From the NCBI GenBank assembly GCA_015232935.1, contig JADFYT010000003.1, positions 1-42,653 on the forward strand: 42,653 bases of DNA, written 5' to 3'. The DNA comes from Desulfamplus sp. (GTDB taxonomy: Bacteria > Desulfobacterota > Desulfobacteria > Desulfobacterales > Desulfobacteraceae). A program made the position numbers and the translations under genes. How positions within the stretch are numbered: position 1 is the first letter of the stretch; each line of letters begins with the position of its first letter. A model generated the notes under the pieces. That model was not told where the DNA came from. It made no database searches and was given only the letters and a program-made list of their open reading frames with translations. Below, piece after piece: positions 1-42,653 of this stretch.

Positions 1-116
1 TAATGCAGAAGGGGTGTAACAGCTTCATTCAAAAACCATTCACTATTGATGAACTCTCACGACAGGTCAGAAAAGTTCTTGATAACGGCCATGCCCCCCC
101 TGATGGGCATAACTAA
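1..116 (+). CDS. C-terminal tail of a receiver-domain protein (partial, 5' end outside window)
   Basis: An open frame runs from the left edge (codons in phase with base 3) to TAA at 114-116. The visible 37 residues contain the stretch NSFIQKPFTIDELSRQVRKVL, typical of the last strand and helix of CheY-like receiver domains: the K-P pair is the conserved lysine-proline at the end of beta-5, followed by helix alpha-5. Receivers ending this way are common at the C-terminus of hybrid histidine kinases and response regulators. The phosphoacceptor Asp and the rest of the protein lie outside the window, so kinase hybrid versus stand-alone regulator cannot be decided. A 6-bp inverted repeat (91-96 with 105-110) sits in the last codons but has no T-run. 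Confidence 0.75.
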   Translation, partial: MQKGCNSFIQKPFTIDELSRQVRKVLDNGHAPPDGHN

Positions 117-181
117 AAAAAATTAAAGCCTCATCAATACCTTTGCCAATTTTATTTTGGCTTGAATTTTTTGTCTATATA

Positions 182-210
182 TTGTGACTGAATGTTTTTA
201 ATCATACAAT
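182..210 (+). promoter_or_regulatory. candidate sigma-70 promoter for glpK
   Basis: TTGTGA (182-187) is separated by 17 bp from TACAAT (205-210), a 4/6 and 5/6 match to the sigma-70 hexamers. It lies about 150 bp upstream of the glpK start in an otherwise gene-free, AT-rich stretch. This is found by eye. The leader of about 140 nt downstream of it shows no riboswitch I recognise. Confidence 0.4.
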
Positions 211-360
211 ATATGGTGTTTAAAATGGTCATATTTCAGACCTATTTTGAATTTGGCGAAGGTATTGCTCATGATTACAGCTATAGTTCTACAGATAATC
301 AAGGAACCGGTAAAAACAGATTATTCAAAATCCTAAAACAAATCCATAAGGAGATTTTCC

Positions 361-1878
361 ATGAAAAAATATGTAGGTGCATTGGATCAGGGTACCACCA
401 GCACACGGTTTATAATTTTTGGCCATGATGGAAATATTGTTGGGGTGGATCAGAGGGAGCACCGTCAGATATTTGAAAAACCGGGCTGGGTAGAGCATGA
501 CCCCATGGAGGTCTGGGGGAATACAGCGGCAGTAATTCGCGGTGCCCTTGCAAAATCAGGAATTTCAGGGGACGAGCTTGCTGCAATTGGTATCACGAAT
601 CAGAGGGAAACCGTGCTTGTTTGGGACAGGCGTACAGGCAAACCCTTTCACAATGCCATTGTGTGGCAGTGCACCAGAACTGATGATATCTGTCAGCAAC
701 TTATAAAAGACGGGGGGCAGGATCGGTTCAGGGCAAAGACGGGTCTGCCTGTGGCTACATATTTTTCAGGACCCAAAATCAAATGGATACTGGACAATGT
801 TCCGGCAGCAAGGGAGGCATCAAAAAAAGGGGACGCTCTTTTTGGAACTATGGATACATGGATGATCTGGAATCTTACAGGTGGTGTAAAAGGAGGATCT
901 CATGTTACCGACGTAACCAACGCCAGTCGTACCATGCTTATGGATATTTCAACATTAAATTGGGACAGCCATATTCTTGATATCCTTGAAATACCTGCTT
1001 CAGGACTTCCTGCAATTACGCCTTCATCTGACAGCCGGACATGGGGCTTAACCAGAAATGAGGGACCTTTGGGTGCCGAGATTCCGGTATGTGGAAACCT
1101 CGGCGATCAGCAGGCCGCACTCTTTGGCCAGACATGTTTCGAGCCTGGAGAGGCTAAAAATACCTACGGAACAGGATGTTTTCTGCTGCTCAACACCGGA
1201 AATACCCCTGTTCAGTCAAAGCATGGACTGTTGACCACACTTGGGTACCAGATCGGTCAAAACAGACCTGTGTACGCACTTGAAGGGTCGGTAGCCATGG
1301 CCGGCGCGCTGGTTCAGTGGATACGGGACAATCTCCAGATGATCCGAGAGGCTCCCGAGATTGAGACCCTTGCCTCAGCAGTCACGGATAATGGCGGAGT
1401 TTACTGCGTTCCTGCCTTTTCAGGACTGTTTGCTCCTTACTGGCGATCTGATGCGAGAGGCGTCATTGTAGGATTGACCCGCTATGTTAACAGGCACCAC
1501 ATTGCAAGAGCTGTTCTTGAAGCCACGGCTTATCAGACCAAAGATATTGTGGATGCCATGAATCTTGATTCAGGTGTGGATCTTACCAGGCTGAAAGTGG
1601 ATGGGGGAATGGTTGAGAACAGGCTTCTTATGCAGTTTCAATCCGACATCCTGAGTGTACCGGTTATCCGTCCTAAAGTCGCAGAGACTACAGCTCTTGG
1701 TGCTGCCTATGCCGCAGGTCTTGCTGTAGGATTCTGGAGCAGTATTGAGGATCTTAAGCTTAACTGGTCAATCCACTCTACCTGGAACCCTGACATGGAT
1801 GAAAAAACAAGATCCGAGGGGTATGCAGGCTGGAAAAAGGCGGTTGAAAGGACTCTCAACTGGATGGATCATAAGTGA
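361..1878 (+). CDS. glpK: glycerol kinase
   Basis: ATP-dependent phosphorylation of glycerol to sn-glycerol-3-phosphate in the cytoplasm, the step that traps imported glycerol. The 505-residue length matches the family (about 500). The N-terminal phosphate-binding motif DQGTTSTR (residues 9-16) of the FGGY/actin-like fold is intact, as are WQCTRTDD (glycerol-site region), GPKIKWIL (FGGY signature region) and the C-terminal [13 protein letters not shown]. The ATG is preceded by AAGGAG at good spacing. The ABC genes on the same strand downstream encode a glycerol-type importer, so this is glycerol kinase rather than another FGGY sugar kinase. No glpF facilitator or glpD dehydrogenase is visible in the window; oxidation of glycerol-3-phosphate must be encoded elsewhere. 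Confidence 0.97.
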
Positions 1879-2030
1879 GCGTAAGGATGTATTGTCAAGT
1901 GTTTTATGACTGTGTCCTAATTTCAAGGAACCCTGTTAATTGCTGCGACATCAGCATGGCACTCTGAATTGCTGAGTGTTTTTTTAATACTTGACAAATA
2001 GAAGAGCGTGTATTAATCAGGATAAACACA

Positions 2031-2067
2031 AAAGTTGATATGTGAACAAAAAAGTTAGTATGCGAAC
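2031..2067. repeat. two-copy direct repeat, 20-bp period
   Basis: AAAGTTGATATGTGAAC (2031-2047) and AAAGTTAGTATGCGAAC (2051-2067) match at 14 of 17 positions and start 20 bp apart, about two helical turns. Repeats so phased can be tandem binding sites for a regulator on one face of DNA. No regulator gene is adjacent. Confidence 0.5.
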
Positions 2068-2214
2068 ATGTATTTGATGCGTAACATGACCTATTATAGT
2101 TTTTCAGATAATTAACTTGGCTAAAATGCTGCATTAGGCTAATGTTCTTTAAACTTGAAGAAGCACTAACAGCAAAGGGTATATCTGACAAAAGACCTTT
2201 CTGGAAATCGATAA

Positions 2215-2228
2215 TTCTGATATCAGAA
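2215..2228. promoter_or_regulatory. perfect 14-bp palindrome upstream of glpS, candidate operator
   Basis: TTCTGATATCAGAA equals its own reverse complement. It ends 40 bp before the glpS ATG, where an operator for a dimeric repressor or activator would sit. I did not find a second copy upstream of glpK. Function is inferred only from symmetry and position. Confidence 0.35.
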
Positions 2229-2268
2229 CAAACAGTAACTGATGAAGTAATGTAGAGGGAGACAATAC

Positions 2269-3342
2269 ATGGGATTATCCCTTAAGAACATGCAGAAAAA
2301 AGTGGATGGAGAAATTCACCTCACAAATATTAACCTGGACTTTGAATCTGGTTCACGCAATGTTATTCTGGGCAGGACTTTATCCGGCAAAACCTCCTTG
2401 CTGCGCCTCATGGCAGGTCTGGATCGCCCCACAAAAGGACAACTGCTGCTGGACGGCAAAGATATTACAGGTATGTCAGTCAGAAAACGAAGTATTGCAA
2501 TGGTGTATCAGCAGTTTATCAATTACCCTTCTTTTACCGTATATGATAATATCGCATCTCCGCTAAAAGTAAGCAAGATGGATAAAAAGGAGATTGACCG
2601 CAGGGTTCAGGAGGCGGCTCATATGCTGCATCTTGAAGAGATGCTCGACCGGCTGCCGTCAGAGCTTTCAGGGGGGCAACAGCAACGTACAGCGATAGCC
2701 AGAGCCATTGTACGGGACGCTGAACTTCTTCTTTTGGACGAACCATTGGTAAATCTTGACTACAAGCTCAGAGAAGAGCTTCAGATAGAACTCCAGGAGA
2801 TATTCAAAAAGCGTGAATCAATAGTGGTCTATACAACCACTGAGCCGGCAGAGGCACTGATGCTCGGAGGCAATATCGTAGTGCTTGATGAGGGCAGAGT
2901 TCTTCAGACCGGTTCTACGCCTGATGTCTATCACCACCCTGCTACCACAAAGGTGGCTGAGGTGTTCAGTGATCCTCCTATCAATTATATAAGTTGCGAT
3001 TTAAAAGAGAGCCAGATACAGCTTGGTGGAGGAGTTGCCTTCCCCCTTTCTGGCCGTTTGAAAACATTGAGCGATGCCAGTTACAAACTGGGTGTGCGTT
3101 CCAACCATTTTTATCTCAGAAGAAAAAATGACGAAGACATAAGACTGACTGTCAAAGTGGAGCTTGCCGAGATCAATGGCTCTGAAACCTTTATACATGC
3201 TGATTTTAACGGTGAAAGAATTGTGATCCAGGAAGTTGGGATCTATTCGAGAAAAATAGGGTCTGAGATTGAAGTCTATGTCAATCCCTCCCGCTTCTTT
3301 GTCTATTCTGATACAGGGCAGCTTGTAATGTCCCCTTCCTGA
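2269..3342 (+). CDS. glpS: glycerol ABC importer ATPase 1 (GlpS-type), switch histidine replaced
   Basis: One of two different ATPases that would power a glycerol ABC importer on the cytoplasmic face. Of 357 residues, about 1-235 are the nucleotide-binding domain and the rest is a TOBE-like regulatory domain as in MalK-type subunits. Visible motifs: Walker A GRTLSGKT (35-42), Q-loop near Q81, full signature LSGGQ (133-137), Walker B LLLLDEP (153-159). At the H-loop, where relatives have THD, this protein reads TTE with Thr191 in the histidine position. The partner encoded next has the opposite defect. SD AGGGAG precedes the ATG. The gene order matches the glpSTPQUV operon described in rhizobia, from which the name is taken. 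Confidence 0.88.
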   Translation: MGLSLKNMQKKVDGEIHLTNINLDFESGSRNVILGRTLSGKTSLLRLMAGLDRPTKGQLLLDGKDITGMSVRKRSIAMVYQQFINYPSFTVYDNIASPLKVSKMDKKEIDRRVQEAAHMLHLEEMLDRLPSELSGGQQQRTAIARAIVRDAELLLLDEPLVNLDYKLREELQIELQEIFKKRESIVVYTTTEPAEALMLGGNIVVLDEGRVLQTGSTPDVYHHPATTKVAEVFSDPPINYISCDLKESQIQLGGGVAFPLSGRLKTLSDASYKLGVRSNHFYLRRKNDEDIRLTVKVELAEINGSETFIHADFNGERIVIQEVGIYSRKIGSEIEVYVNPSRFFVYSDTGQLVMSPS

Positions 3343-3368
3343 CAATTTCTCATCTTAAAAGGACGGTT

Positions 3369-4496
3369 ATGGCACAGATTAATTTAAATAAAATTGCACA
3401 TAGTTACATTAAACACCCGACAGGGGACTCGGATTACGCCCTGAAGCTCATTGACAATATATGGGATGATGGGGGGGCATACGCACTTCTTGGACCTTCG
3501 GGGTGTGGAAAAACCACACTGCTCAATATAATATCCGGACTTTTGGTGCCAAGCAAAGGCAGAATCCTGTTTGATGGCAAAGATGTTACTGATATGCCGC
3601 CTGAAAAACGCAATATTGCCCAGGTATTTCAGTTTCCGGTTCTATATGACACCATGAGCGTATTTGATAATCTGGCGTTTCCTTTGCGAAACCGTGGGTT
3701 TGATGAGGATTCAGTCAAGACAAGAGTTCTTGAAATTGCCGAGATTCTTGAACTGACGCCGTTTCTGTATAAAAAAGCAGCCGGTCTTGCAGCAGATGCC
3801 AAACAGAAGATATCCTTGGGCAGAGGGCTTGTCAGAAGCGACGTTGCAGCCATTTTGTTTGATGAACCACTCACCGTGATTGATCCCAACCTTAAATGGC
3901 AGCTTCGCTGCAAGCTCAAGGAGATTCATGAACAGCTAAAACTCACTCTCATCTATGTGACTCATGACCAGGTGGAAGCCTTGACTTTCGCGGACAAGGT
4001 GGTAGTGATGTACGAAGGAGAGATTGTCCAGATCGGTACCCCCCAGGAACTGTTTGAAAATCCGAGCCATAAGTTTGTTGGATATTTCATTGGCAGCCCG
4101 GGAATGAATTTCCTTCCATGCAAGGTTGATGGAAATATCGCAGTCATTCAGGATTCCCACGGAGTGATGATCAAAAACAACACAAGTGCACAAAGTCTTG
4201 GAATACCTCTGAATGACACCTTGACCTCGCTCGCGTCAAAAGCTTCCGGACAACTTGAACTCGGGATTCGCCCCCTGTATCTCAAGGTTCATCCAACTGA
4301 GGTCAAAGGAGCTCTCAAGGCAAAAGTAAAGGCGTTGCAGGATCACGGAAACTTCAAGATCATCACGGTTATCCTGGCTGGTCATACTCTCAGGGCAAGA
4401 CTTGATGAAGATGATTTTACCGGTACAGAAGATGTCTGGCTTGAGTTTCCGGTTGACTGGATCCGGCTGTTTGCAAAAGAGAGACTTTTAAAGTAA
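3369..4496 (+). CDS. glpT: glycerol ABC importer ATPase 2 (GlpT-type), degenerate signature motif
   Basis: Second ATPase of the importer, 375 residues: a nucleotide-binding domain to about residue 240 and a C-terminal TOBE-like region. Walker A GPSGCGKT (42-49), Q-loop Q88, Walker B ILFDEP (162-167) and switch histidine THD (His199) are intact, but the ABC signature LSGGQ is replaced by LAADA (140-144). With GlpS this predicts a heterodimer in which only one of the two composite ATP sites is canonical. The gene starts 27 bp after glpS and is followed after 57 bp by the permease glpP. It is unrelated to the E. coli glycerol-3-phosphate antiporter of the same name. Confidence 0.88.
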   Translation: MAQINLNKIAHSYIKHPTGDSDYALKLIDNIWDDGGAYALLGPSGCGKTTLLNIISGLLVPSKGRILFDGKDVTDMPPEKRNIAQVFQFPVLYDTMSVFDNLAFPLRNRGFDEDSVKTRVLEIAEILELTPFLYKKAAGLAADAKQKISLGRGLVRSDVAAILFDEPLTVIDPNLKWQLRCKLKEIHEQLKLTLIYVTHDQVEALTFADKVVVMYEGEIVQIGTPQELFENPSHKFVGYFIGSPGMNFLPCKVDGNIAVIQDSHGVMIKNNTSAQSLGIPLNDTLTSLASKASGQLELGIRPLYLKVHPTEVKGALKAKVKALQDHGNFKIITVILAGHTLRARLDEDDFTGTEDVWLEFPVDWIRLFAKERLLK

Positions 4497-4553
4497 GAGA
4501 AGATTGTGAACATACAAGAAGATGGTGAGCATACAAAATAAGGAGTCTTTAAT

Positions 4554-5423
4554 ATGAACAAATGGGAAGATAACAAAGCCTGGTTTCTGGTGCTGCCGGT
4601 GTTTGTCATTGTCGCCTTTAGTGCCATCCTTCCTTTAATGACGGTTGTAAACTATTCCATTCAGGATATATTCGGGCCAGGCGAACGTGTGTTTGTGGGA
4701 CTTGAGTGGTTTGAGGAGGTGCTTGCAGATCCCCGACTGCATGAAGCTCTCATGCGCCAGTTTCTCTTTTCCGGACTTGTGCTTCTAATAGAGATTCCCC
4801 TTGGAATCGGCATTGCACTGCTTATGCCCAAAAAAGGCTGGGGAGCATCCTTGAGTCTTGTACTGATGGCATTGCCTCTTCTGATCCCATGGAATGTTAT
4901 TGGTACGATCTGGATTGTGTTTACAAGACCAGACATAGGGCTTTTCGGGTCATTTATAAATGGCATTGGAATTCCGTTTGACCATACTGCAAGTCCTATA
5001 CAGGCATGGATTACCCTGATACTGATGGAGGTCTGGCACTGGACTCCATTAGTGGTTCTTCTCGCATACGCGGGATTGAGGGCTATTCCTGAAGCCTATT
5101 TTCAGGCCGCAAAAATTGACGGGGCTTCTGCCTGGGCTGTATTCAAGTATATCCAGCTTCCCAAGATGCGGGGAGTTCTGACCATCGCACTGCTCCTGAG
5201 GTTCATGGACAGCTTTCTGATCTATGCGGAACCATTTGTTTTAACCGGTGGCGGACCTGGCAACACTACTACCTTTTTATCTATCTATCTTGTCAAGATT
5301 GCTGTCGGTCAGTTTGACTTGGGTCCTGCTGCCGCATTTTCCCTGATCTACTTTTTAATTATTCTGCTTTTGAGCTGGCTGTTTTATCAGGTACTTCAAA
5401 ACGCCGGTAAAGGAGATGCGTGA
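4554..5423 (+). CDS. glpP: glycerol ABC importer inner-membrane permease 1
   Basis: Membrane-spanning permease of the MalF/UgpA type, 289 residues with about six hydrophobic segments, the first at residues 9-33. The cytoplasmic EAA loop that docks onto the ATPase is visible around residues 180-205 (PEAYFQAAKIDGASAW, then the family Leu-Pro after Ile-Gln). SD AAGGAG is close upstream of the ATG. Its TGA stop (5421-5423) overlaps the ATG of the next permease by one base, so the two halves of the membrane channel are translationally coupled. Specificity for glycerol comes from context (glpK, GlpU- and GlpV-type partners), not from the permease itself. Confidence 0.9.
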   Translation: MNKWEDNKAWFLVLPVFVIVAFSAILPLMTVVNYSIQDIFGPGERVFVGLEWFEEVLADPRLHEALMRQFLFSGLVLLIEIPLGIGIALLMPKKGWGASLSLVLMALPLLIPWNVIGTIWIVFTRPDIGLFGSFINGIGIPFDHTASPIQAWITLILMEVWHWTPLVVLLAYAGLRAIPEAYFQAAKIDGASAWAVFKYIQLPKMRGVLTIALLLRFMDSFLIYAEPFVLTGGGPGNTTTFLSIYLVKIAVGQFDLGPAAAFSLIYFLIILLLSWLFYQVLQNAGKGDA

Positions 5424-6226
5424 TGAAAATTAAAAAAAGAACTATTGTCCTTACCTTCTATTTTGTGCTGCTTCTGCTTCCAATCTACTGGATGCTGAAC
5501 ATGTCCTTAAGAACCAATGCCGATATCCTCAGTACTTTTTCACTCTACCCCAAAGATATCACCTTTGCCAATTACGTCAAAATTTTCACCGACGCCTCAT
5601 GGTATTCGGGTTATATAAACTCCATTATCTATGTGAGCATAAATACTCTTATTTCCTTGTTCACTGCACTTCCGGCTGCCTATGCATTTTCACGTTACCG
5701 GTTTATCGGCGACAGCCAGATGTTTTTCTGGCTTCTGACCAACCGCATGGCTCCAGCAGCGGTATTTTTGCTCCCCTTTTTTCAGCTCTACTCAACCTTC
5801 GGCCTTATTGATACCCATATCGCAGTAGCCCTGGCCCATTGTCTTTTCAATGTTCCTCTGGCAGTCTGGATCCTTGAAGGGTTCATGTCTGGTATCCCAA
5901 GAGAGATTGATGAGACCGCCTACATTGATGGCTACTCTTTTCCCGGTTTTTTTGTCATGGTCTTCATGCCTCTTATTCGCTCAGGTGTCGGAGTTACTGC
6001 CTTTTTCTGCTTCATGTTCTCATGGGTTGAACTTCTTTTTGCAAGAACCCTGACCACAACGGCTGCCAAACCAATAGCTGCCACAATGACCCGTACAGTA
6101 AGTGCCACCGGCCTTGACTGGGGACTTTTATCCGCGGCAGGAATTTTAACGATTGTCCCCGGGGCTTTAGTGATCTGGTTTGTCAGAAACCACATGGCAA
6201 AAGGCTTTGCAATGGGCAGGGTTTAG
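5423..6226 (+). CDS. glpQ: glycerol ABC importer inner-membrane permease 2
   Basis: Second permease, MalG/UgpE type, 267 residues from the chosen ATG. A GTG at 5420 lies in frame, but AGGAG at 5411-5415 is 7 nt from the ATG and only 4 nt from the GTG, so the ATG is preferred. Hydrophobic segments begin at residue 8. The EAA loop is IPREIDETAYIDGYSF, followed by the Leu-Ile of the docking helix. The start overlaps the glpP stop as TGATG, which favours equal production of the two permeases. It is not the E. coli glycerophosphodiesterase GlpQ; the symbol follows the rhizobial glycerol operon. Confidence 0.9.
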   Translation: MKIKKRTIVLTFYFVLLLLPIYWMLNMSLRTNADILSTFSLYPKDITFANYVKIFTDASWYSGYINSIIYVSINTLISLFTALPAAYAFSRYRFIGDSQMFFWLLTNRMAPAAVFLLPFFQLYSTFGLIDTHIAVALAHCLFNVPLAVWILEGFMSGIPREIDETAYIDGYSFPGFFVMVFMPLIRSGVGVTAFFCFMFSWVELLFARTLTTTAAKPIAATMTRTVSATGLDWGLLSAAGILTIVPGALVIWFVRNHMAKGFAMGRV

Positions 6227-6365
6227 GCTCCTGATTTCTGGTTTTTGTTTTATTCTTGCACAAAAATCAGAGAACTTTTTGGGTTTTGGTTTGTCTATGT
6301 TTTTTTGTTCCGGCTTGTACAAGTCAGTGGATGGAAAAAGCTAATTATAGAGGAAGGAGAGAGTT

Positions 6366-6644
6366 ATGAATCTTGAGTGGATGGCATGGACATTGCCCAC
6401 TGCAATTTTTTTTATTACTATTATCTGCATACTTATTGCCATGACCACATGGCAGATTATATCGCCATGCGTCAAAAGGCGTGGTTTTATCCCCCTGAGC
6501 ACAACTCGGGGAGACAGGCTTTTCATAGGGCTTCTTAGCAGTGCGTACATTCACCTGGCATGGCTTGGGTTAACCGATTTTACAATATGGATAGCTTTTG
6601 CCTTTTCTTTGGTTTGGATGGGAGTTGTCATGCGCTGGGGGTGA
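6366..6644 (+). CDS. glpU: small membrane protein of glycerol ABC operons (GlpU, DUF2160-like)
   Basis: A 92-residue protein with two to three hydrophobic stretches (about 8-30, 50-66 and 68-88) and a basic linker. Small proteins of this kind (DUF2160) accompany glycerol-type ABC transporters between the second permease and the binding protein, exactly its position here. Its molecular role is not established; an accessory subunit of the membrane complex is likely. AAGGAG lies 6 nt before the ATG. A strong terminator hairpin follows 80 bp downstream, so this is the last gene of the S-T-P-Q-U block before the binding-protein gene. Confidence 0.82.
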   Translation: MNLEWMAWTLPTAIFFITIICILIAMTTWQIISPCVKRRGFIPLSTTRGDRLFIGLLSSAYIHLAWLGLTDFTIWIAFAFSLVWMGVVMRWG

Positions 6645-6725
6645 AATTGAATACTGCAAAAGATTTGGATTTTATGCAAAAAAAACTGTCTGTCCGCAGT
6701 GATGTCCAAGTAAAATCAACAATCG

Positions 6726-6780
6726 AAATGCCGGTTCTGCAAGAAGTCTGTTAAACAGAATTCTTGAACAGGCATTTTTT
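6726..6780 (+). terminator. strong rho-independent terminator after glpU
   Basis: AAATGCC (6726-6732) pairs with GGCATTT (6771-6777). Inside it GTTC pairs with GAAC, AAGAA with TTCTT, and TCTGTT with AACAGA around a tiny loop, giving a nearly continuous long stem. A run of six T (6775-6780) follows. It should end most transcripts of the S-T-P-Q-U block before the binding-protein gene. Confidence 0.85.
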
Positions 6781-6841
6781 AGAGTCATAACTATTTGAAT
6801 TTATTTATGACGCATTTTTAAAAAATGACTTTTTACGAGAC

Positions 6842-6867
6842 CATCAATGTTTGATGATCCTTTTTTT
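6842..6867 (+). terminator. second terminator-like hairpin
   Basis: CATCAA (6842-6847) and TTGATG (6851-6856) form a 6-bp stem with a 3-base loop, followed by ATCC and seven T (6861-6867). It is short and A/T-rich, so weaker than the terminator 70 bp upstream; possibly a back-up. Confidence 0.5.
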
Positions 6868-6884
6868 CTGATGATGAGGATTGT

Positions 6885-6915
6885 CTTAAGGTGTCAATGG
6901 CCTTTACACCTTAAG
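6885..6915. repeat. long inverted repeat upstream of glpV
   Basis: CTTAAGGTGT (6885-6894) and ACACCTTAAG (6906-6915) are perfect reverse complements around an 11-base centre. In RNA the stem can extend by a U-G wobble and two further pairs. There is no T-run, so it is not a classic terminator. A dimeric-regulator operator or a 5' stabilising stem for the glpV message are both possible. Confidence 0.6.
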
Positions 6916-7104
6916 GCAGAAGGTCAGGATTGGACAGCCGCTACAGCTCAACTTCCCTCTTGAATCAAGGATTTGGAAGGGGACTTCCTGGCGGGAATGT
7001 TAAATAACTGAACAACGGGAATAGTAGCTGTACAACTGAAACCTGTCACCTCTTTGATAATAAAAAACAGGGCCATGTTAAGAAGACAATGTTAAGGAGA
7101 CAAC

Positions 7105-8847
7105 ATGATGAGAAATTGGTTTGGCAAAAGGCCTGCACAAGTTTTTCTTACAGGTGCAGCAGTATTTATTCTTGGCTTTGGTTCGGCTAATGCCGGTATT
7201 GAAGAGGCAAAAAAATGGATTGACGATGAGTTTCAGCCATCGACACTGACCAAGGAAGATCAGATCAAGGAGATGGAGTGGTTCATCAAGGCTGCAGAAC
7301 CATTCAAAGGTATGGAGATCAAGGTGGTTTCCGAGACAATTCCTACCCACGAGTATGAATCAAAAGTTCTGACCAAGGCATTTGAAGAGATCACCGGAAT
7401 CAAGGTTACTCATGATTTGATTCAGGAAGGGGATGTAATCGAGAAACTTCAGATCCAGATGCAGTCAGGCAAGAATGTTTTTGATGCATATATCAATGAC
7501 TCTGATCTGATTGGTACGCATTACCGGTATGGCCATGTTGTCAATCTGACTGACTGGATGGCTGGCGAAGGTAAGGATGCCACACTTCCTACTCTGGATG
7601 TTGATGACTTCATGGGCAAATCCTTTACTACCGCTCCTGATGGAAAGCTCTATCAGCTTCCTGATCAGCAGTTTGCAAATCTTTACTGGTTCCGTTATGA
7701 CTGGTTTAAAAGAGATGATCTCAAGAGCAAATTTAAAGAGATCTACGGTTATGAGCTGGGCGTTCCGGTCAACTGGTCTGCTTACGAGGATATTGCCGAG
7801 TTTTTTAGCAAGCACGTTAAAGAGATTGATGGACAAGCAGTTTACGGGCACAATGACTACGGCAAGAAATCACCGGATCTTGGCTGGAGATTTACAGATG
7901 CCTGGCTCTCTATGGCTGGTGCCGGTGACAAGGGCCTTCCAAATGGAAAACCTGTTGATGAGTGGGGAATCCGTGTTGACGAAAATAACCGTCCGGTAGG
8001 TTCAAGTGTCAGCCGTGGCGGCGACGCAAATGGCCCTGCGGCCAAGTATGCCTTGCAAAAATACATGGACTGGCTGCGTCTTTATGCCCCTCCGGGAGCA
8101 CTTGGAATGGATTTCTATCAGTATCTTCCATTTCTTGCAAAAGGCAATGTTGCCCAGCAGATTTTCTGGTACACTGCATTTGTCGGTGATATGGTAAAGC
8201 CTGGCCCAACAGTTAACGAAGACGGAACTCCAAAATGGCGTATGGCACCATCTCCTCACGGTTCATACTGGGAAGAGGGGATGAAACTCGGATATCAGGA
8301 TTGCGGTTCATGGACTCTTATGAACAGTACGCCTGTTGACAGAAGAAAAGCTGCCTGGCTCTTTGCCCAGTTTACTGTTTCTAAAACTGTATCCTTGAAA
8401 AAGGCACATGTTGGTCTGACCCCTGTTCGTGACAGCGATATTCGTCACCAATCCTTCACAGACAGAGCACCAAAACTTGGTGGTCTTGTTGAATTTTACA
8501 GAAGCCCTGCCAGAGTTGCCTGGACACCAACCGGAACCAATGTTCCTGACTATCCGAAACTTGCCCAGTTGTGGTGGCAGAATATTGGCGAGGCCGTTGC
8601 CGGCGAAGTTGATGTATCTACTGCCATGGACAACCTTGCCAAGGAACAGGATCGTATTCTTGAACGTATCGCACGCTCAGGGACCCAGGGAGACAAAGGT
8701 CCTCTGTTGAATCCGGAAAAAGATGAGGCTTATTGGTTAAGCCAGCCAGGTGCTCCAAAGCCTAAACTCGAGAACGAGAAGCCTAAAGGTGAAACTGTTG
8801 ATTATGACGCTTTGATTCAGGCATGGAAAGAGGGTCGGGTCAAATAA
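7105..8847 (+). CDS. glpV: glycerol ABC importer periplasmic binding protein
   Basis: Periplasmic substrate-binding protein that would deliver glycerol to the GlpPQ permease. It has 580 residues, long for a solute-binding protein but as expected for the GlpV type. The signal peptide is clear: basic start, hydrophobic core at about 11-26, and likely cleavage after Ala30 (SANA). AAGGAG at 7094-7099 fits either of two adjacent ATG codons (7105 or 7108). The mature part begins with a helical acidic segment and is rich in Trp/Tyr, usual for polyol or sugar binding. A strong bidirectional terminator closes the locus 200 bp downstream. The structured leader suggests separate control, common for binding proteins needed in excess over the membrane parts. 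Confidence 0.9.
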   Translation: MMRNWFGKRPAQVFLTGAAVFILGFGSANAGIEEAKKWIDDEFQPSTLTKEDQIKEMEWFIKAAEPFKGMEIKVVSETIPTHEYESKVLTKAFEEITGIKVTHDLIQEGDVIEKLQIQMQSGKNVFDAYINDSDLIGTHYRYGHVVNLTDWMAGEGKDATLPTLDVDDFMGKSFTTAPDGKLYQLPDQQFANLYWFRYDWFKRDDLKSKFKEIYGYELGVPVNWSAYEDIAEFFSKHVKEIDGQAVYGHNDYGKKSPDLGWRFTDAWLSMAGAGDKGLPNGKPVDEWGIRVDENNRPVGSSVSRGGDANGPAAKYALQKYMDWLRLYAPPGALGMDFYQYLPFLAKGNVAQQIFWYTAFVGDMVKPGPTVNEDGTPKWRMAPSPHGSYWEEGMKLGYQDCGSWTLMNSTPVDRRKAAWLFAQFTVSKTVSLKKAHVGLTPVRDSDIRHQSFTDRAPKLGGLVEFYRSPARVAWTPTGTNVPDYPKLAQLWWQNIGEAVAGEVDVSTAMDNLAKEQDRILERIARSGTQGDKGPLLNPEKDEAYWLSQPGAPKPKLENEKPKGETVDYDALIQAWKEGRVK

Positions 8848-9176
8848 TAAATTTTCATACTCAACACAACTTGGTTGAACCTGTTTCATAAAAACACAGG
8901 CGGCTTTGCTGCAATTGTTTATGGATTCAAATCATTGAACAAGAACAACATGATAACATGGTTGAACCTGAAGCGGAATCTGAGTTGAACATGCACGGGA
9001 TCTTAATTGAGTCGATTGCGTTCAACAGCTTCTGGAAAAAAAAGAGGTTCACTGGCCTCCCAGAACAACATAAGGCAGGCCAGCGAACCTTTTTTAATAT
9101 TCTCATCAGTCAAAAACTATCTGGATTCTTCAAAACTTCTCTGGAGTCATTTTCTATTCAGGTACGAACTCGTTTG
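8848..9176. other. 329-bp convergent gap after glpV
   Basis: No gene supported. A 12-base word TGGTTGAACCTG occurs at 8872-8883 and 8959-8970; its core GGTTGAACC is an odd-length palindrome. The bidirectional terminator at 9036-9095 separates the glycerol operon from the convergent sensor gene. The remainder shows nothing I can name. Confidence 0.5.
9036..9095. terminator. bidirectional rho-independent terminator
   Basis: AGGTTC (9045-9050) plus CTGGCCT (9052-9058) pair with AGGCCAG (9077-9083) plus GAACCT (9085-9090), with one A/C mismatch and an 18-base loop. The stem is flanked by an A-run on the left (9036-9043) and a T-run on the right (9090-9095), so it can stop transcripts from glpV on the plus strand and from the sensor gene on the minus strand. 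Confidence 0.88.
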
Positions 9177-9992
9177 TTATAAACGTTCAACGTTGAGTCT
9201 CTCCATCATTTTTATTGTACTTATCCTGAGTCTGTTCATTGATCTGGAAAGCTCCGAAAGCTCTTTTAGCTTGTCCGCTGTTCTAAGTTCATGTTTGAGG
9301 TCTCCCATGCTCATTGATTCTGCGGCCTCTGTGAAGTATTTAATCGGATCAACGATATTTATTTTTGTCATAAACATGCTAAAGATGACTATCGCAACTC
9401 CAACCATGATTGAAGCTGCCTGAATCTTTGCCATAAGCCGTACTTTATCTTCAGCGTTGTATTGCATTAAAAGACCCGCGCTATCCATCTCTTCAAGTAG
9501 TTTCATGTTATTATTAATCACATAATTAATCGCACTTATATCAGTGAATTCAGAATAAATTATTCTATCAATGTTATTCTTGAGTGATATCCAGACAATA
9601 AAAACCTTTTCAAGCTGCGTATTGATAGCTCCCCTTACAGCAGGTGGGCACTCCCTAAATTGGGTCATTCCAATGTCAACAGGAACCTTGCCCCCATCTT
9701 TGAGAGCATACAGAGTTGATTCAAATACTTTAATAGATGAGAGAACCTGCTCTTTCCAAATCTTGACGTCATCATTTTTTTTATTAGCTTTTTGATTGCT
9801 GACCAGATTAAAACATATAAGAATATCTTTGACTATTTTTTGAACGAGCATTCTTTGGCGGCCTGATATATTCAAGATAAAACTATCATCTTTCTGTTGG
9901 TTGGTAATCTGAGTTGTTGAGAGAAAAATTGCTGTCATCAGGCATAAAAAAGCTATGAAACTTCTCATGGTATATCCGAGTATAGTCCTCAT
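9177..9992 (-). CDS. PilJ-type sensor domain + HAMP membrane protein without output domain
   Basis: A 271-residue membrane protein: TM1 near residues 10-26, a periplasmic region containing NISGRQRMLVQKIVKD (about 41-57), the hallmark of the PilJ-type N-terminal sensor domain, TM2 near 195-212, then a HAMP-like segment to about 265 beginning after Pro (DPIKYFTEAAESM) and ending with the C-terminus. Full-length relatives continue into a methyl-accepting, kinase or cyclase domain; here the frame stops soon after HAMP. The chosen ATG has AAGGA 8 nt upstream; an in-frame TTG 18 bases earlier has no better signal. A 14-bp inverted repeat (10099-10112) lies in the divergent promoter region shared with the next gene. 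Role unknown; possibly senses a periplasmic ligand and acts through a partner. Confidence 0.75.
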   Translation of the reverse strand: MRTILGYTMRSFIAFLCLMTAIFLSTTQITNQQKDDSFILNISGRQRMLVQKIVKDILICFNLVSNQKANKKNDDVKIWKEQVLSSIKVFESTLYALKDGGKVPVDIGMTQFRECPPAVRGAINTQLEKVFIVWISLKNNIDRIIYSEFTDISAINYVINNNMKLLEEMDSAGLLMQYNAEDKVRLMAKIQAASIMVGVAIVIFSMFMTKINIVDPIKYFTEAAESMSMGDLKHELRTADKLKELSELSRSMNRLRISTIKMMERLNVERL

Positions 9993-10098
9993 CGAAAATT
10001 CCTTTAACAAGTCAAGATTTGATTTTAATGTTTGATATTGACTTTAGTGCCAAATAATGATGGAGTATTTAATAAATTGTCTTTTATTTGTCAAGAAA

Positions 10099-10112
10099 AT
10101 AACTTTAGTTAT
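10099..10112. promoter_or_regulatory. inverted repeat in divergent intergenic region, candidate operator
   Basis: ATAACT (10099-10104) and AGTTAT (10107-10112) are exact reverse complements around TT, in the 189-bp region between the divergent PilJ-like and ynbE-like genes. AT-rich sequence raises the chance of accidental symmetry. Confidence 0.3.
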
Positions 10113-10181
10113 CAAATAGTCTATTTTTTAACACTTAATTTGCCAGTGTAGATCAATTGACCTGAATAAAGGAGTGGTAAG

Positions 10182-10385
10182 ATGTGCAAAAAAAGAGGTG
10201 TTCTCTCTATTGTTGCTGTAGTTTTGATTATGACGGGGTGTAATACCAGCCACGAGGTACAGTTAGCTCCGGTGGAGGTCAAACCCATACATATTACGAT
10301 TGATGTTAATGTTAAAGTGGACAGAGCGTTGGATAGCTATTTTGATGATATTGACAAAGCGGAAAAGAAAATTATTCAGAAATAA
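10182..10385 (+). CDS. ynbE: YnbE-like small lipoprotein
   Basis: A 67-residue lipoprotein. The signal peptide ends in the lipobox MTGC, with the lipidated cysteine at residue 20. The mature part contains IHITIDVNVKVDRALDSYFDDIDK, matching the pattern of the YnbE family, which in E. coli is an outer-membrane lipoprotein that pairs with the AsmA-like protein YdbH to form a bridge for lipid transport. AAGGAG lies 8 nt before the ATG. The next gene is a ydbL-type gene, as in the E. coli ydbH-ynbE-ydbL operon, but no ydbH homologue is beside it. Confidence 0.72.
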   Translation: MCKKRGVLSIVAVVLIMTGCNTSHEVQLAPVEVKPIHITIDVNVKVDRALDSYFDDIDKAEKKIIQK

Positions 10386-10440
10386 CGAGAATTGAAGAGA
10401 GAAAATCTGTAAAAAAATGGATTTAATTCAAGGAGGTGCC

Positions 10441-10815
10441 ATGATTTTAAAACGAGGTTTCTTTACACTGCTGTCTGTTATGTTGTTTTTTCTTTTAATT
10501 ATAGCTGATAATGGGCTGACAGATGATATAAAAGACAGGATGAGGCAACGTCTGCCAACCATTGTACAGATGAAACAGCAGGGTATTATTGGCGAAAACA
10601 CCTCAGGTTATCTTGAGTATGTGTCAGGAAACAGAGTCAATCAGGATATAGTGAACAGCGAAAACAGAGACAGAAAAGAGGTTTATTCAATAATTGCACA
10701 ACAGCAGGGGGTGCCTGTTGAAAAAGTCGAGCAGCTCAGAGCTCTTCAAATTGTCCAGAAAGCGGTAGCTGGTGAATTTCTTAAAAAAGAGGATGGCACC
10801 TGGTATCAAAAATAG
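10441..10815 (+). CDS. ydbL: YdbL-like exported protein (DUF1318)
   Basis: A 124-residue exported protein from the ATG preceded by AAGGAGG (an in-frame upstream ATG has no ribosome site). The N-terminal hydrophobic signal sequence covers about residues 5-24. The mature part follows the DUF1318 pattern: a helical stretch with TIVQMKQQGIIGENTSGYL (relatives: K..G.VGE...GYL), an N-R-D rich middle, then helix GVPVEKVEQLRALQIVQKA and the end GEFLKKEDGTWYQK. In E. coli YdbL assists the YdbH-YnbE lipid-transport pair. It lies 55 bp downstream of the YnbE-like gene, so the two are very likely co-transcribed. Confidence 0.75.
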   Translation: MILKRGFFTLLSVMLFFLLIIADNGLTDDIKDRMRQRLPTIVQMKQQGIIGENTSGYLEYVSGNRVNQDIVNSENRDRKEVYSIIAQQQGVPVEKVEQLRALQIVQKAVAGEFLKKEDGTWYQK

Positions 10816-10975
10816 AAAGGAAATCTTGAAATCCACGCTAATTAGAACAACATACCTGGACAAGGCCTCTTTTTATATCAAACTGTCATGGCCGGTTATT
10901 TTTATGTGAAACTCCTTTAAAATATCCGTGATCATCAGACTTTCATTTTTCGTTGTGCCCGCCAGGGCATGATCG

Positions 10976-11869
10976 TTATATAAAAAGGATTGATATTTCA
11001 GCCCTGCGTTCAAGAATTTTTTTGTCAGACATAACCCTGCCATCAAGTCGGTATTCTCCTGTGGTTGCGATCTGGAATACAGATGGTTTTACGCCATTTT
11101 TGACAAGCTCATGGACAATATTTGCTGCTCGAGCTGCCCCCAGTTCCAGGTTGGACGGGTACTGTTTTGTGTGGATCCTGTCTGTATCTGCAAACCCGTC
11201 TATCCTGATTCTTACATTATATCCCTTGATCAATTGTGCAAGTCTTTTTAGAAAGACCTTGTACTCGCTTGCAATTCTTGCACTTCCCGAAGCGAACAGG
11301 ATCGGAAGCAGATTTTCCATTTTCAGGCCACTCCCGTCGCTTGAAATTTTAAGCCACTCATCCAGTCCCGCATCTCTTATCTCCTGTGAAATCCTATTTT
11401 TCAAGGCATCAATATCAAGGTCAGAATTTAGAGGATAGGATGACATGGGATTATAGGTATTTATCTTTGTGTGATCCGTGACCTTATATCTTTCTTGTCG
11501 TAGCAGCTCATTGAGCCTGCTGTTTTCCCTGAATGCTGCCTGAATCTTTTTTTCCTTGATACTGACAGACTTGTGCATATGCCATGGGACAGGCTCATCA
11601 AGATCCTGCAAATGATAAATCCTGTTCTGGAGCAAATCCTTTTCATTTACGAGAAATATGATCTGATCCTCATTTGCCCTTATCCTCTCCTGCATCTGCA
11701 TAATGTATCCTGTCTGCTGCATCTCTTTTGACAAAGACTTTTCTGAAGGCTCGGGAAACGGGAACTCTTCTGCTCCTACAAAAGTAATGGTGCAGCAACA
11801 TATGAAGAGCACAACAAACATATTTGAAATCACATTTGCTGACAATGGGGATTTGGGCATGGAATTCAT
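10976..11869 (-). CDS. OmpA/MotB-domain envelope protein with coiled-coil stalk
   Basis: A 297-residue exported protein: a signal or anchor segment at about 11-33, a charged helical region at 45-130 predicted to coil, and a C-terminal OmpA/MotB peptidoglycan-binding domain (about 185-297). The domain shows LPILFASGSARI (strand 1), RIRIDGFADTD (225-230 region), NLELGAARAANIVHELV (helix) and ILERRAEISI, including the conserved late Arg pair near 288-289 that contacts diaminopimelate in the family. AGGAG precedes the ATG. The next gene on the same strand is an LPP20 lipoprotein, 36 bp upstream, so the two form an operon transcribed leftward. It could be a cell-wall anchor for that lipoprotein; it is not a standard MotB because a MotA partner is absent. 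Confidence 0.82.
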   Translation of the reverse strand: MNSMPKSPLSANVISNMFVVLFICCCTITFVGAEEFPFPEPSEKSLSKEMQQTGYIMQMQERIRANEDQIIFLVNEKDLLQNRIYHLQDLDEPVPWHMHKSVSIKEKKIQAAFRENSRLNELLRQERYKVTDHTKINTYNPMSSYPLNSDLDIDALKNRISQEIRDAGLDEWLKISSDGSGLKMENLLPILFASGSARIASEYKVFLKRLAQLIKGYNVRIRIDGFADTDRIHTKQYPSNLELGAARAANIVHELVKNGVKPSVFQIATTGEYRLDGRVMSDKKILERRAEISILFI

Positions 11870-11905
11870 TTTTTTCTCCTTTTCGGGACAAGATCAAGTA
11901 AACGA

Positions 11906-12535
11906 TTATTTTTGATTATAGTAATAATAATTACCACACCAAGGGTATGAATCACACCTGGTCGCATCGCCTGAGAAAACTCTTGCCAAAAAACTTTTGC
12001 GGCGTGGCGAAGCTGGCACCACTCCATTGCCGATTCCAGATGGCCACCAGATCATGTCAGATTCTGTAAAGTATATTCTGAGTTGCAGTTTTGCGTTAAA
12101 GATCCCATAACCTTCCTCTTTTACTTCAACTACCTGAACCCCACGTAGCCATGACTGTGTTTTGGTACGGATAACATCATAATCAATAATTCCGTTAGAA
12201 GTCTGTGAATAGGCATCAACATAAACACCTCTTATTTTTTCAACAAGCTGTCGATATCCATCATTTATGGCAGCTCGCTCTGCCATTAGCCGTCCCTGGC
12301 CTGTATTGATTGCAGTCTCAGGAATCAACCCCTTTCCAACCACGTCAAACGTCACTATTCTCTGTTGAGAGGTGCTGTCATTTTCAGAAAACTCGACCGT
12401 GCCGCCAGTTGAACTGAGATTGTGCTTGCCTGGCTGCTGTTCAACATAGAGACATCCGGTCAGTATAATGGTAATTATCAGAGTGGCTGTTGAAAATAGG
12501 AGTGCGACCTTGGAAAATAGCATTTTTTCTCTCAT
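11906..12535 (-). CDS. LPP20-family lipoprotein (FlgP-like fold)
   Basis: A 209-residue lipoprotein from the ATG that has AAGGA 8 nt upstream (two further in-frame starts upstream lack a site). The signal peptide ends in LTGC with Cys28 as the lipidated residue. The mature part matches the LPP20 pattern: strand VTFDVVGKG, helix RLMAERAAINDGYRQLVEKIRGV, and the C-terminal WLRGVQVVEVKEEGYGIFNAKL. LPP20 domains occur in surface lipoproteins and in flagellar basal-disk or H-ring proteins such as FlgP and FlgT. The unusual C-terminal tail is rich in Tyr, Cys and Asn (residues 195-209). It lies upstream of, and probably in an operon with, the OmpA-domain gene. Confidence 0.78.
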   Translation of the reverse strand: MREKMLFSKVALLFSTATLIITIILTGCLYVEQQPGKHNLSSTGGTVEFSENDSTSQQRIVTFDVVGKGLIPETAINTGQGRLMAERAAINDGYRQLVEKIRGVYVDAYSQTSNGIIDYDVIRTKTQSWLRGVQVVEVKEEGYGIFNAKLQLRIYFTESDMIWWPSGIGNGVVPASPRRKSFLARVFSGDATRCDSYPWCGNYYYYNQK

Positions 12536-12745
12536 CTTATCCATCCTTTTAAAGATTAAAAAAATTGGCATAACTGTTGTCAAACGGTATATTATAAATA
12601 ATAATCACAATGACTCCACAATCGGTAGGAACTGTTGAAAACTGAAAATTTCAAGATTGAAATAGAGACTCAAAACTTGCGAGGTTGAACATAAAATATT
12701 GAAAAAAGATGTCTGCAATAAAAATACCAAATTTAACGATGTGCT

Positions 12746-13324
12746 ATGACAAAAATATTTTTTTGCCTGATAATTATGATTTTACCATCTCTGGAAGCAA
12801 TTTTTTGTCCATCTCTGCTTTACGGTAAAGATACTTTGCCTGTATATTATGTCAGATTTGATATAAAATCCGTGGATAACCGGATGGCAAGGTCTAACCT
12901 TTTGATCGTACCATCAGACAATGAGTTCAGGCAGGAAGGGTTTTTGGATTTTGTAATTTCAGGAAGTGCTGATTATTCAGCCACAGGAACCAAAGGGGTC
13001 GATATTCAGACAAGAGCTGCACATAATGCAATCAAAAATTTCCTTGAAGCCAATGGACTCCAATCCGTCAAAAGTCAGTCAACCACCGTTAATGGTTTGG
13101 CACATGGTCAGTCAATGGTAAATGGACAGACTGTGGTCAGTTTTGAAGGTGCTGTAAAATTACCCTATAAAGTTATACAAGGCTCTTTTAACAAGCAAAC
13201 CGGAATTTATTCTGTAACCATTGAGTTAAGTTTTGCCCCTCTGGCATTTCCGGATAAATGGAAGGATATGCTGTTTAGACATCAAATAAAAATGTTATTC
13301 AATGAATTCAAATCATTCTTTTGA
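12746..13324 (+). CDS. exported protein of unknown function, LPP20-like layout
   Basis: A 192-residue protein with an N-terminal signal sequence (hydrophobic 3-24, likely cut near Tyr26-Gly27) and no lipobox. No family recognised with confidence. The order of elements mirrors the divergently encoded LPP20 lipoprotein: a strand (FVISGSADYS), a helix with paired alanines (TRAAHNAIKNFLEANG), then a strand hairpin with G-x-Y (YKVIQGSFNKQTGIYSVTIEL). I infer a remote LPP20-type fold, unproven. The start has no clear ribosome site; an ATG in another frame lies 7 bases upstream. A weak terminator-like hairpin (13344-13373) follows. Confidence 0.6.
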   Translation: MTKIFFCLIIMILPSLEAIFCPSLLYGKDTLPVYYVRFDIKSVDNRMARSNLLIVPSDNEFRQEGFLDFVISGSADYSATGTKGVDIQTRAAHNAIKNFLEANGLQSVKSQSTTVNGLAHGQSMVNGQTVVSFEGAVKLPYKVIQGSFNKQTGIYSVTIELSFAPLAFPDKWKDMLFRHQIKMLFNEFKSFF

Positions 13325-13343
13325 AATTACCATGGTCAAATTC

Positions 13344-13373
13344 AGGCTTCGCCATTTATACAAAAGCCTTTTT
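13344..13373 (+). terminator. weak terminator-like hairpin before pyrD
   Basis: AGGCTT (13344-13349) pairs with AAGCCT (13364-13369) around 14 bases, followed by a short T-run (13369-13373). It lies 20 bp after the exported-protein gene and 66 bp before pyrD. Confidence 0.5.
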
Positions 13374-13438
13374 AAACAACTGTAATCATGAGATTTTCAT
13401 GGCAAACCCCAAAGAAATAAAATCACCCAAGGAAATAT

Positions 13439-14350
13439 ATGGATTTAAGTGTTGATATTAATGGACTCAGGCTTTCTAATCCTGTCATGACAGCATCCGG
13501 TACATTCGGATATGCATCTGAATATAAAAATCTGGTCAACCTTGACGGGCTGGGCGGCATTATTGTAAAAGGGCTTTCCTTGAACCCATCCGCCGGCAAC
13601 CCCTCCCCCAGGGTTGTGGAGACCGCCTGCGGACTTCTCAATGCTGTAGGGTTGGAGAATGTGGGGGTAAAAGCATTTATAAGGGACAAGCTGCCATTTT
13701 TGAGAACTCTTAAATCCCCTGTGTTTGTAAATATTTATGGCAAACAGATTGAGGAGTATGGAGAACTTGCCTCAATCATTGATACCCTTCAAGGGATTGC
13801 CGGTATCGAGGTGAACATCTCCTGTCCCAATGTCACGGCAGGTGGTGCAGCATTCGGGGTGGATCCTTTGGCGGCAGCTAAAGTGGTGCAACAGGTTCGT
13901 CAATGCACATCCAAACATGTTATGGTAAAATTATCTCCAAATGTGACAGACATTGTGGAGATTGCAAAAGCTGTTGAAGGGGCAGGGGCGGATTCCATAT
14001 CTCTTATAAATACTCTTACAGGGCTTGCCATTGACAGTGAAACCTTTAAACCCCTTCTTGCCAATGTGACAGGAGGGCTGTCCGGCCCTGCGATAAAGCC
14101 TGTTGCTTTGAGGATGGTGTGGCAGGTTGCCGGCAATGTCAAAATTCCGGTTATCGGAATAGGAGGAATTGCCACAGCCACAGACGCCATTGAATTTATT
14201 ATTGCTGGTGCTACTGCTGTTCAGGTTGGGACTGCCGTTCTGGTTGATCCTGACTGTCTTGGCAAAATAATAAGAGGAATAAGCACGTTTTTAAAAAGAA
14301 AAGGGTTCACATCCCCGGATCAGATAAGAGGAGTTCTTAAAGCCTCATAA
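13439..14350 (+). CDS. pyrD: dihydroorotate dehydrogenase, class 1 (PyrDB type)
   Basis: Oxidises dihydroorotate to orotate in de novo pyrimidine synthesis; FMN-dependent and cytoplasmic. The 303 residues fit the class 1 family. NISCPN carries the catalytic Cys129 that marks class 1 (class 2 uses Ser). FMN-site motifs are also visible: TASGTFG (18-24), NPSPRV, KLSPN with its Lys, and the late glycine-rich IGIGGIATATDA and GATAVQVGTA. AAGGA lies 5 nt before the ATG. Class 1B enzymes use NAD through the Fe-S flavoprotein PyrK; no pyrK is adjacent. Downstream it converges on lpd with a long inverted repeat between them. Confidence 0.92.
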   Translation: MDLSVDINGLRLSNPVMTASGTFGYASEYKNLVNLDGLGGIIVKGLSLNPSAGNPSPRVVETACGLLNAVGLENVGVKAFIRDKLPFLRTLKSPVFVNIYGKQIEEYGELASIIDTLQGIAGIEVNISCPNVTAGGAAFGVDPLAAAKVVQQVRQCTSKHVMVKLSPNVTDIVEIAKAVEGAGADSISLINTLTGLAIDSETFKPLLANVTGGLSGPAIKPVALRMVWQVAGNVKIPVIGIGGIATATDAIEFIIAGATAVQVGTAVLVDPDCLGKIIRGISTFLKRKGFTSPDQIRGVLKAS

Positions 14351-14359
14351 TATGCAAAT

Positions 14360-14423
14360 GAGTGTAGCCTTTTTAAGTTTGCAGGTCTATATACTATACA
14401 TAAAATGCAAAATGGCTGCACTC
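14360..14423. terminator. convergent stem-loop between pyrD and lpd
   Basis: GAGTGTAGCC (14360-14369) pairs with GGCTGCACTC (14414-14423), nine Watson-Crick pairs and one G-T wobble. A second stem, TTTGCA (14378-14383) with TGCAAA (14406-14411), nests inside. It lies exactly between the convergent stops of pyrD and lpd, where a bidirectional terminator is expected, but the T-tract after the stem is missing, so the call is tentative. Confidence 0.45.
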
Positions 14424-14431
14424 AATGCAAA

Positions 14432-15985
14432 TCAACCATGCACAGCCATGCCAGTGCCTTTAAAAGCTGCTTCAGACATTATTTCAGCAAGCGTAGGATG
14501 AGCATGAATCGTATGAGCTATATCAGATACTGTCAGCCCAAGATTGACCGCAAGGGTTCCTTCTGCAATAAGATCTGTTGCATGAGGCCCTGTAATGTGG
14601 ACACCGAGCACCTTTCCGGTTGCCGTATCCGCCACAATTTTGGCCTCACCTGCAATCTCTCCCATGGCGTGAGCCTTGCCAAGGGCACGAAAGTTTACTG
14701 TTGAACATGTGACATCAAATCCTTGAGCCGCGGCTCCAGCCTCTGTCAATCCAACATTGCCTATTTCAGGCATGGTAAAAATAGCCCCTGGTACGGCATT
14801 GTAATTCATTTTCATAGCATCGGTTATTCCCGTATCCTTGTCAAAAGTTTCTCCCGTATTCTTGTCAGACATGGCATTTGTGGCTGCTATCATACCTTCG
14901 TGAGATGCCACATGTGCAAGCATGATGTGATTCGGCCCCAAAATATCTCCAATAGCATAAACCCCGGGAACTTTGGTTTGCATCTTCTTATTGACCTCGA
15001 TCCAGCCCTTTTCGTTGGTTTCAAGGCCTATATTTTCAAGTCCTAAATCTGCGGCAAGTGGAGATCGACCAATACATACAGCCATTTTATCTGCCTGAAG
15101 TACATGAGGCTGACTTCCAGATTTTACCATTTTTTCCATCCTGGCTTTATCGACAAACGGGGAAATTCCAAGCGTCACAACAAGTTTGCCATCCTTTTTT
15201 TCCGCTTTTTCGACAACCTGATCTGTAATCAATTTTATTTTTCTTTTTTTCATCTCTCTTTGAAGGATAACAGAGCAGGATTCATCCACACTCGGAAGGG
15301 GTAAAAGTCTTGACATTGCTTCAACCACGGTCACGCTTGAACCCAAAGCCGAAAGAATACAGGCAAACTCACATCCAATAACGCCTCCGCCTACAATTAC
15401 TATGGACTTTGGAATTTCATTTAAATTCAGCAGATCATTGCTTGATAGAATGGAGTCTCCGTCAAACGGGAACGCGGGAATATTGAGAGGAGCAGTACCA
15501 GTTGCTATGATAAGAGCATCAAATTGAATCTGTTTTTCATGTTCATCGCCATCCTTGTCGCTACTAATGACGGCTACGATACCCTTGTCCTTTATATATC
15601 CCCTGCCCTGTTCAAACGAGACTTTTGCATGTTGAAGCAAAGAGAGAATCCCTTTGCGCTGGGTTTCAACAATACGTTGTTTTCTGGCCATTATCGAAGT
15701 CATATCAGGTGTTGCCGTGCCATCAAATCTGATTCCAAATTCATTGGCTTCCTTTATCCTCATATAAGTATCGGCCGAAGTCTTCATGATTTTTGAGGGG
15801 ATACAGCCCCAGTTCAGGCAGGTGCCTCCAGGATGCTCCTTTTCTATGAGTGTGACCTCTCCACCAAGTGCTGCCACCCTTAATGCCGCCACATATCCGC
15901 CAGGGCCAGCCCCGATAACAACAACTCTTTTGCCTGTTCTGTTAAGCCCGCCTTGAATTTGCTGTCCGTCTGTTTTTCGTGTCAT
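14432..15985 (-). CDS. lpd: dihydrolipoamide dehydrogenase (E3 / glycine cleavage L-protein)
   Basis: FAD-dependent enzyme that reoxidises the dihydrolipoyl arm of GcvH (and of any 2-oxoacid complexes) with NAD+. The 517 residues from the chosen ATG show the FAD-binding GAGPGG (25-30), the redox disulfide GGTCLNWGC (Cys56 and Cys61), the NAD-binding VGGGVIGCE, and the dimer-interface HAHPTLAEIMSEA carrying the catalytic His-Glu pair. The AAGGAG site is 9 nt before this ATG; an in-frame TTG 24 bases upstream would put that site inside the gene and is rejected. It is somewhat longer than the usual 460-480 residues, with a basic N-terminal extension (1-18) and a loop insertion (about 270-300). 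Divergent from the Lrp-type regulator and the gcv operon. Confidence 0.95.
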   Translation of the reverse strand: MTRKTDGQQIQGGLNRTGKRVVVIGAGPGGYVAALRVAALGGEVTLIEKEHPGGTCLNWGCIPSKIMKTSADTYMRIKEANEFGIRFDGTATPDMTSIMARKQRIVETQRKGILSLLQHAKVSFEQGRGYIKDKGIVAVISSDKDGDEHEKQIQFDALIIATGTAPLNIPAFPFDGDSILSSNDLLNLNEIPKSIVIVGGGVIGCEFACILSALGSSVTVVEAMSRLLPLPSVDESCSVILQREMKKRKIKLITDQVVEKAEKKDGKLVVTLGISPFVDKARMEKMVKSGSQPHVLQADKMAVCIGRSPLAADLGLENIGLETNEKGWIEVNKKMQTKVPGVYAIGDILGPNHIMLAHVASHEGMIAATNAMSDKNTGETFDKDTGITDAMKMNYNAVPGAIFTMPEIGNVGLTEAGAAAQGFDVTCSTVNFRALGKAHAMGEIAGEAKIVADTATGKVLGVHITGPHATDLIAEGTLAVNLGLTVSDIAHTIHAHPTLAEIMSEAAFKGTGMAVHG

Positions 15986-16355
15986 GATATTATAAATCTC
16001 CTTTTTCAATGTTCAATTGCTTTCAATTCGGTTCGGTTCAATTCGATTCTGTTCAGATTTTTGATTTTTCAAAAAAATACTCCCCTCTATAATTGAATAG
16101 CTACAATAACAGCAAATTTGATGAAAAACAATTTTTTTCAATCTTGTTTTTGATGTTTTCATAAATTTATTTAATTTTTATTTGACATTTACACTACAAT
16201 ACATTAATTGATCAAATTATAACAAAGCCCATTGATTCTTATCTTTGCTCAAACCGGAATTTCCATTGTGTGGTCAGCGTGAATTATGGAAACAGCATGA
16301 CAAAATCCTGCGAAAACGGATCTAAACCCTTTACTATAACGGATCTCAACACCCT
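15986..16355. other. 370-bp divergent regulatory region lpd / lrp-type gene
   Basis: No gene. On the lpd side the leader holds repeated TTCAAT/TTCGGTT words, including two exact TTCAATTCG copies 15 bp apart (16022-16030, 16037-16045). The centre is very A/T-rich (16060-16215). TTGACA at 16182-16187 is a good -35 hexamer on the plus strand, but the -10 at proper spacing is poor. TTGATCAA (16208-16215) is palindromic. This is the likely autoregulatory region for the Lrp-family protein. Confidence 0.45.
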
Positions 16356-16799
16356 ATGAAAATTGATGATATTAATATTGAAATTATAAAGGAACTCAAA
16401 GACGGAAGAAAATCCTTCAAAAGCATTGCGGACAAATTAAATGTAACTGAAAATACTGTAAGGACAAGAGTAGCAAAACTCAAAGAGGAAAATGTGCTTG
16501 ATATCTGCGGCCTCTTTGATCCCTCATCTCTTCCTGGCCACAAAATAGTTATTATTGGCATAAAGCTTTCTGAAACAAACCTTGTGGAAAAAGGCGAAGA
16601 GATATCCAAGCTCAGAGGTGTCATTTCAGCCACTGTTGTTACAGGAAGATATGATCTTATTGTTCTGGTTCTGTTCAATGAGGGGTTTGGGCTTCTGGAA
16701 TTTTATACAGACGAGATATCCAGGGTAAAAGGAATACGTTCTGTTGAGACGTTTGTAGTTTATAAATCGTATAAACTTATGGTTCCTTATATCTTGTAG
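16356..16799 (+). CDS. Lrp/AsnC-family transcriptional regulator
   Basis: A 147-residue regulator: N-terminal winged helix-turn-helix (residues 3-55, with SFKSIADKLNVTENTVRTRVAKL as the HTH) and C-terminal RAM ligand-binding domain (about 65-145), with the G-x-x-x-x-x-x-v-t-G-r-y-D-l pattern (GVISATVVTGRYDL). The family forms octamers or dimers of dimers that bind amino acids and regulate amino-acid genes; in E. coli Lrp activates the gcv operon. Sitting between lpd and gcvT, this is very probably the local glycine-system regulator. Phased repeats overlapping its stop codon (16789-16825) are candidate binding sites. No strong ribosome site is visible before the ATG. Confidence 0.9.
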   Translation: MKIDDINIEIIKELKDGRKSFKSIADKLNVTENTVRTRVAKLKEENVLDICGLFDPSSLPGHKIVIIGIKLSETNLVEKGEEISKLRGVISATVVTGRYDLIVLVLFNEGFGLLEFYTDEISRVKGIRSVETFVVYKSYKLMVPYIL

Positions 16800-16825
16800 C
16801 TGACATTGGATATCTTATAGCTGAC
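16789..16825. promoter_or_regulatory. 21-bp-phased direct repeat upstream of gcvT, candidate Lrp sites
   Basis: ATATCTTGTAGCTGAC (16789-16804) and ATATCTTATAGCTGAC (16810-16825) match at 15 of 16 bases and start 21 bp apart, two turns of DNA. A third related copy, CTTACAGCCGACATTG, occurs at 16906-16921 (13 of 16 against 16793-16808). The first copy overlaps the regulator's stop codon. Confidence 0.5.
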
Positions 16826-16921
16826 TTAGACTTCCTGCAAAACCTGATTTTATTCCTTTATTGTGCTGGATGAAAAGCGAGTTACGCAGGAGGGGTCTAT
16901 TGAATCTTACAGCCGACATTG

Positions 16922-16952
16922 AGCAGCGACTCTTTTACGAAAGAGTCATGCT
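16922..16952 (+). promoter_or_regulatory. stem-loop in the gcvT leader
   Basis: GACTCTTT (16928-16935) pairs with AAAGAGTC (16940-16947) around a TACG loop, and AGCA (16922-16925) pairs with TGCT (16949-16952) outside a small internal loop. A T-run (16959-16963) follows after six bases, 22 nt before the gcvT ATG. It could attenuate transcription or control translation. It does not match the glycine-riboswitch core. Confidence 0.5.
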
Positions 16953-16984
16953 TTAGGGTTTTTAAAAAAAACAGGAAATTAATT

Positions 16985-18283
16985 ATGGAAACTACACTGA
17001 AAACAACCCCGCTAAACAGTTGGCACAGAGCAAATGGTGCTAATATGGCAAATTTTGGCGGTTTTGATATGCCGCTCTGGTATGAAACCGGAGTAAAACT
17101 GGAACATCTCGCAGTGGTTGAATCTGCCGGAATTTTTGATACCAGTCATATGGCCTGCGTTATGGTTACAGGAAAAGATGCTTTTAATCTGCTTCAACTG
17201 TGCCACACCAGAGATCTTGACTCTCTTCAAAATGGAAGATGTGTTTATGGCACGATTCTCAACGAGAAAGGGCATGTGATTGACGATGCTATTGTTTACA
17301 GGTTTGATGAGACAAATTACATGGTCTGTGTAAATACCGGTATGGGCGGAACAGTTGCAGGCCATTTTCAAAACCATAAAAGCTCCCTGATTGCGGTTCA
17401 TGAAAGACCTGTAGAGGTAACAGTCACTGATTTGTCCGAAAAGGTATCAAAAATGGATATTCAGGGCAAAAATTCAGCAAAAATCCTGAAAAAAGTTCTT
17501 GAGAATCCCGAAGACCTGTTTGAGAAAATGCCCTATTTCTCTTTTAAGGGAGATTTGAGTGCTGATTCCAGGGCCAGACTTAAAAACGGAACTCCTCTGC
17601 TTCTATCAAGATCTGGTTATACAGGGGAATTTGGCTTTGAGATCTTTATCTCCCCTGATGCCATTGTGCAATTATGGCAAGACATACTTGAAGCTGGAAA
17701 GGAGCATAATCTTGTTGCCTGCGGACTTGGTGCAAGAGACTCCTTAAGAGCCGGTTCAGTTCTTCCCCTGTCTCATCAGGATGTGGGGAACTGGAAATTT
17801 GTCAATACACCGTGGAACTTTGCGTTGCCATACAATGCTGACAAAAGCGGTTTTACAAAGACATTTATTGGCTGCGAAGCACTTCTATGTTCGGAGAATC
17901 TCAAAAATAGAGAGAACATCAAACATGAAGAGAATACAAAGTACACATTTGCGTTTGTCGGGCAAGACTTAAGGAAAATTGGAGCAGGCTCTGACTCTCA
18001 GGTTATTGACGGCAACGGCAAAGCTATTGGAACTGTTCTTACCTGTGCCACTGATATGGCAATAGGCTGGCATAACAATAAAATCTACAGCATCGCTTCA
18101 CCAGATCTACCAGAAGGTTTCAAGGCAAAAGGGATAAGCTGCGGTTTTGTTCTGGTTGACCGAAATCTTGATATTGGTACAAAACTTGTTCTTCAGGAGA
18201 AAAATCGAAAAATCAATGTCACCATTGTAGATGACGTACGGCCACACAGAACAGCAAGAGAGAAGATATCCAACTTTATATAA
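16985..18283 (+). CDS. gcvT: glycine cleavage system T protein (aminomethyltransferase)
   Basis: Transfers the methylene carbon from the aminomethyl-lipoyl arm of GcvH to tetrahydrofolate and releases ammonia; cytoplasmic. The 432-residue protein is longer than the usual 360-400. Family features: FGGFDMPLWY near the N-terminus, FDTSHMACV, the folate-site region around LSRSGYTGEFGFEIF, and GLGARDSLRAGSVLPLSHQD. Part of the extra length is an Asn/Glu/Lys-rich loop near residues 305-322. The ATG has AGGA about 8 nt upstream; an in-frame ATT 66 bases earlier is not a credible start. First gene of the T-H-PA-PB-lipB-lipA block. Confidence 0.93.
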   Translation: METTLKTTPLNSWHRANGANMANFGGFDMPLWYETGVKLEHLAVVESAGIFDTSHMACVMVTGKDAFNLLQLCHTRDLDSLQNGRCVYGTILNEKGHVIDDAIVYRFDETNYMVCVNTGMGGTVAGHFQNHKSSLIAVHERPVEVTVTDLSEKVSKMDIQGKNSAKILKKVLENPEDLFEKMPYFSFKGDLSADSRARLKNGTPLLLSRSGYTGEFGFEIFISPDAIVQLWQDILEAGKEHNLVACGLGARDSLRAGSVLPLSHQDVGNWKFVNTPWNFALPYNADKSGFTKTFIGCEALLCSENLKNRENIKHEENTKYTFAFVGQDLRKIGAGSDSQVIDGNGKAIGTVLTCATDMAIGWHNNKIYSIASPDLPEGFKAKGISCGFVLVDRNLDIGTKLVLQEKNRKINVTIVDDVRPHRTAREKISNFI

Positions 18284-18302
18284 TTGAGTTCCCCATCTTC
18301 TT

Positions 18303-18332
18303 GCCATGAAAATAAATTTTTATTTTCATGGC
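18303..18332 (+). repeat. 14-bp perfect inverted repeat after gcvT
   Basis: GCCATGAAAATAAA (18303-18316) and TTTATTTTCATGGC (18319-18332) are perfect reverse complements around two bases. It lies 20 bp after the gcvT stop and lacks a T-run, so it more likely protects or processes the message between gcvT and gcvH than terminates it. Confidence 0.7.
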
Positions 18333-18350
18333 TCGTAGTGAAAAGGAATT

Positions 18351-18481
18351 CGGCCATAAGCGTTTATCGATGGTATCCAGCGGGTGATTGTTTAAAGCAA
18401 GGTTAATTAATGGCCGCCTAAACAGACATGACCGGATGGGAGTCCGGTCACCCTCAAGCATGAAAACCATGATCTGTTTTC
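18351..18481 (+). ncRNA. structured leader upstream of gcvH, candidate cis-regulatory RNA
   Basis: Three separable helices occur in 130 nt ending 43 nt before gcvH: CGGCCAT (18351-18357) with ATGGCCG (18410-18416); AAACAGACATG (18420-18430) with CATG-A-TCTGTTT (18468-18479, one bulged A); and inside that TGACCGGA (18429-18436) with TCCGGTCA (18443-18450) around a TGGGAG loop. I recognise no known riboswitch class; the conserved glycine-aptamer cores are absent. It may be a local regulatory element or only a processing and stability structure. Confidence 0.4.
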
Positions 18482-18523
18482 ACGGTAAAAATTACAAATC
18501 AAAACAAACAAGGAGAAAATCAA

Positions 18524-18922
18524 ATGAAAGAGCTTAACGAACTTAATCTGCCGGAAGACTTAAAGTATTCTGATGACCATGAGTGGGCAAGAGTTGATGG
18601 AGATATAGTAACTATTGGAATCGATGATTATGCCCAGGATCAGTTGGGTGAAGTGGTTTTTGTTGAAGTACCTGAGGTTGGGGATACCTTCTCTAAAGGA
18701 GATCAGTTTGGAACAGTCGAGTCTGTAAAAGCGGTCTCGGAAATATATACGCCTGTTTCAGGTGAGGTAGTAGAGGCTAACGAAGCTCTTGCAGATGCAC
18801 CGGAACTTATCAACAACTCGCCTTATAAAGATGGATGGATTGTCAAGATAAAAGCTGACGATCTTTCTGAACTTGACAACCTTAAGGACAAAGCATCATA
18901 TTTCCAGATGCTGAAAGGATGA
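18524..18922 (+). CDS. gcvH: glycine cleavage system H protein (lipoyl carrier)
   Basis: Small lipoyl-carrying shuttle that moves the aminomethyl group from the P protein to T and is reoxidised by the L protein. The 132 residues fit the family. The lipoyl lysine is Lys69 in VESVKAVS; the start YSDDHEWARV and the later GWIVKIK are also typical. AAGGAG lies 8 nt before the ATG. Its lipoyl group would be supplied by LipB and LipA encoded in the same operon. The preceding 240-bp gap holds unusual RNA structure. Its stop overlaps an ATG at 18919, but the better gcvPA start is 18928. Confidence 0.97.
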   Translation: MKELNELNLPEDLKYSDDHEWARVDGDIVTIGIDDYAQDQLGEVVFVEVPEVGDTFSKGDQFGTVESVKAVSEIYTPVSGEVVEANEALADAPELINNSPYKDGWIVKIKADDLSELDNLKDKASYFQMLKG

Positions 18923-18927
18923 TTGCC

Positions 18928-20259
18928 ATGCGTTATCTTCCCCATACTGATCAAGATATCAAAGAGATGCTTGCAAAAACAGGCTACAATTCTCTTGATG
19001 ATCTTTTCCCGACAATCCCAAAGAGTTATCGCGTCAAAAAAGAGATGTGTCTGCCCAAGCCTTTGACTGAGTGGGAACTAAATGCACATATGGCAGAGTT
19101 ATCTTCAAAAAATGCGTCAACCTCATCACATAAGGTATTTATTGGTGCAGGGAGCTATCCACATCATATTCCGTCAATCATTCCCTATCTTATATCACGC
19201 TCCGAGTTTATGACAGCCTATACTCCGTACCAACCTGAAATAAGCCAGGGAACATTGCAGGGAATCTATGAATTTCAAACCATGATAACCGAACTGCTGG
19301 GAACAGAAGTTGCAACAGCTTCACACTATGACTGCGGAACAGCTCTTTCTGAAGCTCTTATGATAGCCCTTCGCAAAAAGAAAAAACAGAATAAAGTTGC
19401 GATATCATCTTTGGTTCATCCACACCACAGACAGATTGTTAAAACCTACCTTGAACCTGCCGGATACCAGATGGTCGAACTGCCGTCAAAACCGGACGGC
19501 ACAACTGATCTCTCCCCACTTGATACAATGGATGATATTGCGGCAGTTGCGGTGCAGTCTCCCAACTTTTTCGGATGCATCGAAAATCTTGGTAAAGTTA
19601 AAGAGATTGCAACAAAGAAAAATATATTCTTCATCACATCTTTTACAGAAGCACTTGCCTATGGCCTTTTAAAAAATCCTGGCCACTTTGGAGTAGATAT
19701 TGTTGCAGGCGAAGGCCAAAGCTTTGGTATTGCCCAGTCGTTTGGAGGCCCTGGACTTGGAATTATGACCAGCAGCAAACAGTATGTCAGAGATCTTCCA
19801 GGAAGACTTGTCGGACGGACAAAAGACAGGCGGGGAGAAGACGGTTTTGTTCTTACTCTCTCAACAAGAGAGCAGCATATCAAAAGAGAGAAGGCAAGCT
19901 CCAATATCTGTTCCAACAATGGGCTAAATGCCATGACTGCGGCAATGTATATGGCAACTTTGGGCAAAGTCGGGATCAGAAAAATTGCACAGATCAACCA
20001 TGACAAAGCAATGTTTCTCAAGACAAAACTGGAAGAGACAGGATTCAAGGTACCGTTTGCAACTCCGTTTTTCAATGAGTTTGTAGTCAAGGCACCGGAC
20101 GGATTTGAGGCAAAAAGAGAATCTGTCAAAAAAAGAGGCATTGTAGCAGGGCTTGCTATTGAAAAATATTATCCGACACTTAAAAATCACTACCTTTTCT
20201 GTGCCACCGAGGTCTTTTCCAAAGATGATATTGAGATGCTTGCAAGGGAGTTAAAATGA
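18928..20259 (+). CDS. gcvPA: glycine decarboxylase P protein, subunit 1
   Basis: N-terminal half of the PLP-dependent glycine decarboxylase, which in bacteria with split GcvP pairs with GcvPB; decarboxylates glycine and loads the remainder on GcvH. The 443 residues from the chosen ATG begin MRYLPHTDQDI, typical of the family; an in-frame ATG nine bases earlier overlaps the gcvH stop, but AAGGA is 8 nt from the later one. Also visible are FIGAGSYPHHIPSI and YTPYQPEISQGTLQGIYEFQ. This half lacks the PLP lysine, which is in subunit 2. Five bp separate it from gcvH and 67 bp from gcvPB. Confidence 0.96.
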   Translation: MRYLPHTDQDIKEMLAKTGYNSLDDLFPTIPKSYRVKKEMCLPKPLTEWELNAHMAELSSKNASTSSHKVFIGAGSYPHHIPSIIPYLISRSEFMTAYTPYQPEISQGTLQGIYEFQTMITELLGTEVATASHYDCGTALSEALMIALRKKKKQNKVAISSLVHPHHRQIVKTYLEPAGYQMVELPSKPDGTTDLSPLDTMDDIAAVAVQSPNFFGCIENLGKVKEIATKKNIFFITSFTEALAYGLLKNPGHFGVDIVAGEGQSFGIAQSFGGPGLGIMTSSKQYVRDLPGRLVGRTKDRRGEDGFVLTLSTREQHIKREKASSNICSNNGLNAMTAAMYMATLGKVGIRKIAQINHDKAMFLKTKLEETGFKVPFATPFFNEFVVKAPDGFEAKRESVKKRGIVAGLAIEKYYPTLKNHYLFCATEVFSKDDIEMLARELK

Positions 20260-20326
20260 TTAAAAAAAATATTGCAGCTTCTAAAACTTTTTACAGGTTA
20301 ATCAACTATCTTTTGGAGGTGAAGTG

Positions 20327-21835
20327 ATGGAAGAACATATTGCCAACACATGCAGAGGCGGTGTCCAGAAGTGCCATAACACCCACCAGACCGCAACAAG
20401 CGGTCTTATATTTAAAGAGTCGTTTTTATGGGGAAAGAGTCGTGAAGGAAGATGTGCTGTCTCTATTCCGGCACAAGATGTTGAAGAGTCACTTCTTGAT
20501 CCGGAACTTACGGCAGATGCACCAGAACTTCCCCAGTTGAGCGAGATGGATGTTGTACGCCATTACACACGCCTCTCCCAGTGGAATTTTGGTGTGGATT
20601 CCGGCATGTATCCATTGGGTTCATGCACCATGAAGTACAATCCCAAGACCAATGAGGTTCAGGCTGCCCGTCCCGGATTTTCCGGTGCCCACCCTCTGCT
20701 TGATGAGGATCTGTGTCAGGGTGCCCTTGAGATGATATATAACCTTGAGCAGTATCTTGCTGAAATTACAGGCATGGAGGCGGTTACTCTCCAGCCTGCG
20801 GCAGGAGCTCACGGCGAGCTTGCAGGCATGCTTGCAATCCATGCGTATCATGCAAAAACAGGTCATCAAAGATCAAAAATAATTATCCCTGATACTGCCC
20901 ACGGTACAAACCCGGCCAGTGCAACCCTGTGCGGATATGAATCCATCAACATCCATTCCGGAGAAGATGGCATCCTTACGCCGGAAGCTGTGGCGGCTGT
21001 AATGGATGAAGAGACCGCCGGCATAATGATTACCAATCCCAATACTCTGGGGCTGTTTGAGGAGAGCATCAAAGAGATAGCAGATATTGTCCATGCCAAG
21101 GGGGGGCTTGTGTATGGAGATGGTGCAAACATGAACGCCATCATGGGCATTGTCAAACCTGGTGATCTTGGTATTGATGTCATCCATCTTAATCTTCATA
21201 AAACATTCAGCACGCCTCACGGTGGCGGCGGCCCGGGATCCGGCCCTATTGCTGTTGTCAAAGCCCTTGAACCGTTTTTACCCGTACCAAGAGTTGAAAA
21301 AAAGGATGACAGATACACCTTAGTATATGACAAACCGGATTCAATGGGCAGAATGCTTACATTTCACGGGCATTTTAGCATCCTGGTAAGAGCTTACTCC
21401 TATATTCTTACAATGGGTGCCAAAGGTCTTACCGACGTGAGCAAGCTTGCTGTTCTCAACGCGAACTACATCAAGGAGTCTCTAAGAGGCGATCTGCACC
21501 TGCCATATGACAGGCCATGTATGCATGAGTGCGTATTTACCGATAAATTTCAGGCTGACAATGGAGTCAGCACCCTGGATATGGCAAAACGAATTATGGA
21601 TTACGGGTTTCATCCCCCGACAGTCTATTTCCCGCTTGTTGTTCATGGGGCAATTATGATTGAGCCTACTGAAACAGAGTCAAAAGAGACTATTGATCAA
21701 TTCATTGGGGCATTTAAATCGATTGTTCAAGAGGCAAAAGAGAACCCTGAAATACTCAAGTCAGCTCCTCACCTTGCCAAGCTCTCACGGCTTGATGAGG
21801 TTTCAGCAGCCAGAAAACCGGTTCTCAGAGGATGA
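20327..21835 (+). CDS. gcvPB: glycine decarboxylase P protein, subunit 2 (PLP-binding)
   Basis: C-terminal half of split glycine decarboxylase, 502 residues from the ATG with GGAGG 7 nt upstream (an in-frame GTG three bases earlier is disfavoured). The PLP lysine is in HLNLHKTFSTPHGGGGPGSG, the family's glycine-rich active-site loop. Also visible are YPLGSCTMKYNPK, QPAAGAHGELAG and HGTNPASA, all typical. The product acts in the cytoplasm as a GcvPA-GcvPB heterotetramer. A 7-bp stem (21875-21881 with 21891-21897) and a 101-bp gap separate it from lipB. Confidence 0.96.
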   Translation: MEEHIANTCRGGVQKCHNTHQTATSGLIFKESFLWGKSREGRCAVSIPAQDVEESLLDPELTADAPELPQLSEMDVVRHYTRLSQWNFGVDSGMYPLGSCTMKYNPKTNEVQAARPGFSGAHPLLDEDLCQGALEMIYNLEQYLAEITGMEAVTLQPAAGAHGELAGMLAIHAYHAKTGHQRSKIIIPDTAHGTNPASATLCGYESINIHSGEDGILTPEAVAAVMDEETAGIMITNPNTLGLFEESIKEIADIVHAKGGLVYGDGANMNAIMGIVKPGDLGIDVIHLNLHKTFSTPHGGGGPGSGPIAVVKALEPFLPVPRVEKKDDRYTLVYDKPDSMGRMLTFHGHFSILVRAYSYILTMGAKGLTDVSKLAVLNANYIKESLRGDLHLPYDRPCMHECVFTDKFQADNGVSTLDMAKRIMDYGFHPPTVYFPLVVHGAIMIEPTETESKETIDQFIGAFKSIVQEAKENPEILKSAPHLAKLSRLDEVSAARKPVLRG

Positions 21836-21936
21836 TCAAACATTCATGACCGTTGTATGGCCTGCTCAGAATCATGAAAATGGGGAATCTATTTTCACAT
21901 TAATCAAAATACTGGAGAGAATGATTCATCAAAACA

Positions 21937-22674
21937 GTGGAAATTATTGATTTAAATCTGGTCGATTACATTAAGGCATTTGAGCTTCAAAAGAAAATTG
22001 TCTCTGATAGAATCAATGGCGATATTGAACATGATGTAATTTTGATACTTGAACATCCGGCAGTCTTTACCCTTGGCAAACGTGGGGGAAGGGAAAATCT
22101 TGTAGTATCAGAAGAGTTCTTGAAATCAAGAAATATCGCCATTATCCAGACTGGGCGTGGCGGCAATATAACCTATCATGGCCCGGGACAGATTGTACTC
22201 TACCCGATTGTAAACCTTGAACGAAGGAAAACAGGAGTCTCGGACTTTGTTAATGCTCTTGAAGAGGTCATGATAAGAACTGCTTCAGACTTTGGGGTTA
22301 CTGCGGTAAGGGATGGAAGAAATCATGGTGTTTGGGTTAAAAAAAGGCAGATTGATGGTTCCAGCTTGCAACCGGACATCACTTTGGTTCCAAAGATCAA
22401 TTCAGATTTAGACAATAACATTGATATCTCAGGGATAAACAGCAATGCAAAACTTGGCAGCATTGGATTATCTGTAAAACGGGGAATATCTTTTCACGGT
22501 CTTGCCTTGAACGTAAATCTTGATCTTACCCCTTTTGGCTGGATAAATCCTTGTGGAATGGCGGGAATATCAATGACCTCTCTTGAAAATGAAAGTAAAA
22601 AAAATATTGATATTAAAAATGTAAAAGACAAGTTACTTCACCATTTTAAGAAAATTACAAGCAGCGACCTATGA
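21937..22674 (+). CDS. lipB: lipoyl(octanoyl) transferase
   Basis: Transfers octanoate from acyl-carrier protein to the lipoyl lysine of GcvH and other E2-type domains. The 245 residues contain the family motifs RGGNITYHGPGQIVLYP (about 74-90), the active-site Lys in AKLGSIGLSVKRGISFHGLALNV, and the catalytic Cys in NPCGMAGISMTSL. Between the second and third motif there is an Asn/Asp-rich insertion of about 25-30 residues not present in typical LipB. Start: GTG at 21937 is the only usual start codon near the family N-terminus, because a stop lies 15 bases upstream in frame. It has no ribosome site of its own; a 9-codon mini-ORF with a site overlaps it. Its stop overlaps the lipA ATG as ATGA. 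Confidence 0.92.
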   Translation: MEIIDLNLVDYIKAFELQKKIVSDRINGDIEHDVILILEHPAVFTLGKRGGRENLVVSEEFLKSRNIAIIQTGRGGNITYHGPGQIVLYPIVNLERRKTGVSDFVNALEEVMIRTASDFGVTAVRDGRNHGVWVKKRQIDGSSLQPDITLVPKINSDLDNNIDISGINSNAKLGSIGLSVKRGISFHGLALNVNLDLTPFGWINPCGMAGISMTSLENESKKNIDIKNVKDKLLHHFKKITSSDL

Positions 22675-23588
22675 AATCAACATTGCAAACAAAACAGCCG
22701 GGGCGAAAACCTTCGGGACAAAAACCTTCATGGCTCAAAAGAAACCTTCCGACCGGCTCTGAGTACGAAAAGGTAAGGCAGCTTCTGAGCAGATCTAATC
22801 TGCATACAGTATGCCAGGAGGCTAAATGCCCCAATATGTGGGAATGCTTCTCAAGACAGACTTCAACTTTCATGATCATGGGAGACCAATGCACAAGAAA
22901 CTGCAGATTCTGCAATGTCAAAACCGGCAATCCGTTAGCTCTTGATCCTGATGAGCCGGCAAGAGTTGCAAAAGCAGCCCTTGAGCTTGGATTAAAGTAT
23001 GTTGTGATAACATCAGTTACCCGTGACGATCTTGAGGATGGAGGAGCATCCCACTTTGCAGCAACAATAAACCAGATCAGAAATTTTATTCCACAAGGGA
23101 TAAAAATCGAGGTGCTGATACCGGATTTTCAAGGGAATCCAGAGGCTTTGAATACCGTAATGGAGGCATCGCCTGATGTACTTAACCACAATATAGAGAC
23201 AGTTCCATCTCTTTATTCAACAGTACGTCCAGAAGCTCGGTATGAAAGATCTCTTGAACTGATTCAAAGAGCCAGTAAATATGAAAAATCATCCTCTTTA
23301 CCTGAAGTATCCACAACAACCCCTGTAAAATCAGGGATAATGGTGGGGCTTGGAGAGACAAAAGAGGAGCTTCAAAAGACTATAAAAGATCTTTATCAAC
23401 ATGGGTGCAGAATTCTGACAATTGGCCAGTATCTTCAACCATCGGCAAAACATCTTCCTGTTGTTAAATACTATGAGCCACGGGAGTTTGATGAACTAAA
23501 GGGATTTGCAGAGTCAACAGGATTCACATCTGTGGCATCAGCTCCTTTTGTCAGAAGCTCTTATGAGGCGGACAAGTTGTGCGGATAA
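22671..23588 (+). CDS. lipA: lipoyl synthase (radical SAM)
   Basis: Inserts two sulfur atoms into the octanoyl group placed by LipB, completing the lipoyl cofactor. The 305 residues contain both [4Fe-4S] motifs: the auxiliary cluster at Cys48, Cys53 and Cys59 (CQEAKCPNMWEC), the radical-SAM cluster at Cys74, Cys78 and Cys81 (CTRNCRFC), and the late RSSY that ligates the auxiliary cluster. A Ser/Thr-rich loop before SGIMVGLGET is longer than in E. coli LipA. The ATG overlaps the lipB stop by four bases, so the two are translationally coupled. It ends the glycine cleavage block; the next gene is convergent. Confidence 0.97.
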   Translation: MKSTLQTKQPGRKPSGQKPSWLKRNLPTGSEYEKVRQLLSRSNLHTVCQEAKCPNMWECFSRQTSTFMIMGDQCTRNCRFCNVKTGNPLALDPDEPARVAKAALELGLKYVVITSVTRDDLEDGGASHFAATINQIRNFIPQGIKIEVLIPDFQGNPEALNTVMEASPDVLNHNIETVPSLYSTVRPEARYERSLELIQRASKYEKSSSLPEVSTTTPVKSGIMVGLGETKEELQKTIKDLYQHGCRILTIGQYLQPSAKHLPVVKYYEPREFDELKGFAESTGFTSVASAPFVRSSYEADKLCG

Positions 23589-23651
23589 TAGATTCTGAAA
23601 AGAAAGAGAGGCTACATGAAAGTTGAGGTCTGTTAACTCAAATATTACTGA

Positions 23652-24566
23652 CTATGCATCAATATTACATGTTTTTTCATAATATTTAGCATACTTATAA
23701 AATGTTTCCTCAAAATTGCCAAGAGCAATCACAAATCCTGGCCACCCATCCAGAAATCCCAGCTTGATAATATATGTTCTTGCAAATGACCAGAAGCCGT
23801 GCATAACTGCTGTTGACATACTGCAATCTATATTTTTTTTATTTGCATTTGCCCTGACATTCAGGATTTGCAAGGCTGTACCTTTCTCTCCTGAGCCATA
23901 TATTCCTGAATTACATTTTTCAGCAATAAGTTTTTCTGCCCCAAGGGTTGAGTAGCGGTTCTTCTTTGCAATCATCTCCTCAAGATTTTTATATGGAATC
24001 TGATGAATGGGTGATTTCAGATATCCAGCTCCTTTTTTGCTGACAATTTCATATCTTTCATGAACAGGATCTAATTTAAAAACAAGAGTCCCTTTTTTAA
24101 AAAGTTGTGGCTGCCTGTAATCAGGATAATATCCTGAATGTTGAATCCAGCGCCCCATAAAAAAGTTTTTTCTCGGCACATAATAAAGATCATATAGAGA
24201 ACCGCTATTTTTGTTCATCGGATATGAATCATTATCCTCGATTGAAGATAAACAGTCATTCTTGGCATGTGACTCCAATATAGAAATAATCTCGTTTTCA
24301 GCCTCAGGTGTGCACCTCTCATCCGAGTCCAGGCTGAATATCCATTCATGTGAACAGGCATCAATAGCACGATTTCGCAAGTCTCCAAATCCCTTGAAGG
24401 GAATCTGAACCACCCTTGCACCATATTTTTTTGCGATCAGGGCTGTTCTGTCGGTACTAAACGAGTCAGCAACCACAATCTCATCTGCCCATTGTACGCT
24501 TTTCAGAGCGGCTTCAATTTTATCTTCCTGGTTATACGCAATAATATAAACTGAAATTTTACCCAT
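23652..24566 (-). CDS. family 2 glycosyltransferase, LPS-core type (WaaE/KdtX-like)
   Basis: A 304-residue GT-A-fold glycosyltransferase, cytoplasmic side of the inner membrane. Motifs: start KISVYIIAYNQEDKIEAAL, nucleotide-sugar DSFSTDRT (34-41 region), and the metal-binding FSLDSDE (about 97-103). The layout matches the short LPS-core glucosyltransferases of the WaaE/KdtX group, usually found beside kdtA and waa genes as here, though the sugar added cannot be predicted. There is a Ser/Asn/Asp-rich insertion (about 115-140) between the acidic motif and the LYYVPRKNFFMGRWIQ region. Last gene of the leftward LPS block, 107 bp after the ligase-like gene. Confidence 0.85.
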   Translation of the reverse strand: MGKISVYIIAYNQEDKIEAALKSVQWADEIVVADSFSTDRTALIAKKYGARVVQIPFKGFGDLRNRAIDACSHEWIFSLDSDERCTPEAENEIISILESHAKNDCLSSIEDNDSYPMNKNSGSLYDLYYVPRKNFFMGRWIQHSGYYPDYRQPQLFKKGTLVFKLDPVHERYEIVSKKGAGYLKSPIHQIPYKNLEEMIAKKNRYSTLGAEKLIAEKCNSGIYGSGEKGTALQILNVRANANKKNIDCSMSTAVMHGFWSFARTYIIKLGFLDGWPGFVIALGNFEETFYKYAKYYEKTCNIDA

Positions 24567-24673
24567 TTGATAAATACTTTTTCTATCTCCAAGAGTTATT
24601 GTTCATTGTCTGACAATCAGCTTGTTGGCTACGGATCTGGTAGTCAGGGCTGTTGGTTCTGGATGCGTTCCTC

Positions 24674-25891
24674 TTAATCTTTCATATGGTTGAGCAAACC
24701 ATATCCCAGTGCAAAAAAGAGAGCGGGTCCGGAATCAATTATCTGGGAATTAAAAAAACCGCTGATAAAGATGACCAACATTATGGAGAGGGCAAAATAC
24801 CCCTCAATATCCTCTCTGTGTTGCCATGATTTTTTGAACATCACCCAGCACAGCCACATATATGAAAAAAGTCCCACTATACCGAAACTTGCTCCCATGT
24901 AGAGAATATTGCTGTGAGGGTGGCTTTGGGGCATCCCCCCCGCTTTTTCAGTATAATAACGGTATCCGCCTGTTCCTGCTCCAATAACGGGGTGTTCCAT
25001 AAAAATATCCACGGCAGATCTGAGCAGGTAAAAACGCGGCAGAATATCAATAACCTTTTTACCCCATGGATGCTCCAATATTACCTGTTGATTCTCTCGA
25101 AGATTTGCAAAAGTACTGGCAACACGATTCTTAAGTACTGGTGACAATGACATGCAAACAAGAAAAACAAGACACATCAAGATAATCTTTTTCCATTCAA
25201 ACCGTCCAATGAGATTCATTGCAACCAAAGGGGAAAGAAAAAAGAAGGTAACATATCCGTTCCTGCCGTCCATGATGGATATATGAAATATAAAAACGAA
25301 TATTAACAGTACGTTAAATGATTTCATGCCGGCAGTTCTAGCTGATTTAAAGAAAAAGGATGCCATAAGGATCGCGGCTACAAGATACATGGACAGAGCA
25401 CTGTAAATCACACCAAACCCAAAATAACCCTGAATTCCGCTGGGTGCGGGCGGGGCAAAAAGACCTGCAAACTGTATGAACGCAAAGATGCTGTTAACAA
25501 GCAGGCCTGCGATAAAGGCTTTGGCTACCCATGATATTGCCTGTTTATCTACAGGGAGCAATGCAATAACAAGGGCATACAGCCAGTAATGTGTTTTTCT
25601 GGCGTAATCCATACTCACATCTGAAATCTCAGGCACATACAGCAAGCCTGTCCAGGGCAGGACGACAAATACAAACAGAGGCAAAACCCAGCTTTCCCGC
25701 CAGACCTTTCTTATACCAAAGAATTTACCAGAGGCGACTGACACTACGAATGCTGTAATAATCAATATCAACGGTGGTGCCGTCCCAATTGGAAAACTGA
25801 AAAAAGTCAAAACCACCAGGGTAAGTATTATCCTGTCTGATTTATCCAGATTACTATAAAGAGTTTTTAAATCGATCATGAATTGAGGCAA
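24674..25891 (-). CDS. O-antigen ligase-like membrane protein (WaaL/Wzy_C family)
   Basis: A 405-residue integral membrane protein with about ten to twelve hydrophobic segments and one large periplasmic loop (about 250-335). The loop holds HPVIGAGTGGYRYY and the HPHSNILYMGASFGIVGL motif typical of O-antigen ligases and polymerases, including the functionally important His. Such proteins attach O-polysaccharide or oligosaccharide units to lipid A-core on the periplasmic face. The start is probably TTG at 25891, with AAAGG 9 nt upstream; an ATG 12 bases later has no ribosome site. The core-gene neighbourhood favours ligase over polymerase, but sequence alone does not decide. Confidence 0.8.
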   Translation of the reverse strand: MPQFMIDLKTLYSNLDKSDRIILTLVVLTFFSFPIGTAPPLILIITAFVVSVASGKFFGIRKVWRESWVLPLFVFVVLPWTGLLYVPEISDVSMDYARKTHYWLYALVIALLPVDKQAISWVAKAFIAGLLVNSIFAFIQFAGLFAPPAPSGIQGYFGFGVIYSALSMYLVAAILMASFFFKSARTAGMKSFNVLLIFVFIFHISIMDGRNGYVTFFFLSPLVAMNLIGRFEWKKIILMCLVFLVCMSLSPVLKNRVASTFANLRENQQVILEHPWGKKVIDILPRFYLLRSAVDIFMEHPVIGAGTGGYRYYTEKAGGMPQSHPHSNILYMGASFGIVGLFSYMWLCWVMFKKSWQHREDIEGYFALSIMLVIFISGFFNSQIIDSGPALFFALGYGLLNHMKD

Positions 25892-25910
25892 TATTTTAAA
25901 CCTTTTTTGT

Positions 25911-27074
25911 TTAGCTCTCTTCTATTTCAACTGTTTTCAAGACCATATCTTTTGAACGTATAACACTAAATACATCCTGAACTGTCAGATCATTCATGCA
26001 TTTCCAGTGGCCACATGGTTTTTGTGCATAACATGGCGTGCAATCAAATCTATTTTGAATAATGGTGTGAATACCGTTATCTATGACAGTCAGGTATGGA
26101 TTAATGTTATGGAAACCACCATCTTTGATGCCACTATCTCTTATGGCCGGATCCGGATTATATATTCCTGTTTTCATGGCACTTTTCATTGTACTTCCCG
26201 CAGCGTTATACGGCCCTGTTCTTACAGGGTTGGCAGGGCCGAAAATTACAAATACCGGAACGTTCAATGCTGCTGCAACATGCATAGGCCCTGTGTCATT
26301 TGTAATAAAATATGAGGCTTTACGGATAACCGGAATCAAATCCTTTAAATTCGTTCTGCCTGCAATTGAGACTGCATTGCCGCCAGAGTGTTTGACCACC
26401 TCCTGAGCAATAGATGCATCTGAAGGGCTGCTTATTATAACAGACGGCAGGGAAAGCATTGAGGCAAGCTCTCCAAATCTTGGTGCATGCCACTGATTTG
26501 CACTCTTTCCGGCTGACGGAGATATGACTATATAGTTTTCTGGAAGCTCTTTCAGGATTTCAGGATTTTCATTTAAAGGTGAAAATGGATAAGCCACAAT
26601 ATCTGTTTGACACCCCAGAGCACGAGCTAACTCAAGATAGCGATCAATGGCATGAATATTCATATCTCCCCTGATTTTATGGGAATAAAAAAAAGAACTG
26701 CCCTCATCAGACTCTTCAAAGCCAAGTTTTAATCTTGCACCGGAAGCAAAGGTGATAAGGCCACTTCTGAGTATGCCGGAGAGATCCACCGCCACATCGT
26801 AGTTTTCTTGCCTGAGCTGCCTTGTCAGTGTTACAATATCGCTGAGTGTCTTTTTAAAATGCTTTAATTTTTTCCATTGATCTTTCCTGATAACCCAAAG
26901 CCTGTTAATCATTGGGTGTCCCTCAAGAAATGTATGAAGACCATGAGCAACAACCCAGTCAATTTGTGCATCTGGATAACCTGCTTTGAGTGCATTCAAA
27001 AAGGGGAGAGTATGTATAATATCGCCAAAAGCACTTGGTTTAATGATCAATATTTTCTTGATGAGTTTTAACAT
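25911..27074 (-). CDS. ADP-heptose:LPS heptosyltransferase (family 9, WaaC/RfaC-like)
   Basis: GT-B-fold, family 9 glycosyltransferase, 387 residues from the chosen ATG, which starts one base after the stop of the upstream gene (TAA-A-ATG). An upstream in-frame start would overlap that gene by 65 bases and is rejected. N-terminal motif ILIIKPSAFGDIIHTLPFLNALK and C-terminal ITNDTGPMHVAAAL with the ADP-heptose site are clear. Between NPVRTGPY and the Cys-rich CTPCYAQKPCGHWKC there is an extra stretch of about 40 residues. Cys-rich ends of this kind occur in many family 9 proteins. It would add the first heptose to Kdo, or a related core heptose, on the cytoplasmic face. Confidence 0.88.
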   Translation of the reverse strand: MLKLIKKILIIKPSAFGDIIHTLPFLNALKAGYPDAQIDWVVAHGLHTFLEGHPMINRLWVIRKDQWKKLKHFKKTLSDIVTLTRQLRQENYDVAVDLSGILRSGLITFASGARLKLGFEESDEGSSFFYSHKIRGDMNIHAIDRYLELARALGCQTDIVAYPFSPLNENPEILKELPENYIVISPSAGKSANQWHAPRFGELASMLSLPSVIISSPSDASIAQEVVKHSGGNAVSIAGRTNLKDLIPVIRKASYFITNDTGPMHVAAALNVPVFVIFGPANPVRTGPYNAAGSTMKSAMKTGIYNPDPAIRDSGIKDGGFHNINPYLTVIDNGIHTIIQNRFDCTPCYAQKPCGHWKCMNDLTVQDVFSVIRSKDMVLKTVEIEES

Positions 27075-27075
27075 T

Positions 27076-28155
27076 TTAATTTTTTGGATATCCTGCTTTT
27101 TGCATGATAGCTTCAGATTTTTTAAAAACCATTTCAACACTTACTTTATCCATACAGACATGGTGATTCAAATCAGATTGTTTTTTGGGGCAATGAGCTT
27201 CAAGACACGGACTGCACATAACCGGTACCCGTATAATAAAACTGTTCGGGCTTGATGGTGCTGTAGCTACAGGATCTGTAGAACCAATAATCGCGATCTG
27301 ATTTGTACCAAGTGCTGCGGCCGCATGCATGAGTCCTGAATCATTTGTGATAAAAAGGTTGCATTTTTCTATCATTGCAAATGCCTGACGAAGTGTGGTT
27401 TTTCCTGCAATATTTATGCATATCCCGCCAGACTCAGCGTTAATGGAATCTCCGAGCTCTTCATCTGACGGGCCTCCAAATATCAGTATTTTTGTTTTAA
27501 ATCTATCAGCTAATCTCTTTGCAAGCTCGGCATAACGGTGAGGAAACCATCGTTTTGCAGTTCCTCCGGTTGCCCCCGGGTTAATGCCAATAACAGGTTT
27601 TGAAAGATCAATGCCATAACTTGTAATAGCAGCCTCAGCCGCTCGTCTCTCCATGTCTGAAATGGGCAAATCAGGATCCCTGCCGTAATTAACACAAAGC
27701 CCCTGCCCTGCCCCTCTCAAAATGCCCCTGTAATAGTCAATCAGATGCCCTTTTTTAAGCTTTTTGTCCATTTTGACGGATGGATTCAAAAGCAGACTGC
27801 GTCCGTCTGTATTATATCCGATACGCACAGGGATTCCGGCCAGAAAACAGATAAGTGCGGCTTCAAAGGCATTTTGCATAAGTATTGCAATATCAAATCG
27901 TTGCAGGCGGATATCCCTTGCAAGCCTGAGTGTCCCCAATCCTTTAGTGTGACGAGAGCTGTTTTCGTAAACCATGATCTCATCAATATGGGGATTATGA
28001 TCAAAAACAGGAATTACCCAGGGCTTTGCAAGCAGCACTATGTGGGCATCCGGATAATTTTTTCTGATGGCCCTTATCACAGGGGTTGTCATAATGGCAT
28101 CCCCTATCCAATTGGCAGCCCTGATTAAAATTTTCACTTTTGAATTGTCACACAT
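27076..28155 (-). CDS. waaF: ADP-heptose:LPS heptosyltransferase II
   Basis: Second family 9 heptosyltransferase, 359 residues. N-terminal KILIRAANWIGDAIMTTPVIRAIRKNYP is diagnostic of WaaF, as are PGATGGTAKRWFPHRYAELA and the sugar-nucleotide motif FITNDSGLMHAAAALGT with IIGSTDPVATAP. It would transfer the second heptose onto heptose I of the inner core. The C-terminal CSPCLEAHCPKK mirrors the Cys-rich tail of the neighbour. There is no clear ribosome site at the ATG; a GTG 18 bases on is an alternative. A one-base gap to the next heptosyltransferase suggests coupled translation. Confidence 0.92.
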   Translation of the reverse strand: MCDNSKVKILIRAANWIGDAIMTTPVIRAIRKNYPDAHIVLLAKPWVIPVFDHNPHIDEIMVYENSSRHTKGLGTLRLARDIRLQRFDIAILMQNAFEAALICFLAGIPVRIGYNTDGRSLLLNPSVKMDKKLKKGHLIDYYRGILRGAGQGLCVNYGRDPDLPISDMERRAAEAAITSYGIDLSKPVIGINPGATGGTAKRWFPHRYAELAKRLADRFKTKILIFGGPSDEELGDSINAESGGICINIAGKTTLRQAFAMIEKCNLFITNDSGLMHAAAALGTNQIAIIGSTDPVATAPSSPNSFIIRVPVMCSPCLEAHCPKKQSDLNHHVCMDKVSVEMVFKKSEAIMQKAGYPKN

Positions 28156-28206
28156 CGTTTGTTTGTCTGTTTACGTAAAAGTCTGTTCCATAAAATCAAC
28201 CCGACA

Positions 28207-28223
28207 CTTTAAACTTGAAGAAG
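28207..28223. repeat. 17-bp word shared with 2147-2163
   Basis: CTTTAAACTTGAAGAAG occurs identically here and at 2147-2163, both in intergenic DNA and in the same orientation. Both are followed, after two differing bases, by CTA. In this copy the flanks CACTT and AAGTG can pair. It could be a remnant of a dispersed repeat family. Confidence 0.45.
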
Positions 28224-28225
28224 TG

Positions 28226-29209
28226 CTACTTACCTTGAGATAATACAGATGCTTGCGGTAATACAGAATAATTTTTGACTTTCCACCGGTTATGTACCCA
28301 GAACCATTGATCAGGGTAGCACCTGATAATGGATTCAATAGCTGAAGTGTAATTTTGTGTATTGATCTCAATATCTTTTATTCTGTCGCCTGTACTGACA
28401 AGAGGAATTTCAGGTTCAAAGTGCATAACATGCTTAAATCCTTCACGGACAATATATGCCGGTACAACAGCAGTTCTGGTTCTGAGCACTAATGATGCAA
28501 CTCCGCTGTTTGTACATGCAGGTCTGCCAAAAAACTCCACAAAAACCCCTTTATACCAATCCACATTCTGATCCATCAGTGTGCCGACAACCTCTCCTGC
28601 TGAAAGACGCTGCTCTATCTGCAGGCTGGCTCCTCTGAGAGGGATCAGCACAGTTCCATATTTCTGCCTCATCTCAAGAATGAGTCTCTCCAAAGGTGCG
28701 AAATCAAATTTTCTGTAGAGGATTGAAGTTTTGTAGCCTGTGGTAGCAACAGCAGCCGCCAGAAGTTCCCAGTTGCCCATGTGGCATATAATAACCAGAA
28801 CACCTTTTCCTCTTGCATGGGCTTTTTCTATATTTTCAACCCCTTTGATCGTAAAATATCTGGGAATCTCTTCTCTTTTAAGTAGGTATCCCCAACCAAG
28901 TTCAAACAGCATTCCGGCAATGTTTTTAAAGATATTTTTAGCCAACATTTGCTGATCAATATCTGACAGGACGAGGTTCTTCTCTGAACTGACCTTCAAA
29001 GACTTACCCTGTATAGCCATGTCTTGAACATGCGAAGTCCTGCCAAGAGACAGCCTTATATTTTCAAGAGTTATCTCTCTGTGGCGTCTGTCAACACGGA
29101 ACCATATAAGCCCCAGAATATCTCCCAGAAATTTTCCAGGTCTGCGGGGGACAAAGCCAAGCATGGTCATGAAAACTTTTAAAATCCGGTAAATTATCTC
29201 ATTTTTCAT
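28226..29209 (-). CDS. LpxL/HtrB-family lipid A late acyltransferase
   Basis: A 327-residue membrane-associated acyltransferase. The catalytic HMGNWE (His-x4-Glu) near residue 142, LYRKFDFAPLERLI, the DQNVDWYKGVFVEFFG block and WFWVHNRWK at the end are typical of LpxL/LpxM. It adds a secondary acyl chain to Kdo2-lipid IVA. A polar insertion (about 55-85) is present near the N-terminus. The start overlaps the end of lpxK by 11 bases. Which acyl chain it adds cannot be read from sequence. The 70-bp gap downstream carries a 17-bp word shared with the glpK-glpS gap. Confidence 0.88.
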   Translation of the reverse strand: MKNEIIYRILKVFMTMLGFVPRRPGKFLGDILGLIWFRVDRRHREITLENIRLSLGRTSHVQDMAIQGKSLKVSSEKNLVLSDIDQQMLAKNIFKNIAGMLFELGWGYLLKREEIPRYFTIKGVENIEKAHARGKGVLVIICHMGNWELLAAAVATTGYKTSILYRKFDFAPLERLILEMRQKYGTVLIPLRGASLQIEQRLSAGEVVGTLMDQNVDWYKGVFVEFFGRPACTNSGVASLVLRTRTAVVPAYIVREGFKHVMHFEPEIPLVSTGDRIKDIEINTQNYTSAIESIIRCYPDQWFWVHNRWKVKNYSVLPQASVLSQGK

Positions 29210-30512
29210 TTTTTATCTTGATAGCTCGTGAAATTCTGCTTTTTATAATATTATTCAATTCTTCAGATTGATCCAAAAAGTCAATCTCCACGCCAATTAC
29301 ACCGAAATCCACTTCTTTCAGATTGTCCAACGCATCCACACTTAACCTTGCATGATCTTTTTCTGTTGTGACAATCATATCAGCACCTGAACTGTAATAT
29401 GTCTCAAGGATCATTGAAATTTCACCGTCCTTATACATGTGATGATCATTAAATTCAAGATGTGCTTTGACTGAAACACCCAAATTTTCCACAGTTTTCC
29501 TGAAAGACAGATTATCTGCAATGCCTGAAAACAGACATGCCCGCCTGCCCTTAAAGTCATCAAGAGTAATTACTGATCGAGTTCTGCTTCCAATAGAAGA
29601 GAGTTTTCTACTTTCAATAGAAGAGATTTGCTTGCTCCCTGTAACAAGATCCGACTCTTTTGTAGTTGAGTCAGCCCGAAAATGGTTGATCTTGAAGAAA
29701 AAATTGCCAAGAAAAGGACGATGAGATGTTGTAAAAAATACCTTGCCAGAATTTTTATGAATTTTTATGAATTTTTTATAATTCTCATCACCTGAATATC
29801 TGGTAAATATAATTATATCAGCTCGTTCCATAGCCCTGTCAGGATTTTCCCTAAGCCTTCCGGCAGGCAGCAGGCGACCATTTCCAAAGGGACGGGAGCA
29901 GTCCATAAGCACTATGTCCAGATCTCTTTCAAGGCGTATATGCTGAAATCCATCATCAAGAATGACTACATCAAGATTTTCAGATTGTTTATTAATAATT
30001 TGTGCGTTTGCATGAACACACTTTGATTTAATTTCAAATAGCTTGAATGCCATAGTTGCGGCTTTAAATCTGTCTTTTCCAACCACCACCGGAAAAGAGA
30101 GTCTTGATGCCATCATAAAAGGCTCATCTCCTACCGTTTCAGGATCAGACCATAACCTTTTTCCATCTCCTGCAACAACACAGCTATCCCCTTTTATAAA
30201 TCCGCCATAACCACGACTCACAACCACAGGGTTGAAGCCCATTGACTTGATCATTTCTGCCACATAAATGGCCATTGGTGTTTTGCCGCTGCCACCAGCC
30301 ACAATATTTCCGATGGAGATGACAAAACAGGGCACTTTCCTGGTTGTCATTATTTTTTTGCGATAAAGCCAGAGACGTACGGATATTGCCGCACCATAAA
30401 TGGCTGACAACACAACAAGAAAACGTTTAATAATATTAAACGGGAATGGCTGTTTAACACTGAAATCCTCATTAGACATCTGTATAAGCCGGTTTTTAAT
30501 TTGTTCGAGCAT
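29199..30512 (-). CDS. lpxK: tetraacyldisaccharide 4'-kinase
   Basis: Phosphorylates the 4' position of the lipid A disaccharide at the inner membrane. The 437 residues are longer than the usual 320-360. An N-terminal membrane segment (about 25-47) precedes the P-loop GNIVAGGSGKTP; VVSRGYGG and the DDGFQHIRLERD block are typical. Extra length comes from polar insertions, one near 180-195 and a larger one (about 275-310) with a 24-bp tandem duplication encoding repeated SSI-S-R residues (29587-29634). The gene overlaps the acyltransferase start and lies between kdtA and that gene in the lipid A block. Confidence 0.93.
   Translation of the reverse strand: MLEQIKNRLIQMSNEDFSVKQPFPFNIIKRFLVVLSAIYGAAISVRLWLYRKKIMTTRKVPCFVISIGNIVAGGSGKTPMAIYVAEMIKSMGFNPVVVSRGYGGFIKGDSCVVAGDGKRLWSDPETVGDEPFMMASRLSFPVVVGKDRFKAATMAFKLFEIKSKCVHANAQIINKQSENLDVVILDDGFQHIRLERDLDIVLMDCSRPFGNGRLLPAGRLRENPDRAMERADIIIFTRYSGDENYKKFIKIHKNSGKVFFTTSHRPFLGNFFFKINHFRADSTTKESDLVTGSKQISSIESRKLSSIGSRTRSVITLDDFKGRRACLFSGIADNLSFRKTVENLGVSVKAHLEFNDHHMYKDGEISMILETYYSSGADMIVTTEKDHARLSVDALDNLKEVDFGVIGVEIDFLDQSEELNNIIKSRISRAIKIKNEK
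29587..29634. repeat. in-frame 24-bp tandem duplication inside lpxK
   Basis: Two adjacent 24-bp units (29587-29610, 29611-29634) share CAATAGAAGAGA and most flanking bases. The unit is eight codons, so the kinase frame is kept. It falls in a non-conserved insertion. Confidence 0.65.
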
Positions 30513-30589
30513 TACTTTACCGTGAAAATGACTATCATTTTTATATTTGGGGGTGATTGATACATGTCAATCATGCCCGTTTAGCTTTA

Positions 30590-32110
30590 TTAGAGACCTT
30601 TTTCTGAAATAACAGACAATATCTTTTCAACCACACCTCTGCCATTCTCAATCAGTTCACCTGCATTATTGCCAGTTCTGCTAACCAGTTCCTCATCGTC
30701 AAGAAGCATGTTCAGGGTTTCAAGCAGGCCATCCCTGTCTTTCACCATAAAGGCGGCACCATTTGAAAGCAAGATATCTGCAACTTCCTTAAAATCATCC
30801 ATATAGGGGCCAAACAGGACGGGTTTTGAGAAAAATGCCGGCTCTAAAGGGTTGTGACCTCCAAAAGGAAGAAGAGAACCACCCACAAATGCAATATCGC
30901 ATATTGCATAGAGCCCTGCCAGAATACCCATACTGTCCACAACTACAACATTATTCATCGAATCACTCAGCCATTGAAAACTGTCCGGAAATCCACAAAT
31001 GCTTGCAAGCTGGCAGTTCACTCCTTTTGAAATAAACATTTTTTTTATTTTTACAGATCTTTGAGGGTCTCTTGGTACTACAATCAGTTTAAAACCATCA
31101 AATCCTGACGGTTTAATCTCATCAAATTCTGCCAGTTCAATTTCATCAAATCCAGATCTTTGCTTGAAGACGATATTTTCTTTTAATTTTTTGAAAACAG
31201 ATAAAAGAATTTCCTCTTCACCGGGATGGGTACTTCCGGCAATCAAAAACTTGCCGGAAAAATCAGCTTTAAGATTCTCAAGATTCTTAATCTGTTTTAT
31301 TTCCGGTATGGGCTGATCAAATTTCATGTTTCCTGTCACCTTGATCTTCTTCTCTGGTACGCCTATTTTCATAAATCCCGCTTTGTCATTTTCTGTTTGA
31401 ACCATGATTGTTTCAAAAAGATAAAATACAGAGGAGAACAGCCTTCCAAATAGTGCGTATCCCTCTAATGAAGATCTGGACAGCCTTCCGTTCACAAGAA
31501 AAACCGGGATCTTTTTTTTATGCATATGCCATAGAAAACAAGGCCACAAATCACTCTCCACAATAATAACCAGATCAGGATCTATTCTTGAAGATATGCT
31601 TGCAACTGAAAAAAGAATATCAAAAGGGAAGTATCCGATTTCAATGGGTTGCGACTGAATGGGTTGTGAAGCAGATTTGGTAAAAAGTTTCTGTGCCATA
31701 TTAAAACCGGTTCGAGTAGAAGCGGTCATGATTAATTCGTAATATGGTTGGCTGCCTGAATCAGTGTCTTGCCCTGAATCCGTGCCTTGTTCTGAACCTG
31801 CTTGTTGCTTTGGAGATGTCTGTTGTTTTGGAGATGTTTGTTGGCCTGATATCATTGATTCAAGTTTATTTTGAATGGAATTGACAAGAGGAAGTGCGGA
31901 TTTTACCTCGCCTACGGAAAGGGCATGTATCCATATACGCTTTGTTCCCGGGGCTTTGTTTGAAATAGAACTAATCAGACCAAGGCGTTGAAGCATGTTT
32001 GATCGTCTCTTTTCTGAAAACAAAAAGACAAAAGGAAGAAATGGAAGCAGAATTAAAAAAACACTTAGAATAATTGTATTATATAAAAAAATAATTGTTG
32101 AGAAAATCAT
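30590..32110 (-). CDS. waaA: Kdo transferase (3-deoxy-D-manno-octulosonic acid transferase)
   Basis: Adds Kdo residues to lipid IVA at the inner membrane, the first core sugar step. 506 residues versus about 420-430 in typical relatives. An N-terminal membrane anchor (5-32), IWIHALSVGEVKSALPL (59-75), STRTG, VESDLWPC and the C-terminal GGSLLPFGGHNPLEPA are clear. Extra length is mostly two low-complexity inserts: residues 86-122, rich in Gln/Ser/Gly/Asp and encoded by 18-bp tandem repeats (31755-31837), and about 314-340, encoded by 24-bp repeats (31096-31160). Both lie between conserved blocks, so the enzyme is probably functional. One or two Kdo addition cannot be told from sequence. Confidence 0.95.
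   Translation of the reverse strand: MIFSTIIFLYNTIILSVFLILLPFLPFVFLFSEKRRSNMLQRLGLISSISNKAPGTKRIWIHALSVGEVKSALPLVNSIQNKLESMISGQQTSPKQQTSPKQQAGSEQGTDSGQDTDSGSQPYYELIMTASTRTGFNMAQKLFTKSASQPIQSQPIEIGYFPFDILFSVASISSRIDPDLVIIVESDLWPCFLWHMHKKKIPVFLVNGRLSRSSLEGYALFGRLFSSVFYLFETIMVQTENDKAGFMKIGVPEKKIKVTGNMKFDQPIPEIKQIKNLENLKADFSGKFLIAGSTHPGEEEILLSVFKKLKENIVFKQRSGFDEIELAEFDEIKPSGFDGFKLIVVPRDPQRSVKIKKMFISKGVNCQLASICGFPDSFQWLSDSMNNVVVVDSMGILAGLYAICDIAFVGGSLLPFGGHNPLEPAFFSKPVLFGPYMDDFKEVADILLSNGAAFMVKDRDGLLETLNMLLDDEELVSRTGNNAGELIENGRGVVEKILSVISEKGL
31096..31160. repeat. in-frame 24-bp tandem repeat inside waaA (second insert)
   Basis: Units begin with CATCAAAT at 31096, 31120 and 31144, each 24 bp apart (eight codons), about 2.6 copies. 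They encode repeated Phe-Asp-Glu-Ile / Gly-Phe-Asp segments on the minus strand. Confidence 0.7.
31755..31837. repeat. in-frame 18-bp tandem repeats inside waaA (first insert)
   Basis: Two neighbouring pairs of 18-bp units: CCTGAATC-starting units at 31755-31772 and 31773-31790, and units at 31802-31819 and 31820-31837 that share TTTGGAGATGT. Six-codon units preserve the frame and encode a Gln/Ser/Pro/Lys then Gly/Asp/Ser segment. Confidence 0.7.
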
Positions 32111-32158
32111 CGTTGAGAAATTTTAGTCCAGCTATAAATAAACCTCCTGCAGAAGCAA

Positions 32159-32204
32159 CTGTTTATCCAGTAACATAAATGCTGTTTATCCAGCAACATA
32201 AATG
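32159..32204. repeat. intergenic 23-bp tandem duplication
   Basis: Two adjacent 23-bp units (32159-32181, 32182-32204) differ at one base (TAACAT versus CAACAT). They lie in the 134-bp gap between lptG and waaA. 23 is not a multiple of three, consistent with non-coding DNA. Confidence 0.85.
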
Positions 32205-32244
32205 GTCAAAAATAGAGTTCGGCAGAAAGTACAATTCTTTAATA

Positions 32245-33387
32245 TTATTCAGTATTTAAAAGGTAGATAATGGCAATGCACAAAAATATGAAATTGGTAG
32301 CCCAGGCACTTATAAAGGGAGGCAACATTCTGGCATAACCAAGAGATGTGGAAAATCCGTGAACGATCCAGTAGAAAAAAGAGGCTCCGATACCGATACC
32401 TATACCAGCAGCAAGATTCTCTTTCACAAACCTTCTCATGCCTGCTGCTGCTCCAATAATTGCCATAATTACACATATAAAAGGAAAGGCACTCTTGGCG
32501 AAAAGATCCACTTTGTATGTGGTGGGATCATACCCCTCATTATGGATCTTTTGAATATGAGCCGCAAGTTCCCTGAAATCCATCTCGTCTGATTTTTTTA
32601 CAACAGCCTTTAAATCTTCGGGCTTCAATTCCAGATCAATCTCTTTTTGATCATATTCCTTGATGACAAAATCTTCTGTTTTTTCGTCAAAAGTCTGTTC
32701 TACAACTCCTGACAATATCCATTTAACTCTTTTGGGATCACTCTTTATTTCAGGATTTTCATTATCCTCAGTTTTGTAATCAGATCTGTCATTATCCTTT
32801 AATTTACCATTCTCGGCATCCAGTCTTCTTGAAATTCTGAACTTATTATCAAGAAACGTGATTGTAATACCTGAAATGGTTTTATCTGTGGAATTAAAAT
32901 ATTTAAAGTGCGAGATGCTGTCCTCACCTTTTATCCAGATATTTTCACGCACTGCATGAATATTTCTGTTTTTCTTGATTACAGAGTATTTAATGTGGTT
33001 TGCTTTCGACATTGTTAATGGCACTATTGTCTCACCAAGAAAAAGCATCATAAAAGCAAGGCATATGCCGGTAACAACAGCAGGCGTAACTATATACCAG
33101 ATACTTATGCCACCGCTTTTTATGGCAAGAAGCTCATTGTTTCGGTTCATCAACCCAAAAACAGTTACAACGGCAAGGACGGTACCCGCGGGGGTAAGCT
33201 GTACAAACATAAACGGAGTCTTTAGAAGGACATAACCAAAAGCATTGACAAGAGTAATTCCTGATTTGAAGAACTTGTCCATATTCGTAAGATAGTCAAC
33301 AGCAACAAAAATAGATAATACAATGGTCTGGATAATTAAAAAAAACCTGAAAAACTCTTTGATCCAGTATTGAGTGAGAATTGACAT
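32245..33387 (-). CDS. lptG: LPS export permease LptG
   Basis: Inner-membrane subunit of the LptB2FG ABC complex that extracts LPS for transport to the outer membrane. 380 residues from the ATG four bases after the lptF stop. Three N-terminal membrane segments, a large periplasmic jellyroll domain and three C-terminal segments fit the family; LMNRNNELLAIKSGGIS is the coupling-helix motif that contacts LptB. The periplasmic domain carries an Asp/Asn/Glu/Lys-rich insertion (about 190-220). LptB and the LptC/A/D parts are not in the window. LptG rather than LptF is chosen because it follows the other permease and starts with the short SILTQYWIKEF cytoplasmic end typical of LptG. Confidence 0.88.
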   Translation of the reverse strand: MSILTQYWIKEFFRFFLIIQTIVLSIFVAVDYLTNMDKFFKSGITLVNAFGYVLLKTPFMFVQLTPAGTVLAVVTVFGLMNRNNELLAIKSGGISIWYIVTPAVVTGICLAFMMLFLGETIVPLTMSKANHIKYSVIKKNRNIHAVRENIWIKGEDSISHFKYFNSTDKTISGITITFLDNKFRISRRLDAENGKLKDNDRSDYKTEDNENPEIKSDPKRVKWILSGVVEQTFDEKTEDFVIKEYDQKEIDLELKPEDLKAVVKKSDEMDFRELAAHIQKIHNEGYDPTTYKVDLFAKSAFPFICVIMAIIGAAAGMRRFVKENLAAGIGIGIGASFFYWIVHGFSTSLGYARMLPPFISAWATNFIFLCIAIIYLLNTE

Positions 33388-33391
33388 GATA

Positions 33392-34591
33392 TCAGCGGCT
33401 TTTGGTTTCAGGAGAGTTGTTTTTGATCCTGAAAACAAGGTTCCTTGTTTTTGTGATTAGAATCAAAACAGAATCAGGAACCAACGGTTGCTCTTTTACC
33501 ACCCTTGAAAACATATATATCGCGGCTCCTCCCATTATTATATCAGGCAGCCACATTCCTATTGCAGGTGGATAATGGCCTGTAGTGCCAACAGACCACC
33601 CTGCCGCAAGAAGCAGGTAATAAAACAAAAAAAAACTCAAGGCAATGCCAAATCCTGACGAACGCCTTGAAGAGACTGACCTTACCCCAAGAGGAACAGA
33701 AAGCAGCCCCAGTGAAATGCATGCAAACGGAATCGCGAATTTTTCGTGAAGCTCCATGCTGGCAGATTTAACAACTTTTGGATCTCCATCCCATTTGTTT
33801 ATAAAATCCAGAAGTTCATTCAGGTACATCTCGTCAAAATCCTTTTCTTGCATACCTGTTTCTGATGTGGACAATCCAGTGTCAAAATTAATGTCATAGG
33901 TGTCAAAATTCACTGCATTGACAGATCGTCCTGCTATGTCAACCTGATTTATTATACCTTGAGCGAGACGAAGAGTATGGTTATCTCCCGAAGCATGTGA
34001 AACAAGAATTCCTTTTGAGGCGACCGTAATGTTAACGATTTGCGGATTGCGGCTATCTTCTATGAAGATATCTGAAAACTCGGATGTTTTTAAATCTATA
34101 GAAGTTATATAGATCATCACATTGTCAAAGGTATTGTTGAACTGCCGCTCCTTTAAGGCAACATTAATAGTTGCCCTGGCAAGTTCAACTCCTTTTGTAG
34201 AAAAGGAAAATCTTCCCCATGGCACACCCCAAAGAGTAATCCACAAAGAGATAATCATCCCGAGAATACAAAAGAGAATAACAGGCGGAATAAGCCGGTA
34301 AATACTTATACCGCTCCCTTTTAGTGCTATAATTTCATTATCATTTGACATTCTCATGACTGTCAGAAGGACGGAAATCATGACTGACATGGGAAGGGTA
34401 AACTCCATAAAACGGGGAACTGAATACAGAATCAACATAAATACAGAGGAGAGTCCGGCATTATAGTTGACAACCATATTTGTAATCTCGGGAATTCTTG
34501 TCATCAGAAACATGAAGGTCAAAAATGCAAGGCAAATAGCAAAAGGGAAGAGCAGCTCCCTGAAAATATATCTGTTTAATATGGTATTCAT
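33392..34591 (-). CDS. lptF: LPS export permease LptF
   Basis: Partner permease of LptG in the LPS exporter, 399 residues. The N-terminus NTILNRYIFRELLFPF, the RMSNDNEIIALKGSGIS coupling motif and the C-terminal membrane block (about 290-365, starting ELHEKFAIPFACISLGLLSVPLG) are typical. Three plus three membrane segments flank the periplasmic domain. The start codon overlaps the stop of the upstream NlpC/P60-like gene as ATGA, and the stop is four bases before lptG. Translation of all three is therefore probably coupled. The C-terminal tail (about 370-399) is basic and longer than usual. Confidence 0.9.
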   Translation of the reverse strand: MNTILNRYIFRELLFPFAICLAFLTFMFLMTRIPEITNMVVNYNAGLSSVFMLILYSVPRFMEFTLPMSVMISVLLTVMRMSNDNEIIALKGSGISIYRLIPPVILFCILGMIISLWITLWGVPWGRFSFSTKGVELARATINVALKERQFNNTFDNVMIYITSIDLKTSEFSDIFIEDSRNPQIVNITVASKGILVSHASGDNHTLRLAQGIINQVDIAGRSVNAVNFDTYDINFDTGLSTSETGMQEKDFDEMYLNELLDFINKWDGDPKVVKSASMELHEKFAIPFACISLGLLSVPLGVRSVSSRRSSGFGIALSFFLFYYLLLAAGWSVGTTGHYPPAIGMWLPDIIMGGAAIYMFSRVVKEQPLVPDSVLILITKTRNLVFRIKNNSPETKSR

Positions 34592-36066
34592 ACTTTTTTG
34601 GACAATCTTGACTTGTCTGTTTTAGACAATATGGTTTTATCCTCTCGATATGCCGCAAGTTTGGCAATATCAATGTCCCCAAGGGTAATTTTCAAACCCT
34701 CTTTTTTGTTCAAGGCAAGTTTAAACCAGTTTTCCAGCTCTTTTGACAGGATCTCCTCTCCAACCTGTTTTGTACCGTTTTTGCCTGCAACGTTGTTGTC
34801 CATATAGCCGGAATTGATAAATGTCCATATCCCGTCCTTTTTTGATATGACGCCAGTATGCCCTCTGGTACGGGTAGAGAAAGAGAGTATCTGCCCCTCT
34901 TTCAAGACTTTTTCCATCTCTTTCATTACATTTTCAGCCTGAGAAAGTGGATTCTTGACTCTCAAGAGAGTTTTGTTATAGACACTGTAACCGGTTGCTT
35001 CAAGAAGACCTTCACCAGTCAGATAATGATTTCTTGACAACCCTTTATCAATGGCTTTAGATACAAGATGCCTTCCAAGTCCACCTTGTCCCCTGTACTT
35101 TACCCCCATATTTGTCAAACCACCAACTACAAGCTCATAACAGTCCATTTTGCTGTAATCCTTTCCCATGAATTCCCGGACAGCCTCATTAAGGGCAGGT
35201 TCAGATTTTCCTGAAGATTTACGGGATGCAGCAGAGGATTGAGAAAAATCCTGTTCAGCATTATAAATATCTGGTTTGTATATTTTTCTGGAAAGGGCAG
35301 TTGTGCCAATGTCGGGATGATTGGCAATGGAGTCAGAATGACTGGCAACAGAAACGGCGGAAATGCCGCCAGAACCTGTACTGACAAAGCTGGCAGGACT
35401 CCCAAATTGAAGCTCAGGAGCATTAGATCTACGACTTGCAGAATCCTTATTCTGGAAAGATTTTGAGAGTATTTCAGATTCTGGTTTTGAGAATGTTTCA
35501 GATTTAGAATTACCAGTAGGCTCGGGTGAACCTTCAGAGCCTTTAGTACTACCTAAAGGGGTGCCAGTAATATTACCGGAAGAAATTCCAGATATTGTCC
35601 TCTTTTCTATATAATGGTCTTTGCCCCAGACAATTTCAGAAGTTTCCCTGTCTAAATAGATATCTGTACCAGCCGGAATCCGCTTGAAATGTTTGGAGGA
35701 GTTCACATCTTTCTCAAGCATTTCCCAGCAATCTTTTTTATATCGCGTAGAATAAAGAAGCTCTGAAACTGTAGGGGTATCACCTGAAATTGTGCCGAGA
35801 TGAATCTTTTGCGACTCATCATTTGCATTCCGAGGATTATTATCTGAATTCTGGTTCCGGCTGTTTGTACCCTGTAAAGAGAACAACGATGAACCATCAG
35901 GTTCAAAACCACTTCTTTGCACACCAACCATGCTTTGCAAAGCACTATTGCTGCTTTGTGAACTCTCCTTCATTATTGATTTGAAGCTTTTCTGCCCGGA
36001 AACAGACTTGTTATCAAAAGATGACGTTGGAGCATAAGTTCGTTTATCAAATGAATCTACCAGCAT
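34588..36066 (-). CDS. Ser-rich protein with C-terminal NlpC/P60-like domain, coupled to lptF
   Basis: A 492-residue protein from the ATG with GGAGG close upstream. No signal peptide, lipobox or membrane segment is visible. Residues 1-95 and 155-290 are Ser/Asn/Gly-rich and look disordered. A small conserved-looking segment at about 98-148 (SELLYSTRY, then CWEMLEKDVNSSKHFKRIPAGTDIYLD) resembles a LysM-type or adaptor module. The C-terminal part (about 295-430) has the order of an NlpC/P60-type cysteine peptidase: Cys309 in MDCYELVV, His403 in RGHTGVIS, and a polar third residue Asn418 in WTFINSG. I infer peptidoglycan or amide hydrolase activity; the exact family is uncertain. Its TGA overlaps the lptF ATG, linking it to LPS export. 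Without a signal peptide, its export route is unclear. Confidence 0.62.
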   Translation of the reverse strand: MLVDSFDKRTYAPTSSFDNKSVSGQKSFKSIMKESSQSSNSALQSMVGVQRSGFEPDGSSLFSLQGTNSRNQNSDNNPRNANDESQKIHLGTISGDTPTVSELLYSTRYKKDCWEMLEKDVNSSKHFKRIPAGTDIYLDRETSEIVWGKDHYIEKRTISGISSGNITGTPLGSTKGSEGSPEPTGNSKSETFSKPESEILSKSFQNKDSASRRSNAPELQFGSPASFVSTGSGGISAVSVASHSDSIANHPDIGTTALSRKIYKPDIYNAEQDFSQSSAASRKSSGKSEPALNEAVREFMGKDYSKMDCYELVVGGLTNMGVKYRGQGGLGRHLVSKAIDKGLSRNHYLTGEGLLEATGYSVYNKTLLRVKNPLSQAENVMKEMEKVLKEGQILSFSTRTRGHTGVISKKDGIWTFINSGYMDNNVAGKNGTKQVGEEILSKELENWFKLALNKKEGLKITLGDIDIAKLAAYREDKTILSKTDKSRLSKKV

Positions 36067-36163
36067 GTTTACCTCCATTTTGCACGGATATTGATTCAGT
36101 AATGGTATTCCTTAAATATGCTTTCAATCCTGAATCAACAAACAAGCAAAAAACACGCCATCT

Positions 36164-37102
36164 TTATTTTGCTCCGGCAGCTATAGCAAAGCTCGTATCA
36201 ACAAACTTTTCAAGATCAATAAGAGTGGTCATTATTTTCATCTTGTCCATCATATATTTTTGAATAGTAGCAAGATCCTCAAGAACAGGAAAAAGCTCGC
36301 TTGTTGTTATGCGATCAGGCGGATAAGTTAAAACCCTTCTTACAACCTCTACATCCTGGGACAAAAACTTGCTGCCAATCACAGCCGCGGGGTCTGGCTG
36401 GGCATCAATTGCCTTTCCGGATTTCACAAAACTTGTTGTCAACTCCTGTACCGCATCAGGATATTTTGCAATAATTTCATCTCTCATCACAAAAACACAG
36501 CATGGATGGCCTGGCCACAGATCCTTGGAAAGATAAAACTCTTCGCCAAGTCCGGAAGCAATAACCTGGGAACCAATGGGTTCTGCAACAATAAATCCGC
36601 CTATTTCACCATCTTCATCATACTGGAGTGCTTCTGGCATCTGAAACGGTGCCACAACTTCAAGAGTAACATCAATATTAGGCTCAACAGATCTTCCTGG
36701 TTTCAACCCTTTTTCTGAAAGCAATTTGTGAAAAAGCATATTATGGATTGACAACTGATATGGAATCAAAACAGTCTTGCCCGCAAAGTCTTCAATTTTT
36801 TCAATATGAGCCCTTTTATTTTTTACAAGGATACTCCCATTTCTATGGGTTAGCAGGAGAAGCTTGATAGCAACCCCTGATTTAAAAAGATCCATTGCTG
36901 TGGGGGCAAGGATAAAGGCACCGTCAAGGGACTTTACAGACAAAGAGTCAGCAACTTCATTCCACCCGTTTTTTAAAACAGTCTGAAGAGTACAATGTTC
37001 AAATTTTTCCGCCCCTTTTTTAAGTTTTAAATCAGTAACTCCCAGAATCAGATGATCGGTAATAGATAGATGACCAATCTTTAATGTTGGTTTTTCCGCC
37101 AT
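36164..37102 (-). CDS. NMT1/NrtA-like solute-binding-domain protein without signal peptide
   Basis: A 312-residue protein with a periplasmic-binding-protein fold pattern of the NMT1/THI5/NrtA/SsuA group: LKIGHLSITDHLILGV at the start, FEHCTLQTVLKNGWNEVADSL, DGAFILAPTAMDL, FAGKTVLIPYQLSIHNMLFHKLL (hinge region), and a late GHPCCVFVMRDEIIAKYPDAV. It begins MAEKPTLKIGHL with AAGGAG before the ATG and has no signal peptide or lipobox, so it is expected in the cytoplasm. No ABC permease or ATPase is adjacent. Cytoplasmic versions act as ligand sensors (NasS with NasT) or as fused domains (NrtC). No nasT-like partner is visible. Function unknown. Confidence 0.7.
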   Translation of the reverse strand: MAEKPTLKIGHLSITDHLILGVTDLKLKKGAEKFEHCTLQTVLKNGWNEVADSLSVKSLDGAFILAPTAMDLFKSGVAIKLLLLTHRNGSILVKNKRAHIEKIEDFAGKTVLIPYQLSIHNMLFHKLLSEKGLKPGRSVEPNIDVTLEVVAPFQMPEALQYDEDGEIGGFIVAEPIGSQVIASGLGEEFYLSKDLWPGHPCCVFVMRDEIIAKYPDAVQELTTSFVKSGKAIDAQPDPAAVIGSKFLSQDVEVVRRVLTYPPDRITTSELFPVLEDLATIQKYMMDKMKIMTTLIDLEKFVDTSFAIAAGAK

Positions 37103-37300
37103 TATATTCTCCTTGTTTCATGCAGTTAATTTGCAGACATTTGCGGACACTTTTTTATGCAATCAATCTGTTGACAATTTCAAAACATCTGACTTTTTTA
37201 TGAAAGTCCTTTCAAGTATCTGTAATTCTCGAGGCTCTCATTTTTAGTCGTGGCAAACCTGTCTGCCGTTTATGTTTATAAGATATGCCACTTTACCATG

Positions 37301-38218
37301 TCAACAAGAATAACCCTTGACACCCATTGAGACCACATATTCCGCGAACAGCAAATCCTCTTTTGTGGTAATTTTGATGTTCCTTGCCAGGCCGGACGTC
37401 ATAAATACCCTTGCACCGGTTTTTTCAACAAGAGAAGCATCATCAGTAGCCGATATACCCGAAATCAGGGCTTGTTCATGAGCCTTGATTACAAGATCAA
37501 GATCAAATGCCTGAGGAGTCTGCACCTGATATAGATTTTCTCTGTCCACAACCTCAGAGACAAAACCGTCAGAGTCTTTTCGTTTAAGCGTGTCTGCCAC
37601 GGGTACTGCCGGTATGCATGCCCCATGTTCAAGTACACCTGCAATGCAACGGGATATCAAACCATGGTCAACAAAGGGACGCACACCATCATGTATAAGG
37701 ACTATCTTTAATTTTTTTTTGTTTGCTGCATATTTATTTGCTGCATATGGGATTGAACTCTTGTTCGCTGCATATGAAATCGAATTCTTGTTTGTTGTAT
37801 ATGAAACTGAACTATCATCAATAGTACTATGGCCACAGGAGGATTGAGTTGTTTTTTTTTGATGACAGGAGTCATTTATATTTCCAACTGGAGTTTTTGA
37901 ACAAGAGAGTTCCTTTACCTTTTCAAGACCATTCATGACAGAGTGTTGCCGCTCTGATCCGCCTGATACCATGCATACTTTTCCATTAAGGCTATGTGAT
38001 GAAACTATATTGTCAAAACAATACTGCATGTCATCTTTGGGTATGACAAGAACAATCTTGCCAATCGATTCAAAACTGCTGAAGATATCAAGTGTGCGGG
38101 CAAGAACAGGAATCCCTGAAATTTTAATATACTGCTTGCGTATCTCGGACCCCATTCTAAGTCCCTTGCCACCGGCCACAATCACAGCGTATATTTCACA
38201 GTCTTTCATGTGTTTCAT
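37301..38218 (-). CDS. ispD: 2-C-methyl-D-erythritol 4-phosphate cytidylyltransferase with large repeat insertion
   Basis: Makes CDP-methylerythritol in the non-mevalonate isoprenoid pathway. 305 residues versus about 230 normally. The nucleotide-binding start AVIVAGGKGLRMGSEIRKQY (11-30), the HDGVRPFV block (176-183) and the C-terminal VQTPQAFDLDLVIKAHE with TDDASLVE are intact. The excess is one insertion at about 104-168 between SGGSERQHSVMNGL and KIVLIHDGVRP, encoded largely by a 27-bp tandem repeat (37722-37814) giving repeated Tyr-Ala-Ala-Asn-Lys units. The gene starts 3 bp after the HPr-domain gene, so it belongs to the suf operon; the terminal pathway enzymes IspG and IspH are Fe-S proteins, a plausible reason for the link. 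Confidence 0.93.
   Translation of the reverse strand: MKHMKDCEIYAVIVAGGKGLRMGSEIRKQYIKISGIPVLARTLDIFSSFESIGKIVLVIPKDDMQYCFDNIVSSHSLNGKVCMVSGGSERQHSVMNGLEKVKELSCSKTPVGNINDSCHQKKTTQSSCGHSTIDDSSVSYTTNKNSISYAANKSSIPYAANKYAANKKKLKIVLIHDGVRPFVDHGLISRCIAGVLEHGACIPAVPVADTLKRKDSDGFVSEVVDRENLYQVQTPQAFDLDLVIKAHEQALISGISATDDASLVEKTGARVFMTSGLARNIKITTKEDLLFAEYVVSMGVKGYSC
37722..37814. repeat. in-frame 27-bp tandem repeat inside ispD
   Basis: A 12-bp partial unit (37722-37733) is followed by three 27-bp units (37734-37760, 37761-37787, 37788-37814) sharing GCTGCATATG / GAACTC patterns. Divergence rises from the first to the last unit. Nine-codon units keep the frame and encode YAANK-type repeats on the minus strand. 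Confidence 0.8.
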
Positions 38219-38221
38219 GGG

Positions 38222-39529
38222 TTATCTCAGATAGGATAATTGCTTTGGAAGAGGGATTCCCTTGCCCATTGAGTCTTCAGCATAATTCACGCCTGCAAGA
38301 ACCTCAAGATCCTCAAGAGCTCTTGTGTCTCCCTCAAAAACAACCTGTTCCAGCTCTTCTTTTTTTATTTTGCCGCCTGCCCATTGCAGATCAAGAACAC
38401 TTGACGCATCAAACCTGTCATCTCCCAGAACCATCTGGACATCTCCGCCATAGTGCTGAACAATTTTTGCTACCAGAAGGCATGGTCTGGTGTGAAACCC
38501 GCGCTCTTTTGGAATGCCTACGGTAATGGAAGATCTGTCAATATTTTCGTTCAGGATTTCCAGGGCAATACGTTGTCCTGACGACAAAAACTGCCAGGCG
38601 TAAAAAAGAGAGTAGTTTACACAGCGATCAAGCAGTACATCCGGATCAATCAACTCTGCAAGGGATTCACTGACGTTTTTATAAAAATCCTTGTAATCAA
38701 CATCAAGAAGATGACGTTCATAGAAGTGGAGAAGTCTTCCCATGACCTGCAGTATATGAAATACAATGGAAAAGTGACTTCTGAGCTGCTTGAGTTTTCT
38801 GTTTCCATGGAAAAAACCACCATGAATCACATATGAGTCAAAGGATGACTGGAGATTGTGCAGAAGCATTTCAAAACGGCGAATCCCGACTTCATTGACC
38901 TTTGAAGGTATAATCTCGCGTATCTGATCGCTACTATAGCGTTCATAAAAGGAAAAAGGTTCAAAAGCCTTTATAAGATCAAGAAATTCGCTGGCAATAA
39001 TAATGAGATTTTTACGCTGATCCGTTCTGTTTTCAAAATCATCAATATCATGTTCAAGCTGCTCTGTTGTGGCAATATCAGGAAAAAACTCAGGATCATA
39101 CCCTTTTACAGGAATCTCTATTCCAAGACGCTCAGCCTCAGCAATAATTACCGGAGCGGCAAGTTCAATTGATCCTTGAATCATCATCAGGGTATCTCTT
39201 GATTCATCAATAAAGGCTTCATCCTTTTTTTCAAAATCGTAAAAAACAATGCGGTTAAAAATATGCTTCTGGGAATATCCGGCCAGGGAGAGATGCCTTA
39301 TAGCAGCACTTAACTCTCTGTAGAAAATCCATTTTTTGTTATTTTTAGCACCATGAAAATCGAGAAAGTCTTCCAGCAGGTGAGACGATGTAATGAGTTT
39401 GGAATAGACTTTCTTGTTAAGCAGATAAGGTTCATCCTTAAACTCCAGAATATATAGAATGCATTTTAAATACTCAAAGGAGAAGTGATTAACCTTTCCC
39501 TTAAAAGAGATATCACATGAAATATGCAT
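38222..39529 (-). CDS. large helical protein with C-terminal HPr phosphocarrier domain
   Basis: A 435-residue protein. Residues about 334-416 form an HPr-like domain: GIPKERGFHTRPC with His346 in the position of the phosphorylated histidine of HPr (G-x-H-x-R-P), then LLVAKIVQHYGGDVQMVLGDDRFDASSVLDL with Ser377 near the regulatory-serine position, and a final helix DTRALEDLEVLAGV. The first 330 residues are mostly helical and belong to no family I recognise; they contain paired His/Trp-rich stretches but no transmembrane segment. It lies 6 bp after sufB and 3 bp before ispD. It might be a PTS-linked regulatory protein; the phosphoryl donor is not in the window. Confidence 0.72.
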   Translation of the reverse strand: MHISCDISFKGKVNHFSFEYLKCILYILEFKDEPYLLNKKVYSKLITSSHLLEDFLDFHGAKNNKKWIFYRELSAAIRHLSLAGYSQKHIFNRIVFYDFEKKDEAFIDESRDTLMMIQGSIELAAPVIIAEAERLGIEIPVKGYDPEFFPDIATTEQLEHDIDDFENRTDQRKNLIIIASEFLDLIKAFEPFSFYERYSSDQIREIIPSKVNEVGIRRFEMLLHNLQSSFDSYVIHGGFFHGNRKLKQLRSHFSIVFHILQVMGRLLHFYERHLLDVDYKDFYKNVSESLAELIDPDVLLDRCVNYSLFYAWQFLSSGQRIALEILNENIDRSSITVGIPKERGFHTRPCLLVAKIVQHYGGDVQMVLGDDRFDASSVLDLQWAGGKIKKEELEQVVFEGDTRALEDLEVLAGVNYAEDSMGKGIPLPKQLSYLR

Positions 39530-39535
39530 GGCTAT

Positions 39536-40831
39536 TTACATCATATCCTTTTCAGTCTCTTTAACAGCCTCATCAATTCTGGTTTCAAGATCTGCCGGGA
39601 GTCCTTCAATCTCGACATTCAAAAAGCCCCTGACAATAGTTGAAATTGCCTCTTCTTCATCCAGGCCTCTTGCCATGAGATACTCAATCTCACGCTTGTC
39701 AATCTTGCCGACAGCGGCTTCATGAGACATCTCAACCCCGGGAGTATGGCCTGAAAGTTCAGGAATGGCATGTAAAAGCCCTTCCTTTAAAATCAGACCT
39801 TTACATTCAAGATGACCTTTTACTCCAGGCTCTTTTCCCATAAGGTGACCGCGTGAAATAATGGTACCTCCCGCAACGATGGCTCTGGATATTATCTCTG
39901 CTCTTGCACCGGTACCGTTTAGTTCCACAACAGACCCCATATCCATATAAGTGCCCTTCCCTGCCACTAAAATACTGTTTATTCTGGCGGTGGCATTTTT
40001 TTCAAGCATGGTCACGGGATTTGAAACAATTGAACCCACAGGCCGCAAAGAGATGTAATTTGAGATAAAAACACCACCTTCATCCACATGAACCGCTGTT
40101 TTAGGACGAACATAGACATTTTCACCCCAATCATGGATCATGGTATATTTAAGAGTTGCCCCTTTTTTGATATAAAACTCGGAAAGTCCTATATGCAGGC
40201 CGGATTCAAGGTGCTCAGATGTTGAACATCCTGCAATGATATGAAGTTCGGAATCCTCCTCTACCACAACAATATTGTGCACCTTTTGAGAAAATTTTTC
40301 CTTTGCAATATGCAGACATGTCTGAAGAGGCTTTTGTGCCTTGACTCCCTTTTTGATCCAGATAAAAAATCCCTGATCCGGTTTGATATTGACAGATCTG
40401 GTGATCTCGTCCTGTTCAGGCGAAAGAAGCCTCCACAAATATTTTTCCCCAAGCCAGTCATGCTGTTCAAGGGCATTTGCGATACCCTTGATTTCAACAC
40501 CTTCAATACTTTTACTGCAATGGACAATTGTGCTGTCCTTCTGGATGAAAGTCCCGGCTCTTAGCGTGCTGTCAGTATCAATTCCTACTTTGACAAACTC
40601 CTTTACATCGTCCTGGCCAATTGTCTCAAGAATTTCGACATAATCATGATTTTCTGCCGCATCAATAAAGTCTGACAAACTTATATTTTTCACTTTATCA
40701 AGAGTCTTTGGCCTGTTATTTATATTGTCTGCCTTTTTTGCATGAACATAAGCAGCTTCGTTGCAATTTTGGCCGGATTGAAATTCCTGATTAATCAAAC
40801 AGGTCTCTTCTTCACCTTTCAGGCTGTACAT
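39536..40831 (-). CDS. sufB: SufB/SufD-family Fe-S cluster scaffold protein
   Basis: Scaffold partner of the ATPase SufC in iron-sulfur cluster assembly, cytoplasmic. 431 residues from the ATG with AGGAG 8 nt upstream; a GTG nine bases earlier is an alternative. The C-terminal block is typical: HLECKGLILKEGLLHAIPELSG, VEMSHEAAVGKIDKREIEYLMARGLDEEEAISTIVRGF. The parallel beta-helix core (about 185-345) is rich in Val/Ile/Gly turns. In this late region one Cys is kept (LECKGL), while the second Cys of the E. coli SufB stretch is replaced. Its start overlaps the sufC stop by 13 bases. With no sufD, sufS or sufU nearby, it fits the two-gene SufB-SufC arrangement of anaerobes and archaea. Confidence 0.88.
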   Translation of the reverse strand: MYSLKGEEETCLINQEFQSGQNCNEAAYVHAKKADNINNRPKTLDKVKNISLSDFIDAAENHDYVEILETIGQDDVKEFVKVGIDTDSTLRAGTFIQKDSTIVHCSKSIEGVEIKGIANALEQHDWLGEKYLWRLLSPEQDEITRSVNIKPDQGFFIWIKKGVKAQKPLQTCLHIAKEKFSQKVHNIVVVEEDSELHIIAGCSTSEHLESGLHIGLSEFYIKKGATLKYTMIHDWGENVYVRPKTAVHVDEGGVFISNYISLRPVGSIVSNPVTMLEKNATARINSILVAGKGTYMDMGSVVELNGTGARAEIISRAIVAGGTIISRGHLMGKEPGVKGHLECKGLILKEGLLHAIPELSGHTPGVEMSHEAAVGKIDKREIEYLMARGLDEEEAISTIVRGFLNVEIEGLPADLETRIDEAVKETEKDMM

Positions 40832-41577
40832 TCCACACACTCCTCATATCCGTATTCTCTGATCCACTTCAATATTTCCCTTGCATTTCTGGAACAGCGT
40901 AACTGCCCTTTATACAAAACCTGTCCTCTGTCAGCCGTAATATAATCCAGAATATGGCCGGTATGGGTGATTACCAGAGCTGATTTGGGAGTGCCTGACA
41001 TGATAGTATTTTTGTGGCATGGAGATGCCTTTTGTATGCCTCTGTCAAGAAGGTTGTTTATGCTGTCTCCAAGAAGTGCTATAGACTCAAGATCGACTCC
41101 GGATTCCGGCTCGTCCAGCAAAAGCAGATCCGGCTGCTGGGCAGAAAGTTGAAGAAGTTCTGATCGTTTGATCTCCCCTCCTGAAAGATTATGATTTACA
41201 TCCCGTTCTATAAAGTCATCAAACTTAAGTTTTTTTGACAATGCCTCCACGTTCACACTTTTTCCACCCGCGCAAATTTCTACCATCCGGCGAGTTGACA
41301 GACCATTTATTGTGGGTGGGCGTTGAAACAACACTCCTACGCCAAGGCGAGCCCTCTCATGAATTGGCATATAGGTTATATCTTCACCCTTGAAGATTAT
41401 CTTTCCCCGTGTAACCTTATATCCAGAAAACCCCATTATAGTCATCATAAGAGATGTTTTGCCAGATCCATTAGGGCCAAACAGAATATGTGTCTCTCCA
41501 GGAGGTACATGCAGATTTACATTCTGCAGAATCTCTCTGTCACCGATCTCCACCTTAAGTTCTTCTATTATCAGCAT
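40819..41577 (-). CDS. sufC: SufC-family ATPase of Fe-S cluster assembly
   Basis: Soluble ABC-type ATPase that drives conformational change of the SufB scaffold. 252 residues: Walker A GPNGSGKT (34-41 region), Q-loop FQRPPTINGL, signature LSGGEIKRSELLQL, Walker B LLLLDEPESGVDLES, switch His in VITHTGHILDYI. FQRPP and the SGGEIKR signature are SufC hallmarks. Between Walker B and the switch His there is a short insertion (about 187-203, KASPCHKNTIMSG). AAAGGA lies 8 nt before the ATG. First gene of a compact leftward operon: sufC, sufB, HPr-domain gene, ispD. Confidence 0.92.
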   Translation of the reverse strand: MLIIEELKVEIGDREILQNVNLHVPPGETHILFGPNGSGKTSLMMTIMGFSGYKVTRGKIIFKGEDITYMPIHERARLGVGVLFQRPPTINGLSTRRMVEICAGGKSVNVEALSKKLKFDDFIERDVNHNLSGGEIKRSELLQLSAQQPDLLLLDEPESGVDLESIALLGDSINNLLDRGIQKASPCHKNTIMSGTPKSALVITHTGHILDYITADRGQVLYKGQLRCSRNAREILKWIREYGYEECVECTA

Positions 41578-41657
41578 TACTTGAATCCTTTGCCTGAATC
41601 TTTGCTCCTGCTTTACCGTGGAAATTAATTACCAACTTTTCTGATTATATTTTGATA

Positions 41658-42110
<453 letters not shown>

Positions 42111-42197
42111 CATTTTTTTACACAACAAGATATTAATTGCAGCGAAGCTGCGTATGTTCTAAAATAGTTTTCTTGTAAAACAGTTTTCTTTATTTAC

Positions 42198-42653
42198 TTA
42201 AGACAGTGCATCAACATGGTATAAAATTTTATTACAGTGTGGGCACTGAATCAAAGAAGTACATCTGCGAATTTCAATGTAAAGCTGAGGAGGTATATTC
42301 ATGAAACATCCTCGACAAACCTCATTTTTGACCTCTGCAACCGCGACTCCTGAGCTTGCCTGAGAAATTTCGTTGAAACGGCTTAAAATATGAGGACTTA
42401 GAGTTTCAGCAATTTCTTGACGATGAAGCCTGTGCTCTTCAAGACGCTCCCTGTCTGACTGGCTTTTACTGTCAATATCTTCCTGTTGTGCTCTTATCTG
42501 CTGGGTCAACTGAAGACCCAACTGCTCTTGCTCCATGATCATTTTTTCCTGAGACTCTTTTTCTTCGAGATTTTTCAAATAAATATTTTCAAGGGTGTCC
42601 CTTCGTTTCTTGTTATTATCAATCTCACGGAGAAGTACTGCATAGTCTTTGCT
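42198..42653 (-). CDS. C4 zinc-ribbon coiled-coil protein (zf-RING_7/CT398-like), 5' end outside window
   Basis: The open frame continues to the right edge of the window, so only the C-terminal 151 residues are seen. Residues up to about 90 from the edge are a charged coiled coil (KDYAVLLREIDNNKKRRDTL, then Glu/Gln/Lys-rich helix). The end carries CRGC and CPHC, a four-Cys zinc ribbon with the CRGCFMNIPPQLYIEI signature of this family. Homologues often sit upstream of rnpB beside a nif3-like gene in related bacteria; here rnpB follows after 87 bp. Proposed roles include nucleic-acid or protein binding; none is firmly established. An internal TTG could be mistaken for the start, but the frame clearly extends further. 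Confidence 0.85.
   Translation of the reverse strand, partial: SKDYAVLLREIDNNKKRRDTLENIYLKNLEEKESQEKMIMEQEQLGLQLTQQIRAQQEDIDSKSQSDRERLEEHRLHRQEIAETLSPHILSRFNEISQASSGVAVAEVKNEVCRGCFMNIPPQLYIEIRRCTSLIQCPHCNKILYHVDALS

Follow-up and report, generated by a model that had tools for sequence, protein, structure and literature searches.

A probably motility-linked locus in Desulfamplus that joins a FlgP-type lipoprotein to a predicted wall-binding protein and to an exported protein whose family has not been described

The window analysed here is a 42,653-nucleotide stretch of contig JADFYT010000003.1, from a genome of the Desulfamplus group that is 64% complete. Three genes within it concern us, and we call their products P1, P2 and P3 (Table 1). 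P1 and P2 share a strand, with P2 upstream and a gap of 36 bp between them, and P3 runs divergently at a distance of 162 bp from the longest reading frame of P2. The first-pass annotation saw an LPP20 lipoprotein and an OmpA-domain protein in one operon with an exported protein facing away from them, and all three reading frames are where it placed them. It also remarked that the window holds no flagellar genes. This is correct; the same genome encodes FliG and a flgG-flgA-flgH-flgI-flgJ-flgN run, recognized by position and sequence and, in the case of FlgI, by family. A PilJ-HAMP sensor-like protein (9177-10010, minus strand) and a DUF1318 exported protein (10417-10815, plus strand) adjoin the locus.

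Table 1. Features of the locus, in positions of the window
Feature	Position	Strand	Description
P1	10976..11869	-	secreted, 297 aa; signal peptide, coiled coil, C-terminal MotB/PomB-type OmpA domain
P1 OmpA/MotB-type peptidoglycan-binding domain, residues 191-272	11054..11299	-	Pfam PF00691, E=7.2e-13
P2, FlgP-type LPP20 lipoprotein	11906..12583	-	Pfam LPP20; matches solved FlgP
P2 SHS2/LPP20 core, residues 74-172	12068..12364	-	strand, helix, ~30-residue insert, strand hairpin; AF2 model
Sigma54-like -24/-12 element TGGTATTTTTATTGCA	12714..12729	-	GG-N10-GC, directed at the P2-P1 operon
P3, exported protein	12746..13324	+	192 aa; signal peptide; divergent to P2

P2 contains an LPP20 domain (PF02169) that scores above the curated Pfam cut-off (E=4.6e-7). 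Translation probably begins at the ATG at 12535, which follows AAGGATGG, for a protein of about 209 amino acids with a Tyr-rich C-terminal tail. The lipobox reads LTGC, with the Cys codon at about 12452-12454. This residue, Cys44, is invariant in the alignment and there is no Asp at +2, and we take P2 to be a predicted outer-membrane lipoprotein. When a profile built from 33 homologues was compared with chains of known structure, five sequences matched, and all of them are FlgP-like lipoproteins: Campylobacter jejuni FlgP (9hmf, E=3.6e-15), Vibrio FlgP (8z5n, E=1.9e-4), 9yfg, 9yec, and 9yds, the last of which is annotated as FlgP. The best of these is the FlgP of the C. jejuni basal disk, which is much nearer to P2 than the Vibrio protein is. 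The AF2 model, built from six sequences, has a core of one strand (74-86), a helix (95-116) and two further strands (149-158 and 161-172) with a pLDDT of about 80, and a Foldseek search of the PDB with this model returned 9hmf_A as the sole match at E<=0.001 (E=7.9e-6, probability 1.00). The insert within this core is poorly modelled, with low confidence at residues 123-147; it aligns to C. jejuni FlgP almost without gaps, across the stretch where the insert between the helix and the second strand is the ring-forming hairpin of that protein (PMC12222027). In sequence and in modelled fold, P2 resembles the solved FlgP proteins.

The C-terminal domain of P1 is closest to the B subunits of flagellar stators. 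Of its 19 solved matches, 16 are named MotB, MotS, PomB or flagellar motor protein; the best is MotB (6ysf, 2.5e-19), followed by MotS and PomB. The two canonical residues of the peptidoglycan pocket, an Asp and an Arg, do not vary across the P1 alignment (D228 and R247). In MotB and PomB stators the channel helix carries an essential Asp. No such helix is present in P1, where a signal peptide free of Asp is followed by the coiled coil, and its homologues begin in the same signal-peptide-like way. We argue that P1 is not a stator, since a cleavable signal peptide and then a long coiled coil stand in place of the Asp-bearing channel helix. Its architecture suggests a protein that should grip the wall but would be unable to conduct ions. 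Nor is it MotY by sequence: the OmpA domain was the only domain found, it is of the MotB type, and P1 has no match to MotY_N, the N-terminal domain of MotY.

P3 is a different matter. It has no match in Pfam or NCBIfam, Pfam finds nothing across 35 of its homologues, and its profile gives only chance matches to the PDB. The family has a recognizable pattern: it opens with a hairpin-like stretch at the N-terminus, continues with a helix that carries RAxxNALKxLLxxxGLKSV and with the motif SYEG, and ends in a C-terminal helix that follows FPDxW. In one order-level genus (L071, L121, L123) it has a lipobox and is predicted to be a lipoprotein there. It was found only in its order: a sample of 287 genomes from across the phylum gave 2 matches, each of them within the order, and a contig search with the P3 sequence found five Desulfamplus loci only. 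It had been suggested that the order of strand, helix and hairpin in P3 mirrors LPP20. The likeness is visible by eye, but a profile-profile comparison does not bear it out: hhalign of P3 against LPP20/P2 gave P=0.014, no better than the control pairs P3-P1 and P2-P1 (0.021-0.022), and shallow and deep alignments had the same outcome against controls. None of the 35 family members matches LPP20, and the AF2 model of P3 from a shallow six-sequence alignment has a pLDDT of 36. Judged by the databases searched, P3 represents an undescribed family. In one single-contig genome (G033:C1:2694616-2695163) a stop and a shift of frame interrupt P3 while P1 and P2 are kept, perhaps a recent loss.

The three genes mostly stay together. 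Of 50 relatives, 45 have P2 divergently adjoining P3, and 36 of those 45 have P1 as well, beside P2, so the co-occurrence raised by the first-pass annotation is a conserved one. P3 might be a functionally unrelated neighbour that only shares a divergent promoter region with a P2-P1 flagellar accessory. It has no detectable similarity to any flagellar protein, and it stands apart from P2 in three genomes (G024, G075, G078). We consider this unlikely, though it is the strongest of the alternatives. The divergent pair is kept in several order-level families despite differing surrounding genes. Among the 390 genomes of the class that were compared, 69 have P3, 70 have a strong P2 match and 68 have both, so that 68 of 69 genomes with P3 have P2 even where the two are unlinked. 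This co-occurrence and the gene order suggest that P3 belongs to the same structure as P2 and P1. Several relatives also carry extra copies of an LPP20 lipoprotein gene or of an LPP20-OmpA pair, either in tandem or at separate loci that lack P3 (L127:2980-5292, L075:3723-7235, L076, L077, L078). In three relatives (L068, L122 and L128) P2, or P1 where the locus has it, is followed by genes for a small lipoprotein and a DUF350-like membrane protein, joined in L068 and L128 by one for a larger membrane protein that looks like spermidine synthases.

The presence of the locus tracks flagella. In the same 390 genomes P3 and flgI occur together in 64, P3 alone in 5, flgI alone in 148 and neither in 173, which puts flgI in 64 of 69 genomes with P3 versus 148 of 321 without it (Fisher 4e-14; the test ignores phylogeny). 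Four of the five genomes with P3 and no flgI have fliG (G032, G040, G243, G376), and the fifth (G014) is 70% complete. For the 98 nearest relatives the corresponding counts are 46, 4, 15 and 33 (Fisher 2.6e-10, again ignoring descent). Where these relatives are at least 90% complete, FlgI is found in 37 of 37 with P3 and is absent from 24 of 35 without it. The same contrast is seen inside genera g13 and g14 and in family f35. The type IV pilus protein PilQ is present in 97 of the 98 relatives, so a link to type IV pili does not account for the pattern.

A second P2-family gene lies among fli, flg and mot genes in five relatives from three other families (L130-L134). The order is fliG, fliI, the P2 paralogue, then flgD and flgE in L130, and flgD, flgE, the P2 paralogue, then motA, an OmpA-domain motB and fliM in L131, with other genes between; L132-L134 are similar, and the contexts taken together include fliG-fliI, fliK-flgD-flgE and motA-motB-fliM. 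These paralogues match the P2 profile and do not match Pfam LPP20 at 1e-5. Exported proteins of 320-410 and 830-1320 amino acids, repeat-like in sequence, stand beside the P2 paralogues in several genomes (among L130-L136), and these are possibly surface or motor-associated.

Could the locus instead encode a general tether between outer membrane and peptidoglycan that has nothing to do with the flagellum? Its co-occurrence with flagellar genes would then come from larger, more complete genomes or from a shared lifestyle. LPP20-domain proteins need not be flagellar, and both OmpA and LPP20 domains are known in non-flagellar envelope proteins. P3 was found in no flagellar operon, and the genes next to it are tex, dtd, dacB or pyrD. 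It is also missing from 148 of 212 flagellated relatives, and it is not essential for flagella because so many of them do without it. We nevertheless think this reading improbable, more so than that of an unrelated P3. The nearest solved structures are FlgP for P2 and stator B subunits for P1, within the same genera the locus is absent from those near-complete genomes that have no FlgI, the P2 paralogues sit inside flagellar clusters, and the PilQ control departs from the pattern. The linkage of the cluster to motility is well supported by the match of P2 to FlgP, by the co-occurrence of P3 with flgI and by these paralogues. The earlier idea of a ring or basal-disk-like, wall-anchored module linked to motility has held up on these points and on the kinship of P1 to stator B subunits.

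A true Vibrio-type H/T ring (FlgT, FlgO, FlgP, MotX, MotY), with P2 as FlgP, P3 as a FlgT- or FlgO-like protein and P1 as MotY, would have an analogous set of parts (an LPP20 lipoprotein, a periplasmic OmpA-domain protein and an exported partner) and P2 does match Vibrio FlgP, but we regard it as very unlikely given the closer match of P2 to Campylobacter FlgP, the MotB-type domain of P1 with no MotY_N, and a P3 that matches neither FlgT nor LPP20, FlgT_M having passed its cut-off in 0 of 20 genomes with sub-threshold matches only and none of these at the P3 locus.

The region between P2 and P3 also has something to say. Across eight Desulfamplus loci it has a mean identity of about 40%, but one 16-mer in it, TGCAATAAAAATACCA, is kept apart from a single C/T variant. 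Its complement is the element listed in Table 1. The window has no other match to the pattern of this element; the expected number is about 0.8 for the whole window and about 0.003 for this intergenic region. The 16-mer was also considered as an alternative start of P3; this was dropped because the frame stops at once in several species, and we read it as a sigma54-like element on the opposite strand. In most other genera of the family the element is kept in a weaker form, GG-N10-GT, which overlaps the start codon of P3, and in five order-level loci (L072, L116, L118, L119, L120) full- or near-consensus sites point at P3. Strict sigma54 sites (TGGCA-N6-TTGC) precede flagellar operons in the loci with P2 paralogues, and precede the paralogue itself in L131, L134 and L136; 12 of the 24 strict sites in the 775 kb searched fall before flagellar operons or P2 paralogues. 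The promoter-like site suggests that P2-P1 is probably expressed from a sigma54 promoter, as flagellar genes of relatives would be.

We believe the best explanation, and one in which we place considerable confidence, is an accessory of the flagellar motor: a FlgP-type ring or disk that is anchored to the cell wall and whose genes lie outside the flagellar cluster. The structure would belong to the motors of Desulfobacteraceae-like sulfate reducers. P2, by its homology and fold, would polymerise under the outer membrane into a ring or disk around the L and P rings. P1, with its MotB-type domain and conserved pocket residues, would grip peptidoglycan and tether the disk or nearby stators to the wall. 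P3 would be an exported and sometimes lipid-anchored partner made from the same divergent promoter region. A bolder reading goes further. Here P3 is a new family of motor component, P1 is a new channel-less, stator-type wall anchor that fixes the FlgP disk, and the whole is a third, independently assembled outer-membrane motor disk besides those of the Campylobacter and Vibrio types. We offer this only tentatively, as a serious possibility to which we give somewhat less than even weight.

The closest known system is the basal disk of C. jejuni (9hmf; PMC12222027). Its FlgP, like P2, has the LPP20/SHS2 fold and a lipobox and is found in flagellated genomes. Unlike it, P2 has its Tyr-rich tail and is paired with a coiled-coil protein bearing a MotB-type domain and with P3. 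C. jejuni FlgQ and Helicobacter pylori HP0838 (FapH) resemble P3 in being exported partners encoded beside flgP. FlgQ is modelled as a repeat of two FlgP units (PMC12222027), whereas P3 has no FlgP similarity by profile, a contrast drawn from the published description. Chaban et al. report that homology searches found no such accessory proteins in delta-proteobacteria (PMC5758724). A genome note on Desulfocapsa does list FlgP, but gives it a locus tag that FlgH and FlgI also bear (PMC3739170).

The locus suggests a function for the unannotated P3 family, and the distance of its genes from the flagellar ones may be why it has been missed so far. Many members of this order of sulfate reducers carry FlgP-type proteins, here with two unexpected partners, and so the origin of outer-membrane motor disks becomes testable outside Campylobacter and Vibrio.
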